A stretch of DNA of 64,000 nucleotides from assembly GCF_003177035.1 (NCBI RefSeq), contig NZ_CP029488.1:496001-560000 (forward strand), given 5' to 3'. The notes under the pieces are model-generated. The model ran no database searches. It was not told the origin of the DNA and saw nothing but the letters and a program-made list of their open reading frames with translations. This document shows positions 1 through 64,000 of this stretch, piece after piece; within the stretch, counting starts at the first letter, position 1, and each line of letters starts with the position of its first letter. Source of the DNA: Salinisphaera sp. LB1 (GTDB lineage: Bacteria > Pseudomonadota > Gammaproteobacteria > Nevskiales > Salinisphaeraceae). Made by a program: the position numbers and the translations under genes.

Positions 1-100
1 TGGGTTCCGTTTCATGATCGATCTCCAGTTCTCAAGACAGGGCCGCGTTGAACGGCCGGATACGCAAACAGGGCATTCGAAACAGGTGGGACGTCGCGGA

Positions 101-967
101 TCAGCGGGCACCGCGGCCTTGCATACGGCGACCGAGCGCGGTCATGCGCTCAATCAGCTTGTGATCGGCCTCCATCCCCGAGGTGGCCCGGATCCGCTCG
201 GTCAGCTGGCCCTTGACCTGGGTGAATTCGGGATCGAGCTTGAGTGCCGGCTCACGCTCACGGCCCCAGGCCATGTCATGGATACCGTCGATCCGGCCGG
301 GATGCGGTGCCAGCACGACCACCCGGTCGCCGAGGTAGGCCGCTTCCTCGACGTCGTGGGTGACGAACATCACGGTGGTCGGCTCCACGGCGAAAAGCTG
401 CAGGATCAGGTCGTGCATGACCTCGCGGGTCTGGGCATCCAGCGCGCCGAACGGCTCGTCCATGAGCAGTACCCGCGGACGTGACAACAGCGCGCGGGCG
501 ATCGCCACGCGTTGCTGCATGCCGCCGGATAGTTGATTGGGATAATGATCGCGACGATCGTCCAGCCCCATCATCTCGATCAGCGCATAGGCACGATCCA
601 CCAGCCCCGAGAGCTCGCTCTCTGTTTCGATCGCCCGCATGTTGGCGCCGAGTTCGAGCGAGAACATCACGTTCTGCTTGACCGTCAGCCAGGGAAACAG
701 CGTGTAGTGTTGAAACACCATGCCGCGGTCGGCTCCAGGTTGGTCGACCACCCGATCGCCGAGCCGGATGACGCCGCCCTGGCTGTGCTCGAGCCCGGCG
801 ACCAGGCGCAGCAGGGTCGATTTGCCGCAGCCCGAGGCCCCGATCACGGTGACGAACTCGCCCGGCTCGACGCGCAGCGAAATATCGTCGAGCACGGTCT
901 GCATGCCGCCGTGGCCGTCGGGGTAGCGTTTCGCCACGGATTCGATGTGCAGGACTTGATCGCTCAT
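101..967 (-). CDS. NitT/TauT-type ABC transporter ATP-binding protein
   Basis: ATPase subunit that should power uptake of a small anionic or sulfonate/nitrate-like solute at the inner membrane. At 288 aa it has the full ABC ATPase set: Walker A GASGCGKST (about residues 43-51), Q-loop VFQHYTLFPW, signature LSGGMQQR (about 146) and Walker B VLLMDEP (about 166-172), followed by the D-loop ALDAQTRE and the switch histidine in FVTHDVEEA. It closely resembles the SsuB/TauB/NrtD group. It is the last gene of a minus-strand set running regulator, binding protein, permease, ATPase, with only about 28 nt between permease stop and ATPase start. The substrate cannot be read from the ATPase. Confidence 0.93.
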   Translation of the reverse strand: MSDQVLHIESVAKRYPDGHGGMQTVLDDISLRVEPGEFVTVIGASGCGKSTLLRLVAGLEHSQGGVIRLGDRVVDQPGADRGMVFQHYTLFPWLTVKQNVMFSLELGANMRAIETESELSGLVDRAYALIEMMGLDDRRDHYPNQLSGGMQQRVAIARALLSRPRVLLMDEPFGALDAQTREVMHDLILQLFAVEPTTVMFVTHDVEEAAYLGDRVVVLAPHPGRIDGIHDMAWGREREPALKLDPEFTQVKGQLTERIRATSGMEADHKLIERMTALGRRMQGRGAR

Positions 968-995
968 CTCGGATTCCTTCGGATCTTGGGCGCGT

Positions 996-1883
996 TCAGT
1001 GCAGCCAGGGGAACAGCCGCCGGTGCAGCTGACGGAAGAACAGGTCGAACAGCAGGCCGATCACGCCGATAATCAGAATCCCGGCGAAGATGGTGGCGGT
1101 ATTCATGAACCGCTGGGCCTGCAGGATCGCGTAACCGAGCCCCTTGTTCGCGGCCACCATTTCGGCCACCACCAGATAGGTCCAGGCCCAGCCCATATTC
1201 ACGCGCAGGATGTTGATCAACGGCGGCAGGCTGCCGCGCCAGATCACCAGCCGCAGCGCTTCGCCCCGGGTCGCACCCAGAGTGTAGGACGCTTCCAGCC
1301 AACTGCCGGGCACCTGCCGGACCACATCGGCCACCATGACGATGATCTGGAAGAACACGCCGATAAAGATGATCGCGATCTTCGAGCCTTCACCGATGCC
1401 GACCCAGAGAATCATCAGCGGGATGAACGCGGCCGCCGGCATGTAGCGCACGAAATCGTTGATCGGCTGGAAGAAGCCTTCCACGGCCTTGAACGACCCG
1501 ATGAACACGCCGAGTGGCACGCCCAGACAGGCGGCCAGTACGAAACCGCTCGTTACCCGAAGGATGCTGGCCCAGGTGTCCTGCGCGAGCGAACCGTGCG
1601 CCCAGGCCCAGGCCTGCTCGACCACGTCTGCCGGCGTCGGCAGGAACAGGTTGTCGATCACGCCGCTGCGCGATAGCAGCTCCCAGCCCAGCAGCGGCAG
1701 CACGAAACCCAGTATCGACAACGTGACATACCACTGGCGCGGAATCGATTGCTGCAGCCGCAGCCGCGGGCGACGACGAACCGCCGGTCGCGCCGTGGCC
1801 GATGTCACGGCGCGATCGCGTGCGCGAGGTTTATCAGTGCCGGCATGCGCGGCCGACCCTTGTGCAACCGCCTGGCTCTTCAT
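996..1883 (-). CDS. NitT/TauT-type ABC transporter permease
   Basis: Inner-membrane permease of the same importer, 295 aa. A basic Arg-rich N-terminal tail of about 50 residues is followed by the membrane domain: first segment YVTLSILGFVLPLLGWELL, a periplasmic part with WAWAHGSLAQDTW, and the BPD_transp_1 core. The ATPase-coupling (EAA-type) loop is visible as EASYTLGATRGEALRLVIW. The architecture and the GSLPPLINILRVNMGWAWTYLVVAEM stretch (split here only for reading) are typical of SsuC/TauC/NrtB permeases. It starts 5 nt downstream of the binding-protein stop, so the two are surely co-transcribed. The long basic N-terminus could mean that a later start is used, but no better in-frame start with a ribosome site stands out. 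Confidence 0.9.
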   Translation of the reverse strand: MKSQAVAQGSAAHAGTDKPRARDRAVTSATARPAVRRRPRLRLQQSIPRQWYVTLSILGFVLPLLGWELLSRSGVIDNLFLPTPADVVEQAWAWAHGSLAQDTWASILRVTSGFVLAACLGVPLGVFIGSFKAVEGFFQPINDFVRYMPAAAFIPLMILWVGIGEGSKIAIIFIGVFFQIIVMVADVVRQVPGSWLEASYTLGATRGEALRLVIWRGSLPPLINILRVNMGWAWTYLVVAEMVAANKGLGYAILQAQRFMNTATIFAGILIIGVIGLLFDLFFRQLHRRLFPWLH

Positions 1884-1888
1884 GGCCT

Positions 1889-2884
1889 TCAGTCCTGCGC
1901 AGCCATGGCCTGATTGACCACGCTCGCGTCGATGAATGAGGCCGGATCAGGCTGTTTGGACAGCTTGCCGGACTTCATCAGGAAGGAAGCCGTATCCCGG
2001 GTGCTGGTATACAGCGACTCCGGGGCATCGCTTTTGTTCATTGCCTTCTGATTGAGTTTTTCGCCGAAAAACCGAGTGCCCTTGAGCGACAACTCGTATT
2101 CCTTGGGCTTCAGGTCGACATGCGGCGCCATGATCGCGGCAGCCTCTTGCGGATGGGCATTGATGAACCGGACCACCGCAAACCAGGCCTTGGCGATGGC
2201 CTTGTACTGCTCGGGATTGGCCTTGAGGGACTTTTGCTGCGCCACCAGCAGGTCCGGAATCAGCCCCGGCGCCGACGCACTGGTAAACAACGCATGGCCT
2301 TTGCCGTGCTGCTGAATACGGTTGATCCAGGGGTTCCACACACCGGCTGCCGCGACCCGCCCGGCCATCAACGCCGAGGCCGCACTGCCGGTGGTCATGC
2401 TCACGATATTGCTGTCGTCGATGTTGAGCCCGTGTCGCTTGAACGCGGTGTAGGCCAGATAGTTTTCGATCGAATAACGCTCGAAGGCAACGGTCTTGCC
2501 CTTGAGTTGCTTGAGGCTCTGGATGCCGGGCTTGGCCATGAATGCATCGTTGCCGGCCGAGTTATCGGTCACCAGTACGACCTTGAGCGGGACGCCCTTC
2601 TCGATCGGGGCGAGCGTATCGATCAGGGCCTGACTGTTGGCATCCAGCTTGTCGGCGGCCAGCGCCTGGACCGAATCGATATACGACGGAAACCAGACCA
2701 GCTTCACGTTGGCGCCGTACTTCTTGAAATAGCCTTTTTGCTCGGCGACATACCAGGCCACCCAGCCCGGCCAGTCGCTGATGCCGATGGTGATCGGCCC
2801 CTTGGCCATTGCTGGCGCGGCGACCTGAATGCCGATGCCGAGGGTCAGAACGATCAGCATGTATCTGAAGAGTTTTCTCATCAT
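1889..2884 (-). CDS. ABC transporter substrate-binding protein (NitT/TauT family)
   Basis: Periplasmic solute-binding protein of the importer, 331 aa from the chosen start. The frame is open a further 70 codons upstream, but the ATG at 2884 (or the adjacent ATG at 2881) follows AGGAG and opens directly into a signal peptide (MMRKLFRYMLIVLTLGIGIQ, then a cleavage region around APAMAKG). The mature part has the SBP type 2 features of this family: IGISDWPGWVAWYVAE near the N-terminus, LKGKTVAFERYS, and VWNPWINRI. The same family binds taurine, aliphatic sulfonates, nitrate, cyanate or pyrimidine precursors, and nothing in the sequence decides among them. It sits directly downstream of a GntR regulator on the same strand. 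Confidence 0.88.
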   Translation of the reverse strand: MMRKLFRYMLIVLTLGIGIQVAAPAMAKGPITIGISDWPGWVAWYVAEQKGYFKKYGANVKLVWFPSYIDSVQALAADKLDANSQALIDTLAPIEKGVPLKVVLVTDNSAGNDAFMAKPGIQSLKQLKGKTVAFERYSIENYLAYTAFKRHGLNIDDSNIVSMTTGSAASALMAGRVAAAGVWNPWINRIQQHGKGHALFTSASAPGLIPDLLVAQQKSLKANPEQYKAIAKAWFAVVRFINAHPQEAAAIMAPHVDLKPKEYELSLKGTRFFGEKLNQKAMNKSDAPESLYTSTRDTASFLMKSGKLSKQPDPASFIDASVVNQAMAAQD

Positions 2885-2960
2885 GCGCTCCTGAGGAAGA
2901 AGAGATTCTTGCCCGCTTCGAAAAAAGAGATGGACCGCCGCTCGCCGGATCGGCGCGTGC

Positions 2961-3680
2961 TCAATCGGGGCACGGTGATTCTCCGGACCGGGAACGGGCG
3001 GCAACGTAGTCGCTCGACACGTGGGCAACCGCCAGCACGTGCTGGCGCACGGCCTCGGCGGCGCGCTCGGCATGCCCCGCGGAGATCGCCGCAACGATCT
3101 CGCTGTGCTCGGCGAAGGAATGTTCAGGACGGCGTGCGACCCGGAACTGGGTGTGACGAAAAGGCGCCAGTCGGGCGCGGGTCGACAGCGTCAACTCGAT
3201 CAAATAATCGCTTTTCGAGCCCTGATAGATGAACGAGTGGAATTCGTCGTTGAAGGCAGCGTATTCATTCGAGCGCGTGGATATCCGCAAATCGCGCGAG
3301 CCTTCATGCATCGCACTCAACTGATGGCGTTCGGCGAGCGTCATGCGCTGCGCACTCAGCCGTGCACAACACGCTTCCAGCTCCGCCATCGCTTCGAACA
3401 TGGCGAGCAGGCCGCTCTGCGATATCTGTGCGGTGATCACACCGCGGTGGGGCCGGCTTTCAGCCAACCCCATGGCACAGAGCTGACTCAGCGCTTCCCG
3501 AACCGGCGTTCGCGACACCGAGAAACGTCGCGCGATGTGCTGGGCCGGCAGCCGGCTGCCCGGCGGCCATTGGCCGGACACGATTTCTTCCGACAACACC
3601 GCCACCATGTCGTCGACCGCCTGACCGGTCCGCAGGGACCGACGCGGCGACAGGTTTTCATCCGAATGCGATGACGACAT
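2961..3680 (-). CDS. GntR-family regulator with FCD ligand-binding domain
   Basis: DNA-binding regulator, 239 aa. The N-terminal winged helix (about residues 20-90) contains IVSGQWPPGSRLPAQHIARR and the recognition-helix segment FSVSRTPVREALSQL, typical of the FadR/VanR branch of GntR. The C-terminal half is an all-helical FCD domain with the usual metal-binding positions (NDEFHSFIY, then HSEIVAAI, then VRQHVLAVA). The gene lies 76 nt upstream of the ABC binding-protein gene on the same strand, so it probably controls that importer and may be its first cistron. Two copies of a GATTGCATGCAC motif upstream of its start are candidate operators. FCD effectors are usually carboxylic or amino acids, so the importer may carry such a compound (inference). 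Confidence 0.88.
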   Translation of the reverse strand: MSSSHSDENLSPRRSLRTGQAVDDMVAVLSEEIVSGQWPPGSRLPAQHIARRFSVSRTPVREALSQLCAMGLAESRPHRGVITAQISQSGLLAMFEAMAELEACCARLSAQRMTLAERHQLSAMHEGSRDLRISTRSNEYAAFNDEFHSFIYQGSKSDYLIELTLSTRARLAPFRHTQFRVARRPEHSFAEHSEIVAAISAGHAERAAEAVRQHVLAVAHVSSDYVAARSRSGESPCPD

Positions 3681-4122
3681 GGGGCAACAGGCACAAATTC
3701 AATCGTGCTGGATTGCATGCACACGGCGTGCCACACGGCTGAAGACGGTCACAGCGACGATAAAACCGCCAATCGTGCGGTCTTTGCGCCGAATTGGGGC
3801 GCCGTCAGATTGCATGCACTTTATCGAAGCGCAGCTCGCGCCCGCATGGCCGGCCTTCCGGATAAGCCGGCAGGGGCTGACGTTCGCAGAGCAAGCAACG
3901 GCTCCGCGGCCGGGACACAGGGCGCTGCTACTCGCCCCATTCAAGCCATGGAACGGGGTTCCGCAGCCGGGCACGACCCGCATCCGCCGCCGGCAGAATC
4001 AACCAGTCGCTCTTTGCCTCGATTCGTGGGGGATCGCGTGGCCGTCAAAACGCCGACAACGGCCGAATCATGCCGCGCCGGCGTTTTTGGCGGCCGGGTG
4101 TTGCGGTCGGCTACGCGCCCGG
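3681..4122. other. Non-coding stretch between the GntR gene and a conserved hypothetical gene
   Basis: About 440 nt separating the GntR gene start from the stop of the next minus-strand gene. Reading frames here are biased in composition and match no family I recognise, so I call no gene. The only structured signal is the pair of GATTGCATGCAC motifs described separately. The region should contain the regulator's promoter, but no convincing -35/-10 pair was found. Confidence 0.5.
3712..3820. promoter_or_regulatory. Twin GATTGCATGCAC motifs upstream of the GntR gene
   Basis: The 12-mer GATTGCATGCAC occurs at 3711-3722 and again, same orientation, at 3808-3819. Each copy contains the palindromic core TGCATGCA. 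FCD-type GntR regulators typically bind short palindromes with a central TGCA/TATA-like core, so these are plausible auto-operators. They lie 31 and 128 bp upstream of the start of the minus-strand regulator. The repeat is directly seen; the regulatory role is inferred. Confidence 0.4.
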
Positions 4123-4755
4123 TCAGAGACTGGCGAGGCGGCGCTCGAGCTCGGCCTGGTCGATCAATTCGATCAGACGATTGACATTGGCCCGATCCAT
4201 CGGCGCGCCGTCAACCAGGCTTCTCGGGGCCTCGCGAATCTCGGTAGCGGAAAACAGCGTGGCCTCGAAGCGGTGCTCGCCGGCAACGAAGCGGAATGCC
4301 GGATAGAACCGATGCCCCTCGGCGAACCGATAACGACGTTCGGCGATCTCGAAGGGAATGCCCCGCCCTTGCAGAAACAGGTCGAAGCTTTCCGAATGTT
4401 CGGCGAACACATGCAGCTGGATATCCGAATGGGCGTTCGCCAGCCCGGACAATACGTCACCCACCAGCCGCGGCTTGAAATCGGCCAGAAGTCGCATGGC
4501 CGACAACGCCGCGCGCCGCATATCGGCCAGTTCGGCGGGCTGATCCTCGGCGGAGAACAGGCGCTGATGCTCGGCCAGCGCGGCCTCGATCTCGCTGTTC
4601 TTGGGCAGAATCGACTGGCGAACGTCGATGCCCATCTGATGGGCCGCCTTGTGCTTGGCGACGCGGAAGTCGCGAATGCCCTGTTCGGCCATCAGACGGG
4701 CGGCCACCTGCGCCAACTGCTGACGCTGCGCTGCTTGTTTGCGGGCACTGGCCAT
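4123..4755 (-). CDS. Conserved hypothetical protein (nucleotidyltransferase-like annotation in relatives)
   Basis: Soluble protein of 210 aa with no signal peptide. The start at 4755 was chosen because GGAGG lies 5 nt upstream and because the N-terminal ARLMAEQGIRDFRVAKHKAA is the conserved opening of this family; the frame continues upstream through the ponA stop region without coding character. Other recognisable stretches are SEIEAALAEHQRLF, PRLVGDVLSGLANAHSDIQLHVF and a C-terminal PRSLVDGAPMDRANV. The GDVLSG...SDIQLHVF pattern recalls a degenerate nucleotidyltransferase core (G-S/G-x-x-x...D-I-x-L), and relatives in gammaproteobacteria are often given that name, but the activity is unproven. 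It follows ponA on the same strand with a 61-nt gap. Confidence 0.7.
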   Translation of the reverse strand: MASARKQAAQRQQLAQVAARLMAEQGIRDFRVAKHKAAHQMGIDVRQSILPKNSEIEAALAEHQRLFSAEDQPAELADMRRAALSAMRLLADFKPRLVGDVLSGLANAHSDIQLHVFAEHSESFDLFLQGRGIPFEIAERRYRFAEGHRFYPAFRFVAGEHRFEATLFSATEIREAPRSLVDGAPMDRANVNRLIELIDQAELERRLASL

Positions 4756-4816
4756 GATCGCCTCCAAATGAATCGACAAAGGCGGCGACATCGCTCGATA
4801 GGGTCGCCGCCTTCGA

Positions 4817-7204
4817 TCAGAACAGCTGCTGAACTTCGTTGCTCGAATCGTGCTTGCCCGAATGACGGGCCTCCTCAACCGTTGGTGCGTGGCCCTTGCG
4901 GAAGATCTCCGGAATGCCGCCGCCGTTGAGTGCGCGCTGGCCGGTCTGGGGATTGATCTGCACGGTTTCAATATCGTCGGGCTTGGGCGGGATCGCCTCG
5001 GGCTTGCCCGCCAGCACCGTGCCCATGAAATCGGTCCACATCGGCAGGGCCGCGTGCGCCCCGGTTTCGGCATGACCCATCGGCTTGAGCTTGTCGAAGC
5101 CGACCCAGGTCACGGTCACGAGATTGGCGTTGAAGCCCGAGAACCAGGCATCGATCTGCTTGTTGGTGGTGCCGGTCTTGCCGGAGAGGTCCTTGCGGCC
5201 GAGCTTGAGCGCGCCGCGACCGGTGCCGTGCCGGATCACGTCCCGCATCATGTCGCCGATGATATAGGCGTTGTCGGCCGGGATGACCCGCGGCGCCAGC
5301 CGCGATGCGTCATCGGCGCCGGCGGTCTGATCCAGCGCCGGGCAATGGTCGACACTATCGCAGGCGACCTTCGGCTTGGCCTGGAACACAACCTTGCCCT
5401 GCCCGTCGGTGATTTGGCTGATGTAGTGCGGCTTGACCCGGAAGCCCTCGTTGGCGAACACCGAGAAACCGCCGGCCATCTGCAGCGGCGAGAAGGTCGC
5501 ACTGCCGAGCGCGAGCGACAGGTTGTGCGGCATCTGATCGGCCGGCAGGCCGAACTTGCTGATGTAGTCGATGGCCGTACCCACGCCGATGCGGCGCAGC
5601 ACCCGGATCGAGACCAGGTTCAGCGAATGCACCAGGCCTTCGCGGAGCCGCGTGGGCCCGTGAATCGTCTTGGAGTAGTTGTTCGGGCGCCACGAGTCAT
5701 CGACCCCCGAGCCCTGATACACCACGGGCGCATCGTTGACGATTGTCGCCGCGGTGAAACCGTTGGCCAGGGCGGCGGAATACAGGAACGGCTTGAACGA
5801 CGAGCCCGGCTGGCGCCGCGCCTGCACGGCGCGATTGAATTTCGACAGCCCGAAGTCGAAGCCACCGACCAGCGCCTCGACGCCACCGGTGTGCGGGTTC
5901 ATCGCCACCAGGGCGCCCTGGACGTTGGGAATCTCGGCCAGCGTCCACTGCTTGTCCTTATCCTTCGAGCCGGTATACGCCAAGCGCACCACATCGCCTT
6001 TCTTGACCAGCGTACTCGCGGCCTTGTGCCCATGCAGCCACGGAATCTGGTCGGCACCGATGCTGATCTTGCCGTACTGATCGGTGATCAGGCGGATCCG
6101 CTGGCCGTCGGTGGACAGGACCACCGCCGGAATCAGCCCGCCGCGCGTGACCATGTTGTCGAGCGCATCCTGCAGCGCTTTCGGATCATCCACGGTGGAA
6201 GAATCCAGCGTCTTTTCCGGGCCGTGCCAGGCATGACGCGCATCGTAGGCCAGCAGATCCTTGCGCAAGGCGTGGTCGGCCGCCTGCTGGCGCTTGCTGC
6301 GGATGGTCGTGGTTACGCTGTAGCCGCCGGTGTAGGCCTTGTCGCCGTAGCGCGCCACCATGTCCTGGCGCACCATCTCGGCCACGTAGCGCGCCTCGTA
6401 GCGCATCGGGTTCTTCTCGCCGCTGCCTTCGCCAGCGGTGACCGGTGCATTCCGGGCCCGCTTCCAGGCCGCGTCATCGATGAAACCGAGGGCGTGCATA
6501 CGCCGCAAGACATAATCGCGGCGCTCCTTGGCGCGCTTGGGATTGGCAATCGGGTTGAACGCCGAGGGCGCTTTCGGCAGACCGGCCAGCATGGCCTGCT
6601 GCGACAGATTGAGCTTGTCCAGCGGCTTGTTGTAGTAAACCTGTGCCGCCGCGCCAATGCCGTAAGCGCGCTCACCGAGATAGATCTTGTTGAGATACAA
6701 CTCCATGATCTGCTTTTTGGTCAGCTTCGACTCAAGCCGCAACGCCAGAATCATCTCCTTGATCTTGCGGGTGTAGGTCTTGGCATCGGAAAGATACAGA
6801 TTGCGGGCGAGCTGCATGGTGATGGTCGAACCGCCCTGGGTCTTGCGGCCGGTCGTGATCAGATGGATCACCGCGCGCATCATGCCCTGATAGTCGATCC
6901 CCGGGTGTTGCCAGAATCGGTCGTCCTCGGCGGCAACGAAGGCATTCACCTGCTGCCTGGGGATCTGGTCGTAGGTCACCGGCTTGCGGCGCTCGGTGCC
7001 GTATTCGCCAATCAGTTTGTGATCGGCGGTATAGACCCGTAGCGGCTCGTTGAACTGGGCCTGGCCGATATCACCGGCATCGGGCAGCTGCGGGCCAAAA
7101 TACAGATAGACCCCGGCAACCAGGCAAACCGCCAGCGTAATCGCCGACAGCAGCCCGGCCAGCAGCACTATGACGACGCGGACGCCGCGTGATCTTTTCT
7201 TCAT
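4817..7204 (-). CDS. mrcA: Penicillin-binding protein 1A (bifunctional peptidoglycan synthase)
   Basis: Class A PBP that polymerises glycan strands and cross-links stem peptides; 795 aa, the usual size for PBP1A/PonA. A cytoplasmic basic stub (KKRSRGVR) and a membrane anchor (about 8-32) are followed by the GT51 glycosyltransferase with the catalytic-Glu motif EDDRFWQHPGID and GGSTITMQLARNLYLS. An OB-like insert follows, then the transpeptidase with SxxK in QPGSSFKPFLYS, SxN in HSLNLVS and KTG in LSGKTGTTNKQIDAW. It is divergent from pilM across a shared 352-nt region, the same arrangement as ponA-pilMNOPQ in Pseudomonas. Confidence 0.96.
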   Translation of the reverse strand: MKKRSRGVRVVIVLLAGLLSAITLAVCLVAGVYLYFGPQLPDAGDIGQAQFNEPLRVYTADHKLIGEYGTERRKPVTYDQIPRQQVNAFVAAEDDRFWQHPGIDYQGMMRAVIHLITTGRKTQGGSTITMQLARNLYLSDAKTYTRKIKEMILALRLESKLTKKQIMELYLNKIYLGERAYGIGAAAQVYYNKPLDKLNLSQQAMLAGLPKAPSAFNPIANPKRAKERRDYVLRRMHALGFIDDAAWKRARNAPVTAGEGSGEKNPMRYEARYVAEMVRQDMVARYGDKAYTGGYSVTTTIRSKRQQAADHALRKDLLAYDARHAWHGPEKTLDSSTVDDPKALQDALDNMVTRGGLIPAVVLSTDGQRIRLITDQYGKISIGADQIPWLHGHKAASTLVKKGDVVRLAYTGSKDKDKQWTLAEIPNVQGALVAMNPHTGGVEALVGGFDFGLSKFNRAVQARRQPGSSFKPFLYSAALANGFTAATIVNDAPVVYQGSGVDDSWRPNNYSKTIHGPTRLREGLVHSLNLVSIRVLRRIGVGTAIDYISKFGLPADQMPHNLSLALGSATFSPLQMAGGFSVFANEGFRVKPHYISQITDGQGKVVFQAKPKVACDSVDHCPALDQTAGADDASRLAPRVIPADNAYIIGDMMRDVIRHGTGRGALKLGRKDLSGKTGTTNKQIDAWFSGFNANLVTVTWVGFDKLKPMGHAETGAHAALPMWTDFMGTVLAGKPEAIPPKPDDIETVQINPQTGQRALNGGGIPEIFRKGHAPTVEEARHSGKHDSSNEVQQLF

Positions 7205-7556
7205 CGAGTCGCCAACCTACGGGCACTTCCAGCACATCGAACTGCGCATCATACCGACCGGACGCGACGGCTGTCGCACACGGCGACCGCCGAACCCGGC
7301 GGACCGGCGTCGGCCGCCGCGGCACTACGGCGCACGCTATACGCCGGGCATGGCTGACGCCACCCTGCGAGCCGGCGCCGCGCGCATTCCGTAAGAAATT
7401 TCGACACGCCATTTCGCGCCGTTCGTCGGTATTTTTCGGCGATTCAACGCTTTATCACATTTCCAACGTTGTCAGTCCGTGCCGGTCGGGTATAGTGACC
7501 GCGGGGGTAATCTCGGTACGCGACGCTAGGAACGCGGCCGGCACGGAAAGCGGCAC
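7205..7556. other. Divergent intergenic region ponA / pilM
   Basis: About 350 nt holding the promoters of the minus-strand PBP1A gene and the plus-strand pil operon. A good sigma-70-type pair for pilM is listed separately. Nothing else coding is apparent. Confidence 0.6.
7469..7496 (+). promoter_or_regulatory. Predicted sigma-70 promoter of the pilMNOPQ operon
   Basis: TTGTCA at 7469-7474 and TATAGT at 7491-7496 with a 16-nt spacer, each matching consensus at five of six positions. The expected start point is about 50-55 nt upstream of the pilM ATG. Prediction by eye only. Confidence 0.6.
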
Positions 7557-8636
7557 ATGGGGAGATTGACGAATTCGATACGGCGCCGCCGCGGGCTGAT
7601 GGGGGTCGATATCAGCGCCACGCGGGTCAAGCTGCTCGAGCTGGATCGCACCGGCGACGAGTTCCGGGTGCTGGCCTATGCCAGCGAGGCCGTGCCCGAA
7701 GGGGCGATCCGCAACTTCCAGATCCTCGACGCCGAAGCCGTCGCACGCGCGACCCTGCGTGCACTCGAGCGCAGCGGCAGCCGGACGCGCGATGCCGCGA
7801 TCGCGGTGTCCGGGCCGTCGGTGATCAGCAAGACCATTCTGATGCCGGCCAGCCTCGACGACGCCGAGATGGAACAACAGATCCATTTCGATGCGGAGCA
7901 CCATATCCCGCACCCCATCGAGGAGGTGAATCTGGATTTCCAGGTGCTCGAACCGGATCCGGATAACGCCCAGTTCAACCGTGTGCTGCTGGTCGCCTGC
8001 CGGCGCGACAACATCGAGATGCGCACTGCCGCGATCGAGATGGCCCACATGCGGGTGCAGCTCGTGGATGTCGAGGAATACGCACTGCAGAATGCCTGCA
8101 CGCTGCTGTTGAGCCGGATCGAGGGTGTGTCGGATGCCGACAGCGTGGCCGTGTTCGACATCGGGTCCGATACCACACGCCTGACGATCCAGCGCCAAGG
8201 TCGCAGCCTGTACGCGCGCGAAATCGGTTTTGGCGGGGCCGCGCTCGACGCCGCCCTGATGGAACGCTACGAAACACCGGACGTCGATGCCCTGCGAGCC
8301 CAGTTGCGTAGCGGCCGGATCAGCGCACCGGATATCGCCGAAAACGTGCGTGAATTCGCCGAACGGCTGGCGGTACACATCGACCGCACGCTGACCTTCT
8401 ACCAGTCCGCCTCCAGCGGGGGCGACGAGCCGATCGATCACGTGGTATTGGTTGGCGCGTCCACGCTCTACCCCGGCCTGCACGACGCGCTGGCCCAATT
8501 GTTGCCCTGGCCCGTGAGCCTGGGCAATCCGCTCGGCGGCATGCTGGCGAGCGCGGCGGCACGCCGCAATCACGTCGATAGCGACGCCCCGAGCCTGATG
8601 GTCGCCGCCGGCCTGGCTCTGCGAGGTGCTGTATGA
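7557..8636 (+). CDS. pilM: Type IV pilus assembly protein PilM
   Basis: Cytoplasmic actin/FtsA-like ATPase of the pilus alignment complex, 359 aa. The N-terminal nucleotide-binding strand appears as LMGVDISATRVKLLELD, and the second phosphate-binding segment as SVAVFDIGSDTTRLTI. The C-terminal region has VVLVGASTLYPGLHDAL. PilM recruits the N-terminal tail of PilN at the inner membrane. The next gene overlaps its stop by 4 nt (ATGA), indicating translational coupling. The start at 7557 gives the usual short basic lead before the first strand. Confidence 0.95.
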   Translation: MGRLTNSIRRRRGLMGVDISATRVKLLELDRTGDEFRVLAYASEAVPEGAIRNFQILDAEAVARATLRALERSGSRTRDAAIAVSGPSVISKTILMPASLDDAEMEQQIHFDAEHHIPHPIEEVNLDFQVLEPDPDNAQFNRVLLVACRRDNIEMRTAAIEMAHMRVQLVDVEEYALQNACTLLLSRIEGVSDADSVAVFDIGSDTTRLTIQRQGRSLYAREIGFGGAALDAALMERYETPDVDALRAQLRSGRISAPDIAENVREFAERLAVHIDRTLTFYQSASSGGDEPIDHVVLVGASTLYPGLHDALAQLLPWPVSLGNPLGGMLASAAARRNHVDSDAPSLMVAAGLALRGAV

Positions 8637-9253
8637 GCCATCCGCAGACCCTGGCTGTACGCATCAACCTGCTGGACTGGCGCGCCGAACAGCGTGAATA
8701 CAAGCGCAAGCGCTTCATCGCGCAACTCGTGGGCGCCGCCGTCGCCACCGTCATCGTGGTCGGCATATTGCCGGTGATCTACTACGACCATCTGATCGAT
8801 GCACAGCAGGCGCGCAACCACTATCTGCAGCAACAGATCGCGACCGCCGACAAGCAGCTCGCCGAGATCCGCGAACTGAAAAAGACCCGCGAGGATCTGA
8901 TCAACCGCATGCAGGTGATCGGCGAGTTGCAGCGCTCACGCTCGGCTATCGTCCACTACTTCGATCAACTGACCGCGACCATTCCCGATGGCGTCTATCT
9001 GACCGGGCTGGACGAGAAGGGCACGACCACCACGCTCGACGGCGTGGCCGAATCCAACGCGCGCGTGTCGGAGTACATGACCAACCTGGACAATTCGCCC
9101 TGGTTCACCAATCCCCGGCTGATCGTGATCAAGCGCGATGACAGCCACGGCAAGCGCCGGGCGGATTTCACGCTCAAGGTCGATAGCACCTCGCCCGATC
9201 AGACGCAGAACGGCACTTCGGGCGACGCCGCCGGCAAAGGGCGTGCGTCATGA
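8633..9253 (+). CDS. pilN: Type IV pilus assembly protein PilN
   Basis: Bitopic inner-membrane protein of the alignment subcomplex, 206 aa. The short cytoplasmic N-terminus carries the PilM-binding motif VRINLLDWR (about residues 8-16, IN-L-L-P/D-type). It is followed by one membrane helix (about 30-50, VGAAVATVIVVGILPVIYY), a coiled-coil with QQQIATADKQLAEI, and a periplasmic ferredoxin-like domain. It overlaps both pilM and pilO by 4 nt. Confidence 0.95.
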   Translation: MSHPQTLAVRINLLDWRAEQREYKRKRFIAQLVGAAVATVIVVGILPVIYYDHLIDAQQARNHYLQQQIATADKQLAEIRELKKTREDLINRMQVIGELQRSRSAIVHYFDQLTATIPDGVYLTGLDEKGTTTTLDGVAESNARVSEYMTNLDNSPWFTNPRLIVIKRDDSHGKRRADFTLKVDSTSPDQTQNGTSGDAAGKGRAS

Positions 9254-9921
9254 GGCCGCTTAGCGAATACATCGACGAGCTGCGCAGCCTCGACCAGAAC
9301 AATATCGGCAGCTGGCCGACCTGGGCCTATGGCCTGGCAATCTCGGTGGTGTCACTCGTGATCATGCTGATCGCGGCCTGGTACTTCGTGCTGCCCAAGC
9401 GCGATGCGCTGGCCGATGCCCGGCACCAGGAAAGCCAGCTCAAGGAATCGTTCCGCGTCAAGCAGGCGATGGTGGCCAACCTCGGGGCCTATCGTGATCA
9501 GCTGGCCACCATGCAGACCGAGTTCGGCAATCTGCTGGCCCAGCTGCCAAGCAAGACCGAGGTACCGAGCCTGCTGCGCGATGTCTCGCAGACCCGCTCG
9601 GCCAACGGCCTCGACGAGGAATTGTTCAAGCCCGAACCCGAAGTGACCAAGGATTTCTACGCCGTACTGCCGAACGACCTGATCGTCACCGGCGACTTCC
9701 ATCATTTCGCCACGTTCGTCTCCGATGTCGCCGCGCTGCCGCGTATCGTGACCATCAGCAACGTGCATATCCGGCCGGTCGGCAAGAGCAGCAGACACGC
9801 CGCGCAGAGTGAGCAGGGCAAAGGCCCGCTGCGCATGAGCCTGACCGCCAGCACTTATCGCTATCTCGGCGACACCACCGGCACGCAGGATCACGGCAAA
9901 GACGGGAAGGGCAAGTCGTGA
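9250..9921 (+). CDS. pilO: Type IV pilus assembly protein PilO
   Basis: Bitopic inner-membrane partner of PilN, 223 aa. A membrane helix at about residues 26-48 (WAYGLAISVVSLVIMLIAAW) is followed by a coiled-coil (RDALADARHQESQLKESF) and a periplasmic domain with FYAVLPNDLIVTGDFHHFATFV, the conserved PilO core. The C-terminal tail is basic and polar. PilN and PilO form the periplasmic heterodimer that links PilM to the lipoprotein PilP. Start and stop overlap neighbours by 4 nt. Confidence 0.95.
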   Translation: MRPLSEYIDELRSLDQNNIGSWPTWAYGLAISVVSLVIMLIAAWYFVLPKRDALADARHQESQLKESFRVKQAMVANLGAYRDQLATMQTEFGNLLAQLPSKTEVPSLLRDVSQTRSANGLDEELFKPEPEVTKDFYAVLPNDLIVTGDFHHFATFVSDVAALPRIVTISNVHIRPVGKSSRHAAQSEQGKGPLRMSLTASTYRYLGDTTGTQDHGKDGKGKS

Positions 9922-10448
9922 CGGGGTTTCGATCCATGCATCGCGCCGCACGATGGGCCGGGGTCATCGGCCTGTGCGCCGTGCTGGGCGCCTGTGGATC
10001 GAACACGGACGACCTGGCCAGCTTCGTTGCCCGCATCAAGGCGCGACCGGCACCGCCGGTCAAGCCCATGCCGAAAATCGCCAGCTACAAGCCCTACACC
10101 TATAAACCGGCGGGCCGCCGCTCACCGTTCGCCGCGCCGGGCAACCACGCGCCCGCCAACGATAACGGCGTGCGCCCGAATCTCGACCGGCCGCTTGATC
10201 CGCTCGAACAGTTTCCGCTGGATGCCCTGCGCATGGTGGGCACGATCACCAGCAACGGCGTGACCTACGCCCTGATCGCCGCCCCCGACCAAGTGGTGCA
10301 TCGCGTCGCCCCCGGCGACCACATGGGACGCCACTACGGCCGGGTCGACACGATCAGCCCGGCGGGCGTCACGCTCACCGAGATCGTGCCCGACGGCAAC
10401 GGCGGCTACACCAAGCAAGGCGCGACGCTCGCGCCGCCGCAGCAATGA
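9918..10448 (+). CDS. pilP: Type IV pilus assembly lipoprotein PilP
   Basis: Lipoprotein bridging the PilNO complex to the PilQ secretin, 176 aa. It starts at a GTG that overlaps the pilO stop (GTGA); an in-frame ATG six codons later is possible. The signal peptide ends in the lipobox LGAC with the modified cysteine at about residue 26. Then comes the flexible RRSPFAAPGN stretch that contacts PilNO, and the beta-domain with LDPLEQFPLDALRMVGTI, GVTYALI and HRVAPGDHMGRHYGRV, which are diagnostic of PilP. Confidence 0.95.
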   Translation: MTGFRSMHRAARWAGVIGLCAVLGACGSNTDDLASFVARIKARPAPPVKPMPKIASYKPYTYKPAGRRSPFAAPGNHAPANDNGVRPNLDRPLDPLEQFPLDALRMVGTITSNGVTYALIAAPDQVVHRVAPGDHMGRHYGRVDTISPAGVTLTEIVPDGNGGYTKQGATLAPPQQ

Positions 10449-10470
10449 ATCCTGGGGATTTCGACCAGCC

Positions 10471-12681
10471 ATGAAGCCAATGACCCACCGATCCCGCTCC
10501 CTGCCAGCGCTCGCCCTGCTGGTCGCCGCGTGCCTGGCGCTGCTGGCGCCCGTCGGCGCCATGGCCGGCCCCGCCGCCGGGTCGCTCGCGCTGCAATCGA
10601 TCAGCACCGCGGCCGGCAGTGGCGATCGTGTCAGCCTTCGCTTCAAGCTGTCCGGGCCAGCACCATCGCCATCGGTATTCACGGTCGAGAAGCCGGCGCG
10701 TATATCCATCGATCTGCCCCATACCACGCTCGCGCTCGACAAACGCTATCAGCGCATCGCCGAGGGCCCGGTCCAGGCGGTCACCGCCGCGGCCGCCGAT
10801 GGCAAGACCCGTGTGGTGATCGAACTCACGCAGATGGTCAACTACCACATCCAGCGCCAGGGCGACGAGCTGATCGTCCACCTCGGCGGCCCGGCGCACG
10901 CACCGGCCGCGCCGAACGCACAGACTGCCACGCAAAGCTCCTCGGGCGCCGAGCACGATACCGCCTCGCCTTCGGGGCCGGCCTCGGCGATCGAGAACAT
11001 TGACTTCCGGCGCGGCGATCAGGGCGCCGGCCGTATCGAGATCACCCTCAACGGCACCAACGCACCGGTCGACATCACGCGAAAGGACGGCAAGATCGTG
11101 GTGCGTCTGCAGGGTATCCAGCTGCCCGCACACTTGGCCAGGCGTCTCGACGTCACCGATTTCGCCACGCCCGTACGCACGGTCGACGCCATGTCGCGCG
11201 GCGATAACACGCGCATCGTCATCACCCCGGCCAAGGGCGCACAATTCCAGCGGCTGGCCTATCAGACCGGCAATCATCTCTACATCGAACTGCAGCCGCT
11301 CACCAGCGCCCAGAAGAAACAGCGCGAGCAGGCCCACCCACAGTACAACGGCAAAAAGATCTCGCTGTCGTTCCAGAACATCAAAATTCGCTCGGTGCTG
11401 CAGATCATTGCCGACGTGGCCAACGTGAACATGGTGGTCTCGGATAGCGTATCCGGCACCATTGCCCTGCAGCTCGACGACGTCCCCTGGGATCAGGCAC
11501 TGGATATCATTCTCAATGCCAAGGGCCTGGGCATGACGCGCAATAACAATGTGATCACGGTCGCGCCGCTGACTGAGATCGCCAATCGCGAAAAAGCCAA
11601 GGCTGCCGCCCGCGAGGCGACCAACAATCTCGCCCCGCTGCATTCCGAGATCATCCAGATCAACTACGCCCGCGCCTCGGACATCGCCAACATTCTGAAA
11701 TCCGATACCGCGGCGCCGCACGGCACGGCATCTTCGGGCGGCGGCAACGCCGCACCGTCGGGTAACGCCGGCGGCTCGGGCAACAACCAGTCCCTGCTTT
11801 CACCGCGCGGTCATGTCACGGTCGACGATCGCACCAACAGCCTGCTGGTTACCGACACACGCGAAAAACTCGACCAGATCCGCAGCCTGATCGATCGTCT
11901 CGACATCCCTGTCCGCCAGGTGCTGATCGAGTCACGCATCGTGATCGCCAATCGCGATTTCACCCGCAGCCTGGGTATTTCCCAGACCGGCGTGAACAAC
12001 TCCAAGCTGAATAACGCCCTGAGCGCCCAGAGTTCAGGCTCGTTGGGCAGTGCCTACGGCGCCAATAACGGCGGCTATTCGGTCAGTCTGCCGGCAACCA
12101 GTGCCACGAGCCTCCTTTCGGCCAGCATCATCTCCGACACGTTCAGCCTTAACCTGCAGCTGTCGGCCATGGAGTCGGAGGATAACGGCGAGATCATCTC
12201 CTCGCCGCGCATCATCACCGCCGACGGCCAGGAAGCGAACATCGAACAGGGCCAGGAAATTCCTTATCAGTCCGGCACCGTGGGCAGCAATCAGGGCACG
12301 AGCGTCCAGTTCAAGAAAGCGGTGCTCAGCCTCGACGTCACGCCCAAGATCACGCCGAACAAGAAAGTCATCATGAACCTGAAGGTCACCCAGGATTCGG
12401 TCGGCAAATACGTCCCGACCTCCCAGGGCGGCTCGGTGCCGTCGATCGACACCCGCAGCCTCACCACCCAGGTCCTGGTTGATAACGGCGACACCGTGGT
12501 GCTCGGCGGCATTTTCGAACAGACGAATCGCGATACCACGGGCGATGTCCCGTTCGTGAGCAAGGTCCCGCTGCTGGGCGCTCTGTTCAAGAACCATTCG
12601 CGTCAACGCAACAAGCAGGAACTGCTGGTCTTCGTCACACCGAAGATACTGCAGAACAATCTGACGGCGGACAGCCACTGA
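10471..12681 (+). CDS. pilQ: Type IV pilus secretin PilQ
   Basis: Outer-membrane secretin through which the pilus exits, 736 aa with a signal peptide cleaved around AMAGPAAG. Domain order: two AMIN domains (about 37-135 and 172-275), an STN/N0 domain (about 293-368, ISLSFQNIKIRSVLQIIAD and VPWDQALDIILNAKGLG), an N1/NolW domain interrupted by a Gly/Ser/Asn-rich insert (about 410-440), and the C-terminal secretin barrel (about 490-736). The barrel has DNGEIISSPRIITADGQEA, VLSLDVTPKITPN and VVLGGIFEQTNRDTTGDVP. It ends the pil operon 22 nt after pilP. Confidence 0.96.
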   Translation: MKPMTHRSRSLPALALLVAACLALLAPVGAMAGPAAGSLALQSISTAAGSGDRVSLRFKLSGPAPSPSVFTVEKPARISIDLPHTTLALDKRYQRIAEGPVQAVTAAAADGKTRVVIELTQMVNYHIQRQGDELIVHLGGPAHAPAAPNAQTATQSSSGAEHDTASPSGPASAIENIDFRRGDQGAGRIEITLNGTNAPVDITRKDGKIVVRLQGIQLPAHLARRLDVTDFATPVRTVDAMSRGDNTRIVITPAKGAQFQRLAYQTGNHLYIELQPLTSAQKKQREQAHPQYNGKKISLSFQNIKIRSVLQIIADVANVNMVVSDSVSGTIALQLDDVPWDQALDIILNAKGLGMTRNNNVITVAPLTEIANREKAKAAAREATNNLAPLHSEIIQINYARASDIANILKSDTAAPHGTASSGGGNAAPSGNAGGSGNNQSLLSPRGHVTVDDRTNSLLVTDTREKLDQIRSLIDRLDIPVRQVLIESRIVIANRDFTRSLGISQTGVNNSKLNNALSAQSSGSLGSAYGANNGGYSVSLPATSATSLLSASIISDTFSLNLQLSAMESEDNGEIISSPRIITADGQEANIEQGQEIPYQSGTVGSNQGTSVQFKKAVLSLDVTPKITPNKKVIMNLKVTQDSVGKYVPTSQGGSVPSIDTRSLTTQVLVDNGDTVVLGGIFEQTNRDTTGDVPFVSKVPLLGALFKNHSRQRNKQELLVFVTPKILQNNLTADSH

Positions 12682-13241
12682 GCCCGGCCACGCCCGGGTC
12701 GTCGCTGGCCGGGCCACCGGCCCGCGGATGCAGGCAACCGGTTCGGCATTGCGACCATCTACGGCCGCGACGAACACCGACAGCCGACGGATGACGAACA
12801 CATCCGATGGTTCCGCGCCCGCGGCGGATCGCGAACGATTTCGGCGGCGCCCGCAACCGCCCCTGGCGCAAGTCTGCCGAATAGTGGCGAAGACTTGGCC
12901 GAAAATGGCACACTCATTGTTGGCACCGTCGCGAGCGTGCCGCGTCCCGCCGGTCCGAACGACGACGGCACGACCGAAATTGATATAACCTATCCAAAAA
13001 GCGTCTCCGGTTGGGTTAAAGTACGCTGGCGTGCGGCGGCCTCTGCGCAGGGCAGCGACACGATGCGGAACGCTTTATTGTTGTGCCGGCTGCCGCAGCA
13101 GACGTCAGCACCAGCTCCGACGATCCTCCGGGCCAGATCAGCCCGTTCGGCATGGACGGCGTATGCGCGACGACCTACGATCCGAACACGGATTAAGACC
13201 CGTGGTCGTGGCTTTCGTATTCAACTACTTGTAACGAGTAC
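12682..13241. other. Intergenic region pilQ - aroK
   Basis: 560 nt without a convincing gene; short frames here lack a ribosome site and family resemblance. A 9-bp inverted repeat (GCCCGGCCA at 12682-12690, TGGCCGGGC at 12706-12714) immediately follows the pilQ stop but has no T-run, so it is at best a stabilising hairpin. An extended -10 candidate is listed separately. Confidence 0.5.
12981..12989 (+). promoter_or_regulatory. Possible extended -10 promoter upstream of aroK
   Basis: TGATATAAC (TG-n-TATAAC) at 12981-12989 in an AT-richer patch about 250 nt upstream of aroK. No good -35 is present, as expected for extended -10 promoters. Weak, by-eye prediction. Confidence 0.3.
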
Positions 13242-13772
13242 ATGGCATTAAACCCGAACATCTATCTGGTCGGCCCCATGGGGGCCGGCAAAACCACGGT
13301 GGGCCGGCGTATCGCCGAGCTCAAGGGCATGACGTTCGTCGACTCCGATCAGGAAGTCGAAAAGCGCACCGGCGTGGATATCTCCTTCATCTTCGACATG
13401 GAAGGTGAAGAAGGTTTCCGCAAGCGCGAACGTGACATGATCGCGGAATTGTCGGAACAGCCCAACACCGTCATGGCCACGGGCGGCGGCGCCGTGCTTG
13501 ACCCGAGCACGCGCGATCTGCTGTCCGCCCGCGGCGTCGTGGTCTATCTCGAGACCTCGCTGGAGCAGCAGCTTGCGCGCACGCGCAAGTCCAACAGCCG
13601 GCCCATCCTGGCGGGCAGCGAGGATCTGGAAGCCACGCTCACCCAGCTGATGGAAGTTCGCGACCCGCTATATCGCTCGATTGCCGACGTCGTGGTCACC
13701 ACGGGCGATCAACAGGCGCGCAAGCTCGCCCGCGAAATCGTCGAGCAGCTGGAAGCCATCGGCACGGCCTGA
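13242..13772 (+). CDS. aroK: Shikimate kinase I
   Basis: Cytosolic kinase that phosphorylates the 3-hydroxyl of shikimate in chorismate synthesis; 176 aa, normal size. Walker A is GPMGAGKTT (about residues 11-19), the shikimate-binding Asp is in FVDSDQEVEKRTG, and the GGGAV substrate loop follows. An Arg in EEGFRKRE and the lid region LARTRKSNSRPIL complete the active site. It is followed with a 1-nt TGATG overlap by an RDD protein and then aroB, so aroK and aroB remain in one transcript with an inserted membrane-protein gene. Confidence 0.96.
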   Translation: MALNPNIYLVGPMGAGKTTVGRRIAELKGMTFVDSDQEVEKRTGVDISFIFDMEGEEGFRKRERDMIAELSEQPNTVMATGGGAVLDPSTRDLLSARGVVVYLETSLEQQLARTRKSNSRPILAGSEDLEATLTQLMEVRDPLYRSIADVVVTTGDQQARKLAREIVEQLEAIGTA

Positions 13773-14335
13773 TGAGGCAGCCGGAAACCGGCAGCGCGTG
13801 GATCTATGCCGGATTCTGGATCCGTGTATGGGCGTCGATCATCGATAGCGCGCTCCTGCTGTTTCTGGTCTTCCCGCTGCTGTCGCTGATTCCCGGGGCC
13901 GCGCGAGCAAACCGCGCGGCCCCGCAGCTGTTTACCGCTTCGGGACGCATCAACTTCGACGCGCTCGCCCTGGCGCCGCCCGGGCCGCTGCATGTGGTTC
14001 TGTACTGGCTATTGCCGGCGGTCGTCGTCGTCATCTTCTGGCTAACCCGCGAGGCCACGCCCGGCAAGATGGCGATCGGCGCCCGCGTGGTCGATGCCGA
14101 AACCGGTGAGCGCCTGCGCACCGCGCAATCGATCCTGCGCTATCTGGGCTACTACGTCTCCACCCTGCCGCTCGGCCTCGGCCTGATCTGGGTGGGTATT
14201 GATTCGCGCAAACAGGGCTGGCACGACAAAATCGCCGGCAGCGTGGTCGTGCGTCGTCGGCGCACGGTCGAGCCTGTTCGCTTCGAAGCCGCCGATGACG
14301 CCTCAAGCCCCCAGACCGGATGGAACAATGAGTGA
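13772..14335 (+). CDS. RDD-family integral membrane protein
   Basis: Small polytopic inner-membrane protein, 187 aa. The RDD signature is visible: [15 protein letters not shown] (Arg and Asp of the first helix) and [24 protein letters not shown]. Three hydrophobic segments are clear (about 18-40, 68-90 and 118-138), and the C-terminus ends in a basic patch ([11 protein letters not shown]). Family members are often linked to ion or solute exchange, but the role here is unknown. It overlaps the aroK stop by 1 nt, and its own stop overlaps the aroB start by 8 nt, so it is translationally coupled on both sides. Confidence 0.85.
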
Positions 14336-15431
14336 TACCCCTGCCGCAACCACCCTGCGCGTCGAACTCGATACCCGTGCCTACGACATCCTCATCGGCC
14401 CTGGGCTGATCGGCCGGGCCGCCGCCTACGACGGGGCGATCCGCGGCCAGCAGGTGCTCATCGTGACCAACGACACGGTCGCGCGCCATTACCGCGAACC
14501 GGTCGAGGCCGCATTGCGTGACGCCGGGCACGCGGTCGATACGCTGATTCTACCCGACGGCGAAGCCCATAAATCGATGGCCACGCTCGACACGATTGCC
14601 GAGCACCTGCTGGCCCACGGCTACGGGCGCGACGCGACCGTGGTCGCCCTCGGCGGCGGCGTCATCGGCGATCTGGCCGGATTCGCCGCCGCGATCTACC
14701 AGCGCGGCATCGATTTCGTCCAGGTGCCGACCACGCTGCTGGCCCAGGTCGATTCCTCGGTCGGCGGCAAGACCGGCGTGAATCATCGCCTGGGCAAGAA
14801 CATGATCGGCGCCTTCCACCAACCGAAGCGCGTGCTGGCCGACATCGACGTGCTCGCCACCCTGTCCGCGCGCGAATTCGCCGCGGGCATGGCCGAGGTC
14901 ATCAAGTACGGCCTGATCCGCGACGCCCACTTCTTCGACTGGCTGGAGGCGAACATGGCCGGCATCAACGCGCGCGAGCCGGCGCTGATTACCGAGATCA
15001 TCCGTCGCTCCTGCGCTAATAAGGCCGAGGTGGTGGTGGCCGACGAGCGCGAAGCCGGCCAGCGCGCCCTGCTCAATCTCGGCCATACCTATGGTCACGC
15101 GCTCGAGGCCGAACTCGGTTACGGCGCCTGGCTACACGGCGAGGCCGTGGCCGCAGGCATGTGCATGGCGGCCGACACGTCGCGGCGGCTGGGCTGGCTA
15201 AGCGCGGCGCATGTCGCGCGCATCGAAACGGTGATTGCCGCCGCCGGCCTGCCGACCGCCCCGCCGAGCGAGACCTCGGCCAGGCGCATTCTCGACCTGA
15301 TGCAGCGTGACAAGAAAGTCACCGCCGGCGCGCTGCGCCTGGTGCTGCTGACCGATATCGGACAGGCTGTGATTTACGAAAACTATGGTGCGGCGCTGGA
15401 CGATACACTGCACCATTATCTGGCCGCCTGA
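14328..15431 (+). CDS. aroB: 3-dehydroquinate synthase
   Basis: NAD-dependent enzyme converting DAHP to 3-dehydroquinate, the second step of the shikimate pathway; 367 aa. The frame is open further upstream inside the RDD gene, but ATG 14328 gives the standard N-terminus ([20 protein letters not shown]). Family motifs: [47 protein letters not shown], and the metal-binding His/Glu region [15 protein letters not shown] with [11 protein letters not shown]. It lies in the aroK-RDD-aroB cluster. Confidence 0.96.
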
Positions 15432-15452
15432 GGTCTTGACAGCGTTCGGCGA

Positions 15453-15481
15453 TTGATTGTCGCTCGCTGGCCTTTTATATT
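15453..15481 (+). promoter_or_regulatory. Predicted sigma-70 promoter of gltBD
   Basis: TTGATT at 15453-15458 and TATATT at 15476-15481, spaced 17 nt, in a locally AT-rich patch just after aroB. It would give a leader of about 185 nt before the gltB ATG. By-eye prediction. Confidence 0.55.
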
Positions 15482-15671
15482 GAATTCAGCGGTTCCACCG
15501 CTCGCGCGCCAGAAGAGTGGCGCCGCCCGTCGCTGCCGAAACCGCGCTCCCCCCCCGTTGCGTAACCCGCTTGGCGGGCCGCGGTTTGCGCGGCGACGAC
15601 TTCCGGGTCCGGCCGGTCCAGCGCGATTGCGCTCGGCTTTCCGGGCCGTAGCCCATCCGAGGGAATGGACT

Positions 15672-21601
<5,930 letters not shown>

Positions 21602-21627
21602 AAGGCTACCCGGTAGCCGCCCCATTG

Positions 21628-21664
21628 AACGAACACGGCCCACGCTATGCCGGCCGTGTTCGTT
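21628..21664 (+). terminator. Terminator-like hairpin after gltD
   Basis: A perfect 13-bp inverted repeat (AACGAACACGGCC / GGCCGTGTTCGTT) with an 11-nt loop, 27 nt after the gltD stop. The downstream T-run is short, so termination efficiency is uncertain. A smaller hairpin (GGCTAC-CCG-GTAGCC) precedes it. Confidence 0.6.
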
Positions 21665-22258
21665 TGCGGCTGTCGATTTGCGCGCTTGCCGCAATGATCC
21701 GGGCCGAAACCGCACCTGAGCGGCCTCATCATTCGCCTGCGCCGCCGGCATGCGTCGGGCGAAACTCGACCAAGGATTGCTGCAGAAACAACACTGCGAT
21801 GGCCGCACCCACGATGACGCCGGATCGGGCGGTATCCGTCACCACCCCGACAGCCCCCTCTGTGTTCGCCATGGCGGGTGAGCAGGAACAGCCAGACGAT
21901 CTCTACGACGACAATGCGCTCGAACGCGCGGCAGTCGCATCGAGGCTGCGCTTGGGGTTTAGGTGGATGCGGTCACCGATTTGCTGCGCCTCGCCGGGCA
22001 CCGACGCTAGTCGCGCGGCGGCGAACACGAAGTGCACGAATGCGGCATCCTGACGGCGCTCTCGCATCACGCTTGATGCGCTCGATCGACACACTGGAAG
22101 CATTACTCATGATCGCATCGCAGATGTGTTCATGTCGGGGTTTTAAAACGCATACCCGGTCAAGCGCCAACATAACGGGCTGTGCGGAGCGCGCCACCGC
22201 TTTATAATCCTCGCACGACCGCGGAGAATCCACCGCCATCGCATCAAAAACTTGCCCC
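21665..22258. other. Intergenic region gltD - pyrF
   Basis: About 590 nt without a recognisable gene; the short open frames have unnatural composition. The last 120 nt are AT-richer and should contain the pyrF promoter: TATAAT at 22203-22208, 50 nt before the start codon, is a full -10 consensus, although no good -35 is apparent. Confidence 0.5.
22203..22208 (+). promoter_or_regulatory. Consensus -10 box upstream of pyrF
   Basis: Perfect TATAAT at the end of an AT-richer patch, 50 nt before the pyrF ATG. The -35 region (around CTGTGC) is poor, so an activator or relaxed spacing would be needed. Confidence 0.4.
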
Positions 22259-22981
22259 ATGACGCATATTCCGGATAACCGCGACCGCCTCATTTTCGCC
22301 CTCGACGTACCCGACACCAACGCGGCCCGCGCGTTGGTCGCAACCCTGGGCGACACGGTCACCTTCTACAAGGTCGGCCTGGAACTAGCGATGTCGCCGG
22401 GCTATTTCGAGCTGGTCGACTGGTTGAAGACGCGCGGCAAGAAGGTCTTCGCGGACGTGAAGCTGTTCGATGTGCCGGCCACCGTGGCGGCCGCTGTCGC
22501 CCGGCTGGATGCACGCGACGTGGATTTCATCACCGTGCACGGCAACCAGGGCATCATGGAAGCGGCCGGTGCGGCGCGCAAAGGCAACGCGAAGATCCTG
22601 GCGGTGACCGCGCTCACCAGCCTGGATCGCGGCGACATGACCGATCTGGGGTTCAACTGCGATATCGACGAGCTCGTGCTTTCCCGCGCCCGGCGCGCAC
22701 TGCAAGCCGGCTGCGACGGCATCGTTTCCTCGGGCCTCGAACTGGAACGCTTGCGCGCCGAGGCCCCGGAGACGCTGATCACGGTCACACCAGGCATCCG
22801 TCCCGTGGACAACGATGCCCCGCCGGACGACCAGAAGCGCGTGATGACGCCGGCCCGTGCCATCGCGGCCGGAGCCGATTATCTGGTGGTCGGCCGCCCG
22901 ATCCGGCAAGCGACGGATCCCGCGGCGGCGGCCGCGGCTATTCAGGAAGAAATCGCCGCCGCGGTGGCCGCGCGCGGCTGA
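22259..22981 (+). CDS. pyrF: Orotidine 5'-phosphate decarboxylase
   Basis: Converts OMP to UMP in pyrimidine synthesis; 240 aa TIM barrel, normal for the bacterial type. Motifs: RLIFALDVPDTNAAR at strand 1, the catalytic Asp-Lys-Asp array in FADVKLFDVPAT, FITVHGNQG, and the phosphate-binding TPGIRPVDNDAPPDDQKRVMTP...GADYLVVGRPI region. It is monocistronic here and converges with the next minus-strand gene, leaving only 6 nt between the two stops. Confidence 0.97.
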   Translation: MTHIPDNRDRLIFALDVPDTNAARALVATLGDTVTFYKVGLELAMSPGYFELVDWLKTRGKKVFADVKLFDVPATVAAAVARLDARDVDFITVHGNQGIMEAAGAARKGNAKILAVTALTSLDRGDMTDLGFNCDIDELVLSRARRALQAGCDGIVSSGLELERLRAEAPETLITVTPGIRPVDNDAPPDDQKRVMTPARAIAAGADYLVVGRPIRQATDPAAAAAAIQEEIAAAVAARG

Positions 22982-22987
22982 GCCGGC

Positions 22988-23857
22988 TCAGGCGAAGCCG
23001 TAGAGCGCGGCCGGATTATCGACCAGGATGCGCCTGCGCGTCGCCTCGTCGGCCATATCCGCCAGATTGTCGAGCAGGACGGCATCGTCCGGGTAATCCG
23101 CACGCGCGACGCCGACATGCGGCCAGTTCGAGCCCCAGATCACGCGCTCCGGCGCATGCGCGATCACACGGCGCGCGATTGGCGCAACATCGGCGAAATC
23201 CGGCGGACCGACACGGCTGATTTCGTACAGGCCGGCAATCTTGAACCAGGCATTGCCGCGGTCGATCAGCCGCAGCAGTGTATCCACGCGTGGATCTTCG
23301 GCCGATACCGGCGCCAGGAACTTGCCGGCGTGGTCGATGATGTAGTCGACCTGGAGCGATTCCAGCGCCGGCCGGTGGCGCTCGATCTCGCGGCCGTCGA
23401 ACTGCACCATCAAATGCCAATCCCATCCGCGGATACGCGCTTCGACTTCGGCCATGCCGTCGATGCCCACGGCCCCGCCGGGCAGATTCATGATACGGGC
23501 CCCGCGTACGCCGAGTGCATGGTATTCAGCCAGTTCGGCGTCGGTCGTATCCGGGCCGACGACCACCACACCGCGTGCGGTTTCGGCGCCGACGGCTTTC
23601 AGGCCCGCGATGGTCGCGCCGTTATCGAACTGGTAAGCATTGGACTGGGTGATGACGACCCGTCCCAGGCTCAGGCGGCGCTGGACCACGGCATAATCGT
23701 CGGGCGTGGCCAGTTCGGCGATCGGCGGCCCACCAGGCTGCGGCGCGTAACCCGCGAGATAGACATGGATATGACAGTCGGTCGCCCCTTTGGGCACATC
23801 GATCCGGGGTGCCGGGCCATCGAGCGGGCGCGTGTTGGCCGGGATGTCGCGCATCAA
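22988..23857 (-). CDS. gli: D-galactarolactone isomerase-like amidohydrolase
   Basis: Amidohydrolase-superfamily (COG3618) protein of 289 aa. Metal-binding HxH is in TDCHIHVYLAGY; further barrel motifs are RVVITQSNAYQFDNGAT, GARIMNLPGGAVG, VDYIIDHAGKFL and VIWGSNWPHVG. It resembles the Agrobacterium galactarolactone isomerase that interconverts the 1,5- and 1,4-lactones of galactarate formed by uronate dehydrogenase. The context supports this: it overlaps the galactarolactone cycloisomerase gene by 4 nt and lies in a uronate oxidation cluster. The broader 2-pyrone-4,6-dicarboxylate-lactonase family is the alternative, but no aromatic-degradation genes are nearby. Confidence 0.82.
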   Translation of the reverse strand: MMRDIPANTRPLDGPAPRIDVPKGATDCHIHVYLAGYAPQPGGPPIAELATPDDYAVVQRRLSLGRVVITQSNAYQFDNGATIAGLKAVGAETARGVVVVGPDTTDAELAEYHALGVRGARIMNLPGGAVGIDGMAEVEARIRGWDWHLMVQFDGREIERHRPALESLQVDYIIDHAGKFLAPVSAEDPRVDTLLRLIDRGNAWFKIAGLYEISRVGPPDFADVAPIARRVIAHAPERVIWGSNWPHVGVARADYPDDAVLLDNLADMADEATRRRILVDNPAALYGFA

Positions 23858-24992
23858 ACCTTCTCCGCCCAGGCATAGCGGCTCAAGGCATCACGGTCGA
23901 TCTCGATGCCGAGACCGGCCCCCTCCGGCACGCGAACCCAGCCCTGCTCGTGCTCGATCGGTGCACGCAGGACAGCCTGACGAATCGGATTCGGGGTGCG
24001 ATCGAATTCCAGCATCGGCGCTTGCGGCTTCGGACGCGGCGGCTGAAACGGGAGGGCGGCCAGGCAATGCAGGCTTGCCGCCAGTGCGATGCCGCTGCCC
24101 CAGACATGCGGGACGACACGCACGCCATACAGGCCAGCCATATCGACGATACGACGCATTTCGCTGAAACCGCCGGTGCCGCAGACATCCGGCTGCAGGA
24201 TATCGACCGCCCCGGCTTCCAGCGCCTGGCGCATGCCGTGGCGGCCGTGCCAGGTTTCACCGCCGGCCAGCGGCAAAGGCTGCGCTGCGCGCACCCGGGC
24301 GTACACCGCCGGTTCTTCCGGGATCACCGGCTCCTCGAACCAATCGATGTCGAAGCGCGCCGCGGCCCGCCCGACTTCGATCGCCTCCGGCGCGTCGTAA
24401 CCGTGGTTGGCGTCGATCATCAGCCGCACGTCGGGGCCGATGGCATCGCGTACCGCACCGATGGCCGCCAGATCCTCGTCGTAGCCAAACCCGATCTTGA
24501 TCTTGACCGCCGTGAAACCCTCGGCGACATAACGCGCTATTTCGGCGGCGGTCGCCGCACTGCGGTCCGGGCCGTCCGGGCGGAAGCCGCCGGTGGCATA
24601 GGCCTGGACCGTGTCGCGGAATCGCCCACCCATCAACGTGGAAACCGGCACACCGAAGTGCTTGCCCTTGATGTCCCAGAGCGCGATATCGATCCCCGAC
24701 AGCGCGGTCATGGTCACCCCGCGCTGTCCTTGGTCCCGTAACGCGTGGTACAGCTCCAGCCAGCGGACATCGGTGGCCAACGGATCGCGACCGATGAGCA
24801 GCCCGGCGTAAGCGCCGACCGCAGCCGCGTTGAGCGGCGGCGGGCCGAGACATTCGCCCCAGCCGACGGTGCCGTCGTCGCAGATCACTTCGACCAGACA
24901 GTGCTGACGCCGCTCGAAGCGACCGGACGCGCTTTCGAACGGCACCGTCAGTTCGTGGTCGAGGCAATGCGTAAGAACCCGCTCGACACGCA

Positions 24993-24993
<1 letters not shown>
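23854..24993 (-). CDS. gci: D-galactarolactone cycloisomerase (enolase superfamily)
   Basis: Member of the mandelate racemase/muconate-lactonizing branch, 379 aa. It opens D-galactaro-1,4-lactone to 3-deoxy-2-keto-hexarate. Capping domain: PFESASGRFERRQHCLVEV and VGWGECLGPP. Barrel: ALRDQGQRGVTMTALSGIDI, the KxK base in AVKIKIGFG, metal ligands in MIDANHGYD, WFEEPVIPEEP and AGGETWHGR, and the general-acid region VPHVWGSGIA. The match to the Agrobacterium Gci sequence, as I remember it, is close throughout (including EFDRTPNPIRQAVLR). It overlaps kdgD by 1 nt and gli by 4 nt. Confidence 0.88.
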
Positions 24994-25946
<953 letters not shown>

Positions 25947-25970
25947 TCATCTTATCTCATAATTGAAGAA

Positions 25971-25980
25971 GTATTATCAC
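25971..25980. promoter_or_regulatory. GTATTATCAC motif upstream of kdgD (candidate operator)
   Basis: GTATTATCAC lies in the AT-rich 90-nt gap between the GntR gene and kdgD. It matches 9 of 10 bases with GTATGATCAC at 26845-26854 in the divergent GntR/TRAP control region. Both copies sit where the cluster's FadR-type regulator would be expected to bind. Role inferred. Confidence 0.35.
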
Positions 25981-25985
25981 ATGGT

Positions 25986-26756
25986 CTAGTCGCCACGAAT
26001 CAGGCGCCGATAGCGATTCTGGCTACCCTTGAGATGGGCTCGCATGGCTTCGCGGGCGCTGTCGATATCGCGTTCCGACACCGCCCGGATGAGGGCGAGA
26101 TGCTCGGCCTGGATCTGCTCCATGTAGCCCTCGGGCGCGGCAGCCTCGACATTTTCGGGCAGCGCCGAGCGCGGGATCAGATGCTCCCCCATGAGGGTAA
26201 GAAATTCGCGGAAGCGCGGATTGTTGGTGGCGTCCGCCACCGCCAGATGCAGCGCCATATCGGCCGCGACGGTGGGCTGGTCCGCTTCGATGAGACGATT
26301 CAGGTCGTCGAAGCGCTCGAACAGAATCTCTTCCTGGGCCGGCGAGCGGCGCTCGGCGGCCAGCGCCGCAGCCTCGATCTCGATGGCCGAACGCAGTTCC
26401 AACACTTCGATCATCGAGGATATTCGCGCCCGATCCACCGGTTTGAAGACCGGCACCTGCGCGGTGGGTTCGCGCACGAACACACCCACGCCGTGACGGA
26501 CATCGACCAGCCCATCGGCGCGCAGTGAGGCGATGGCTTCCCGCACTACCGTACGGCTCACGCTGTATTCGCGGGTCAGGCCCGCTTCGCTGGGCAGCTT
26601 GTCGCCCGGCTGCAGGTCGCCGCCAACGATGAGCTCGCGAAGACGGCCACTGACTTCGGCGACAAGATTGCGTCGGTTCTTCTTCTTTTTCGCGGGTGCA
26701 GCTGCACGTTTTTCTGACGTATCTGCACTTATTTCTGGATTGCTCACGTCGTTCAT
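25986..26756 (-). CDS. FadR-subfamily GntR regulator of the hexuronate cluster
   Basis: DNA-binding regulator, 256 aa. A basic, Lys-rich N-terminus (PAKKKKNRRN) precedes the winged helix with LRELIVGGDLQPGDKLPSE and LTREYSVSRTVVREAIASL. The C-terminal FCD domain has conserved DMALHLAVADATNNPRF and AEHLALIRAVSERDIDSA. Its place between kdgD and the divergent TRAP transporter makes it the likely local repressor, released by a uronate or hexarate intermediate (inference from UxuR/ExuR/GudR-type relatives). Confidence 0.88.
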   Translation of the reverse strand: MNDVSNPEISADTSEKRAAAPAKKKKNRRNLVAEVSGRLRELIVGGDLQPGDKLPSEAGLTREYSVSRTVVREAIASLRADGLVDVRHGVGVFVREPTAQVPVFKPVDRARISSMIEVLELRSAIEIEAAALAAERRSPAQEEILFERFDDLNRLIEADQPTVAADMALHLAVADATNNPRFREFLTLMGEHLIPRSALPENVEAAAPEGYMEQIQAEHLALIRAVSERDIDSAREAMRAHLKGSQNRYRRLIRGD

Positions 26757-26844
26757 CCCTTCGCTCTCTAACCGGTCCCGTTGTCAGATTTGCTCAACCC
26801 ACTCGTCCTCAGCAAACCATGCCTTTCCGACCAACGTCTTAATT

Positions 26845-26854
26845 GTATGATCAC
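26845..26854. promoter_or_regulatory. GTATGATCAC motif in the GntR / TRAP divergent promoter region (candidate operator)
   Basis: Part of AATTGTATGATCACTTTGG, containing palindromic TGATCA. It is located 89 nt upstream of the GntR start and 57 nt upstream of the TRAP binding-protein start, a good place for one operator to control both. It matches the motif at 25971-25980. Confidence 0.4.
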
Positions 26855-26910
26855 TTTGGCTCTGTCATCTTACAGCAACCGTGATCGGTACGCACCGAGG
26901 AAGGAGCCGC

Positions 26911-27906
26911 ATGATGACACTGAGCACAATCACTCACCGAACTTTGCTTGCAGCCGGTCTGGTGGCCGGCCTGTCCCTGGCCGCGTCGGCCTCCGCCACC
27001 ACTTGGCGCGGATGGAACATCCACAGCCCCGGCTATCCCAACTCGGTGGCGCTCAAGCAGTTCGCCCAGACGATTACCAAAAAAACACATGGCGATATCC
27101 AGGCCACGGTATACAACAATGCCGTGCTGGGCGATCAAACCGATGCGATCCAGCAAGCCAGCAATGGCGCGATCAATTTCGCGAACTTCAACATGAGCCC
27201 GATGGGCCAGTATGTACCCAAGACCGACGTGCTCTCCCTGCCCTATCTATTTAACAGTGTGCAGCAGATGCATCACGTCATGGACGGGCCGATCGGCGAC
27301 CAGTTCGCCACCGATATGGCCAAGCATGGCTTGGTCGTGCTGTCCTGGTTCGATTCCGGCGCGCGCAGTTTCTATAACTCCAAGCACCCGATTCGAAAAC
27401 CGTCTGATCTGAAGGGCATGAAGATCCGCGTACAGGACAACGACTTGTACGTGGACATGGTTGCAGCCCTCGGCGGCAACGCCACGCCGATGCCGTTCAG
27501 CGATGTCTATCAGGCGCTGAAGAACGGCGTGATCGACGGCGCGGAGAACAATTATCCGTCGTACAAAGAGACCAACCACTACGAAGTGGCCAAGTACTAC
27601 TCGGAAGATGAGCACCTGATCGTCCCCGAGTGTCTGTGCATCTCCAAGACCAGTTGGGACGCGCTATCGGTCAAGGATCAGAAGATCGTGCGTCAGGCCG
27701 CGATCGCGGCCGCCAAGGAGCAGCGCCGGCTCTGGGCCAAGGATTCACGCGAAGCCAAGAAATACGTCGCGAACCACGGCGCCAGGATCAACCAGATCAA
27801 GAACCTGAAGCCGTTCCAGGACGCAATGAAGCCGGTCTACGCCAAGTTCTACAAGGCACACCCGGCGCAGAAGAGCCTGGTGCAGAAAATCCGCAATACG
27901 CAGTGA
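26911..27906 (+). CDS. TRAP transporter solute-binding protein (DctP family)
   Basis: Periplasmic binding protein of a tripartite sodium-driven importer, 331 aa from the chosen ATG, which follows AAGGAG by 4 nt. The frame is open 10 codons upstream from a GTG. The signal peptide ends near ASASAT. Family features: WNIHSPGYPNSVALKQFA, GAINFANFNMSPMGQYVP, the carboxylate-binding arginine region LKGMKIRVQDNDLYVDMV, and MPFSDVYQALKNGVIDGAEN. The flanking uronate dehydrogenase argues that the ligand is glucuronate or galacturonate. Confidence 0.92.
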   Translation: MMTLSTITHRTLLAAGLVAGLSLAASASATTWRGWNIHSPGYPNSVALKQFAQTITKKTHGDIQATVYNNAVLGDQTDAIQQASNGAINFANFNMSPMGQYVPKTDVLSLPYLFNSVQQMHHVMDGPIGDQFATDMAKHGLVVLSWFDSGARSFYNSKHPIRKPSDLKGMKIRVQDNDLYVDMVAALGGNATPMPFSDVYQALKNGVIDGAENNYPSYKETNHYEVAKYYSEDEHLIVPECLCISKTSWDALSVKDQKIVRQAAIAAAKEQRRLWAKDSREAKKYVANHGARINQIKNLKPFQDAMKPVYAKFYKAHPAQKSLVQKIRNTQ

Positions 27907-27909
27907 ACG

Positions 27910-28458
27910 ATGGCCATGAGCATGCGACCCGCGACTGATGAACACGACATGCCGGCCGGACCGCCCGCATTGGCGGCAATACGTCGGATCCTCGACGGCA
28001 TCGCCTGGCTCTGTATGCTGGCAGCCGGCATGGGCCTGGTGTTCATTGTGGCCAGTTTCGGCTGGCTGGTTTATGGCCGCTATATCCTCAACAACACGCC
28101 GACCTGGATCGAACAGCTTTCACTGCTGCTGATCATCTACATCGTCTGCCTCGGCACCGCGGCCGGCGTGCATCGCCACACGCATCTGAGCATCGATTTC
28201 GTGCGCAAGGGCCTCCCTTACTGGCCCCGACATGCTTTGCACGTGCTGGCGGACCTGATGGTTATCGCCTTCGGCGCCATCATGGCCTGGCAGGGCTGGG
28301 TCCTTACACTCACCAATGCCAACCACGAGCTGCCGATGCTGAGCGTTACCGCCGCGTGGCGCGCGGCACCGCTCGCACTCTGCGGCGTTTTGATCGTCGT
28401 ATTCACTATATTCGACGTCATCGAACGCTTGTTCGCCGGGCCGGGAGCGACACGCTGA
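27910..28458 (+). CDS. TRAP transporter small membrane subunit (DctQ family)
   Basis: Four-helix inner-membrane subunit, 182 aa, 3 nt after the binding-protein stop. Helices are seen at about residues 33-56, 72-92 (WIEQLSLLLIIYIVCLGTAA), 115-135 and 148-172. The DctQ signature is visible as GRYILNNTPTWIEQL with VHRHTHLSIDFV. It overlaps the large-subunit start by 1 base pair of its stop (TGATG arrangement). Confidence 0.92.
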   Translation: MAMSMRPATDEHDMPAGPPALAAIRRILDGIAWLCMLAAGMGLVFIVASFGWLVYGRYILNNTPTWIEQLSLLLIIYIVCLGTAAGVHRHTHLSIDFVRKGLPYWPRHALHVLADLMVIAFGAIMAWQGWVLTLTNANHELPMLSVTAAWRAAPLALCGVLIVVFTIFDVIERLFAGPGATR

Positions 28459-29738
28459 TGGGACTGATCATCCTCTTCGGGCTTTTCTTTGTCGGCTTGA
28501 TCGCCGGCGCGCCCGTCGCCTTCGCACTCGGACTCGCCTCGATTGCGACCTTCCTCTACGAAGGGCTACCGCTGTTCGTCGCCTTCCAGCGCATTCTGTC
28601 GGGCATCGCGAGCTTCTCGTTGCTGGCGATACCGTTTTTCATCTTCGCTGGCGAGCTGATGCTGCACGGCGGCATCGCCAACCGGCTGGTCCGCTTCGCA
28701 GCCGCCGCCGTCGGCCGCATGCGCGGTGGGCTCGGCATGGTGGACGTCGTCTCCTCGATGCTGTTCGGCGGTATTTCCGGTTCGGCCGTGGCCGACACCT
28801 CGGCGCTCGGCTCGATCCTGATGCCGGTGATGAAGGAAAAAGGCTATGACGCCGACTACGCGGTCAACGTGACCGTCACCTCGTCCACCGCCGGCGTGGT
28901 AATCCCGCCAAGCCACAACATGCTGCTCTATGTGGTGGCCGCAGGCGGCGGTATCTCGGTGGGTAAGCTGTTCATCGCCGGCATCGTGCCAGGCATTCTC
29001 ATGTGTCTGTGCCTGGCGGTGGCCGCCTATGCGGTTGCGGTCAAGCGCGGCTACGGTTCGGAGCCTTTTCCCGGCTGGATGGTGCTGTTGACGAGCTTCA
29101 TCGTGTCGCTGCCCGGTCTGCTCACCGCGGTGATCATCGTTGGCGGGGTGCTCTCGGGCGTACTCACGGTGACCGAATCCGGCGCCTTCGGCGCCATCTA
29201 TGCGCTGGTCGTTACGCTGATCGTTTATCGGGAGCTGAGCTGGCGCGCATTCAAGACCGCGGTGGCACAGGCCGTGCGCACAACCTCGCTGGTGATGATC
29301 CTGGTCGGCTGCGCCTCGGCGTTCGCCTATCTGCTGGCGCTGTATCGCGTACCGGACAATCTCGCGACGTTTCTGACCTCGGTGTCGAGCAATCCTTATG
29401 TGATTCTGCTGTTGCTCAATCTCATGCTGCTGGTGCTGGGCATGATCATGGACATGGCCGCACTCATCCTCATCTGCACGCCCATATTCCTCCCGGTGGT
29501 CACCGACATCGGCATGGATCCGATCCAGTTCGGCGTGGTGATGATGATGAATCTCGGCCTTGGCCTGTGCACGCCACCGGTCGGCGCCTGCCTGTTCGTC
29601 GGCTGTGCAATCGGTGATATCCCCATCGAGCAAGCCGCCAAGACGATCTGGCCATTCTATCTAGCCATCCTCGCAGCGCTCATGCTCACGACCTATATCG
29701 CACCGATATCCATGACGCTGCCGCATCTTCTGAATTGA
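28458..29738 (+). CDS. TRAP transporter large permease subunit (DctM family)
   Basis: Sodium-coupled transport subunit, 426 aa with about 12 hydrophobic helices. The start at ATG 28458 overlaps the dctQ stop; an upstream in-frame ATG inside dctQ is ignored because this one begins directly with the first helix (LIILFGLFFVGLIAGAPVAF). Family stretches: IPFFIFAGELMLHGGIANRLV, SMLFGGISGSAVADTSALGS, IPPSHNMLLYVVAAGG, and MNLGLGLCTPPVGACLFVG near the C-terminus. Completes a DctPQM set. Confidence 0.95.
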   Translation: MGLIILFGLFFVGLIAGAPVAFALGLASIATFLYEGLPLFVAFQRILSGIASFSLLAIPFFIFAGELMLHGGIANRLVRFAAAAVGRMRGGLGMVDVVSSMLFGGISGSAVADTSALGSILMPVMKEKGYDADYAVNVTVTSSTAGVVIPPSHNMLLYVVAAGGGISVGKLFIAGIVPGILMCLCLAVAAYAVAVKRGYGSEPFPGWMVLLTSFIVSLPGLLTAVIIVGGVLSGVLTVTESGAFGAIYALVVTLIVYRELSWRAFKTAVAQAVRTTSLVMILVGCASAFAYLLALYRVPDNLATFLTSVSSNPYVILLLLNLMLLVLGMIMDMAALILICTPIFLPVVTDIGMDPIQFGVVMMMNLGLGLCTPPVGACLFVGCAIGDIPIEQAAKTIWPFYLAILAALMLTTYIAPISMTLPHLLN

Positions 29739-29757
29739 AATCGCTAAGGAGCAAGCC

Positions 29758-30561
29758 ATGCTGCAACGTCTTCTGTTGACGGGCGCGGCCGGCGGTGTGG
29801 GCACCGCGCTGCGGCCGTTCCTGTCACGAATCGCACACCATATCGTGCTCTCGGACCGCGAAGGCATCGACGATATTGCCGAGCACGAGAGTTTTACCGC
29901 CTGCGACCTGGCGGACCGCGCGGCGGTAAATGAACTGGTCGCCGGCTGCGACGGCATCATCCATCTCGGCGGCATCTCGGTCGAAAAGCCGTTCGACCAG
30001 ATCCTCGACGCCAACATCATCGGGGGTTACAACCTGTTCGAAGCCGCCCGCGCCCGGGGCCGGCCACGCATCGTGTTCGCCAGCTCAAATCACGTGATCG
30101 GCTACTACAAGCGCGAAGACAAACTCGACGCGCAAAGCCTGCCCCGGCCCGATTCGCTCTATGGCGTCTCCAAAGCGTTCGGCGAGAACCTGGCCCGCCT
30201 GTATTTCGATAAGTTCGGTCAGGAATGTCTGTCGATTCGGATCGGATCGTGTTTCGATCATCCCAAGAATCCGCGCATGCTCGCGACCTGGCTGGCGACC
30301 GAGGATCTCGCCGACCTGTGCGAGCGCGCCTTCACCGCCCCGCGGCTCGGCAACACCATCGTCTATGGCGCCTCCGACAACGACGAATGCTGGTGGGACA
30401 ACTCAGCCGCGGATTTCCTGGGCTGGAGACCACGCCACAGCGCCGCCCGGTGGCGGGATACAGTGCTTGCCGAGGCGGCCCCGCAAGATCCGGACGATCC
30501 CGCCGTGGTCTATCAGGGCGGCGATTTCGCAGCCGCCGGCCACCCGGAAGACACCCACTGA
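29758..30561 (+). CDS. udh: Uronate dehydrogenase
   Basis: NAD-dependent short-chain (extended SDR-like) enzyme oxidising glucuronate or galacturonate to the aldarolactone; 267 aa. Rossmann motif LLTGAAGGVGTALRP at the N-terminus, then HLGGISVEKPFDQIL, FASSNHVIGYYKRED and the catalytic YxxxK in YGVSKAFGENLARLYFDKFG. The C-terminal region has RIGSCFDHPKNPRMLATWL and YGASDNDECWWDN, features shared with the characterised Pseudomonas and Agrobacterium Udh. It is preceded by a good ribosome site (AAGGAG) and follows dctM after 19 nt. Its lactone product is the substrate of the gli/gci genes on the other strand. Confidence 0.93.
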   Translation: MLQRLLLTGAAGGVGTALRPFLSRIAHHIVLSDREGIDDIAEHESFTACDLADRAAVNELVAGCDGIIHLGGISVEKPFDQILDANIIGGYNLFEAARARGRPRIVFASSNHVIGYYKREDKLDAQSLPRPDSLYGVSKAFGENLARLYFDKFGQECLSIRIGSCFDHPKNPRMLATWLATEDLADLCERAFTAPRLGNTIVYGASDNDECWWDNSAADFLGWRPRHSAARWRDTVLAEAAPQDPDDPAVVYQGGDFAAAGHPEDTH

Positions 30562-30714
30562 CTGTGTTGAACATACACACGCACAGTGCTTGTATTACAT
30601 GGTTATCGTCACCATTAACCGGATAACGACTCAAAGAAACGAAGGCGCTCCATGACGACAGATGGAATGTCTTCGCTGTTCTTAAAATTGTCTTGATCTA
30701 CAAAGGAGCTCTCC
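30562..30714. promoter_or_regulatory. udh - aldehyde dehydrogenase gap with possible promoter and short leader ORF
   Basis: 153 nt of AT-richer sequence. A possible promoter is TTGAAC (30567-30572), 18 nt, TGTATT (30591-30596). Between it and the dehydrogenase gene lies a 14-codon frame at 30652-30696 (MTTDGMSSLFLKLS) preceded by GAAGG. A good AAAGGAG ribosome site precedes the dehydrogenase ATG. The gap may allow separate expression of the last enzyme. All of this is low-confidence. Confidence 0.3.
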
Positions 30715-32280
30715 ATGCCCGAGATCACCGGCCAGCAATTCATCGGCGGCGCCCGCGTGGCGGCCGGCCAGGATACGCTTGCCAGCAAATCGGCCGAGGA
30801 CAACACCCCCTACAAGCAGGACTTCTTCGAAGCGACGCCCGAGGAAGTCAGCGCCGCTGCCGAAGCCGCGCACGACGCCTTCGATACCTTCGCCACCACC
30901 GATCCGGAAACCCGCGCGGCGTTTCTCGAAGCCTGTGCCGACGAGATCGAGGCCCTCGGCGATACGGTCATTCGTGAAGCCATGCGCGAAACCGCCCTGC
31001 CCGAGAAACGCCTGACCGGCGAAGTCGGCCGCACCACCGGCCAGTTGCGCCTGTTCGCGAAAGTCCTGCGCCGCGGTGATTATCTCGGCGTGCGCATCGA
31101 TACCGCCACCGACGCGGCGCCGGATCTGCGCCAGATGCAGCAGGCGCTCGGCCCGGTGGCGGTGTTCGGCGCCTCCAATTTCCCGTTCGCCTTCTCGGTC
31201 GCCGGCGGCGATACCGCCTCGGCCTTCGCCGCCGGCTGCCCGGTGGTGGTCAAGGCCCATCCGGGGCATATGGTCACCTCGGAGATGGTGGGCAACGCCA
31301 TCGAGGCGGCGGTGAAAAAATCCGGCATGCCGGCCGGCACTTTCAATATGATCTTCGGCGGCATGGTCGGCGCGCAGCTGGTACAGGAACCGGCAATCAA
31401 GGCGGTCGGCTTCACGGGCTCCAAGACCGGCGGTCGGGCCCTGTTCGATCTGGCCTCGCAGCGTGAGGAGCCGATTCCGGTCTATGCCGAAATGTCGAGC
31501 GTGAACCCGATGTTCATGCTGCCGGAAGCGATCGCGGCCCGCGGCAACGAACTCGCCGAGGGTCTGGCCGGCTCGATCTGTCTCGGGGCCGGCCAGTTCT
31601 GTACCGGGCCCGGGGTGATCATCGGGGTGAAGTCGCCCGCGATGACGGCCTTTATCGAAACCCTCGGCGAAGCGCTCAAGAACAAGCCGGGCCAGGTGAT
31701 GCTGAACCACGGCCTGCTGGATAACTACCAACACGGCGTGGAACGGCTCAAGGGCCTGAACGGCGTACGGGAAGTCGTGGCCGGCTCGGCCGCATCGAAC
31801 CAGGCGGCGGCGCGGCTGTTCATGGCCGACAAGTCGGTGTTGTTCGACGACGCCCAGCCGTTGATGGAAGAGGTGTTCGGCCCGAGCACGGTGGTGGTCG
31901 AGCTGGACAGCGCCGATGAGCTCGAAGCTGCCGCACGGGCGATCAACGGCCAGCTGACGGCGACGGTGACCGGCGACGACGCCGAGATCGCCCGGCACCA
32001 GCCACTCGTCACGGCCCTGTCGCGGCGCGCCGGCCGGGTGTTGTTCAACGGCTTCCCGACCGGCGTGGCGGTCAACGATGCCATGGTGCACGGCGGACCG
32101 TACCCGGCGACCACCGATTTCCACAGCACGTCGGTGGGCACGCTGGCGATCAATCGCTATCTGCGTGCGGTGTGTTTCCAGAATGCACCCACCGCAGTCC
32201 TGCCGAAAGCCCTCGCCGATGGCAATCCGCTGGGCATCCGGCGCCTGGTCAACGGCGATATGACCACGGCCGGCCTGTAG
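30715..32280 (+). CDS. 2,5-dioxovalerate (2-oxoglutarate semialdehyde) dehydrogenase
   Basis: NAD(P)-dependent aldehyde dehydrogenase of 521 aa, last step of the oxidative uronate pathway, giving 2-oxoglutarate. Motifs: GPVAVFGASNFPFAFSVAGG, CPVVVKAHPGH, the nucleotide loop GFTGSKTGGRALFDLA, the general-base Glu in PVYAEMSSVNP, and the catalytic Cys in CLGAGQFCTGPGV. The KAHPGH and AEMSSVNPMFMLPEA stretches are typical of the KGSADH group next to KdgD, not of betaine- or succinate-semialdehyde enzymes. Followed directly by a strong terminator. Confidence 0.93.
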   Translation: MPEITGQQFIGGARVAAGQDTLASKSAEDNTPYKQDFFEATPEEVSAAAEAAHDAFDTFATTDPETRAAFLEACADEIEALGDTVIREAMRETALPEKRLTGEVGRTTGQLRLFAKVLRRGDYLGVRIDTATDAAPDLRQMQQALGPVAVFGASNFPFAFSVAGGDTASAFAAGCPVVVKAHPGHMVTSEMVGNAIEAAVKKSGMPAGTFNMIFGGMVGAQLVQEPAIKAVGFTGSKTGGRALFDLASQREEPIPVYAEMSSVNPMFMLPEAIAARGNELAEGLAGSICLGAGQFCTGPGVIIGVKSPAMTAFIETLGEALKNKPGQVMLNHGLLDNYQHGVERLKGLNGVREVVAGSAASNQAAARLFMADKSVLFDDAQPLMEEVFGPSTVVVELDSADELEAAARAINGQLTATVTGDDAEIARHQPLVTALSRRAGRVLFNGFPTGVAVNDAMVHGGPYPATTDFHSTSVGTLAINRYLRAVCFQNAPTAVLPKALADGNPLGIRRLVNGDMTTAGL

Positions 32281-32308
32281 GCCGGTACGCCGCAGGCACT
32301 TTGCCGAG

Positions 32309-32335
32309 GGGCCGGCTGCATGCCGGCCCTTTTTA
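32309..32335 (+). terminator. Rho-independent terminator ending the uronate operon
   Basis: Stem GGGCCGGC / GCCGGCCC with loop TGCAT, followed immediately by TTTTTATT. A textbook intrinsic terminator 28 nt after the dehydrogenase stop. Confidence 0.85.
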
Positions 32336-32575
32336 TTGATGCGCCCGGCCCCGCGCGCGCCACAAGCAGGCGCAGCGATCACGCAGCCTTGGTTGCACCG
32401 GTAATTTTTGGAAAACGTGTCATGTGGGGGCGCCGTTCCACTGCGAAAGCATCCCGTGACATCACCAAGGCAAACGCGTGTGCTCAGCAACGACGTTCGC
32501 GCCGTCGTGCGCTATCGCCCGGCCTGCGGCTATCGGTAGAATCCCAGCATCACTCATCGTCCGCTGACGTACCCC

Positions 32576-33619
32576 ATGTCCCATGATCGTTTGCTGCGGG
32601 CCCTCAGGCGCGAGCCGGTGGACGCCACGCCGGTATGGCTGATGCGTCAGGCCGGGCGTTATCTGCCCGAATACCGCAAGCTGCGCGAGAAGGCCGGCAG
32701 CTTTCTCGATCTGTGCCAGAATCCGGAATTGGCCTGCGAGGTCACGCTGCAACCGCTGCGCCGTTTCGATCTGGACGGCGCGATCCTGTTCTCCGACATC
32801 CTCACGGTCCCCGAGGCAATGGGGCTGGGCCTGCATTTCGTGGCTGGCGAAGGACCGCATTTCGCCCACCCGGTCCGTACGCCCGCCGCCATCGACCGGC
32901 TCGTGATTCCGGACATCGAAGATGAGCTCGGTTATGTCCCGGCCGCGATCAAGCTGATCCGGCGCGAACTGGACGGCAAGACGCCGCTGATCGGCTTCGC
33001 CGGCAGCCCGTGGACGCTGGCGACGTACATGGTCGAGGGCGGCCCGTCGAAGAATTACGAACATATCAAGGCGCTGATGTACAACGCACCGGACGCCCTA
33101 CATCGCCTGCTGGATGTGCTGGCGCTCTCAACCGTCGCCTACCTCAACGCCCAGATCGCGGCCGGCGCACAGGCCGTTCAGATCTTCGACACCTGGGGCG
33201 GCGTGCTGTCGCCGGCGAACTACCGGGCATTCTCGCTGGCCTACATGGCGCAGATCGTGGCCGGACTCGAACCGGGGCCCGATGGCAACGTGCCGACGAT
33301 CCTGTTCACCAAGGGCGGCGGCCCGTGGCTAGAGCACATCGCGGCCAGCGGCACGTCGGCGATCGGGCTGGACTGGACCATCGACATCGACGACGCAGCA
33401 GCGCGCGTGGGTGATCGCGTGGCACTTCAGGGCAACGCCGACCCGGCGATCCTGTTCGCGGAACCCGAGCGCATACGCACGGAAGTGCGCGATATCCTCG
33501 ATCGCTTCGGCGACCGGCCGGGGCATGTGTTCAACCTCGGCCACGGCGTGACGCCGCAGGTGGACCCCACGCATGTGGGCGCGCTGGTCGACGCCGTCCA
33601 CGAGTTCTCGGCCCGCTGA
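32576..33619 (+). CDS. hemE: Uroporphyrinogen decarboxylase
   Basis: Cytosolic heme-pathway enzyme turning uroporphyrinogen III into coproporphyrinogen III; 347 aa, expected size. Family motifs: [16 protein letters not shown] (substrate-binding Arg and signature 1), [20 protein letters not shown] with the catalytic Asp, [28 protein letters not shown], and the C-terminal [16 protein letters not shown]. The start overlaps nothing upstream; its stop overlaps the acyltransferase start by 1 nt. The 295-nt upstream gap holds the preceding terminator and no gene. Confidence 0.97.
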
Positions 33620-34563
33620 TGCCCGCGCTGGCCGGGCCCGTGCGGGGTATCGCGATCGTCGTCGGTCTGATCGGGCTGACGATTCTCGGCGGCATTCCGC
33701 TGGTGCCGGCCAGTATCGTCAAGCTCGCGCTGCCACCCGGCCGTGCCCGCGATCGCGCCACGGATGTCGTACTCGGCATCGCCAAGGCATGGGCGCGCGG
33801 ATCGAACGGGCTGATTTTCGGCATCAGCGGCACCCGCCTACGCTACCAGCAGCAGATGGCCGACGATCCGGACGGCCGCTATGTGCTGATCTCGAATCAT
33901 CAGTGCTGGGCCGATGTCATGCTGCTGATCAGGGCGATCGATCCCCAGCTGCCGTTTCCGCGTTTTTTCATCAAGGAACAGCTGCGCTGGCTGCCGGTGA
34001 TCGGGCTGGCCTGCTGGGCGCTGGATTTTCCGTTCATGAAACGCCACAGCCGGGCCGCGATCGAGAAGCATCCCGAGCTGCGCAACGAAGACATGCACGC
34101 GGTGCGGCGCGCCTGTGAGGTCTTTCGGCGGCAGCCGGTCTCCCTGGTCAACTACGCCGAAGGCACGCGTTCCACGCCGGCCAAACGGGCGGCAGCGAAC
34201 TCGCCATATCGCACGCTACTGCCGCCCAAGGCTGGGGGCACGGCCTTTGCCGTCAATGCCATGCGTGACGTGCTCGACGGCATTCTCGACATGACGGTCG
34301 CTTACATCGATACGCCCGAGCCGAAGTTCTGGGATGTACTATGCGGCCGGATTCCCGAGGTGGCGGTACGCGTGCGCTATCTCGCGGTCCCGCCCGAACT
34401 CGCTGACGGCGACTACGGCGCCGACCCGCAATACCGCGATCGCTTCAAGGCCTGGCTAGGCGAACTCTGGGCCGCGAAGGACGCCGAGGTGGCCGCCATC
34501 CAGGACCCCGAAAATCCGCAACGCGCCTTCCACGATCTCGCCACCGGAGGCCATCATGCCTGA
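33619..34563 (+). CDS. PlsC-family acyltransferase
   Basis: Membrane-associated glycerophospholipid acyltransferase, 314 aa. An N-terminal hydrophobic helix (about 8-32) is followed by the HX4D motif in ISNHQCWADVMLLI (catalytic His/Asp), PRFFIKEQLRWLPVIG (block 2), and the glycerol-phosphate-binding EGTR in LVNYAEGTRSTPAK. The long C-terminal part (PEPKFWDVLCGRIPEVAVRVRYLAVP) resembles the YihG/LclAT-like acyltransferases rather than core PlsC. The TGATG overlap with hemE and 8-nt overlap with the following dehydrogenase indicate one transcript. The substrate is unknown. Confidence 0.88.
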   Translation: MPALAGPVRGIAIVVGLIGLTILGGIPLVPASIVKLALPPGRARDRATDVVLGIAKAWARGSNGLIFGISGTRLRYQQQMADDPDGRYVLISNHQCWADVMLLIRAIDPQLPFPRFFIKEQLRWLPVIGLACWALDFPFMKRHSRAAIEKHPELRNEDMHAVRRACEVFRRQPVSLVNYAEGTRSTPAKRAAANSPYRTLLPPKAGGTAFAVNAMRDVLDGILDMTVAYIDTPEPKFWDVLCGRIPEVAVRVRYLAVPPELADGDYGADPQYRDRFKAWLGELWAAKDAEVAAIQDPENPQRAFHDLATGGHHA

Positions 34564-35305
34564 GCGCATTGCCTGGATTACCGGCGCCAGCTCCGGTATC
34601 GGCGAAGCCCTGGCCATCGAGCTCGCCGATCACGGCTGGCGGGTCGCGATCTCGGCGCGCCGCGCCGATGCATTGGCCGCCGTGGCCGACCAACGCCCCG
34701 AGGCGATCACCGCCTATCCCCTGAACGTCACCGACGCCACGGCCTGCGCGGACGCGGCGCAGCGCATCGCCACCGAACACGGCCCGATCGATCTGGCCGT
34801 GTTCAATGCCGGTATCGGCGCGAGCTTCGATGTGCGCCACTTCGATGCCGCGGACGTGAATCGGCGCATGACCGTAAATTACGGTGGCACGGTCAACGGC
34901 ATCGGCGCCGTACTGCCGGCCATGCAGGCGCGCGGCACCGGCCGCATCGCGATGACCGCGAGCGTGGCGGGTTATCGCGGCTTGCCGGGAGCGGCCCCCT
35001 ATGCCGCGTCCAAGGCGGCCATGATCTCGCTGGCGGAAAGCCTGCACCTGGATCTGGTCGGCTCCGGCGTGGCCGTGAGCGTGATTTGCCCAGGCTATGT
35101 CACCACGCCGCTGACCGCCGACAACAAGCACCCGATGCCGTTCGTGATCGGCGCCGCGGATGCGGCCCGACGCATCCGCCAGGGCCTGGAGGCCGGTCGC
35201 TTCGAGATCGCGTTCCCGCGCCGGCTGGTCTGGCTGTTGAAGACCTTCCAGCGCCTGCCCTACGCGGCCTATTTCCCGATCATCCGCCGTGTCACCGGCG
35301 CTTGA
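34556..35305 (+). CDS. Short-chain dehydrogenase/reductase
   Basis: Classical SDR, 249 aa. Cofactor motif AWITGASSGIGEALAIELA (TGxxxGIG), NAGIG at about residue 84, the catalytic Ser in IAMTASVAGYRG and YxxxK in APYAASKAAMISLAESLH. No aspartate at the end of strand 2; ARRADA there suggests NADP preference. Forms an operon with hemE and the acyltransferase, so a role in lipid metabolism is possible, but the substrate cannot be told. Confidence 0.88.
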   Translation: MPERIAWITGASSGIGEALAIELADHGWRVAISARRADALAAVADQRPEAITAYPLNVTDATACADAAQRIATEHGPIDLAVFNAGIGASFDVRHFDAADVNRRMTVNYGGTVNGIGAVLPAMQARGTGRIAMTASVAGYRGLPGAAPYAASKAAMISLAESLHLDLVGSGVAVSVICPGYVTTPLTADNKHPMPFVIGAADAARRIRQGLEAGRFEIAFPRRLVWLLKTFQRLPYAAYFPIIRRVTGA

Positions 35306-35307
35306 TT

Positions 35308-35434
35308 ATTAACCCGGCACAAAAATAGATGATTTTTCGGGTTAATAGCGCGAGTATGCGACGGCATGCGCGCCGCGGCCATTGGCCGCGAAGCCTTTGA
35401 AAATAAAAGACGGACAGGCGCCGGCTTTTATTTT
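35308..35434. terminator. Cluster of three inverted repeats between convergent genes
   Basis: Hairpin 1: ATTAACCCG (35308-35316) with CGGGTTAAT (35338-35346), with an inner AAAAAT/ATTTTT pairing. Hairpin 2: palindrome CGCGGCCA-T-TGGCCGCG (35374-35390). Hairpin 3: AAAATAAAAG (35400-35409) with CTTTTATTTT (35425-35434). They lie between the stops of the plus-strand SDR and the minus-strand symporter; hairpins 1 and 3 could act as bidirectional terminators. Confidence 0.5.
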
Positions 35435-35481
35435 TGAAGGCGGTGAAAACAGCTGATGAAGTCAGCTGTCTTGACGCCGGA

Positions 35482-36813
35482 TTAATAGATAGCATCTTGC
35501 CGACCGATGGCACGCTGCAGTTCGGCATGGCGCGCACGGTCCAGCGGAAAATCCCACATCAGCAGGATGACACCGATCTTGATCGCCACCGGCAACAGCC
35601 CGTAAAGCGCCGCCAGCGTCCAGAGCGCGGTCGCGTCGTTGGGCTGGCCGGCATCAAAGCCCGCCAGCCACAACGCGGGATAGGCGATGCCGAGCGCCAC
35701 CGCAAAAGCGAGCTTGGTCGCCATGCCCCAGAGCCCGAAATACAGCCCGGCGCGGCCATCGCCGCCGGCGGCCGTATCCTCGTCGATCACATCGGCCTGG
35801 ATCGAGGCGGCTGTGGCCTGGTCCACGCCCAGACAGGAGCCGCCCAGAATACAGATCAGCGTGTAGGCGACGTAACTGTAAGTGTTGTCGGCCAACGTGA
35901 CTGTGAAGATGAACACGCCTGCAACGAACGCCATCGAGGCACACCACAGCCGATGCTTGGACCAGTGACGCCCGATCCAGAACCAGACGGGCAGGCCGGC
36001 CACGGCAGACAGAAAGTAGATGGCGAGGAAAATCCCGGCCGTCGCCTGGCTGGCACCGAGCACCGACTGCACGAAAAACAGGAACAACGCCGCCGGCAAC
36101 CCGTTGGCCGCGCCATTGAACAGATAGGCGATGACCAGGCGCCGGAATGGCCGGTTCGCCGCCAGCAGTCGCGCGCTATCCGACCAGGGCACGTTCGAGG
36201 CCGCCCCGCCCGGCTCCGGCACTCGCCAGAGAAACAGACCGACCGCGACCGGCAGTGCGACCAGCAGGAAGATCGCGATCGCCTCCAACCCGGCGGCCGC
36301 GCCACCGGCCAGTTCACTCACCCCGGCCGGCAGCACGATCGCGACCATCGTACCCAGTACGAAAAACCCCTCGCGCCAGGCCGTGATGCGCGTGCGCTCG
36401 TCGTAGTCGGCCGACAGTTCGGCGCCCATCGTGGTGTACGGCAGATAGATGAGTGTCCAGCCGAGATACGCGGCCATACTCCAGACCAACAGATAGGCCG
36501 CGCCAGCATGGTCGCCTGGAACGAAAAGAAACCAGGCGGCAAGCATCAGAATAGGCGTACCCACGGCAATATAAGGCCGGCGTCGCCCGAGAATTGCCGG
36601 TGTACGGTCAGACACGGTCCCGATCACCGGGTCGGTGAAGACGTCGAAAAGACGCGCGGCGAAGATGAGAATGCCGACGATGCCCGTGTTAAGGCCAGGC
36701 ATCTGGGCATAGAATGGAGGCAGGAAAACGGTCAGCGGCAGGCCGAGTGCGGCCAGCGGCAGGCCCAGCCCTCCATACGGCGCCAGCCGCGAGACGGGAT
36801 AGCGGCGGCTCAT
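35482..36813 (-). CDS. GPH-type (MelB-like) cation symporter, MFS superfamily
   Basis: Polytopic inner-membrane transporter of 443 aa with about 12 helices. GPH features: LIFAARLFDVFTDPVIGTVSDRT (the cation-site Asp region), GRRRPYIAVGTPILM after helix 2, and YTTMGAELSADYDERTRITAWR between helices 4 and 5. It is the last gene of a minus-strand operon with a CFA-like methyltransferase (4-nt overlap), DUF1365 and a flavin oxidoreductase. The same four-gene company occurs in photo-oxidative stress regulons of other proteobacteria, where the transporter's cargo is unknown; a sugar role should not be assumed. Confidence 0.88.
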   Translation of the reverse strand: MSRRYPVSRLAPYGGLGLPLAALGLPLTVFLPPFYAQMPGLNTGIVGILIFAARLFDVFTDPVIGTVSDRTPAILGRRRPYIAVGTPILMLAAWFLFVPGDHAGAAYLLVWSMAAYLGWTLIYLPYTTMGAELSADYDERTRITAWREGFFVLGTMVAIVLPAGVSELAGGAAAGLEAIAIFLLVALPVAVGLFLWRVPEPGGAASNVPWSDSARLLAANRPFRRLVIAYLFNGAANGLPAALFLFFVQSVLGASQATAGIFLAIYFLSAVAGLPVWFWIGRHWSKHRLWCASMAFVAGVFIFTVTLADNTYSYVAYTLICILGGSCLGVDQATAASIQADVIDEDTAAGGDGRAGLYFGLWGMATKLAFAVALGIAYPALWLAGFDAGQPNDATALWTLAALYGLLPVAIKIGVILLMWDFPLDRARHAELQRAIGRQDAIY

Positions 36814-38030
36814 CGAGGCCGCTGGAAACCGATCTGCATCAAGTCAATGTTGCCGGAGGTGAAACCTGCGGCGCAGTAAGCCAGATAATAGCGCCACATG
36901 CGATAGAAGGGCGCGCCCCGCTGGCTCTGAATCTCAGCCCCGTTTGCGACCACGGCCTTGTCCCAGCGCATCAGCGTGCGGGCATAGTCGCGGCCGTAGA
37001 AATCGCGGTCGAGCTCGGTCAGGCCAGCGCTTTCCGCATAGGCGGCGAAAATCTCCGGCGAAGCCAGCATGCCCCCGGGGAAGATGTATTCCTGGATGAA
37101 ATCCACGTTCTTGCGGTAATAGTCGAAACGTCCGTCGTCGATCGTGATCGCCTGGATGGCGGCGCGGCCGCCCGGTTTGAGCGCATCGTGGATGGTCTTG
37201 AAATAGCCCGGCCAGTAGGCCTCACCCACGGCCTCGTACATCTCGATCGAAACCACATGGTCGTAACGGCCCGCCACATCGCGATAATCACAGAGATGAA
37301 AATCGATGCGATCGGCCAGACCGGCGGCGTCGGCCTGTTCGCGCGCGAAACGCAGCTGCTCTGCCGACAGCGTGATGCCGGTCACCCGCACGCCGCGGGT
37401 GGCCGCGGCATGGCGCGCGAAGCCGCCCCAGCCACAACCGATCTCGAGAATATGATCGCCCGGCTCGGGCGCGAGGCGATCGAGCAACGCGTCGTACTTG
37501 CGTCGCTGGGCCACCGCCAGCGGTTCGTCGGGGTAAGCGAACAGCGCCGATGAATAAGTCCAGGTTTCGTCCAGCCAGTGGGCGTAGAACTCGTTGCCGA
37601 GATCGTAATGATAGGCAATATTGCGCCGCGAGCCCGACCGACTGTTGGCGTTCAGCCGGTGACGAATCCCCGAAACCAGCGAGTACAGCCATTGCAGGCG
37701 CGAGAAATCCGGCTCCAGTGCCGCCGTGTTGAGATGCAACAGATAAATCAGCGCCGGCAGATCATCGCAGTCCCACTCGCCGGCCATATAGCCCTCGGCA
37801 AAGCCGATCGAGCCGGCCCTGAACAACCGCGTGACCATGCGCGGCGAATGGATATGCAGCGTGGCCGTTGGCCCCGGGCGCTCGCCCTCGAAACACGCCG
37901 CGCTGCCGCTGGGCAGCCGCACATCCAGACGGCCGCAGACCAGGCGATCGAGCCGTTTGACCACGGCGCGCTCGCGCCAGCCCACGGGGCGACCGTATGC
38001 CACGGTCGCGCGGTACGAAGTCGAATTCAT
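36810..38030 (-). CDS. Cyclopropane-fatty-acid-synthase-like SAM methyltransferase
   Basis: SAM-dependent enzyme of 406 aa that should methylate or methylenate unsaturated acyl chains of membrane lipids. N-terminal domain with IHSPRMVTRLFRAGSIGFAEGYMAGEWDCDDL; linker NIAYHYDLGNEFYAHWLDETWTYS; SAM motif ILEIGCGWGGFARHAA; VVSIEMYEAVGEAYWPGYF; C-terminal YLAYCAAGFTSGNIDLMQIGF with the conserved cysteine. Where E. coli Cfa has HTIG, this protein has QAITI, as in many paralogues whose product is not a simple cyclopropane, so the exact reaction is open. Flanked by DUF1365 (10-nt gap) and the symporter. Confidence 0.9.
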   Translation of the reverse strand: MNSTSYRATVAYGRPVGWRERAVVKRLDRLVCGRLDVRLPSGSAACFEGERPGPTATLHIHSPRMVTRLFRAGSIGFAEGYMAGEWDCDDLPALIYLLHLNTAALEPDFSRLQWLYSLVSGIRHRLNANSRSGSRRNIAYHYDLGNEFYAHWLDETWTYSSALFAYPDEPLAVAQRRKYDALLDRLAPEPGDHILEIGCGWGGFARHAAATRGVRVTGITLSAEQLRFAREQADAAGLADRIDFHLCDYRDVAGRYDHVVSIEMYEAVGEAYWPGYFKTIHDALKPGGRAAIQAITIDDGRFDYYRKNVDFIQEYIFPGGMLASPEIFAAYAESAGLTELDRDFYGRDYARTLMRWDKAVVANGAEIQSQRGAPFYRMWRYYLAYCAAGFTSGNIDLMQIGFQRPR

Positions 38031-38040
38031 GTTGTCGTTC

Positions 38041-38805
38041 TTACGATCGGTTCGGTCGTCGCGGCTCAGGCCTGGTATGGAACCGCGCCCCGCGCCACCA
38101 GAGCTTGAGCGCCTGCCAATGAATTGCCGCCGTGACCTTAAGTGTCATCAGAGGTACGCGGCAGGCGGCAATTGCGATGCTGCGCGTGGACAATGGCTGT
38201 CGCCGACCGGACACCGTCGTGGCGATGCGCAGGCCGCCGGCCTCGTCATACAACCGAATGCCCAGCCCCACGCGCGCCTCCGGGGGCATGACGTGAAAAC
38301 GATACGTGCCACTGCGATCGAAGAACGGCGAAACATGGAATTGCTTGGCCTTGTCGCGCGCCGCGCGCCAATCCATCGGCCGGCCGTCGTCGTGCAGCAC
38401 ATAGACATGATGCTCACCGAAGGTGTTGTGTACCTCGGCAACGAGCGCGCGCAGCGTGCCGTCCGCATGTTCGGCGTAATACAGGCTGATCGGATTGAAG
38501 CCGTAGCCGAGCACGCGCGGCATGGCGAGCAGCCGCACGCGCCCCCCGGCGAGCGTTACGCCGTGCTCGGCAAGCACGGCGTCCAGCCAGGCGCGCAGAT
38601 CGCTGCCGTCGTGCGGGCCGTGGTCGGCGTCGTAAAACGACAAAAGATTGAAGCGATTGCGTGATATCAGCGGCGAGCTGGCACAGGCCGAGTCGATGGC
38701 ATCGATATCCAACAACACGAAGAACGCCCGATACATGAACCGGTAGCGCGGCGGCCCCGGCCGCCGGTGCATGATCCGGCAGCGATACAGTGCGGGCGCG
38801 CTCAC
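38041..38805 (-). CDS. DUF1365 family protein
   Basis: Protein of 254 aa, function unknown. The chosen start is the GTG at 38805, which overlaps the stop of the upstream flavin oxidoreductase (GTGA) and gives the standard family N-terminus (SAPALYRCRIMHRRPGPPRY). The frame runs on upstream inside the neighbour but without family similarity. Conserved blocks: RNRFNLLSFYDADHG, PRVLGYGFNPISLYY, VAEVHNTFGEHHVYVL, and KQFHVSPFFDRSGTYRFH. DUF1365 genes almost always accompany the FAD oxidoreductase and CFA-like genes, suggesting a step of one lipid-modifying pathway (inference). Confidence 0.88.
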   Translation of the reverse strand: MSAPALYRCRIMHRRPGPPRYRFMYRAFFVLLDIDAIDSACASSPLISRNRFNLLSFYDADHGPHDGSDLRAWLDAVLAEHGVTLAGGRVRLLAMPRVLGYGFNPISLYYAEHADGTLRALVAEVHNTFGEHHVYVLHDDGRPMDWRAARDKAKQFHVSPFFDRSGTYRFHVMPPEARVGLGIRLYDEAGGLRIATTVSGRRQPLSTRSIAIAACRVPLMTLKVTAAIHWQALKLWWRGARFHTRPEPRRPNRS

Positions 38806-40067
38806 CCTGGCCACGGCGCCTGGGCGCCCAGCGCCCCGGCCACGCGGGTCGCCGCGGCCAGGCCGTCCTCGTGGAAACCATAACCACACCAGGCGCCGGC
38901 ATGCCATACACCGCCGTTGCCCTGGATTTCGTGCAGCCGCTTCTGCGCCGCCAGTGCGGCACGATCGAACACCGGGTGCGAATAGCCGATATCGGCGATT
39001 ACCTGGGCGGGGTCCGGCTCGGCCAGCGGATTGAGGCTGACGAAATATTCGCGCGGGCCGCGGATCGACTGCAGCCGGTTCATCCAGTAGGTCACCGCCA
39101 CGCGCTGGCCGGAAATCCCGGCCCGGTCGGCCTGATAGTTCCAGGACGACCACACACGCCGGCGCTTGGGCATCAGGCTGGCGTCGCTGTGCAGCACCGC
39201 GCGGTTGGGCTGGAACGAGAACGAACCGAGCAGCGCGCGTTCCAGCGGCTCGGCATCGACCAGCAGCCGCGCGGTCGTGTCGGCATGACAGGCGAAGATG
39301 ACCTGGTCGAAATGCAGCGTGCGTCCGCGTTCGGTGATCACCGTTACGCCGTCGGCCTGGCGCCGGACGCGCTGGATCGGGGTGGCGCAACGCACCCGGT
39401 CGCCGAGCATGGCAGCCACCGCGTGCACGTAGGCATGACTGCCGCCGACGACCGTATGCCACTGCGGCCGGTCCCGGACATCGAGCAGGCCGTGATTGTC
39501 GAAGAAGTGCAGGAACGCCGCCAGCGGGAATCGACGGATCTCCGCGGTGGGCGTGGACCAGATCGCGGCGGCCATCGGCAACAGATAGCGCGCCGCGAAC
39601 GCTTCGCTGAAGCGGTGGTGGTCAAGGAATTCACCCAGCGCCATATCCGGCACCCGATCGGCGGCCAGCATGCGCTTGGCGCGGCGGTTGAAACGCAGGA
39701 TATCGACGATCATCCGCCAGTGCGCCGGATCGCGCGCCAGCCCCGGTTGCGCGAACAACTTGGCCGGGCTGTCGCCGGCCCATTCGATCGCCCCGTTGCC
39801 GATCGAGACCCCGAACGACATGTCGCTGGGCTGTGTGGCCACACCGAGCTCGTCGAGAAAACGATTGAAACAGGGATAATTGCGATCGTTGGCAACAATG
39901 AAACCGGTATCGACCGGCTGGGCGCCATCCATGATCGTGCAGACATGACCGCCAAGCTTGTCGGCCCCCTCGAACAGGGTAACCTCGGCGCTGTCGCGCA
40001 GCAGCCACGCCGCGCCCATACCCGCTATGCCCCCGCCGATAATTGCGATTGTCTGCATCCACTGCAT
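38802..40067 (-). CDS. FAD-dependent amine-oxidase-like oxidoreductase
   Basis: Flavoprotein of 421 aa, first gene of the operon. Rossmann FAD motif TIAIIGGGIAGMGAAWLL with the acidic end of strand 2 in VTLFEGADKLGGHV. Other blocks: VDTGFIVANDRNYPCFNRFLDELG, AAIWSTPTAEIRRFPLAAFLHFF, VVGGSHAYVHA, FACHADTTARLL and a C-terminal GNGGVWHAGAWCGYGFHEDGL. This is the COG2907 type that accompanies DUF1365 and CFA-like genes. Start may instead be the ATG three codons on (40058), which has a better-spaced GGA upstream. The substrate is presumably an acyl chain (inference). Confidence 0.9.
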   Translation of the reverse strand: MQWMQTIAIIGGGIAGMGAAWLLRDSAEVTLFEGADKLGGHVCTIMDGAQPVDTGFIVANDRNYPCFNRFLDELGVATQPSDMSFGVSIGNGAIEWAGDSPAKLFAQPGLARDPAHWRMIVDILRFNRRAKRMLAADRVPDMALGEFLDHHRFSEAFAARYLLPMAAAIWSTPTAEIRRFPLAAFLHFFDNHGLLDVRDRPQWHTVVGGSHAYVHAVAAMLGDRVRCATPIQRVRRQADGVTVITERGRTLHFDQVIFACHADTTARLLVDAEPLERALLGSFSFQPNRAVLHSDASLMPKRRRVWSSWNYQADRAGISGQRVAVTYWMNRLQSIRGPREYFVSLNPLAEPDPAQVIADIGYSHPVFDRAALAAQKRLHEIQGNGGVWHAGAWCGYGFHEDGLAAATRVAGALGAQAPWPG

Positions 40068-40294
40068 TCCGATCGTTGAATTGTGCTCATAGTGCCACGA
40101 GCCGATGCCGGCCCGCGTCGAGCGCTTCGTCTTTGGACGGTATTTTGGGTTTGGGCTATGCTCTGTCGCGCATTATTGGCAAGGCGCGACCCTTCCCGGG
40201 CCCCTCGGCTTGCCGTTCATGATATCGGTCGGCCCCGCGATGTCGGGCCCGCTGATTCGTACACACGAACACGTCGTTCAACCAAGGAGCCGCC

Positions 40295-41269
40295 ATGAAA
40301 GATCCCGTACGCGTAGCCGTAACCGGGGGCGCCGGCCAGATCAGCTATTCACTGATCTTTCGCATCGCCACCGGCGAGATGCTCGGACACGACCAGCCGA
40401 TCATCCTCCAGCTGCTGGAAATTCCGCCGGCCATGGATGCGCTCAAGGGCGTGATCATGGAACTCAACGACTGTGCCTTCCCGCTGGTCACCGAAATCCA
40501 CGGCACCGACAAGCCGGAAGAAGCCTTCGCCGGCGCGGACTATGCACTGCTGGTGGGCTCGCGGCCGCGCGGCAAGGGCATGGAGCGGTCGGATCTGCTC
40601 AAGGCCAACGGCGATATCTTTTCGGTGCAGGGCAAGGCCCTGAACGATCATGCCTCGAAGGAGGTCAAGGTGCTGGTGGTCGGCAACCCGGCCAACACCA
40701 ACGCGCTGATCGCCGCCAACAATGCGCCGGATCTGGACAATAACCAGTTCACGGCGATGATGCGCCTGGACCACAACCGTTCATTGTCTCAATTGGCCCA
40801 GAAGACCGGCAGCCTGGTCACGGACATCGAGGGCATGATGGTCTGGGGTAACCACAGCTCCACCCAGTTCCCGGACTTGTCGCACGCCACGGTCAAGGGC
40901 AAGCCCGCGCTCGACCTGGTCGACCAGGCGTGGTACGAGAACGACTTCATCCCGACCGTGCAGAAGCGCGGTGCGGCCATCATCGAAGCCCGCGGTGCAT
41001 CCAGCGCGGCGTCGGCGGCCAGCGCGGCGATCGACCACATGCGCAACTGGGTGGCCGGCACCAACGGCCAGATCGTGAGCATGGGCATTCCGGCTGATGG
41101 CAGCTACGGCATCGAGCCGGGCATCATGTATTCGTTTCCGGTGACCTGCGCCAACGGCGAGTTCAAGATCGTCCCGGATCTGGCGATCAACGATTTCGCC
41201 CGCGAGCGCATGCAGGCCACCGAGGACGAACTGCGCAGCGAACGCGAAGCGGTCGCGCATCTACTGTAG
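40295..41269 (+). CDS. mdh: Malate dehydrogenase
   Basis: NAD-dependent TCA-cycle enzyme, 324 aa, of the bacterial dimeric type. Cofactor motif [19 protein letters not shown]; mobile loop [18 protein letters not shown] with the substrate arginines; [14 protein letters not shown]; catalytic region [12 protein letters not shown] and [11 protein letters not shown] with the proton-relay His. An AAGGAG ribosome site lies 6 nt before the ATG. Monocistronic, with a strong terminator right after it. It is divergent from the flavin oxidoreductase operon across a 227-nt region. Confidence 0.96.
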
Positions 41270-41293
41270 CGCCGAGCCCGCCCGATAAGTGAC

Positions 41294-41320
41294 AAAGCCG
41301 GCCTCGTGCCGGCTTTTTTT
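41294..41320 (+). terminator. Rho-independent terminator after mdh
   Basis: AAAGCCGGC / GCCGGCTTT stem with loop CTCGT followed by a run of seven T from the stem end. Textbook intrinsic terminator 25 nt after the mdh stop. Confidence 0.88.
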
Positions 41321-41441
41321 ATTTTCCATATCAAAACCTTGGCAATCGGGAGATGTGATTTGTAAGGCGTCGTCCGCGCGGCTACTCTGAGTGACCGTCG
41401 GTGTGCGCCCCGCACACCGCCCGAAACAACCGGAGACGTTC

Positions 41442-42293
41442 ATGCGCCGCCTATTCTGGATTCTTACGCTCGGCCTCGGCCTCGTCAGCGTTGCCGCGCA
41501 GGCGCAGTCCGAATCGACGGCCAAACTGTGGGCCCGCTGGAAAGCCCACGACAGCCAATCGACGGCCACGATCGACAACGGCGCCTATGACGCGTTTCTG
41601 AAGAAGTATGTGGTGGTTCATCAGGACGGGCCGAACGGCGTGCGCTACAGCGACGTCTCCAGCGCCGATCGGCACAAGCTCGAGCACTACATCCAAACCC
41701 TGGAAAAGGTCGATATCGACCACTACAACCGCCACGTCCAGCGCGCCTACTGGCTCAATCTCTACAACGCGGAAACCATCGACCTGGTTCTCCAGCACTA
41801 CCCGATCAAGTCGGTCCGTGACATCGGCAGCCTGTTGCACCACGGTCCGTGGCAGAAGAAAGTGCTCAAGGTCGAAGGCCAGAAGTTGACGCTCAACGAC
41901 ATCAGCCGTCGCATTCTCCGCCCGATCTGGACCGACGGGCTGACGCTCTATGGCCTGAGCTGTGGCGCCATATCCTGTGCCAGCCTGCGCCAGACCGCCT
42001 ACACCGGCAGCAACGTGTACTCGGCGCTGTACGAGAACGCGGAGGACTATGTCAATTCACCCGAGGGCGTGCGCTTCGATCACGACGGTGGGCTAAAGAT
42101 CTCGAAAATCTACAAGTGGTACAAGGACGACTTCGGCGGCGACAAGCGCGGCGTGATCAACCACATTCGCCGATATGCCGCGCCCCAGCTCTCCGTACAT
42201 CTGGAAGCCGACCGGCACATCGCCGGCTACGACTTCGACTGGGCACTGAATTCCGAAGCCAACGTCTCGGCCAAGGCGGCCCACGACCATTGA
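41442..42293 (+). CDS. Exported DUF547 family protein
   Basis: 283 aa. The ATG at 41442 follows CGGAG and opens a signal peptide (RRLFWILTLGLGLVSVAAQA). The mature part carries the DUF547 core: RAYWLNLYNAETIDLVLQHYP, ILRPIWTDGLTLYGLSCGAISCASLRQTAY, NAEDYVNSPEGVRFD, and FDWALNSEAN near the end. The invariant Cys/Ser (CGAISCASLR) could be catalytic; the fold is transglutaminase/papain-like in some predictions, but no reaction is established. It converges with the anti-sigma gene, with only 5 nt between stops. Confidence 0.85.
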   Translation: MRRLFWILTLGLGLVSVAAQAQSESTAKLWARWKAHDSQSTATIDNGAYDAFLKKYVVVHQDGPNGVRYSDVSSADRHKLEHYIQTLEKVDIDHYNRHVQRAYWLNLYNAETIDLVLQHYPIKSVRDIGSLLHHGPWQKKVLKVEGQKLTLNDISRRILRPIWTDGLTLYGLSCGAISCASLRQTAYTGSNVYSALYENAEDYVNSPEGVRFDHDGGLKISKIYKWYKDDFGGDKRGVINHIRRYAAPQLSVHLEADRHIAGYDFDWALNSEANVSAKAAHDH

Positions 42294-42298
42294 TCCCG

Positions 42299-43051
42299 TC
42301 AGCCCGTGCGATGCGCCACCGGCGAAACCCACATCAGCTTGCCGCCCGGCGTGGTCGTGCCCGCGCGTGAGGTGTCCTCCATCGACACCATGATCTCGCT
42401 GTGATCGCCGAGTTCGTCTGCCACCCGGGGTGACAGCGTCATGGTGTAATGGCCGCGGGTGTGCGGCAATCGGCCCACCAGGTGCGGCCGGCCATTGGCT
42501 GCCTTGATCCACATGCGCAGCATCTTGCCCGAAGGCACGCTGAAGTCGCCCATGGCCTGCACGGACAGCTTGCGGCCATTGTCGGAGGACGTGACCAGCC
42601 AGCTCATGCCGGTCGGCTTGTCATAGATGACACTGGCGTACTTCGGTGGGCTCTCGCTGCCGCCGTGCCAGACCGGCAGTTCGTAGACCGACAGACCGGC
42701 CAGCGCGAGTGCGGCCACCGACGCGGCGAGCGCCAGGCGCTTCCAGCGACGTACAACGCGTCTGTCGTTGGCCGCGGCGGCGGGCGCAACACCCGTGCGC
42801 GCCGCGGCTGGGTCCCGACGGGACAAGCCGGTGGCCCGCTCTACCCGGCCCCAGACCTCGGCGGGCGGCGCGACGGGCTCGAGATCGAGACCGAGCTGCG
42901 CCAGACGATGCTCCCAGAAGGCGAGGCGCGCGCGGGCTGCGGCATCGTGCACCAGGCGCTGCTGGAAGGCTCTGGCGTGTTCGGGTTCCAGCGTGCCGAG
43001 CACGTACTCGGCCGCCATCAGATCCAGCTCGTCATGTTCGGGCGTCGTCAT
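42299..43051 (-). CDS. RskA-like anti-sigma factor
   Basis: Membrane-anchored inhibitor of the adjacent ECF sigma factor, 250 aa from the ATG at 43051, which overlaps the sigma stop (ATGA). The cytoplasmic N-terminal anti-sigma domain has DELDLMAAEYVLGTLEPEHARAF (typical RskA/ZAS-like without the zinc HxxxCxxC). A single membrane helix (about 114-130, LALAASVAALALAGLSVYEL) is followed by a periplasmic RskA domain with PSGKMLRMWIKAANGRPHLVG and an end containing GGKLMWVSPV. Regulated proteolysis or a redox signal would release sigma (family knowledge; the trigger is not visible). Confidence 0.87.
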   Translation of the reverse strand: MTTPEHDELDLMAAEYVLGTLEPEHARAFQQRLVHDAAARARLAFWEHRLAQLGLDLEPVAPPAEVWGRVERATGLSRRDPAAARTGVAPAAAANDRRVVRRWKRLALAASVAALALAGLSVYELPVWHGGSESPPKYASVIYDKPTGMSWLVTSSDNGRKLSVQAMGDFSVPSGKMLRMWIKAANGRPHLVGRLPHTRGHYTMTLSPRVADELGDHSEIMVSMEDTSRAGTTTPGGKLMWVSPVAHRTG

Positions 43052-43614
43052 ACCGCGCCCCCCGCCAGACAATCGCGCAGGCGCAGCAGGCCCCGTCGAA
43101 TCCAGCTCTTGACCGTACCCAGCGGCGCGTCCATGCGCTCGGCGAGCTCCTGATGCGTCAGCCCTTCATAGTAGGCGAGCAGCACGCTTTCGCGCTGCTC
43201 ATCGGACAACTGGCCCAGACAGGCGTTGATCGCAGCCAGTGACTGCTGATTTTCGTTTTCCTGTGCGGGGGACAAGCTCTGTTCATCCTCCAGAAGCGTG
43301 GCGACCCGGTCGGGCTCTTCCGGCATGGCGACTTCGGGGCGTCGCCGCCGCAGCATATCCAACGCACGATAACGCGCGATCGACAACAGCCAGGTCAAGG
43401 GTGCGCCACGCTCCGGCGCGTAGGTATCGGCTTTCTGCCAGATGCGCACATACGCATCCTGCAGTGCATCCTGTGCCCGTTCGGGGCTGCGTAGGATACG
43501 CAGCAACAACGCATAAAGTTGCGGCGAGGTCGCCGCATACAGACGTTTGAACGCCTGCTCGTCGCCACGCGCCGTCGCCGCGAGCCATTCGGCCAGCTGT
43601 TCGCGCTCAGCCAT
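43048..43614 (-). CDS. ECF-type RNA polymerase sigma factor
   Basis: Alternative sigma factor of 188 aa. Region 2: LYALLLRILRSPERAQDALQDAYVRIWQKADTYAP and WLLSIARYRALDMLRRRR. Region 4: LSDEQRESVLLAYYEGLTHQELAERMDAPLGTVKSWIRRGLLRL. It resembles the SigK/RpoE-like group paired with RskA anti-sigmas. ATG 43614 is preferred (AGGG about 7 nt upstream) over the GTG at 43629. It is the first gene of the sigma/anti-sigma operon. Targets are unknown; the nearby flavin oxidoreductase/CFA operon is of a kind controlled by ECF sigma factors elsewhere, which is worth testing. Confidence 0.92.
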   Translation of the reverse strand: MAEREQLAEWLAATARGDEQAFKRLYAATSPQLYALLLRILRSPERAQDALQDAYVRIWQKADTYAPERGAPLTWLLSIARYRALDMLRRRRPEVAMPEEPDRVATLLEDEQSLSPAQENENQQSLAAINACLGQLSDEQRESVLLAYYEGLTHQELAERMDAPLGTVKSWIRRGLLRLRDCLAGGAV

Positions 43615-45112
<1,498 letters not shown>

Positions 45113-45119
45113 ACCCCCG

Positions 45120-46205
45120 ATGCCCTCGCAGCCCGAGCGCATTCTGGTCGTCGGCCCGGCCTGGATCGGCGACATGGTGATGGCGCAGAGCCTGTTCATG
45201 GCGCTGCGCGCACGGCTGCCCGCAGCGACCATCGACGTGCTCGCGCCCGCGGCAACCGCCCGGCTCGTCGCGCGCATGCCCGAAGTGGACGACGCCGTGA
45301 TCATGAACGTCACGCACGGCAAGTTCGCCTGGTCCCGGCGGCGCACGGCGGCGCGGGAACTGCGCGAGCGCGGCTACGACCAGGCCATCGTCCCCCAGCG
45401 CAGCGCCAAGGCCGCACTGGTGCCCTGGCTGGCCGGGATTGCCCGGCGCACCGGCTATCGCGGCGAACTGCGCCCGGGCCTGATCAACGACCTGCGTACG
45501 CTCGACAAGACGCGCTATCCACTCAAGGCCCAGCACTACGCCCTACTCGGCACCGCAGCCGAAGGCGACGCGCTCGGCCCGATGCACTGGCCGCGTCTGA
45601 GCGTTGATGCCGCACGCCAGAACGCGTTGATCGCCGCGCTGGGCCTCGACCTGGATCGGCCGGTGGTCGGCTTCGCGCCGGGCGCGGCCTACGGCGGCGC
45701 CAAGGCCTGGCCGACACGGCACTATGCCGCGCTGGCCGCGCGTCTGGATGCGGCCGGCCAGAGCTGCTGGATCTTCGGCAGCGCCGCCGATCGCGAGGTG
45801 GCCGCCGCGATCGCCGCAGCCGCCCCGAAACACGGCGTGAACCTGGCCGAGCGCACGACCCTGGTCGATATCGTCGATTTAGCCGCGCGCACCACCCAGT
45901 TCGTCGGCAACGATACCGGCGTCATGCATCTGGCCTCGGCCGCCGCGCCCCGCGTGATTGGCCTGTATGGCTCGACCGACCCCGACTATGCTCCGCCGCT
46001 GGCGCCTACCTCGCAGCGTCTGTGGCGCGGTATGGACTGCTCGCCGTGTCGTCGGCGCCAGTGCCCGCTCGGCCATCACGCCTGCATGGAAGACCTGCCG
46101 GTGCGCGATGTCTTCACCGCCTGTACCGATCCGGGAACGGCCACCATCGCCTCGCTGCACGCGATCGCGCATTACCATCCGACGATTCAGAGCCTTTCGG
46201 AATAG
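45120..46205 (+). CDS. waaF: ADP-heptose:LPS heptosyltransferase II
   Basis: GT9-family transferase adding the second heptose to the LPS inner core at the cytoplasmic face of the inner membrane; 361 aa. Motifs: ILVVGPAWIGDMVMAQSLF, VPQRSAKAALVPWLAGI, VVGFAPGAAYGGAKAWPTRHYAALA, and the nucleotide-sugar region FVGNDTGVMHLASAAAPRVIGLYGSTDP. The C-terminal cysteine-rich CSPCRRRQCPLGHHACM is typical of WaaF. Genome position next to hemB is not informative. The presence of this gene supports a Gram-negative with heptose-containing LPS. Confidence 0.93.
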   Translation: MPSQPERILVVGPAWIGDMVMAQSLFMALRARLPAATIDVLAPAATARLVARMPEVDDAVIMNVTHGKFAWSRRRTAARELRERGYDQAIVPQRSAKAALVPWLAGIARRTGYRGELRPGLINDLRTLDKTRYPLKAQHYALLGTAAEGDALGPMHWPRLSVDAARQNALIAALGLDLDRPVVGFAPGAAYGGAKAWPTRHYAALAARLDAAGQSCWIFGSAADREVAAAIAAAAPKHGVNLAERTTLVDIVDLAARTTQFVGNDTGVMHLASAAAPRVIGLYGSTDPDYAPPLAPTSQRLWRGMDCSPCRRRQCPLGHHACMEDLPVRDVFTACTDPGTATIASLHAIAHYHPTIQSLSE

Positions 46206-46287
46206 ACGCCAAGGCCGACTGAGCGTTTGCGCCCGCCGGGCGGCTTGGTCACGATAAACGCCCGTATCCGCCGCGAGCGTTCGTTTC

Positions 46288-47127
46288 ATGTCTCCAGCCC
46301 CTGATCGCTATGCCGTCATTGGCCACCCGGTCGAACACAGCCGGTCGCCGGACATCCATCGCCTGTTCGCCGAGCAGTGCGCGCAGACCATGGACTACAC
46401 CCGGCTGCCGGCCCCCGTCGATGGCTTCGAACGAGTCGCGGGCGAATTCTTCGCTGCCGGCGGTGCTGGGCTGAACGTCACCCTGCCGTTCAAAACGGCT
46501 GCCGCCGAACTGGCGGACCGGTTGACCGAACGCGCCCGCCGGGCCGGCGCGGTGAATACGCTGATGGCCAGCGCCGACGGGCTGGTCGGCGACAACACCG
46601 ACGGCGCCGGCCTGGTCGCCGATCTGGTCGACAATCTGGGCGTGGCGATCGCGGGTCGCCGCCTGCTGATTCTCGGTGCCGGCGGCGCGGTGCGCGGCGT
46701 GGTGCCGAATCTGCTGGCCGCCGGCGCGGCCCGCATCACGATCGCCAATCGCAGTGCCGACAAGGCGCGCGCGATCGCCGACGCCTGTGCGGACATGGGC
46801 GCGGTTTCGGCCTGCGCGCTCGACGCGGCCCCCGCCGATGCCGATCTGGTGATCAACGCCATTTCCGCCGGCCTGACCGAGGGCAGTATGCCGGCGATCG
46901 ACGCGCGCGTGCTGGCCCGCGCCGGCGCGGTCTACGACCTGATCTATGCCGATGCGCCCACGCCGTTCCTGCGCTGGGCAGCCGAACACGGCGTGACGGC
47001 CGGGCGCGACGGTTTCGGCATGCTGGTGGAGCAAGCGGCCGAATCGTTCGCGCTCTGGCGCGGCATCCGTCCGGCGACCGCACCGGTTATCGCCGCGCTG
47101 CGCGACGCCACACGCCGGCCCGGCTGA
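46288..47127 (+). CDS. aroE: Shikimate 5-dehydrogenase
   Basis: NADPH-dependent reduction of 3-dehydroshikimate to shikimate; 279 aa. Substrate motif YAVIGHPVEHSRSPDIHRLF; catalytic Lys/Asp in GLNVTLPFKTAAAEL and GLVGDNTDGAGLVADL; nucleotide-binding LLILGAGGAVRGVVPNLL, with NRSADKAR for NADP; C-terminal DLIYADAPTPFLRWA and GFGMLVEQAAESFALWRG. A third shikimate-pathway gene in the window, unlinked to aroK/aroB. Confidence 0.95.
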   Translation: MSPAPDRYAVIGHPVEHSRSPDIHRLFAEQCAQTMDYTRLPAPVDGFERVAGEFFAAGGAGLNVTLPFKTAAAELADRLTERARRAGAVNTLMASADGLVGDNTDGAGLVADLVDNLGVAIAGRRLLILGAGGAVRGVVPNLLAAGAARITIANRSADKARAIADACADMGAVSACALDAAPADADLVINAISAGLTEGSMPAIDARVLARAGAVYDLIYADAPTPFLRWAAEHGVTAGRDGFGMLVEQAAESFALWRGIRPATAPVIAALRDATRRPG

Positions 47128-47132
47128 ACCGC

Positions 47133-47138
47133 TATAAT
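47133..47138 (+). promoter_or_regulatory. Consensus -10 box almost touching the mntR start codon
   Basis: Perfect TATAAT, 9 nt upstream of the mntR ATG. Initiation 6-9 nt downstream of the box would fall at or within 3 nt of the start codon, giving a leaderless or near-leaderless mRNA. No obvious -35 is present, so the assignment is tentative. Confidence 0.35.
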
Positions 47139-47147
47139 GGTGCGACT

Positions 47148-47633
47148 ATGAACGCACGGTCCCCGGCCCAAGAGCTCGATCACGTTCTGCGCGACGATAC
47201 CTCGGGCGAATTGCTCGACCCGCAGATCCATGCGCGGCAGTACAGCACCGTGCGCAAGGCGCACGAAACCGAGTTGATCGAGGACTACGTCGAACTGATC
47301 GCCGACCTGATCGACGCCAAGGGCGAAGCGCGTGCGGTCGAACTGGCCCAGCGCATGGGCGTGACCCAGGCCACGGTCGGCAAGATGATCCGGCGGATGA
47401 CGGAAGCCGGGCTGGTCACCAGCCAGCCCTATCGCTCGATCTTTCTCACCGAAGCCGGCCATAACATGGCGCGCGTATCGCGCGAGCGGCATATCGTGGT
47501 GTTGCGGTTTCTGCGCGCGCTGGGCGTGTCCGAAGACACCGCGCGCCAGGACGCCGAGGGCGTGGAGCATCACATCTCGGACGAGACCATGGAAATCATG
47601 CGCCGATTCGCGGATGACCGTGAGCCCGGATGA
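47148..47633 (+). CDS. mntR: Manganese-responsive transcriptional regulator (MntR/DtxR family)
   Basis: Metal-dependent repressor, 161 aa. The ATG at 47148 gives the usual polar N-terminal extension (ARSPAQELDHVLRDD). The winged helix contains HETELIEDYVELIADLIDAKGEARAVELAQRMGV (shown in two family blocks) and the recognition helix TQATVGKMIRRMTEAGLV. The dimerisation/metal domain has VLRFLRALGVSEDTARQDAEGVEHHISDE with the Glu/His ligands. Relatives repress mntH/mntP genes; neither is in the window. The next gene starts inside its 3' end. Confidence 0.9.
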   Translation: MNARSPAQELDHVLRDDTSGELLDPQIHARQYSTVRKAHETELIEDYVELIADLIDAKGEARAVELAQRMGVTQATVGKMIRRMTEAGLVTSQPYRSIFLTEAGHNMARVSRERHIVVLRFLRALGVSEDTARQDAEGVEHHISDETMEIMRRFADDREPG

Positions 47634-48339
47634 ATCCACGGCCCCGACCATCCGCCAGACCGAGACCGCGGACGGCCGCCGGCGGATCGAGCATGCCTGG
47701 CCGCGCGAGGCACGCGCCGGGCGCGCCATTCAGGATGCGATCGCCACATACGTGGACACCCGCAATTCGCTGCCGCGCGATATACAGACCGTAGCCGGCG
47801 TGGATATCGGCTTCGAGGATCGCGGCGCCACCACACGCGCCGCAGTCGTGGTGCTCGATCCGGCCGACCTGAGCGTGGTCACGCAGGCGCTGGTGCGCCG
47901 CCCGACCCGCATGCCCTACATTCCGGGCCTGCTGTCGTTCCGCGAGATCCCGGCTGCACTCGATGCACTGGCACAACTCTCGACTCTGCCGGACCTGCTG
48001 ATGGTGGACGGCCACGGCATCGCCCATCCCAGGCGGCTGGGTGTTGCCACCCATCTGGGTCTGGTCAGCGGCCTGCCGACCATCGGCGTGGCCAAGAAAC
48101 GCCTCACCGGCACCTACGACGCCGCGCCCGAACAACGCCTGGCCTGGACCCCGCTCCTGGACGGCCATGAGACCATTGGTGCAGTTCTGCGCTCCCGGGC
48201 TGGCGTTAAGCCAATCTTCATATCGCCCGGGCATCGTATCGATCTCGGTACGGCGATCGAGTGGACCGCACGAACGCTGACGCGTTATCGCCTGCCGGAG
48301 ACGACGCGGGCCGCCGATCGGCTTGCTTCTCGTCGTTGA
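47614..48339 (+). CDS. nfi: Endonuclease V
   Basis: Deoxyinosine-specific repair endonuclease, 241 aa. Motifs: the catalytic Asp in VAGVDIGFEDRG, the wedge motif MPYIPGLLSFREIPA, DLLMVDGHGIAHPRRLGVATHLG with catalytic Asp and the HPRR patch, and VAKKRLTG. C-terminal FISPGHRIDLGTAIEW is also conserved. The 5' end overlaps mntR by 20 nt; the GTG two codons after the ATG is a possible alternative start. Confidence 0.94.
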   Translation: MTVSPDESTAPTIRQTETADGRRRIEHAWPREARAGRAIQDAIATYVDTRNSLPRDIQTVAGVDIGFEDRGATTRAAVVVLDPADLSVVTQALVRRPTRMPYIPGLLSFREIPAALDALAQLSTLPDLLMVDGHGIAHPRRLGVATHLGLVSGLPTIGVAKKRLTGTYDAAPEQRLAWTPLLDGHETIGAVLRSRAGVKPIFISPGHRIDLGTAIEWTARTLTRYRLPETTRAADRLASRR

Positions 48340-48381
48340 CAAGGCGCGCGAGTACGGCGCAGGCCGGCTCGCCGCAAATTT

Positions 48382-48409
48382 TTGGCCGTTTTAATGCAAC
48401 TGTTATGCT
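48382..48409 (+). promoter_or_regulatory. Possible promoter of the glutamine-rich exported protein
   Basis: TTGGCC (48382-48387), 16-nt spacer, TATGCT (48404-48409), in an AT-rich patch 56 nt before the start codon. By-eye prediction. Confidence 0.4.
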
Positions 48410-48464
48410 TTTGCGCGGTCACAGCCGACTCGGTCAATTCCCTACCTAACCTACAGGTTTTTCT

Positions 48465-49040
48465 ATGATCAAACGTTTTTGCATCCTCGGCACACTGGCG
48501 ATTGCCGCGCTGTCGTTCACCGGCATGGCAGTCGCCGCCGATAATGGCGGCCAGAGCAACAGCAGCCAGAACAACACCCAGCAGCTGATGAAGACGTACC
48601 GCTCGGACGCCAAGCAGCTCAAGCAGATCCACGACAAGACCATCAAGAACAACCCGCAACTGGCCAAAGAACAGCAGCAGTTCCAGCAGCAGGTCAAGGG
48701 CGCCATCAAGAAGCAGGGCTACGACATCAAGTCGGGCCAGAAGCGCATGCAGTCGATGGCCAAGAAGCTGCAATCCGGCAAGCTGAATGACAAGCAGCGC
48801 AAGCAGGTCATGCAGAACTTCCAGAACGAGCGTCAGAAGATGGTCAAGGCGCGCAATGCGGCGCTGTCGCAGCCGGCTATCAAGAAATCGGGCCAGAAGC
48901 TCGAAAACGACACCATCGCGGCCATGAAGAAGCAGAACCCGAAGACGCCTCAGCTCATCTCCGAGATGAAGAGCGTGCGCGGCAAGCTTCAGCAGCAGCA
49001 GCAACAACAGCAGTCAGCCGGTTCGAACAACGGCGGCTAG
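48465..49040 (+). CDS. Exported glutamine/lysine-rich coiled-coil protein, unknown function
   Basis: 191 aa. A clear signal peptide (IKRFCILGTLAIAALSFTGM, cleavage near AVAADN) precedes a mature protein almost devoid of hydrophobic clusters: Gln-, Lys-, Asn- and Met-rich, mostly helical and coiled-coil in character (KEQQQFQQQVKGAIKKQGYD, NDKQRKQVMQNFQNERQKM). The C-terminus ends in a run of eight Gln and a Gly/Asn tail. Pattern recalls periplasmic chaperone-like or DUF4168/Spy-like small proteins only loosely; I do not recognise the family. It has its own promoter candidate and terminator, so it is a single-gene unit. Confidence 0.75.
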   Translation: MIKRFCILGTLAIAALSFTGMAVAADNGGQSNSSQNNTQQLMKTYRSDAKQLKQIHDKTIKNNPQLAKEQQQFQQQVKGAIKKQGYDIKSGQKRMQSMAKKLQSGKLNDKQRKQVMQNFQNERQKMVKARNAALSQPAIKKSGQKLENDTIAAMKKQNPKTPQLISEMKSVRGKLQQQQQQQQSAGSNNGG

Positions 49041-49067
49041 CGCTCGCTCGACTCGCCAACGCCCGTC

Positions 49068-49099
49068 AAAGCCCGGCCCGACCAAGGCCGGGCTTTTTT
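49068..49099 (+). terminator. Rho-independent terminator after the glutamine-rich protein
   Basis: AAAGCCCGGCC / GGCCGGGCTTT 11-bp stem, 7-nt loop, then a run of T. It lies between convergent genes and may also serve the minus-strand glutathione transferase, although on that side the T-run is only three. Confidence 0.85.
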
Positions 49100-49102
49100 G
49101 TT

Positions 49103-49774
49103 TCAGGAATGCGCAAAAGCGTACGGCCCGCCCCGCTCGAGCGCCCGCTGGTAGGCCGGCCGGGCATGGATACGCTCGACAAATTCGCGCAGCTTCGGGC
49201 ACCGTTCGCCAGTGCCGCCCCGCGCCATGGCAGCCTCGATGGGAAAGCTCAGCATGATATCGGCGGCGCTGAAGCGCTCGCCCACGAACCACTCGTGACT
49301 GCGCAATTCGTTTTCCAGATAATCGAAATGCAGCAGCCGCTGCGGCCGGATGAACTGCTTTTTGACCTGTCCGCAGATCGCGCGAGCGATCGGCCGCGCC
49401 GGCAGGGGCGTCTTCTTCTCGACGGTGTCAAAGACCAACTGCAATAGCAGCGGCGGCATCAGCGATCCCTCGGCGTAATGCAACCAGTATTGATAGCGCA
49501 GGTGGTCCTCGCTGTCCGGCGCCGGCGCGAGCTGACCGTCGCCGTGCTCGCGTACGATGTAGTCGATGATCAGGCCGGTCTCGGCCACGGTGCGGCGCCC
49601 GTCCGTAATCACCGGCGCCTTGCCGAGCGGATGAACACGCTTGAGCGCATCGGGGGCGAGCTGCGTTTTCGGGTCACGCGCGTAACGTTCGACCTTGTAC
49701 GCGATCGCCAGCTCTTCGAGCAGCCAGAGCACACGCTGCGAACGCGAATTTTCGAGATGGTGAACCGTGATCAT
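49103..49774 (-). CDS. Glutathione S-transferase family protein
   Basis: Cytosolic GST, 223 aa. The N-terminal thioredoxin-fold domain has ITVHHLENSRSQRVLWLLEEL (the Ser/Asn active-site region of the beta/theta-like group), LGKAPVITDGRRTVAETGLIIDYI (cis-Pro and Glu-Thr/Ser glutathione site). The C-terminal helical domain has YWLHYAEGSLMPPLLLQLVF, NELRSHEWFVGERFSAADIMLSFP with the N-capping box, and a typical Arg-rich end. Substrate unknown. It lies 57 nt downstream of the DUF3634-like gene on the same strand. Confidence 0.9.
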   Translation of the reverse strand: MITVHHLENSRSQRVLWLLEELAIAYKVERYARDPKTQLAPDALKRVHPLGKAPVITDGRRTVAETGLIIDYIVREHGDGQLAPAPDSEDHLRYQYWLHYAEGSLMPPLLLQLVFDTVEKKTPLPARPIARAICGQVKKQFIRPQRLLHFDYLENELRSHEWFVGERFSAADIMLSFPIEAAMARGGTGERCPKLREFVERIHARPAYQRALERGGPYAFAHS

Positions 49775-49831
49775 GGCCGGCTTTTATGATGACAATGATG
49801 ACATCGACCATAACCCGACGCGGCGACCTCG

Positions 49832-50113
49832 TCAGCCGACGGCGCGGCTTCCGCCGCCGGGCCCCGGGCCGGACGGCGGCTGCCACACATTGCGGATTGC
49901 CTGCCGGCCGCGCTCGGGGAACCCGCCACCGAAACGCAGTCTTGCCCTGGCCCCGCGGCCCCTGCATTCGATCGTGCCGCGCTCGATACCGTGCAGCCGC
50001 ACGATATCGGCCACCGCGGCAACGAAACCGGCGGGCGGTCGCCCGATGCGGGTGGTGACACGGCCGCCCTGTTCAACGGCGAGTCGGTAATTGATGCGAA
50101 ATCGGTCGAGCAC
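49832..50113 (-). CDS. Small DUF3634-like protein
   Basis: 93 aa, soluble. Recognisable family core: RITYRL-like opening (FRINYRLAVEQGGRVTTRIG), PPAGFVAAVADIVRLHGIERG, and ARLRFGGGFPERGRQAIRNVW, matching DUF3634 proteins of other gammaproteobacteria, which end with a similar QALRNVW segment. Function unknown. The Gly/Pro-rich tail (PPSGPGPGGGSRAVG) is variable. Divergent from hslR with 17 nt between starts, so both promoters must lie inside or across the coding ends. High Arg/Gly content calls for some caution. Confidence 0.6.
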   Translation of the reverse strand: MLDRFRINYRLAVEQGGRVTTRIGRPPAGFVAAVADIVRLHGIERGTIECRGRGARARLRFGGGFPERGRQAIRNVWQPPSGPGPGGGSRAVG

Positions 50114-50130
50114 GTCTTGGCCTCACGGTC

Positions 50131-50568
50131 ATGGCCTGTCAAAGTCTCGGCATGAGCCAAGCATCACGCAAGTCTGAATCGTCAGCCGGACCCGCGGTGC
50201 GGGTCGACAAGTGGCTATGGGCGGCGCGGTTCTTCAAGACCCGCAGCCTGGCCTCGACCGCCGTCAAGGGCGGCAAGATCGAGATCAACGGCCACAAGGC
50301 CAAGCCCAGCGCGACGGTCCGTCCCGGGCATCAATTGCGGGTAACCAAAGGCGAAGTGGTATTCGAGGTCGAGGTCGCCGACGTGGCCGACAAGCGCGGC
50401 CCGGCAAGCCAGGCCGAGGCCCTGTACACCGAAACCGAGGCCAGCCGCGAACACCGCGCCGAGCGCGCCGCCGAGCGCCGGGCGGCGCGTATTTCCATGC
50501 CGCGCCCCACTGCCCGCCCGGACAAGAAACAACGCCGCGAGCTGCGGCGCTTCAAGCACGGTGATTGA
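50131..50568 (+). CDS. hslR: Heat shock protein 15 (S4-domain ribosome-associated)
   Basis: Binds stalled free 50S subunits carrying nascent chains and helps recycle them; 145 aa from the first ATG, or 138 aa from the ATG at 50152; no ribosome site clearly decides. The S4 RNA-binding domain is VRVDKWLWAARFFKTRSLAS, AVKGGKIEINGHKAKPSATV, followed by GHQLRVTKGEVVFEVEV. The C-terminal tail is strongly basic and helical (SREHRAERAAERRAARIS, KKQRRELRRFKHGD), as in Hsp15. Confidence 0.92.
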   Translation: MACQSLGMSQASRKSESSAGPAVRVDKWLWAARFFKTRSLASTAVKGGKIEINGHKAKPSATVRPGHQLRVTKGEVVFEVEVADVADKRGPASQAEALYTETEASREHRAERAAERRAARISMPRPTARPDKKQRRELRRFKHGD

Positions 50569-50679
50569 GGCCCGTCGCAGGCCGGGCCGCCGGGAAGCCG
50601 TGGCGCCGGATTGTCGGCATCCCTTCGGGGCCCGCCCTATCCGTCGGTCGCGGTAGCGCGTGTCAGGCCTCGTCCGGTA

Positions 50680-51174
50680 TCAGCGACAGCTCGCCGGCAG
50701 GTCATCGGCCGGGACCCCCGCATTCACGCTATCGTGCTCCGACGGCGCCGTGCAGCGCCAGGTGATGGTGCCCGAACCGAAGTCGGCGGTCAGGTACACG
50801 ACCTTGTCGTCGATCGCCCCGCCGGCATATCGAATATAAATGCCGGGCGCGTCCGGGTTGTTGTGCCACCAGATTCGCTTGACGTAGCGTCCGCTTGCGG
50901 CGCCGTCCGTACCGCTCGGCATGTTCAGTTCCGCCAGTACGCCATTCCAGGAACCGCTTGTGGGCAGATGGCCATGCATGCTGTAGTACTCGGCCACGGC
51001 CTGCTTGAGCGGCTGGGCGAGCACCAGCCCCTCGGTGATTTTGGCCCGTGTTTCGTAATGGCGATACAAAGGCAGCGCAATGGACGCCAGCACGCCGATG
51101 ATCGCCACCACGATCATGAGCTCGACCAGCGTAAAGCCGGTCTGGCCCCGCCGGTCGGCCGATGCGTCCTGCAT
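50680..51174 (-). CDS. pilA: Type IV major pilin (PilA-like)
   Basis: 164 aa from the ATG at 51174. The class-III leader ends with the prepilin peptidase site [19 protein letters not shown]; Phe+1 and Glu+5 are present. The long N-terminal helix continues [20 protein letters not shown]. The globular head has the pilin pattern [20 protein letters not shown] and a C-terminal disulfide-loop cysteine pair (TWRC ... PASCR, 21 residues apart). This should be the fibre subunit assembled by the PilMNOPQ machinery encoded 40 kb away. The frame is open upstream into the repeat element but without a leader. Convergent with hslR. Confidence 0.9.
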
Positions 51175-51400
51175 AGTCTGTCCCGTATCCAATCCGAGGC
51201 GGTACTTGTGCCGGCTGCCGCACACGCTGTCAAAACCGGGGCGGCGACGCGGCCGCGGGCACACCGCTGCAATCGCCGCTCCGTCTGGTATTTCACGGGG
51301 TTGCGGATGCCGATCGGGCGGCGCGCCCGAGCACCACGAGCCGATAACCGCTCGGTGGCGCGCACTCATATGCCCCGTGTTCCCGTTGGCGAGTATCGGG

Positions 51401-51671
51401 TAGGGCCTGTTGCTGTTTCGTGTGAGCGCCGCGTTGGAGACCGCAAATCGTGTCCGGCAAGGCGCGAGTCTGGGTCGTGGCGTGCCACGACCCAGACTCG
51501 CAACGCCGCAGGGCTCGATTTGCGGCCCAACCCGAAGGGACAAGCGCTGTTTTGCGGCAATCCAGCGTTGCAGCACGCTTGCGCAGAGTGGACTGCGCGG
51601 CGCGCACTACGCCTCGTCTTGCCGCAAAAAAGCGCTTGGCGCGGACTCGCACGAAACAGCAACAGGCCCTA
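51401..51671. mobile_element. MITE-like palindromic intergenic element
   Basis: About 271 bp with perfect 22-bp terminal inverted repeats: left end begins TAGGGCCTGTTGC (51401-51422) and right end finishes GCAACAGGCCCTA (51650-51671). The outermost bases TA on both sides could be a duplicated TA target, as made by IS630/Tc1-type transposases. Inside: an 18-bp perfect hairpin (51464-51481 with 51484-51501), CCGCAAATCG (51441-51450) with CGATTTGCGG (51516-51525), and a 19-bp arm with one mismatch (51542-51560 with 51619-51637). No convincing ORF or transposase, so non-autonomous. It lies between the pilA start and the ribosome site of the next gene. Confidence 0.7.
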
Positions 51672-51705
51672 GGATGGGCCCACTAATCGACAATGAGGAT
51701 TGTTC

Positions 51706-52377
51706 ATGGGCAAACAGATCGAATTCACCCGACCCGACGGCGCCACCGCCCCCGGTTTCTACGCCGAACCCGACGGCCGGCCGAACGCGCCCGGCATCGT
51801 GGTGATCCAGGAATGGTGGGGCCTCAACGACCAGATCAAGCGCATCGGCCAGCAATGGACCGACGCCGGCTATCGCGTGCTGATTCCTGATCTGTATCGC
51901 GGCGAGAAGGCGCTGGACGCGGCCGAAGCCGAGCACAAGATGGACGACCTGGATTTTTCCGATGCCGCCACCCAGGACGTGCGCGGCGCGCTCCAGTATC
52001 TCAAGCAGGACAGCGCCTCGGTCGGCGTGATCGGTTTCTGCATGGGTGGCGTGCTCGCGGTGCTGGCGGCCATGCATGTGCCCGAGACCGATGTGGCAGT
52101 CTCCTGGTACGGCATTCCGCCCGAGGAGGCCGGCGATGCCAGCGCCATCGACGTACCGTTGCAATGTCATTTCGCCACGCAGGATACGTTCTTCCCGATC
52201 GAACAGGCCGATGCCTTCGAAAAGAAGCTCGAGGCCGGCAACGTCACGCATGAGTGCTATCGCTACGAAGCCCAGCATGCCTTCGGCAACGAGGAATGGG
52301 ATTACTACGATCCCGAAGCCAGCAAGCTCGCCTGGCAACGCAGCATGGCGTTCTTCGAGCGTCATCTGAAAGGCTGA
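51706..52377 (+). CDS. Dienelactone hydrolase family protein
   Basis: Alpha/beta-hydrolase of 223 aa. ATG 51706 follows GAGGA by 6 nt. The catalytic triad is Cys in VGVIGFCMGGVLAV, Asp in CHFATQDTFFP, and His in YEAQHAFGNEE; the conserved Glu is in VVIQEWWGLNDQI. These are the signatures of the carboxymethylenebutenolidase (ClcD/TcbE) family, although chromosomal members often act on unknown esters and no aromatic-degradation genes are near. The MITE-like element ends 34 nt upstream of the start, so its insertion may have changed this gene's promoter. A strong terminator follows. Confidence 0.92.
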   Translation: MGKQIEFTRPDGATAPGFYAEPDGRPNAPGIVVIQEWWGLNDQIKRIGQQWTDAGYRVLIPDLYRGEKALDAAEAEHKMDDLDFSDAATQDVRGALQYLKQDSASVGVIGFCMGGVLAVLAAMHVPETDVAVSWYGIPPEEAGDASAIDVPLQCHFATQDTFFPIEQADAFEKKLEAGNVTHECYRYEAQHAFGNEEWDYYDPEASKLAWQRSMAFFERHLKG

Positions 52378-52391
52378 GGCGCACACGTCGA

Positions 52392-52415
52392 GGGCGGCCC
52401 GGGGCCGCCCTTTTT
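52392..52415 (+). terminator. Rho-independent terminator after the dienelactone hydrolase
   Basis: GGGCGGC / GCCGCCC stem, loop CCGGG, then TTTTT. It lies 15 nt after the stop, in a convergent gap. Confidence 0.85.
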
Positions 52416-52443
52416 CGCCGCAGCGCCGCATGCCGCGGCGCTG

Positions 52444-53016
52444 TCAGTCGGCCGCAGCCTCGTCGTCATCGAATATCGGCAGATGGCCGAGCGCGATTAC
52501 CTCCGACCAATCGCTGCGATCGCCCTCGGTCATGATTGCCGCTTCGCCCGCGATGATCGCGCCGGCATGGTCCATGATCTTGCGCATGGCTTCCAGCGTG
52601 GAGCCGGAACTGATCACATCGTCGACCAGAACAATACGCGCATCCGCCACCAGATCACGATCCTTGGCATCGAGATACAGCGTCTGTTCGTCGCCCGTGG
52701 TGATCGAATGGGTGGTGGCCGACAGTGCGTCGCCCATATAGGGCTTGTAACTCTTGCGCAGCACCGCGTACGGGCGTCCCGTGGCCACCGACAAGGCATG
52801 GACCAGCGGAATCGACTTCGCTTCCGCGGTCACCAGCACGCCGTAATCGAGCACGGCCAGGCGATTCGCCAGCCCGCTGGCGGCTGCCTGCACCAGCGCC
52901 GTGTCGCCCAGGATATTGAGTACGGCAATGCGGACGCCGGAGGCCACCCGGAACAGGGGCAGTTCGCGCTTGAGTCCGGCGATTTCGACGGGGTAGGTGC
53001 GTTGCGTGGCTTGCAT
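52444..53016 (-). CDS. Purine-type phosphoribosyltransferase (Apt-like)
   Basis: Type I PRTase of 190 aa. The PRPP-binding loop is RIVLVDDVISSGSTLEAMRK, and the upstream Lys/Arg segment VLRKSYKPYMGDALSATTHSIT with the flexible loop is typical of the adenine/xanthine group. Start at 53016 gives the standard N-terminus (QATQRTYPVEIAGLKREL). COG0503-type members salvage adenine or xanthine, but some regulate or act on other bases, so the substrate is left open. Divergent from the alcohol dehydrogenase, with a 223-nt gap holding both promoters. Confidence 0.85.
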   Translation of the reverse strand: MQATQRTYPVEIAGLKRELPLFRVASGVRIAVLNILGDTALVQAAASGLANRLAVLDYGVLVTAEAKSIPLVHALSVATGRPYAVLRKSYKPYMGDALSATTHSITTGDEQTLYLDAKDRDLVADARIVLVDDVISSGSTLEAMRKIMDHAGAIIAGEAAIMTEGDRSDWSEVIALGHLPIFDDDEAAAD

Positions 53017-53239
53017 CGGCGGGCAGGGCTGGGTTCGAATCAGCGCTGCATTGTGCAACAGGCCGGGCGACAAATCTAAATCCGATCCGGCCGGCGACGC
53101 GGGATGGGCGCGCACAGACGTTCGGGCATGCGGCCAAATGCGCGGGACAAGACACGGGTGTAGTCTGGCCCGGACGTTTCCAACAGTCCGGCGGGACGCG
53201 AACCTGATCCACCCCGCCGGCGCAGCCCGTGAGGTCGAT

Positions 53240-54364
53240 ATGCAAACCCGCGCCGCCGTACTACACGAGATGGGCGCCGCGCGCCCCTATTCCGAATCGA
53301 AACCGTTGTCGATCGAGACCGTCGAGCTTGCCGGCCCCGGCCGCGGCGAAGTACGGGTGAAGATGCATGCGGCCGGGCTGTGTCATTCCGATCTGTCCAG
53401 CATCGACGGCAATCGCCCACGCCCCACCCCGATGGTGCTGGGCCACGAAGCCGCCGGCGAGATCGTGGAGCTCGGCGACGGCGTGACCGATTTCGCGGTC
53501 GGCGACCATGTGGTGTGCGCCTTCGTGCCGAGCTGCGGCCATTGCGCCTACTGCGCCGACGGGCGCGCCGCGCTGTGCACGCCGGGTGCCGAGGCCAACA
53601 ACGCCGGGGTGATGCTGTCCGGCGGGCGCCGTCTTTCGCAGCACGGGCACGACGTTCATCACCATCTCGGCGTATCCGGCTTCGCGGAATACGCGGTCGT
53701 GGCCACCGAATCGCTGGTCCGTATCGACCCGTCGCTGGATTTCGATATCGCCGCGGTATTCGGCTGCGCGGTGCTGACCGGTGTGGGCGCATTGCTGCAG
53801 ACCGCACAGCTGCGGCTCGGCCAGAGCGTGCTTGTGGTGGGTCTTGGCGGCGTGGGACTGTCGGCCGTGCTCGGCGCCATCGCCGGCGGCGCCTCCCAGG
53901 TCATCGCTGCCGACATCGCCGCGGACAAACTCGAGACCGCGCGTGCGCTCGGCGCCACCGCGACGGTGGACTCGAGCGACCCCCATGCGCTGGAGAAGAT
54001 CCGCGATCTGACCGGCGGCGGCGTGAATATCGCCGCCGAGTTCGCCGGGGTCGCCAAGGCCTTGGAGTTCGCCTATGACGCTACCGGCAAGGGCGGCACC
54101 ACCGTCACCGCCGGCCTGCAGCATCCGGACTCGCGCATGTCACTGCCCGCGCTCACGCTGGTGGCCCAGGAGCGCCGCGTGCTCGGCTCTTATCTGGGCG
54201 GCCATGTGCCCAAGCTCGATATCCCGGATTACATCGCCCTCTACCAGGCCGGCCGGCTGCCGGTGGATCGGCTGCTCACGCACCGTCTGGCACTCGACGA
54301 GATCAATACCGGGTTCGAGCGCCTGGCCGCAGGCGAGGCGATACGGCAGGTGATTCAGTTCTGA
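53240..54364 (+). CDS. Zinc-dependent alcohol dehydrogenase
   Basis: Medium-chain dehydrogenase, 374 aa. ATG 53240 follows GAGG. Catalytic zinc ligands Cys in AAGLCHSDLSSIDG and the GHEAAGEIVELG signature; structural zinc cysteines in PSCGHCAYCADGRAALC; third ligand in FGCAVLTGVGALLQTA. The NAD-binding fold is VLVVGLGGVGLSAVLGAIAGG. It resembles class-III/MDR alcohol dehydrogenases (formaldehyde or aliphatic alcohols), but no adjacent esterase or glutathione gene supports a formaldehyde role. Followed after 95 nt by a cupredoxin. Confidence 0.92.
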   Translation: MQTRAAVLHEMGAARPYSESKPLSIETVELAGPGRGEVRVKMHAAGLCHSDLSSIDGNRPRPTPMVLGHEAAGEIVELGDGVTDFAVGDHVVCAFVPSCGHCAYCADGRAALCTPGAEANNAGVMLSGGRRLSQHGHDVHHHLGVSGFAEYAVVATESLVRIDPSLDFDIAAVFGCAVLTGVGALLQTAQLRLGQSVLVVGLGGVGLSAVLGAIAGGASQVIAADIAADKLETARALGATATVDSSDPHALEKIRDLTGGGVNIAAEFAGVAKALEFAYDATGKGGTTVTAGLQHPDSRMSLPALTLVAQERRVLGSYLGGHVPKLDIPDYIALYQAGRLPVDRLLTHRLALDEINTGFERLAAGEAIRQVIQF

Positions 54365-54459
54365 ACGCCGCGGTTTTTGCGCACGGCCTGCGCGATACTG
54401 TTCGAATCCACAACCCAACCGACCGGCCATCATGGACCGGCCGGCCCTAGGAGCTGCCA

Positions 54460-54915
54460 ATGTTTCGTCGCCTGATTGCCGCCAGTGTTCTATTGCTCGT
54501 CGCCACGGCGGTGTTCGCCGCGCCAACCAAGAGTGTAACCATCGTCGGGCGCAACGATCTGCGTTTCTCACAGGACCACATCACCGTGGCACCGGGCACG
54601 AAGGTCACGCTCAAGCTGATCAACAAGTCGCACCTGCCGGCCTCGGCCATGTCGCACAACTGGGTGCTGCTGAAATCGGGTACCGACGCCGGCGCCTTTG
54701 ACAATGCCGCGCGGAGCGCCGCCAACAACGACTACATCCCGAAATCGATGAGCGATCGCGTCATCGCCCATACGACCATGGTGAGCGGCGGCCACAGCGA
54801 TACGATCACGTTCACCGCGCCCACGAAACCCGGCAACTATGAATACATCTGCACATTTCCCGGGCATTTCCGGGCCGGGATGAAGGGCACGCTGACCGTT
54901 TCGCCCACAAATTGA
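54460..54915 (+). CDS. Azurin-family cupredoxin
   Basis: Periplasmic type 1 blue copper protein, 151 aa with a signal peptide (FRRLIAASVLLLVATAVF, cleavage near AAPTKS). Copper ligands: His in AMSHNWVLLKSG, then Cys-His-Met in YICTFPGHFRAGMKG. The fold segments RFSQDHITVAPGTKVTLKLIN and SDTITFTAPTKPGNYEY are standard for azurins. It should shuttle electrons between periplasmic redox partners; its partner is not in the window. Good ribosome site (AGGAG) upstream. Confidence 0.93.
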   Translation: MFRRLIAASVLLLVATAVFAAPTKSVTIVGRNDLRFSQDHITVAPGTKVTLKLINKSHLPASAMSHNWVLLKSGTDAGAFDNAARSAANNDYIPKSMSDRVIAHTTMVSGGHSDTITFTAPTKPGNYEYICTFPGHFRAGMKGTLTVSPTN

Positions 54916-54983
54916 TCGCCCACCGTTGAATTTACGCGCAGTGCCGTCAAATCAGCGGGGTTAGTGTTCATCAAGGAACCCGC

Positions 54984-56096
54984 ATGTCTTACGACAAACT
55001 GCTGTCACCCGTTCGTTTCGGCTCGCTGGAACTGCCCAATCGCGTGGTCATGGCGCCGCTTACGCGCGCCCGCTGCCCCGACCTGGTGCCGGGCGAAATG
55101 CAACAGACCTACTACGCTCAGCGCGCCGACGCCGGGCTGATCATCTCCGAGGCGACCAATATCTCGGAGTCGGCCCGGGGCTATGTCTACACGCCGGGCA
55201 TCTTCACCGACGCACAGGAAGCCGGCTGGTCGAAGGTCGTCGATGCAGTACACGATGCGGGCGGCCGCATGTGTCTGCAGCTGTGGCACGTCGGCCGCAT
55301 CGGCCACAACATGGTGCATCCGGACGGCCGCAAGCCGGTCGCGCCCAGCGCATTGAAGGCCGAGGGCGCGGAATGCTATGTCGAGTTCGAGGACGGCAGT
55401 TCCGGCAACCACCCCACCGCCACACCGCGCGCGCTGGAAACCAAGGAAATTCCGGACGTCATCGACGAATATCGGCAAGCGGCGATTCGCGCCAAGCGCG
55501 CCGGTTTCGACATGGTCGAAGTCCATGCGGCCAACGCCTATCTGCTGCAACAGTTCATGGCCACCGGCTCGAACCAGCGCACCGATGCCTATGGCGGCTC
55601 GATCGAAAACCGCGCCCGGCTGACGCTGGAAGCAGTGGACGCCGTCACCGAGGTCATGGGCGCCGATCGCGTCGGCATTCGTATCTCGCCGTTCATCGAG
55701 ATCTTCGGCCTGACCGACGACGAACCCAAGGCCATGGCCTTCCATCTGGCCGAACAGCTCGAAGCGCGCGGCCTGGCCTATCTGCATATCAACGAGCCCG
55801 ACTGGGCCGGCGGCGACATCAAGCTCACCGACGAATTCCGCGCGGCCATGCGCCAGCGGTTCGCCAGTGGCGCGCTCATCTTCTGCGGTCACTACACCGC
55901 GGATCGCGCCGAGAAACTGATCGAAAACGGTCTCGGCGACGGCGCGGCCTTCGGCCGGCCCTACATCGCCAATCCGGATCTGGTGGAACGCTTCCGCCAG
56001 GAGGCCGAACTCAACGAACCCGATCCGTCGACCTTCTATGGCGGCGATGAACACGGCTATACCGACTACCCGACACTCGAACAGGTACAAGCCTGA
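54984..56096 (+). CDS. Old yellow enzyme-type alkene reductase
   Basis: FMN-dependent NAD(P)H reductase of 370 aa (NemA/OYE family), reducing activated C=C bonds and nitro-esters. Barrel motifs: LSPVRFGSLELPNRVVMAPLTR, ISEATNISESARGY, LQLWHVGRIGHN, the substrate pair in VEVHAANAYLLQQFM (His and Asn), SNQRTDAYGGSIENRAR, and the FMN phosphate site GAAFGRPYIANPDL. No regulator gene adjoins it. ATG with AAGGAA upstream. Confidence 0.94.
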   Translation: MSYDKLLSPVRFGSLELPNRVVMAPLTRARCPDLVPGEMQQTYYAQRADAGLIISEATNISESARGYVYTPGIFTDAQEAGWSKVVDAVHDAGGRMCLQLWHVGRIGHNMVHPDGRKPVAPSALKAEGAECYVEFEDGSSGNHPTATPRALETKEIPDVIDEYRQAAIRAKRAGFDMVEVHAANAYLLQQFMATGSNQRTDAYGGSIENRARLTLEAVDAVTEVMGADRVGIRISPFIEIFGLTDDEPKAMAFHLAEQLEARGLAYLHINEPDWAGGDIKLTDEFRAAMRQRFASGALIFCGHYTADRAEKLIENGLGDGAAFGRPYIANPDLVERFRQEAELNEPDPSTFYGGDEHGYTDYPTLEQVQA

Positions 56097-56610
56097 TCGG
56101 CAACCGGCCCGGCGACTCGTCCCCTTGCGGGTTTCCGGGCCGGACCATCGCAACGGGATTCGCGATTATTTACGACAGGTAGCGGGCTGAATAAGCCAGG
56201 GCATTTTGTCCGCAAATGCACTCGGATGAGCGAAAATAAGTCGTAAAATCAAGGTATTGCCTCTTCGGGCTGTGAGCAAGCCTTTATCTGAACTTTACAC
56301 CCGGCGCGTGTCATGGCGGCGATCGGGTCGATAACGAAGGCCTGTCGCCACCTGAGCAAACAGGCCAGACGGGCCGAGCCGAACGACTGCACGCCCGCCC
56401 TCGGCACCGCCTGTACCCAAAACGACGAATCCGGCGAACGATCATGCCGGGCCGCCCGCCTTTCCGTTGCAAGCCGGGCCGTCTGAGGTCGATGGATGAC
56501 ACATCGCGGCGACGGCGCGCCGCCGTAACGACGGGCGCCTACCAAGCAGGCCCCTCGTACGACTCTTCGGGATGCGTCGTCGAATGCTCCGGCAGGTCAA
56601 TCCATGATGT
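56097..56610. other. Intergenic region after the alkene reductase
   Basis: About 510 nt between convergent genes. A 9-bp inverted repeat (CCGGCCCGG at 56104-56112, CCGGGCCGG at 56135-56143) lacks a T-run. The segment 56160-56300 is distinctly AT-richer than its surroundings. No gene is supported. Confidence 0.5.
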
Positions 56611-58242
56611 CTAGCTTGCGCCCAGCGGCTCCACGGCGCGACACAGCGAACAGACCACACCCTTGTGGTGGACCGAGTACAGCACGTCGGGCCGTTCGAA
56701 ATCGGCATTGCAGGCCGTGCAGGCGTAGACCGCATCGGACGGCGTGCCGTCTTCGGTGAAGCGCGGCGCATTGACGCCGTCATCGCTGTTTCTTAGATAG
56801 AACCGCCCGCGCGTCGCGATTGCCAGAATCGGCGGGCACACCACGCCCACCGCTACCGCGAACAACGGCGGATAGGACGACAGAAACGCGCCCAGCACGC
56901 CGAAGTAGGCCGCAATGGCCAGTCCCGCCGCGAGAATGAACGACAACGTGCCGACGGGGTTGATCGGGTATAGCATGCCGCGCCGGAATTCCGGCAGCTT
57001 GGGCGAGATGCCCAGCACATACTTGTTGATCACGATATCCGTGGCCACGACCACGACCCAGGCGATCGCACAATTGGAGTAGAACCCCAGGATGTTGTTC
57101 AGCACGGCGAACATGTTGCCTTCCATGAGCGCCAGCGCGATGGTGACGTTGACAACGACAAACACCACCCGCCCCGGATAATGCCGCGTGATACGGGTGA
57201 AGGCGTTGGTCCAGGCCAGCGACCCGGAATAAGCGTTGGTGACGTTGATCTTGATCTGACTGATCACGACCAGCACCACGGAAAGCGCGAGCGCCAGCCA
57301 CATGGGCACCATGTCGGAAAAGATCGAGACGAACTGACGCACCGGCTCGGTAGCGGCCGAACCCGCAACCTTCGACAACAGATAGAACGCCAGCAATGCG
57401 CCGATCATCTGCTTGATCGCACCGAGCACGACCCAGCCCGGCCCAGCCGCCAGGACCGCGGTCCACCATTGGCGGCGATTCTCGGCCGTTTTCGCCGGCA
57501 TGAAGCGCAGATAATCGATCTGCTCACCGATCTGGCCCATCAACGCCAGCACGACACCGGCACCGAGCATGATGGCCGCGAGACTGATGCCGCCATAGCC
57601 TTGGGTACCGGTGTATTGCAACCAGTCGCCAACCACCTGCGGCTTGGCCGATAGCAGATAGATGACCGGCGCCGCCATCAGGATCAGCCAGAATGGCGTG
57701 GTCCAGAGCTGCATTTTCGACAGCGCCTTCATGCCGTAAATCACCAGCGGTAGCACGATCAGGGTGGCGATCAGGTAACCGAGCCACAACGGAACGCCCA
57801 GGCCGAGTCGCAACCCCTGAGCCATGATCGAGCCTTCCAACGCAAAGAAGATGAAGGTGAACGAGGCGAAGATGATCGCGGTAAGCACCGAGCCGTAGTA
57901 GCCGAACCCCGCGCCGCGCGTGATCAGATCCAGATCGATGTTGTAGCGTGCCGCGTAATACGCCACCGGCAGCCCAGTCACGAAAATGAGTGCGGCCGCG
58001 AACAATATCGCCAGAATCGCATTCGCCGTACCGTAGCTGATCGCGATGCTCGCGCCGATCGAGAAATCCGCCAGATAGGCGATCCCGCCGAGTGCGGTGA
58101 TGGCTACCGTCATGGGCCCCCAGCGCCTGAAGGAGTGCGGCGCATAACGCAGGGTGTAATCCTCCAGCGTTTCGTTCGTCGCGCCGGCGGCATCGTCCTC
58201 GGGACGGAAAAGCGTTTCGCTCGTACTGGCCACATCGATCAC
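56611..58242 (-). CDS. NCS1-type (purine-cytosine permease family) transporter with C-terminal zinc ribbon
   Basis: Polytopic membrane protein of about 543 aa with 12 or so helices. The N-terminal ETLEDYTLRYAPHSFRRWGPM and then AITALGGIAYLADFSIGASI place it in the COG1457 permease group; later blocks are AGFGYYGSVLTAIIFASFTF, MGQIGEQIDYLRFMP and INVTNAYSGSLAWTNAF. The GTG at 58242 is chosen to include the conserved cytoplasmic N-terminus; no strong ribosome site decides. The C-terminal about 45 residues form a CxxC-CxxC zinc ribbon (YACTACNADFERPD ... VVCSLCRAVE). It lies 160 nt downstream of the urease operon on the same strand, so urea or a urea-releasing compound is a possible substrate (inference). 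Confidence 0.82.
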   Translation of the reverse strand: MIDVASTSETLFRPEDDAAGATNETLEDYTLRYAPHSFRRWGPMTVAITALGGIAYLADFSIGASIAISYGTANAILAILFAAALIFVTGLPVAYYAARYNIDLDLITRGAGFGYYGSVLTAIIFASFTFIFFALEGSIMAQGLRLGLGVPLWLGYLIATLIVLPLVIYGMKALSKMQLWTTPFWLILMAAPVIYLLSAKPQVVGDWLQYTGTQGYGGISLAAIMLGAGVVLALMGQIGEQIDYLRFMPAKTAENRRQWWTAVLAAGPGWVVLGAIKQMIGALLAFYLLSKVAGSAATEPVRQFVSIFSDMVPMWLALALSVVLVVISQIKINVTNAYSGSLAWTNAFTRITRHYPGRVVFVVVNVTIALALMEGNMFAVLNNILGFYSNCAIAWVVVVATDIVINKYVLGISPKLPEFRRGMLYPINPVGTLSFILAAGLAIAAYFGVLGAFLSSYPPLFAVAVGVVCPPILAIATRGRFYLRNSDDGVNAPRFTEDGTPSDAVYACTACNADFERPDVLYSVHHKGVVCSLCRAVEPLGAS

Positions 58243-58361
58243 CGGTTGAAATGTCGGGTGATGTGCAGAGCAATGTTGATGCCAGCTACCGCTGCGCCTT
58301 GCACCGGCGCGCACAGCAGGCGGGCCCCACTGCTGCGCGAGCGCTCATCGACGGCGCGAAA

Positions 58362-58395
58362 GCCCCGCGCTGGTGCGTTCGCACCAGCGCGGGGC
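58362..58395 (-). terminator. Strong hairpin at the end of the urease operon
   Basis: A perfect 15-bp stem (GCCCCGCGCTGGTGC / GCACCAGCGCGGGGC) with a 4-nt loop, 7 nt after the ureG stop in the direction of transcription, followed by TTTC. Short T-run but a very stable stem; it may terminate or attenuate into the permease gene. Confidence 0.6.
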
Positions 58396-58401
58396 AAACA
58401 G

Positions 58402-59013
58402 CTAGACGAGGACGCCCTCGCGTTCGATGAACGCCGCGATATCGGTCAGCCCGTCGCCCGCCCGCAGGTTGGTGAACAGAGTCGGGCGCTCGCCGCGCAT
58501 CATCCGGGCGTCACGCGCCATGACCTCGAGCGAGGCGCCGACATAGGGCGCCAGATCGATCTTGTTGATCACCAGCAGATCGGATCGCGTGATGCCGGGC
58601 CCGCCCTTGCGCGGAATCTTGTCGCCGGCCGAGACATCGATCACGTAGAGCGTCAGGTCCGACAGTTCCGGCGAAAATGTCGCCGCCAGGTTGTCGCCGC
58701 CGCTTTCGATCAGGATGACATCCAGATCGTGAAATTCGGCGGTGAGCTGGTCGATGGCGGCCAGATTCGCCGAGGCGTCCTCGCGAATCGCGGTATGCGG
58801 GCAGCCCCCCGTCTCGACGCCGCGAATGCGCTCTTCCGGCAACGCACCGCTGCGAATCAGGAAATCCGCATCCTCGCGGGTATAGATGTCGTTGGTCACC
58901 ACGGCGATCGAATACTTGTCGCGCATGGCCTTGCACAGAGCGTCGGTCAGCGCCGTCTTGCCCGAGCCGACCGGGCCCCCGATGCCGACCCGCAGGGGCG
59001 ATTGCTTGTCCAT
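58402..59013 (-). CDS. ureG: Urease accessory GTPase UreG
   Basis: SIMIBI-class GTPase that delivers nickel to apo-urease, 203 aa. P-loop [20 protein letters not shown]; switch region [16 protein letters not shown]; nickel-binding CPH motif in [31 protein letters not shown]; and the base-recognition [14 protein letters not shown]. Last gene of ureDABCEFG, 23 nt after ureF. Confidence 0.97.
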
Positions 59014-59036
59014 GCTTACCTCTTTCAGATGATCGA

Positions 59037-59724
59037 TCAGGAACGATAAAGCCGCGAATACAGGGTTTCGTGCGCCGTGCTGGCCAGCGCAACGCCCGGT
59101 AACGAGCCGCCCAGCTCCGCGTCGGCGAGGCGTGTTGCGCGCGCGACGGCGCCCGGCACGCCTTCGGCCAACTCGAACAACAGGATCTGGCCGCGCGTCT
59201 GCCCCAGCGGCACCAGTTTCACCGCCGCCAGCACCTGATTTTCAAGCCAGGCCCAGGCCAGCCCGGACGCGGCCGCCTCGGGCTCGATCTGCCAGCGCGT
59301 TGCGGCCAGCGCCCATAGCGCCGCGAATGAAACGTCCGCCGCATGCGCCCCGCCCAGACGCCAATCGCGCGCGCCCGGCTCCTGCATGCCGTCGAGCAGG
59401 GTCGCCAGGGCGTGCCCGAGATGGCGCTCTTGGGCCCGCCGCTCGGCGGTTTCGCGCGATGTCAGCAAATAGCGGCTCCAGTCACCGACCCGCTCGACAC
59501 AGTCCGCCTGCCAAGCCGCATGCAGGCGGAAATACACGGCCAGATCGAGCGGTACGAGCGTGGCCTCGAGGCTCGCCGCGAGCCAACCCCGCACATCCGC
59601 CTCGCTGCGCAGCCAACCCTGTTCGACGGCGGCTTCCAGGCCTTCGGAATAGGCGAAGGCGCCGACCGGAAGCGAGGGGCTGGCCAGTTGCAGCAAGCGC
59701 TGTAACGCAAGCCCCCGGCCGGCA

Positions 59725-59732
<8 letters not shown>
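59037..59732 (-). CDS. ureF: Urease accessory protein UreF
   Basis: All-helical adaptor that couples UreG to the UreD-urease complex, 231 aa. The GTG at 59732, overlapping the ureE stop by 8 nt, gives the standard N-terminus ([25 protein letters not shown]); the frame runs further upstream only as the complement of the ureE His/Glu repeat. Other conserved blocks: [34 protein letters not shown], and a C-terminal [16 protein letters not shown]. Confidence 0.94.
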
Positions 59733-60246
<514 letters not shown>

Positions 60247-60285
60247 GGGCTCATGGATCAGGCAGGTCGGCGGCGAGGCGCCAAA

Positions 60286-61989
60286 TTAGAACAGGAAATA
60301 ACGCTGGGCCAGCGGCAGATCGGCCGCCGGTTCGCAAACCAGGAGTTCGCCGTCGGCGCGCACGTCGTAGGTCTGCGGATCGACCTCGATATGCGGCAGC
60401 GCATCGTTGTTGCGCATGTCGGCTTTGGAAAGCCGCCGCGTACCGGCGACCGCGACCAGGCGCTTGGCGAGACCGAGCCGATCGCCAATGCCGGCCGCCA
60501 GGGCGGCGGCCGAGGTGAACGTTACCGAGGTCGAGGTGACAGAACGGCCGTAGGCGCCGAACATCGGGCGGTAGTGCACCGGCTGCGGCGTGGGAATGGA
60601 GGCATTCGGGTCGCCCATCGGCGCCATGGCGATCACCCCGCCCTTGATGATGGTGGCCGGCTTGGCGCCGAAGAAGGCCGGTTTCCACAGCACCAGATCG
60701 GCCAGCTTGCCGACCTCGACCGAGCCCACCTCGTGGGCAATGCCATGGGTGATCGCCGGGTTGATGGTGTACTTGGCGATGTAGCGCTTGGCGCGTTCGT
60801 TGTCCGCGCGCGCGGAGTCGCCGGGCGCCGGCCCGCGCTGGACGCGCATCTTGTGCGCGGTCTGCCAGGTGCGGGTGATGACCTCGCCCACGCGGCCCAT
60901 TGCCTGCGAATCCGAGGCAATCATCGAGAACGCGCCGAGATCGTGCAGGATGTCCTCGGCGGCGATCGTCTCGCGGCGAATCCGCGAATCGGCGAATGCC
61001 ACGTCCTCCGCGATCGACGGGCTCAGGTGATGACACACCATCAGCATATCCAGATGCTCGTCGACCGTATTCACCGTATACGGCCGCGTCGGATTGGTGC
61101 TCGATGGCAGCACATTCGGCTTGCCCGCGGCGGTAATGATATCGGGCGCATGACCGCCACCGGCCCCTTCGGTGTGGTAGGTATGAATGACCCGATCCTT
61201 GAATGCCGCGAACGTGTCTTCGACGAAGCCCGACTCGTTCAGCGTATCGGTATGGATGGCCACCTGGACGTCCGTTGCATCGGCCACCGTCAGACAATTG
61301 TCGATGGCCGCCGGCGTGGTGCCCCAATCCTCGTGCAGTTTCAGGCCGCAGGCGCCGGCCACGACCTGGTCGTGCAACGGCCCGGGCAGACTGGCATTGC
61401 CCTTGCCCAGAAACCCCAGGTTCATCGGAAAGGCTTCGGCCGCCTCGAGCATACGATGCATGTGCCAGGGCCCCGGCGTGGCCGTCGTGGCCTTGGTGCC
61501 CGTGGCCGGGCCGGTGCCGCCGCCAATCATGGTCGTGATACCCGAGGCCAGCGCCTCCTCGATCTGCTGCGGGCAGACGAAATGGATATGCGCATCGATT
61601 CCGCCGGCGGTGAGGATCTGCCCCTCGCCGGCGATGATCTCCGTGCCCGGCCCGATCACGATGTCGACGCCGTCCATGACGTCCGGGTTGCCGGCCTTGC
61701 CAATGCCCGAGATACGGCCGCGGGACAGGCCGACATCGGCCTTGACGATGCCCCACCAATCGAGAATCACGGCATTGGTGATCACCGTATCGGCGGCCAC
61801 ATCGTTGCCGTGCTGGCTCTGGCCCATGCCGTCGCGCACCACCTTGCCGCCGCCGAACTTGACCTCATCGCCGTAATGCCCGGCATCGGATTCGATCTCG
61901 ATGGTCAGGGCCGTATCGCCGAGCCGCAGGCGATCACCCGCGGCGGGCCCGAACATCTCGGCATAAGCCGTCCGGTCCATAGCGCTCAT
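60286..61989 (-). CDS. ureC: Urease alpha subunit (catalytic)
   Basis: Nickel hydrolase subunit converting urea to ammonia and carbamate; 567 aa, standard length. Nickel ligands and active site: [19 protein letters not shown] (two His), the carbamylated Lys in [45 protein letters not shown], and the flap with the mobile Cys in [11 protein letters not shown]. Residues of the amidohydrolase metal Asp are in [14 protein letters not shown]. The start overlaps the ureB stop by 4 nt. Confidence 0.98.
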
Positions 61990-62306
61990 GCCGAATCCCC
62001 ATCGAGCGGACCCATCACCTGACCCTGAAAACCGTGGATCACACGCCGGCCCACGTAGGCGACCAGCGCCACGCTGCGCGTCGCGCCCGGCTCGAAGCGG
62101 ATCGCCGTGCCTGCCGGCACATCGAGTCGAAAACCGCGGGCGGCGGCCCGATCGAACGCCAGCGCCGGATTGGTTTCGGCGAAATGATAATGCGAGCCGA
62201 CCTGCACCGGACGATCGCCGGTATTGGCGACCTCGATCGTGCGCCGCTCACGCCCCGCGTTGATTTCGATCTCGCCCTCAGCGGGCAGAATTTCGCCTGG
62301 AATCAT
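61986..62306 (-). CDS. ureB: Urease beta subunit
   Basis: Structural subunit of the (alpha-beta-gamma)3 enzyme, 106 aa. ATG 62306 follows GAGG and begins [20 protein letters not shown]; conserved blocks are [21 protein letters not shown] and [14 protein letters not shown]-like ([20 protein letters not shown]), ending GFQGQVMG. It lies 7 nt after ureA. Confidence 0.97.
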
Positions 62307-62313
62307 GGCTACC

Positions 62314-62616
62314 TCAGACAATCGGATCGTGGACGGTGACAAGCTTGGTGCCATCAATGAACGTCGCCTCGACCTGGACCTCGGTCAGCATTTCCGGCAC
62401 GCCATCCATGACGTCCTCGCGCGTGAGCAGTGTCCGGCCGTAGTCCATCATCTCGGCCACCGAACGGCCTTCGCGGGCGCCTTCCATCAACGCCGAGGCA
62501 ATGAATGCCATCGCCTCGGGATAATTGAGCTTCAAGCCACGCTCCCGACGCCGCTCGGCGAGCAGCCCGGCCGAGAAGATCAGCAGTTTGTCTTTTTCGC
62601 GCGGCGTGAGATCCAT
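62314..62616 (-). CDS. ureA: Urease gamma subunit
   Basis: Smallest structural subunit, 100 aa, as usual. Starts [20 protein letters not shown]; conserved [40 protein letters not shown] and the end VTVHDPIV. Encoded as a separate gene from ureB, the typical proteobacterial arrangement. A 164-nt gap without visible features separates it from ureD. Confidence 0.97.
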
Positions 62617-62780
62617 GACGCATTCTCTAATTCAGTGGCGACCGGGCCGGTCTGAAAATCGATACGCGGCGTGCCGGTTCGCCAATACCTGCGACGGCGA
62701 CCGGCAATGCCGGCCATCAAGACACGCCACGAGGCCGCGGCCCAGGAACAACGCGTTGGCGATAGCCCGGAGCGCGGCCC

Positions 62781-63683
62781 CTAAGTCGCCCAGATACGGG
62801 GCGCAACAGCCGGTTTATCCAATATCGACGGCCGCAGAGATTCCCACAACCGGCGTAACGGCGTATGTAACAACCGTGCTTCGCGCCCGGTCACGCGCAC
62901 GAGCAACAGACCGTCCACCACCGACACGCCACTACCGATCCGGTATTCGGCAAGCCGCCGACGCAACTCGTTCGTCGTCGTCGCATCGAACCCTTCCGGT
63001 TGATAAGCAACGAGCGTGCCGACCGCCCGCGCGCCGTTGAGCCCCCAGGGCGCGTTCTGGAACGGCGACTGGCTGGCGCCCGGCACGACTGTGCGTTCGT
63101 GCCAACGCAAGCGATTGCCGACCCGTACGCACCATCGGCCGTCGTAGTGTCCGCTATCGAATGCTTCGTGCGCAGCCGGCCGGCCGAGTGTCCAGATATC
63201 CCAGGCGATAGCGCGCGCATCCGAGGCGAGATCGAGATCCAGCGAGGTCAGCGCCTGGGTCCCGTCGAACACGATGGTTTCCTGGGGCAGCCACTCCAGC
63301 CGCGCCCCGGCACCGACCGACAGGCAAACACCCTGTCGGCTGGCACGCGCGGGAGCCCGGTACAGCTTGGCCGCCGACGGCGTGGTGATCAGCGCCTGCG
63401 CGCGCGATTCGAGCTGGATGTCGAAATCGATTTCATCGCCCTGAACCACGCCGCCCGGCGGGTGCAGCAGCATGACATGCGCGGTGCCGTCACGCTCGGG
63501 GTACAGTAACCGCTGCACATAAACCGGCCCGCGATGACGCCGGCGCGTGGCCACGCTGCGTTCGCCGCGACGGGCAATGGCAAGATCGAGTCGCGCCTTC
63601 CAGCCGTCTGCAGAGCGCGAACGGTCCGCGGCGATATCAGGGCACAAGACGATCGATGACTCCGGGCACGGTTCGAAGATCAT
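62781..63683 (-). CDS. ureD: Urease accessory protein UreD/UreH
   Basis: Scaffold binding apo-urease and UreF-UreG during nickel insertion; 300 aa. Conserved stretches: GPVYVQRLLYPERDGTAHVMLLHPPGGVVQGDEIDF (core LLHPPGGVVQGD), ALITTPSAAKLYRA, LEWLPQETIVFDG and WDIWTLGRPAAHEAFDSG. First gene of the urease operon; the N-terminal about 30 residues are variable and a slightly later start is possible. Only about 125 nt separate it from the next upstream frame. Confidence 0.95.
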   Translation of the reverse strand: MIFEPCPESSIVLCPDIAADRSRSADGWKARLDLAIARRGERSVATRRRHRGPVYVQRLLYPERDGTAHVMLLHPPGGVVQGDEIDFDIQLESRAQALITTPSAAKLYRAPARASRQGVCLSVGAGARLEWLPQETIVFDGTQALTSLDLDLASDARAIAWDIWTLGRPAAHEAFDSGHYDGRWCVRVGNRLRWHERTVVPGASQSPFQNAPWGLNGARAVGTLVAYQPEGFDATTTNELRRRLAEYRIGSGVSVVDGLLLVRVTGREARLLHTPLRRLWESLRPSILDKPAVAPRIWAT

Positions 63684-63807
63684 CTTCTACACAAAATAAA
63701 ACCGGCCGCCAAGCCCCGATCGACGGATCGACCCCGGGCCCGCGACCGGCCCGACCCGTGCCAAGGCCCGACACGGGGCCGTTATCATAGCCGTCCGACG
63801 GATTCGG

Positions 63808-64000
63808 CTATTGCGATCCAGGGCCTGTACCACCATGCGCGCCATTACCCGACATGGTGTTGCCCGAGCTTTGCATGTTGTTGCGCATCGGCGACGCCGT
63901 ATTGCTCATCGACTGGCCCGTCGATTGCATGCTCTGCTGTGCGCCGTTCATGGCGTCTCCAGCTTTCTGTGTCGTCTTGGGCAGCTTCCGCTTGCTGCCG
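63808..64000 (-). CDS. Low-complexity protein, 3' part at the window edge
   Basis: A minus-strand frame open from the window end to a TAG at 63808. The readable C-terminus is Gln/Ser/Asn/Met/Gly-rich (NGAQQSMQSTGQSMSNTASP, then MRNNMQSSGNTMSGNGAHGG). It either continues beyond 64000 (the residues before, KRKLPKTTQKAGDA, fit an ongoing repeat-like protein) or starts at ATG 63951, which has GGAG 6 nt upstream, giving 47 aa. No family recognised. A hairpin CCCGTG/CACGGG follows its stop. Confidence 0.45.
   Translation of the reverse strand, partial: GSKRKLPKTTQKAGDAMNGAQQSMQSTGQSMSNTASPMRNNMQSSGNTMSGNGAHGGTGPGSQ

Follow-up and report, generated by a model that had tools for sequence, protein, structure and literature searches.

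Short non-autonomous elements of the MITE kind are usually taken as deletion remnants of insertion sequences, with an interior of little consequence, and the insertion sequences of the IS5 family (PF13340 together with PF01609) prefer a YTAR target. Prokaryotic MITEs are described as short, bounded by terminal inverted repeats (TIRs) and a target duplication, and assumed to be mobilised in trans (PMC10969869). Among individual families, the Tn3-derived TIMEs of Pseudomonas are non-autonomous elements of about 262 bp that are predicted to fold stably and keep conserved stretches in their core; they possess Tn3-type 38-bp ends and duplications of 5-6 bp and usually occur as a single copy (PMC4133298). 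In Pseudomonas fluorescens, the R0, R2, R178 and R200 families are described along with other intergenic repeats; two families share insertion-sequence ends and were called MITE-like in the excerpted text (PMC2718517).

The element described here occupies positions 51401-51671 (271 bp including the TA at both ends, without an assigned strand) of the window, by which we mean the whole stretch of 64,000 nt of the Salinisphaera sp. LB1 genome that was analysed. It is like prokaryotic MITEs in being short, TIR-bounded and flanked by a target duplication, but a fixed-length double-hairpin interior common to orders with differing ends does not appear in the excerpted description (PMC10969869). It resembles the TIMEs in size, non-autonomy, conserved core and stable fold, whereas its IS5-type ends, its TA duplication and its tens of copies set it apart from them as the excerpt presents them (PMC4133298). 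The excerpted list of R families runs from 50 to 352 bp with none at 268-272 bp, which is a separation by description and not by sequence (PMC2718517), and nothing in the available parts of PMC10969869, PMC2718517, PMC4133298 and PMC4853749 fits size, ends and layout together. Literature searches, including searches with strings of the element's sequence, returned no description, ISfinder and subscription papers being outside their scope, such that an earlier description is possible; a described family was likewise not found in Rfam. With the insertion sequences of the IS5 family the element has in common the ends GGGCSTGTTG... and the TA flanks, but those insertion sequences carry a transposase, whereas the element has no transposase gene and, by eye, no like interior; the matching insertion sequences presumably belong to an IS427-like group. 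Our preferred reading, to which we give a probability of roughly 70%, is that of an IS5-type-ended MITE that is moved in trans and whose folded DNA aids its spread. The moving would be done by the IS5-family transposase of such an insertion sequence, which would recognise the ends of the non-autonomous element and insert it at YTAR with duplication of the TA.

The left TA (51401-51402) and the right TA (51670-51671) are the target duplication, represented by a single TA in the empty site of a congener, Salinisphaera sp. Q1T1-3. Repeat search and end comparison place the left TIR, an IS5-type end beginning with GGGCCTGTTGCTGTTTCGTG, at 51403-51426 on the plus strand and the right TIR at 51646-51669 on the minus strand; counted with the TA at both extremes, the two arms (51401-51426 and 51646-51671) are 26 nt long and 96% identical, the outer 22 positions being perfect. 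Hairpin A, the left half-unit (51433-51530, plus strand), was delimited by alignment, covariation and DNA folding and matches R1, a covariance model of the left half. The alignment shows conserved CAAGGCGCG in its 5' arm (51458-51466, plus strand) and conserved GCAACGCCGCAGGGC in its 3' arm (51500-51514, plus strand), the latter being part of a search pattern and its conservation hence partly due to the way in which the elements were picked. Inverted-repeat search located a perfect 18-bp apical hairpin of A at 51464-51501 (strand-neutral; arms 51464-51481 and 51484-51501) and an 18-nt pair at 83% identity (51441-51458 and 51508-51525). The centre of the element, according to relatives and alignment, is a mini-hairpin CCC-GAA-GGG (51531-51539, plus strand), beyond which lies hairpin B (51541-51638, minus strand), the right half-unit and an inverted relative of hairpin A that R1 matches at E 1.3e-7, with a 20-nt inverted pair at 95% identity (51541-51560 and 51619-51638). 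The predicted fold of the element as single-stranded DNA has an energy of -118.3 kcal/mol, where 200 dinucleotide shuffles give -63.3 (sd 3.6); this corresponds to z -15.45, and 0/200 shuffles did equally well. An earlier sequence-only reading of this stretch had described most of these palindromes, and they proved real: the perfect 22-bp TIRs bounded by TA and the perfect 18-bp hairpin were recovered, its 19-bp pair with one mismatch emerged as the 20-nt pair at 95%, its 10-bp pair lies within the 18-nt pair at 83%, and the fold statistics agree with its remark that almost the whole element folds back on itself. It had also placed the element between the promoter sides of a pilin and a hydrolase gene, which agrees with the neighbours, the left one being a leftward ORF that looks pilin-like by eye in translation and the right one a rightward ORF with its ATG at 51706, the putative hydrolase of that reading. 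A transposase gene is absent from the 271 bp, which only mechanical ORFs cross.

In the LB1 genome (one contig, 4.14 Mb) the element was found at 40 places, 36 of which span at least 260 of the 271 query positions, and the TIR core occurs 57 times in forward and 52 times in reverse orientation, against 0 for a reversed-pattern control. Element matches were also present in 13/13 Salinisphaera congeners and in 29 of the 61 genomes of a wider set, LB1 included. The hydrolase region was matched in eight of the 14 genus genomes, and its upstream sequence was read at seven congener loci, one of which is a clean empty site, the only locus so read: in Q1T1-3 (G001) a pilin-like gene and the hydrolase flank, recognised by eye, enclose a single TA and no element, with GGTTAGGATG versus GGG-TA-element-TA-GGATG in the window. 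An 11/14 match to a core motif lies beside this empty site; we take it as chance because other loci show such matches at unrelated places. In S. hydrothermalis, a truncated element of reverse orientation, whose ends are of the GAGGTTTC type, stops to the left of the hydrolase ATG at the junction used in the window, and a full copy lies about 0.9 kb upstream. The full element was not found in the 460 nt upstream of the hydrolase at the other five of the seven loci. One of these five, in G002, has a pilin-like gene and a lone TAGGGTCTGTT in the intergenic region, about 150 nt left of the hydrolase match and possibly a remnant end, and in the four remaining congeners the sequence adjoining the hydrolase differs.

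Judged by the marks of a MITE, the block has TIRs, a short target duplication, many dispersed copies, an empty site and no internal transposase gene, and congeners, as well as the distantly related class genome G181, though not LB1 itself, have an autonomous element with such ends. It is almost certainly a mobile non-autonomous element of this kind. The sequence-only reading had proposed a non-autonomous mobile element with TA duplication and had suggested looking for multiple genomic copies and for empty sites in relatives; the 40 places in LB1 and the single TA of Q1T1-3 bear this out, and none of the three outcomes that it had named as telling against its proposal (a single copy, no empty site, no covariation) was what we found. 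The LB1 genome further contains two much shorter elements, of 88 and 170 bp, which have these ends and are flanked by TA left and right, at 2098475-2098562 and 768184-768353 (L064:376-463 and L067:385-554).

A survey for ends like TAGGGNCTGTT (at most two changes) and sizes of 255-315 bp gathered 175 elements, namely 35 from LB1, 15 from relatives, 86 from a genome-contig collection, 38 from class or phylum genomes and one viral. Among these, 142 measure 266-274 bp and 135 measure 268-272 bp. The interior consists of two hairpins of about 100 nt around the central CCC-GAA-GGG, and in 23/23 hand-chosen loci R1 matches both halves, in opposite orientations and with a spacing of about 99 nt; the element is an inverted pair of half-units. 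A set of 94 elements with script-assigned ends contains 67 of 266-274 bp, and the linker CAACCCGAAGGGAC begins at the centre, 127-129 nt in from the left end, in 62 of the 94, some of the rest having ends that look misplaced and some belonging to other end types. Two loci (L053:1461-1728 and L058:1399-1669) have the central mini-hairpin inverted, CCCTTCGGG replacing CCCGAAGGG, and the remainder keeps its orientation.

Relatives in other genera, collected by similarity to the window copy, have the same layout with differing ends (TAGGGCCTGTTAACACTA, TAGGGTCTGTTGACC, TAGGAGCCTATCCGTGA, TAAGGAAACACTGATC and others). A two-motif pattern of the interior found 111 stretches in the genome-contig collection, and since its elements were found by exact pattern, conservation of the two motifs is partly built in. 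The 80 of these 111 that are listed come from Gammaproteobacteria, apart from one in an unresolved Pseudomonadota record, and include Salinisphaera, Solimonas, Stutzerimonas, Pseudomonas, Azotobacter, Halomonas, Vreelandella, Marinobacterium and Chromatiales. R1 matches 94 of 369 sampled class genomes (73/271 genera) and 78 of 398 sampled phylum genomes (40/213 genera), the matches outside the class falling mostly in one family (f211), but in more than one. The interior is conserved across genera and beyond the class. The element also occurs on other replicons: a viral contig (IMGVR_UViG_2811995032_000003 of IMG/VR) holds one of 269 bp whose ends resemble those seen in Azotobacter, and a Stutzerimonas copy used as query matched five plasmid records, two from Azotobacter and one each from Pseudomonas aeruginosa, Halomonas and Citrobacter (partial), with no listed feature beneath the match in a gene table that is incomplete. 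With one Stutzerimonas copy as query, blastn found nothing in phages or in the genomes of E. coli. The inverted half-units can fold into two long hairpins round the mini-hairpin, giving cross-shaped DNA of near-fixed length, and the interior does not look like an insertion-sequence leftover.

With regard to the ends, the element very probably carries those of the IS5 type. An insertion sequence of about 859 bp in the congener G007 has the ends TAGGGCGTGTTGCCGTTTC and an open transposase frame, and its 249-aa protein matches PF13340 (82.6 bits) and PF01609 (69.1 bits), which identifies an IS5-family transposase. Its end is identical to the window end at 15 of 17 bases (2 differ) and to the commonest end in LB1, GGGCCTGTTGCCGTTTC, at 16 of 17 (1 differs). 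Relatives of the transposase at 65-67% protein identity occur in S. hydrothermalis (G006) and in Q1T1-3, with ends GGGCGTGTTGAGGTTTC or similar; in the former, the insertion-sequence ends read TAGGGCGTGTTGAGGTTTC, one of three transposase frames is free of stops, and a MITE (L031) bears the same GAGGTTTC ends. The distant genome G181 has an 807-bp insertion sequence with GGGCGTGTTAACACTAAT and a MITE with GGGCCTGTTAACACTATC. By these sequence comparisons, the ends resemble those of IS5-family insertion sequences in some relatives, and by eye no likeness showed between the interiors of insertion sequence and MITE. In S. hydrothermalis and G045, a further insertion sequence of the IS5 type, whose ends resemble GGCTGTGTCGTCACGAGAT, sits precisely at the CTAG border of such MITEs (L137:1483-2319 and L135:1483-2315), as if MITE edges offered its target.

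The transposase models searched were PF13340, PF01609, Y1_Tnp and rve. Searches with the congeners' transposase (E 1e-15) and with PF13340 (1e-6) matched nothing in the LB1 genome, whose copies therefore look orphaned. A candidate autonomous copy in LB1, marked by a TIR pair at 870678/872901, was rejected, for the pair encloses ordinary-looking ORFs and none of the five PF01609 genes of this genome has paired ends of the MITE kind. Over the 369 class genomes, PF13340 accompanies the core no more often than chance would give: 16 of the 94 genomes with the core have it (odds ratio 1.45, p 0.29). In the 15 genomes with core and PF13340 that were examined, end pairs were readable in five (G181, G335, G380, G282 and G150), and those of G181 alone resemble MITE ends. 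Since co-occurrence does not exceed chance and one in five readable end pairs is alike, a partner transposase is likely for some genomes and only putative for most.

TA stands at both ends in 114 of the 175 elements, and 320 of 349 ends have a pyrimidine (C or T) just outside it, giving a YTAR target. The sequence-only reading had taken the ends and the TA boundary to fit a non-autonomous relative of IS630/Tc1; the TA duplication alone speaks for this, but, by the transposase models named above, insertion sequences bounded in this way carry an enzyme of the IS5 family, and insertion is at YTAR; that origin has become very improbable. Because the element begins with G after the TA, insertion into a TAG or TAA stop restores TAG. 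At 89 of 350 ends, defined by a junction TAG, at least 900 nt of flank and an open frame of at least 450 nt, the longest frame running in meets the junction TAG 59 times, where one third would be expected (p 2.6e-10, related loci not being independent), the remaining frames accounting for 20 and 10. A transposase-like ORF (by eye) near 872.9 kb of the LB1 genome (L059:3402-4418) ends in a TAG stop that the border of a lone TIR completes. The junction at stop codons and the strong hairpins would also suit an element retained by the host at the ends of genes, whether as terminator, as insulator or as nucleoid site. However, such placement can follow from the YTAR target and the removal of gene-breaking insertions, copies decay, and the seven congener hydrolase loci comprise one empty site, one truncated element and five without a full element (460 nt); a role for the host is improbable, slightly more so than the two alternatives discussed below.

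Another possibility is that a Y1 (HUH) transposase of the REP-associated kind, acting on hairpins of single-stranded DNA, moves the element and that the IS5-type ends are secondary. Y1_Tnp matches 73 of 94 core-bearing against 143 of 275 other class genomes (odds ratio 3.2, p 1e-5), and the ratio is 2.8 and 3.9 when the genomes are split by presence of rve, a search that covered 312 of the 369 class genomes, the class and phylum sets being samples. A likeness between the stem motif and the REP of E. coli is conceivable. On the other hand, 21 of the 94 core-bearing genomes have no Y1_Tnp match, the association statistic ignores genome size and kinship, rve itself gives an odds ratio of 1.8 (p 0.05), and the ends carry IS5-type repeats with TA. 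Lagging-strand insertion was considered and dropped: with the origin at about 1.6-1.8 Mb and the terminus at about 3.4 Mb by GC skew, the LB1 copies split 22:14 between lagging and leading side, four near origin or terminus being left out, which is no clear bias. We regard a Y1 origin of the movement as unlikely, and an IS5-family transposase acting in trans remains the preferred agent.

Pairing in the stems was assessed in alignments of length-filtered elements (266-274 bp for the genome-contig collection, 266-272 bp for later additions), sequences with N and one locus (L183) being dropped from the 43-element alignment. In these 43 non-redundant elements, the 102 assigned pairs comprise 3875 Watson-Crick, 106 G·T, 153 A·C and 225 other cells. 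The left-half covariation score is 0.346 against 0.095 when shuffled (0/500 as high), and with slid partners it is at most 0.078. The extra nested stems, which had been thought more than a simple MITE needs, are thus kept with strong covariation. Within one genome, among the 30 most similar of the 40 LB1 places (mean identity 0.89), 312 of 3263 pair cells are broken and 72 are changed on both sides. Individual copies decay after insertion and pairing is kept between families, for which the simplest reading is selection on copies that are still moving; the shape seems to be selected for spreading. Templated repair of one arm from the other was rejected as the cause of pairing, as many single breaks and few double changes are seen among the LB1 copies, which lends no support to rapid correction.

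The mismatches bear on whether the structure is one of RNA or DNA. On the plus strand, G·T and A·C stand at 84:135 in 31 elements below 80% identity (p 0.0007) and at 165:225 in 66 elements (p 0.003), and reading the minus strand swaps these ratios to an excess of G-U. By helix, the 66 elements give 52:89 for the ends, 51:26 for hairpin A and 62:110 for hairpin B. The two hairpins thus favour opposite strands, which is compatible with their being inverted relatives of each other. Whichever strand is read, both kinds of mismatch are frequent, and neither strand comes close to lacking the non-wobble type. As a control, a weak one, 16 tRNAs of the same loci gave 25:0 in ARAGORN-marked stems and 4:1 in acceptor stems by position. 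Because the mismatches fit no single RNA strand well, the pattern favours a structure at the DNA level, although the excess of A-C over G-T is not predicted by pure DNA selection. The earlier suggestion of a selected RNA or DNA structure stands insofar as the stems covary, and with the weak control the mismatches tilt the choice to DNA.

The interior could nevertheless act as structured RNA, either a small RNA or an element within a 3' UTR, with a function of its own or for the host, which the MITE spreads. The very strong folding and covariation would suit it, as would the many copies directly behind a stop codon, which would be transcribed (59/89 ends), and the minus-strand count of 135 G-U to 84 A-C. 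However, both mismatch types are common on either strand, in the 66 elements the two hairpins favour opposite strands where a single RNA should favour one, and the LB1 copies break pairs freely. Rfam gave no family at gathering score in 17 loci and the window copy, nor anything near gathering in a scan of the window, and a consensus scan of 51101-51900 found no sigma-70-like promoter. We consider a structured RNA unlikely, if somewhat less so than the Y1 alternative.

Under the preferred reading of a trans-moved MITE, folded DNA, either as a cruciform or as hairpins on single strands, may help the element spread; it might, for instance, shape the transposition complex or be the form acted on. 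That the hairpins are kept at the DNA level for proliferation we hold at about even odds. A bolder version, which we put forward tentatively and judge rather doubtful, is that a single portable DNA structure, made of two inverted half-units that form a cross of constant length, was carried into a large part of the Pseudomonadota by different IS5-type ends, its fold being what the mobility machinery needs. If this were true, there would be a class of MITEs defined by DNA shape and not by descent from one insertion sequence, and the fold would be needed as extruded or single-stranded DNA.

The finding of interest is the fixed-length double-hairpin core that is common across the phylum. One interior design recurs over much of the phylum while ends differ and copies rot, and this makes it testable whether the shape of MITE-internal DNA drives spread. 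As the family is common (94/369 sampled class genomes), it matters for how gene ends and repeats are annotated in Pseudomonas, Azotobacter and Halomonas, among others. Unrelated to the element, the first 10 kb of the LB1 genome contain a match to the Rfam ALIL pseudoknot (RF01497, 93.4 bits; L314:6430-6548).
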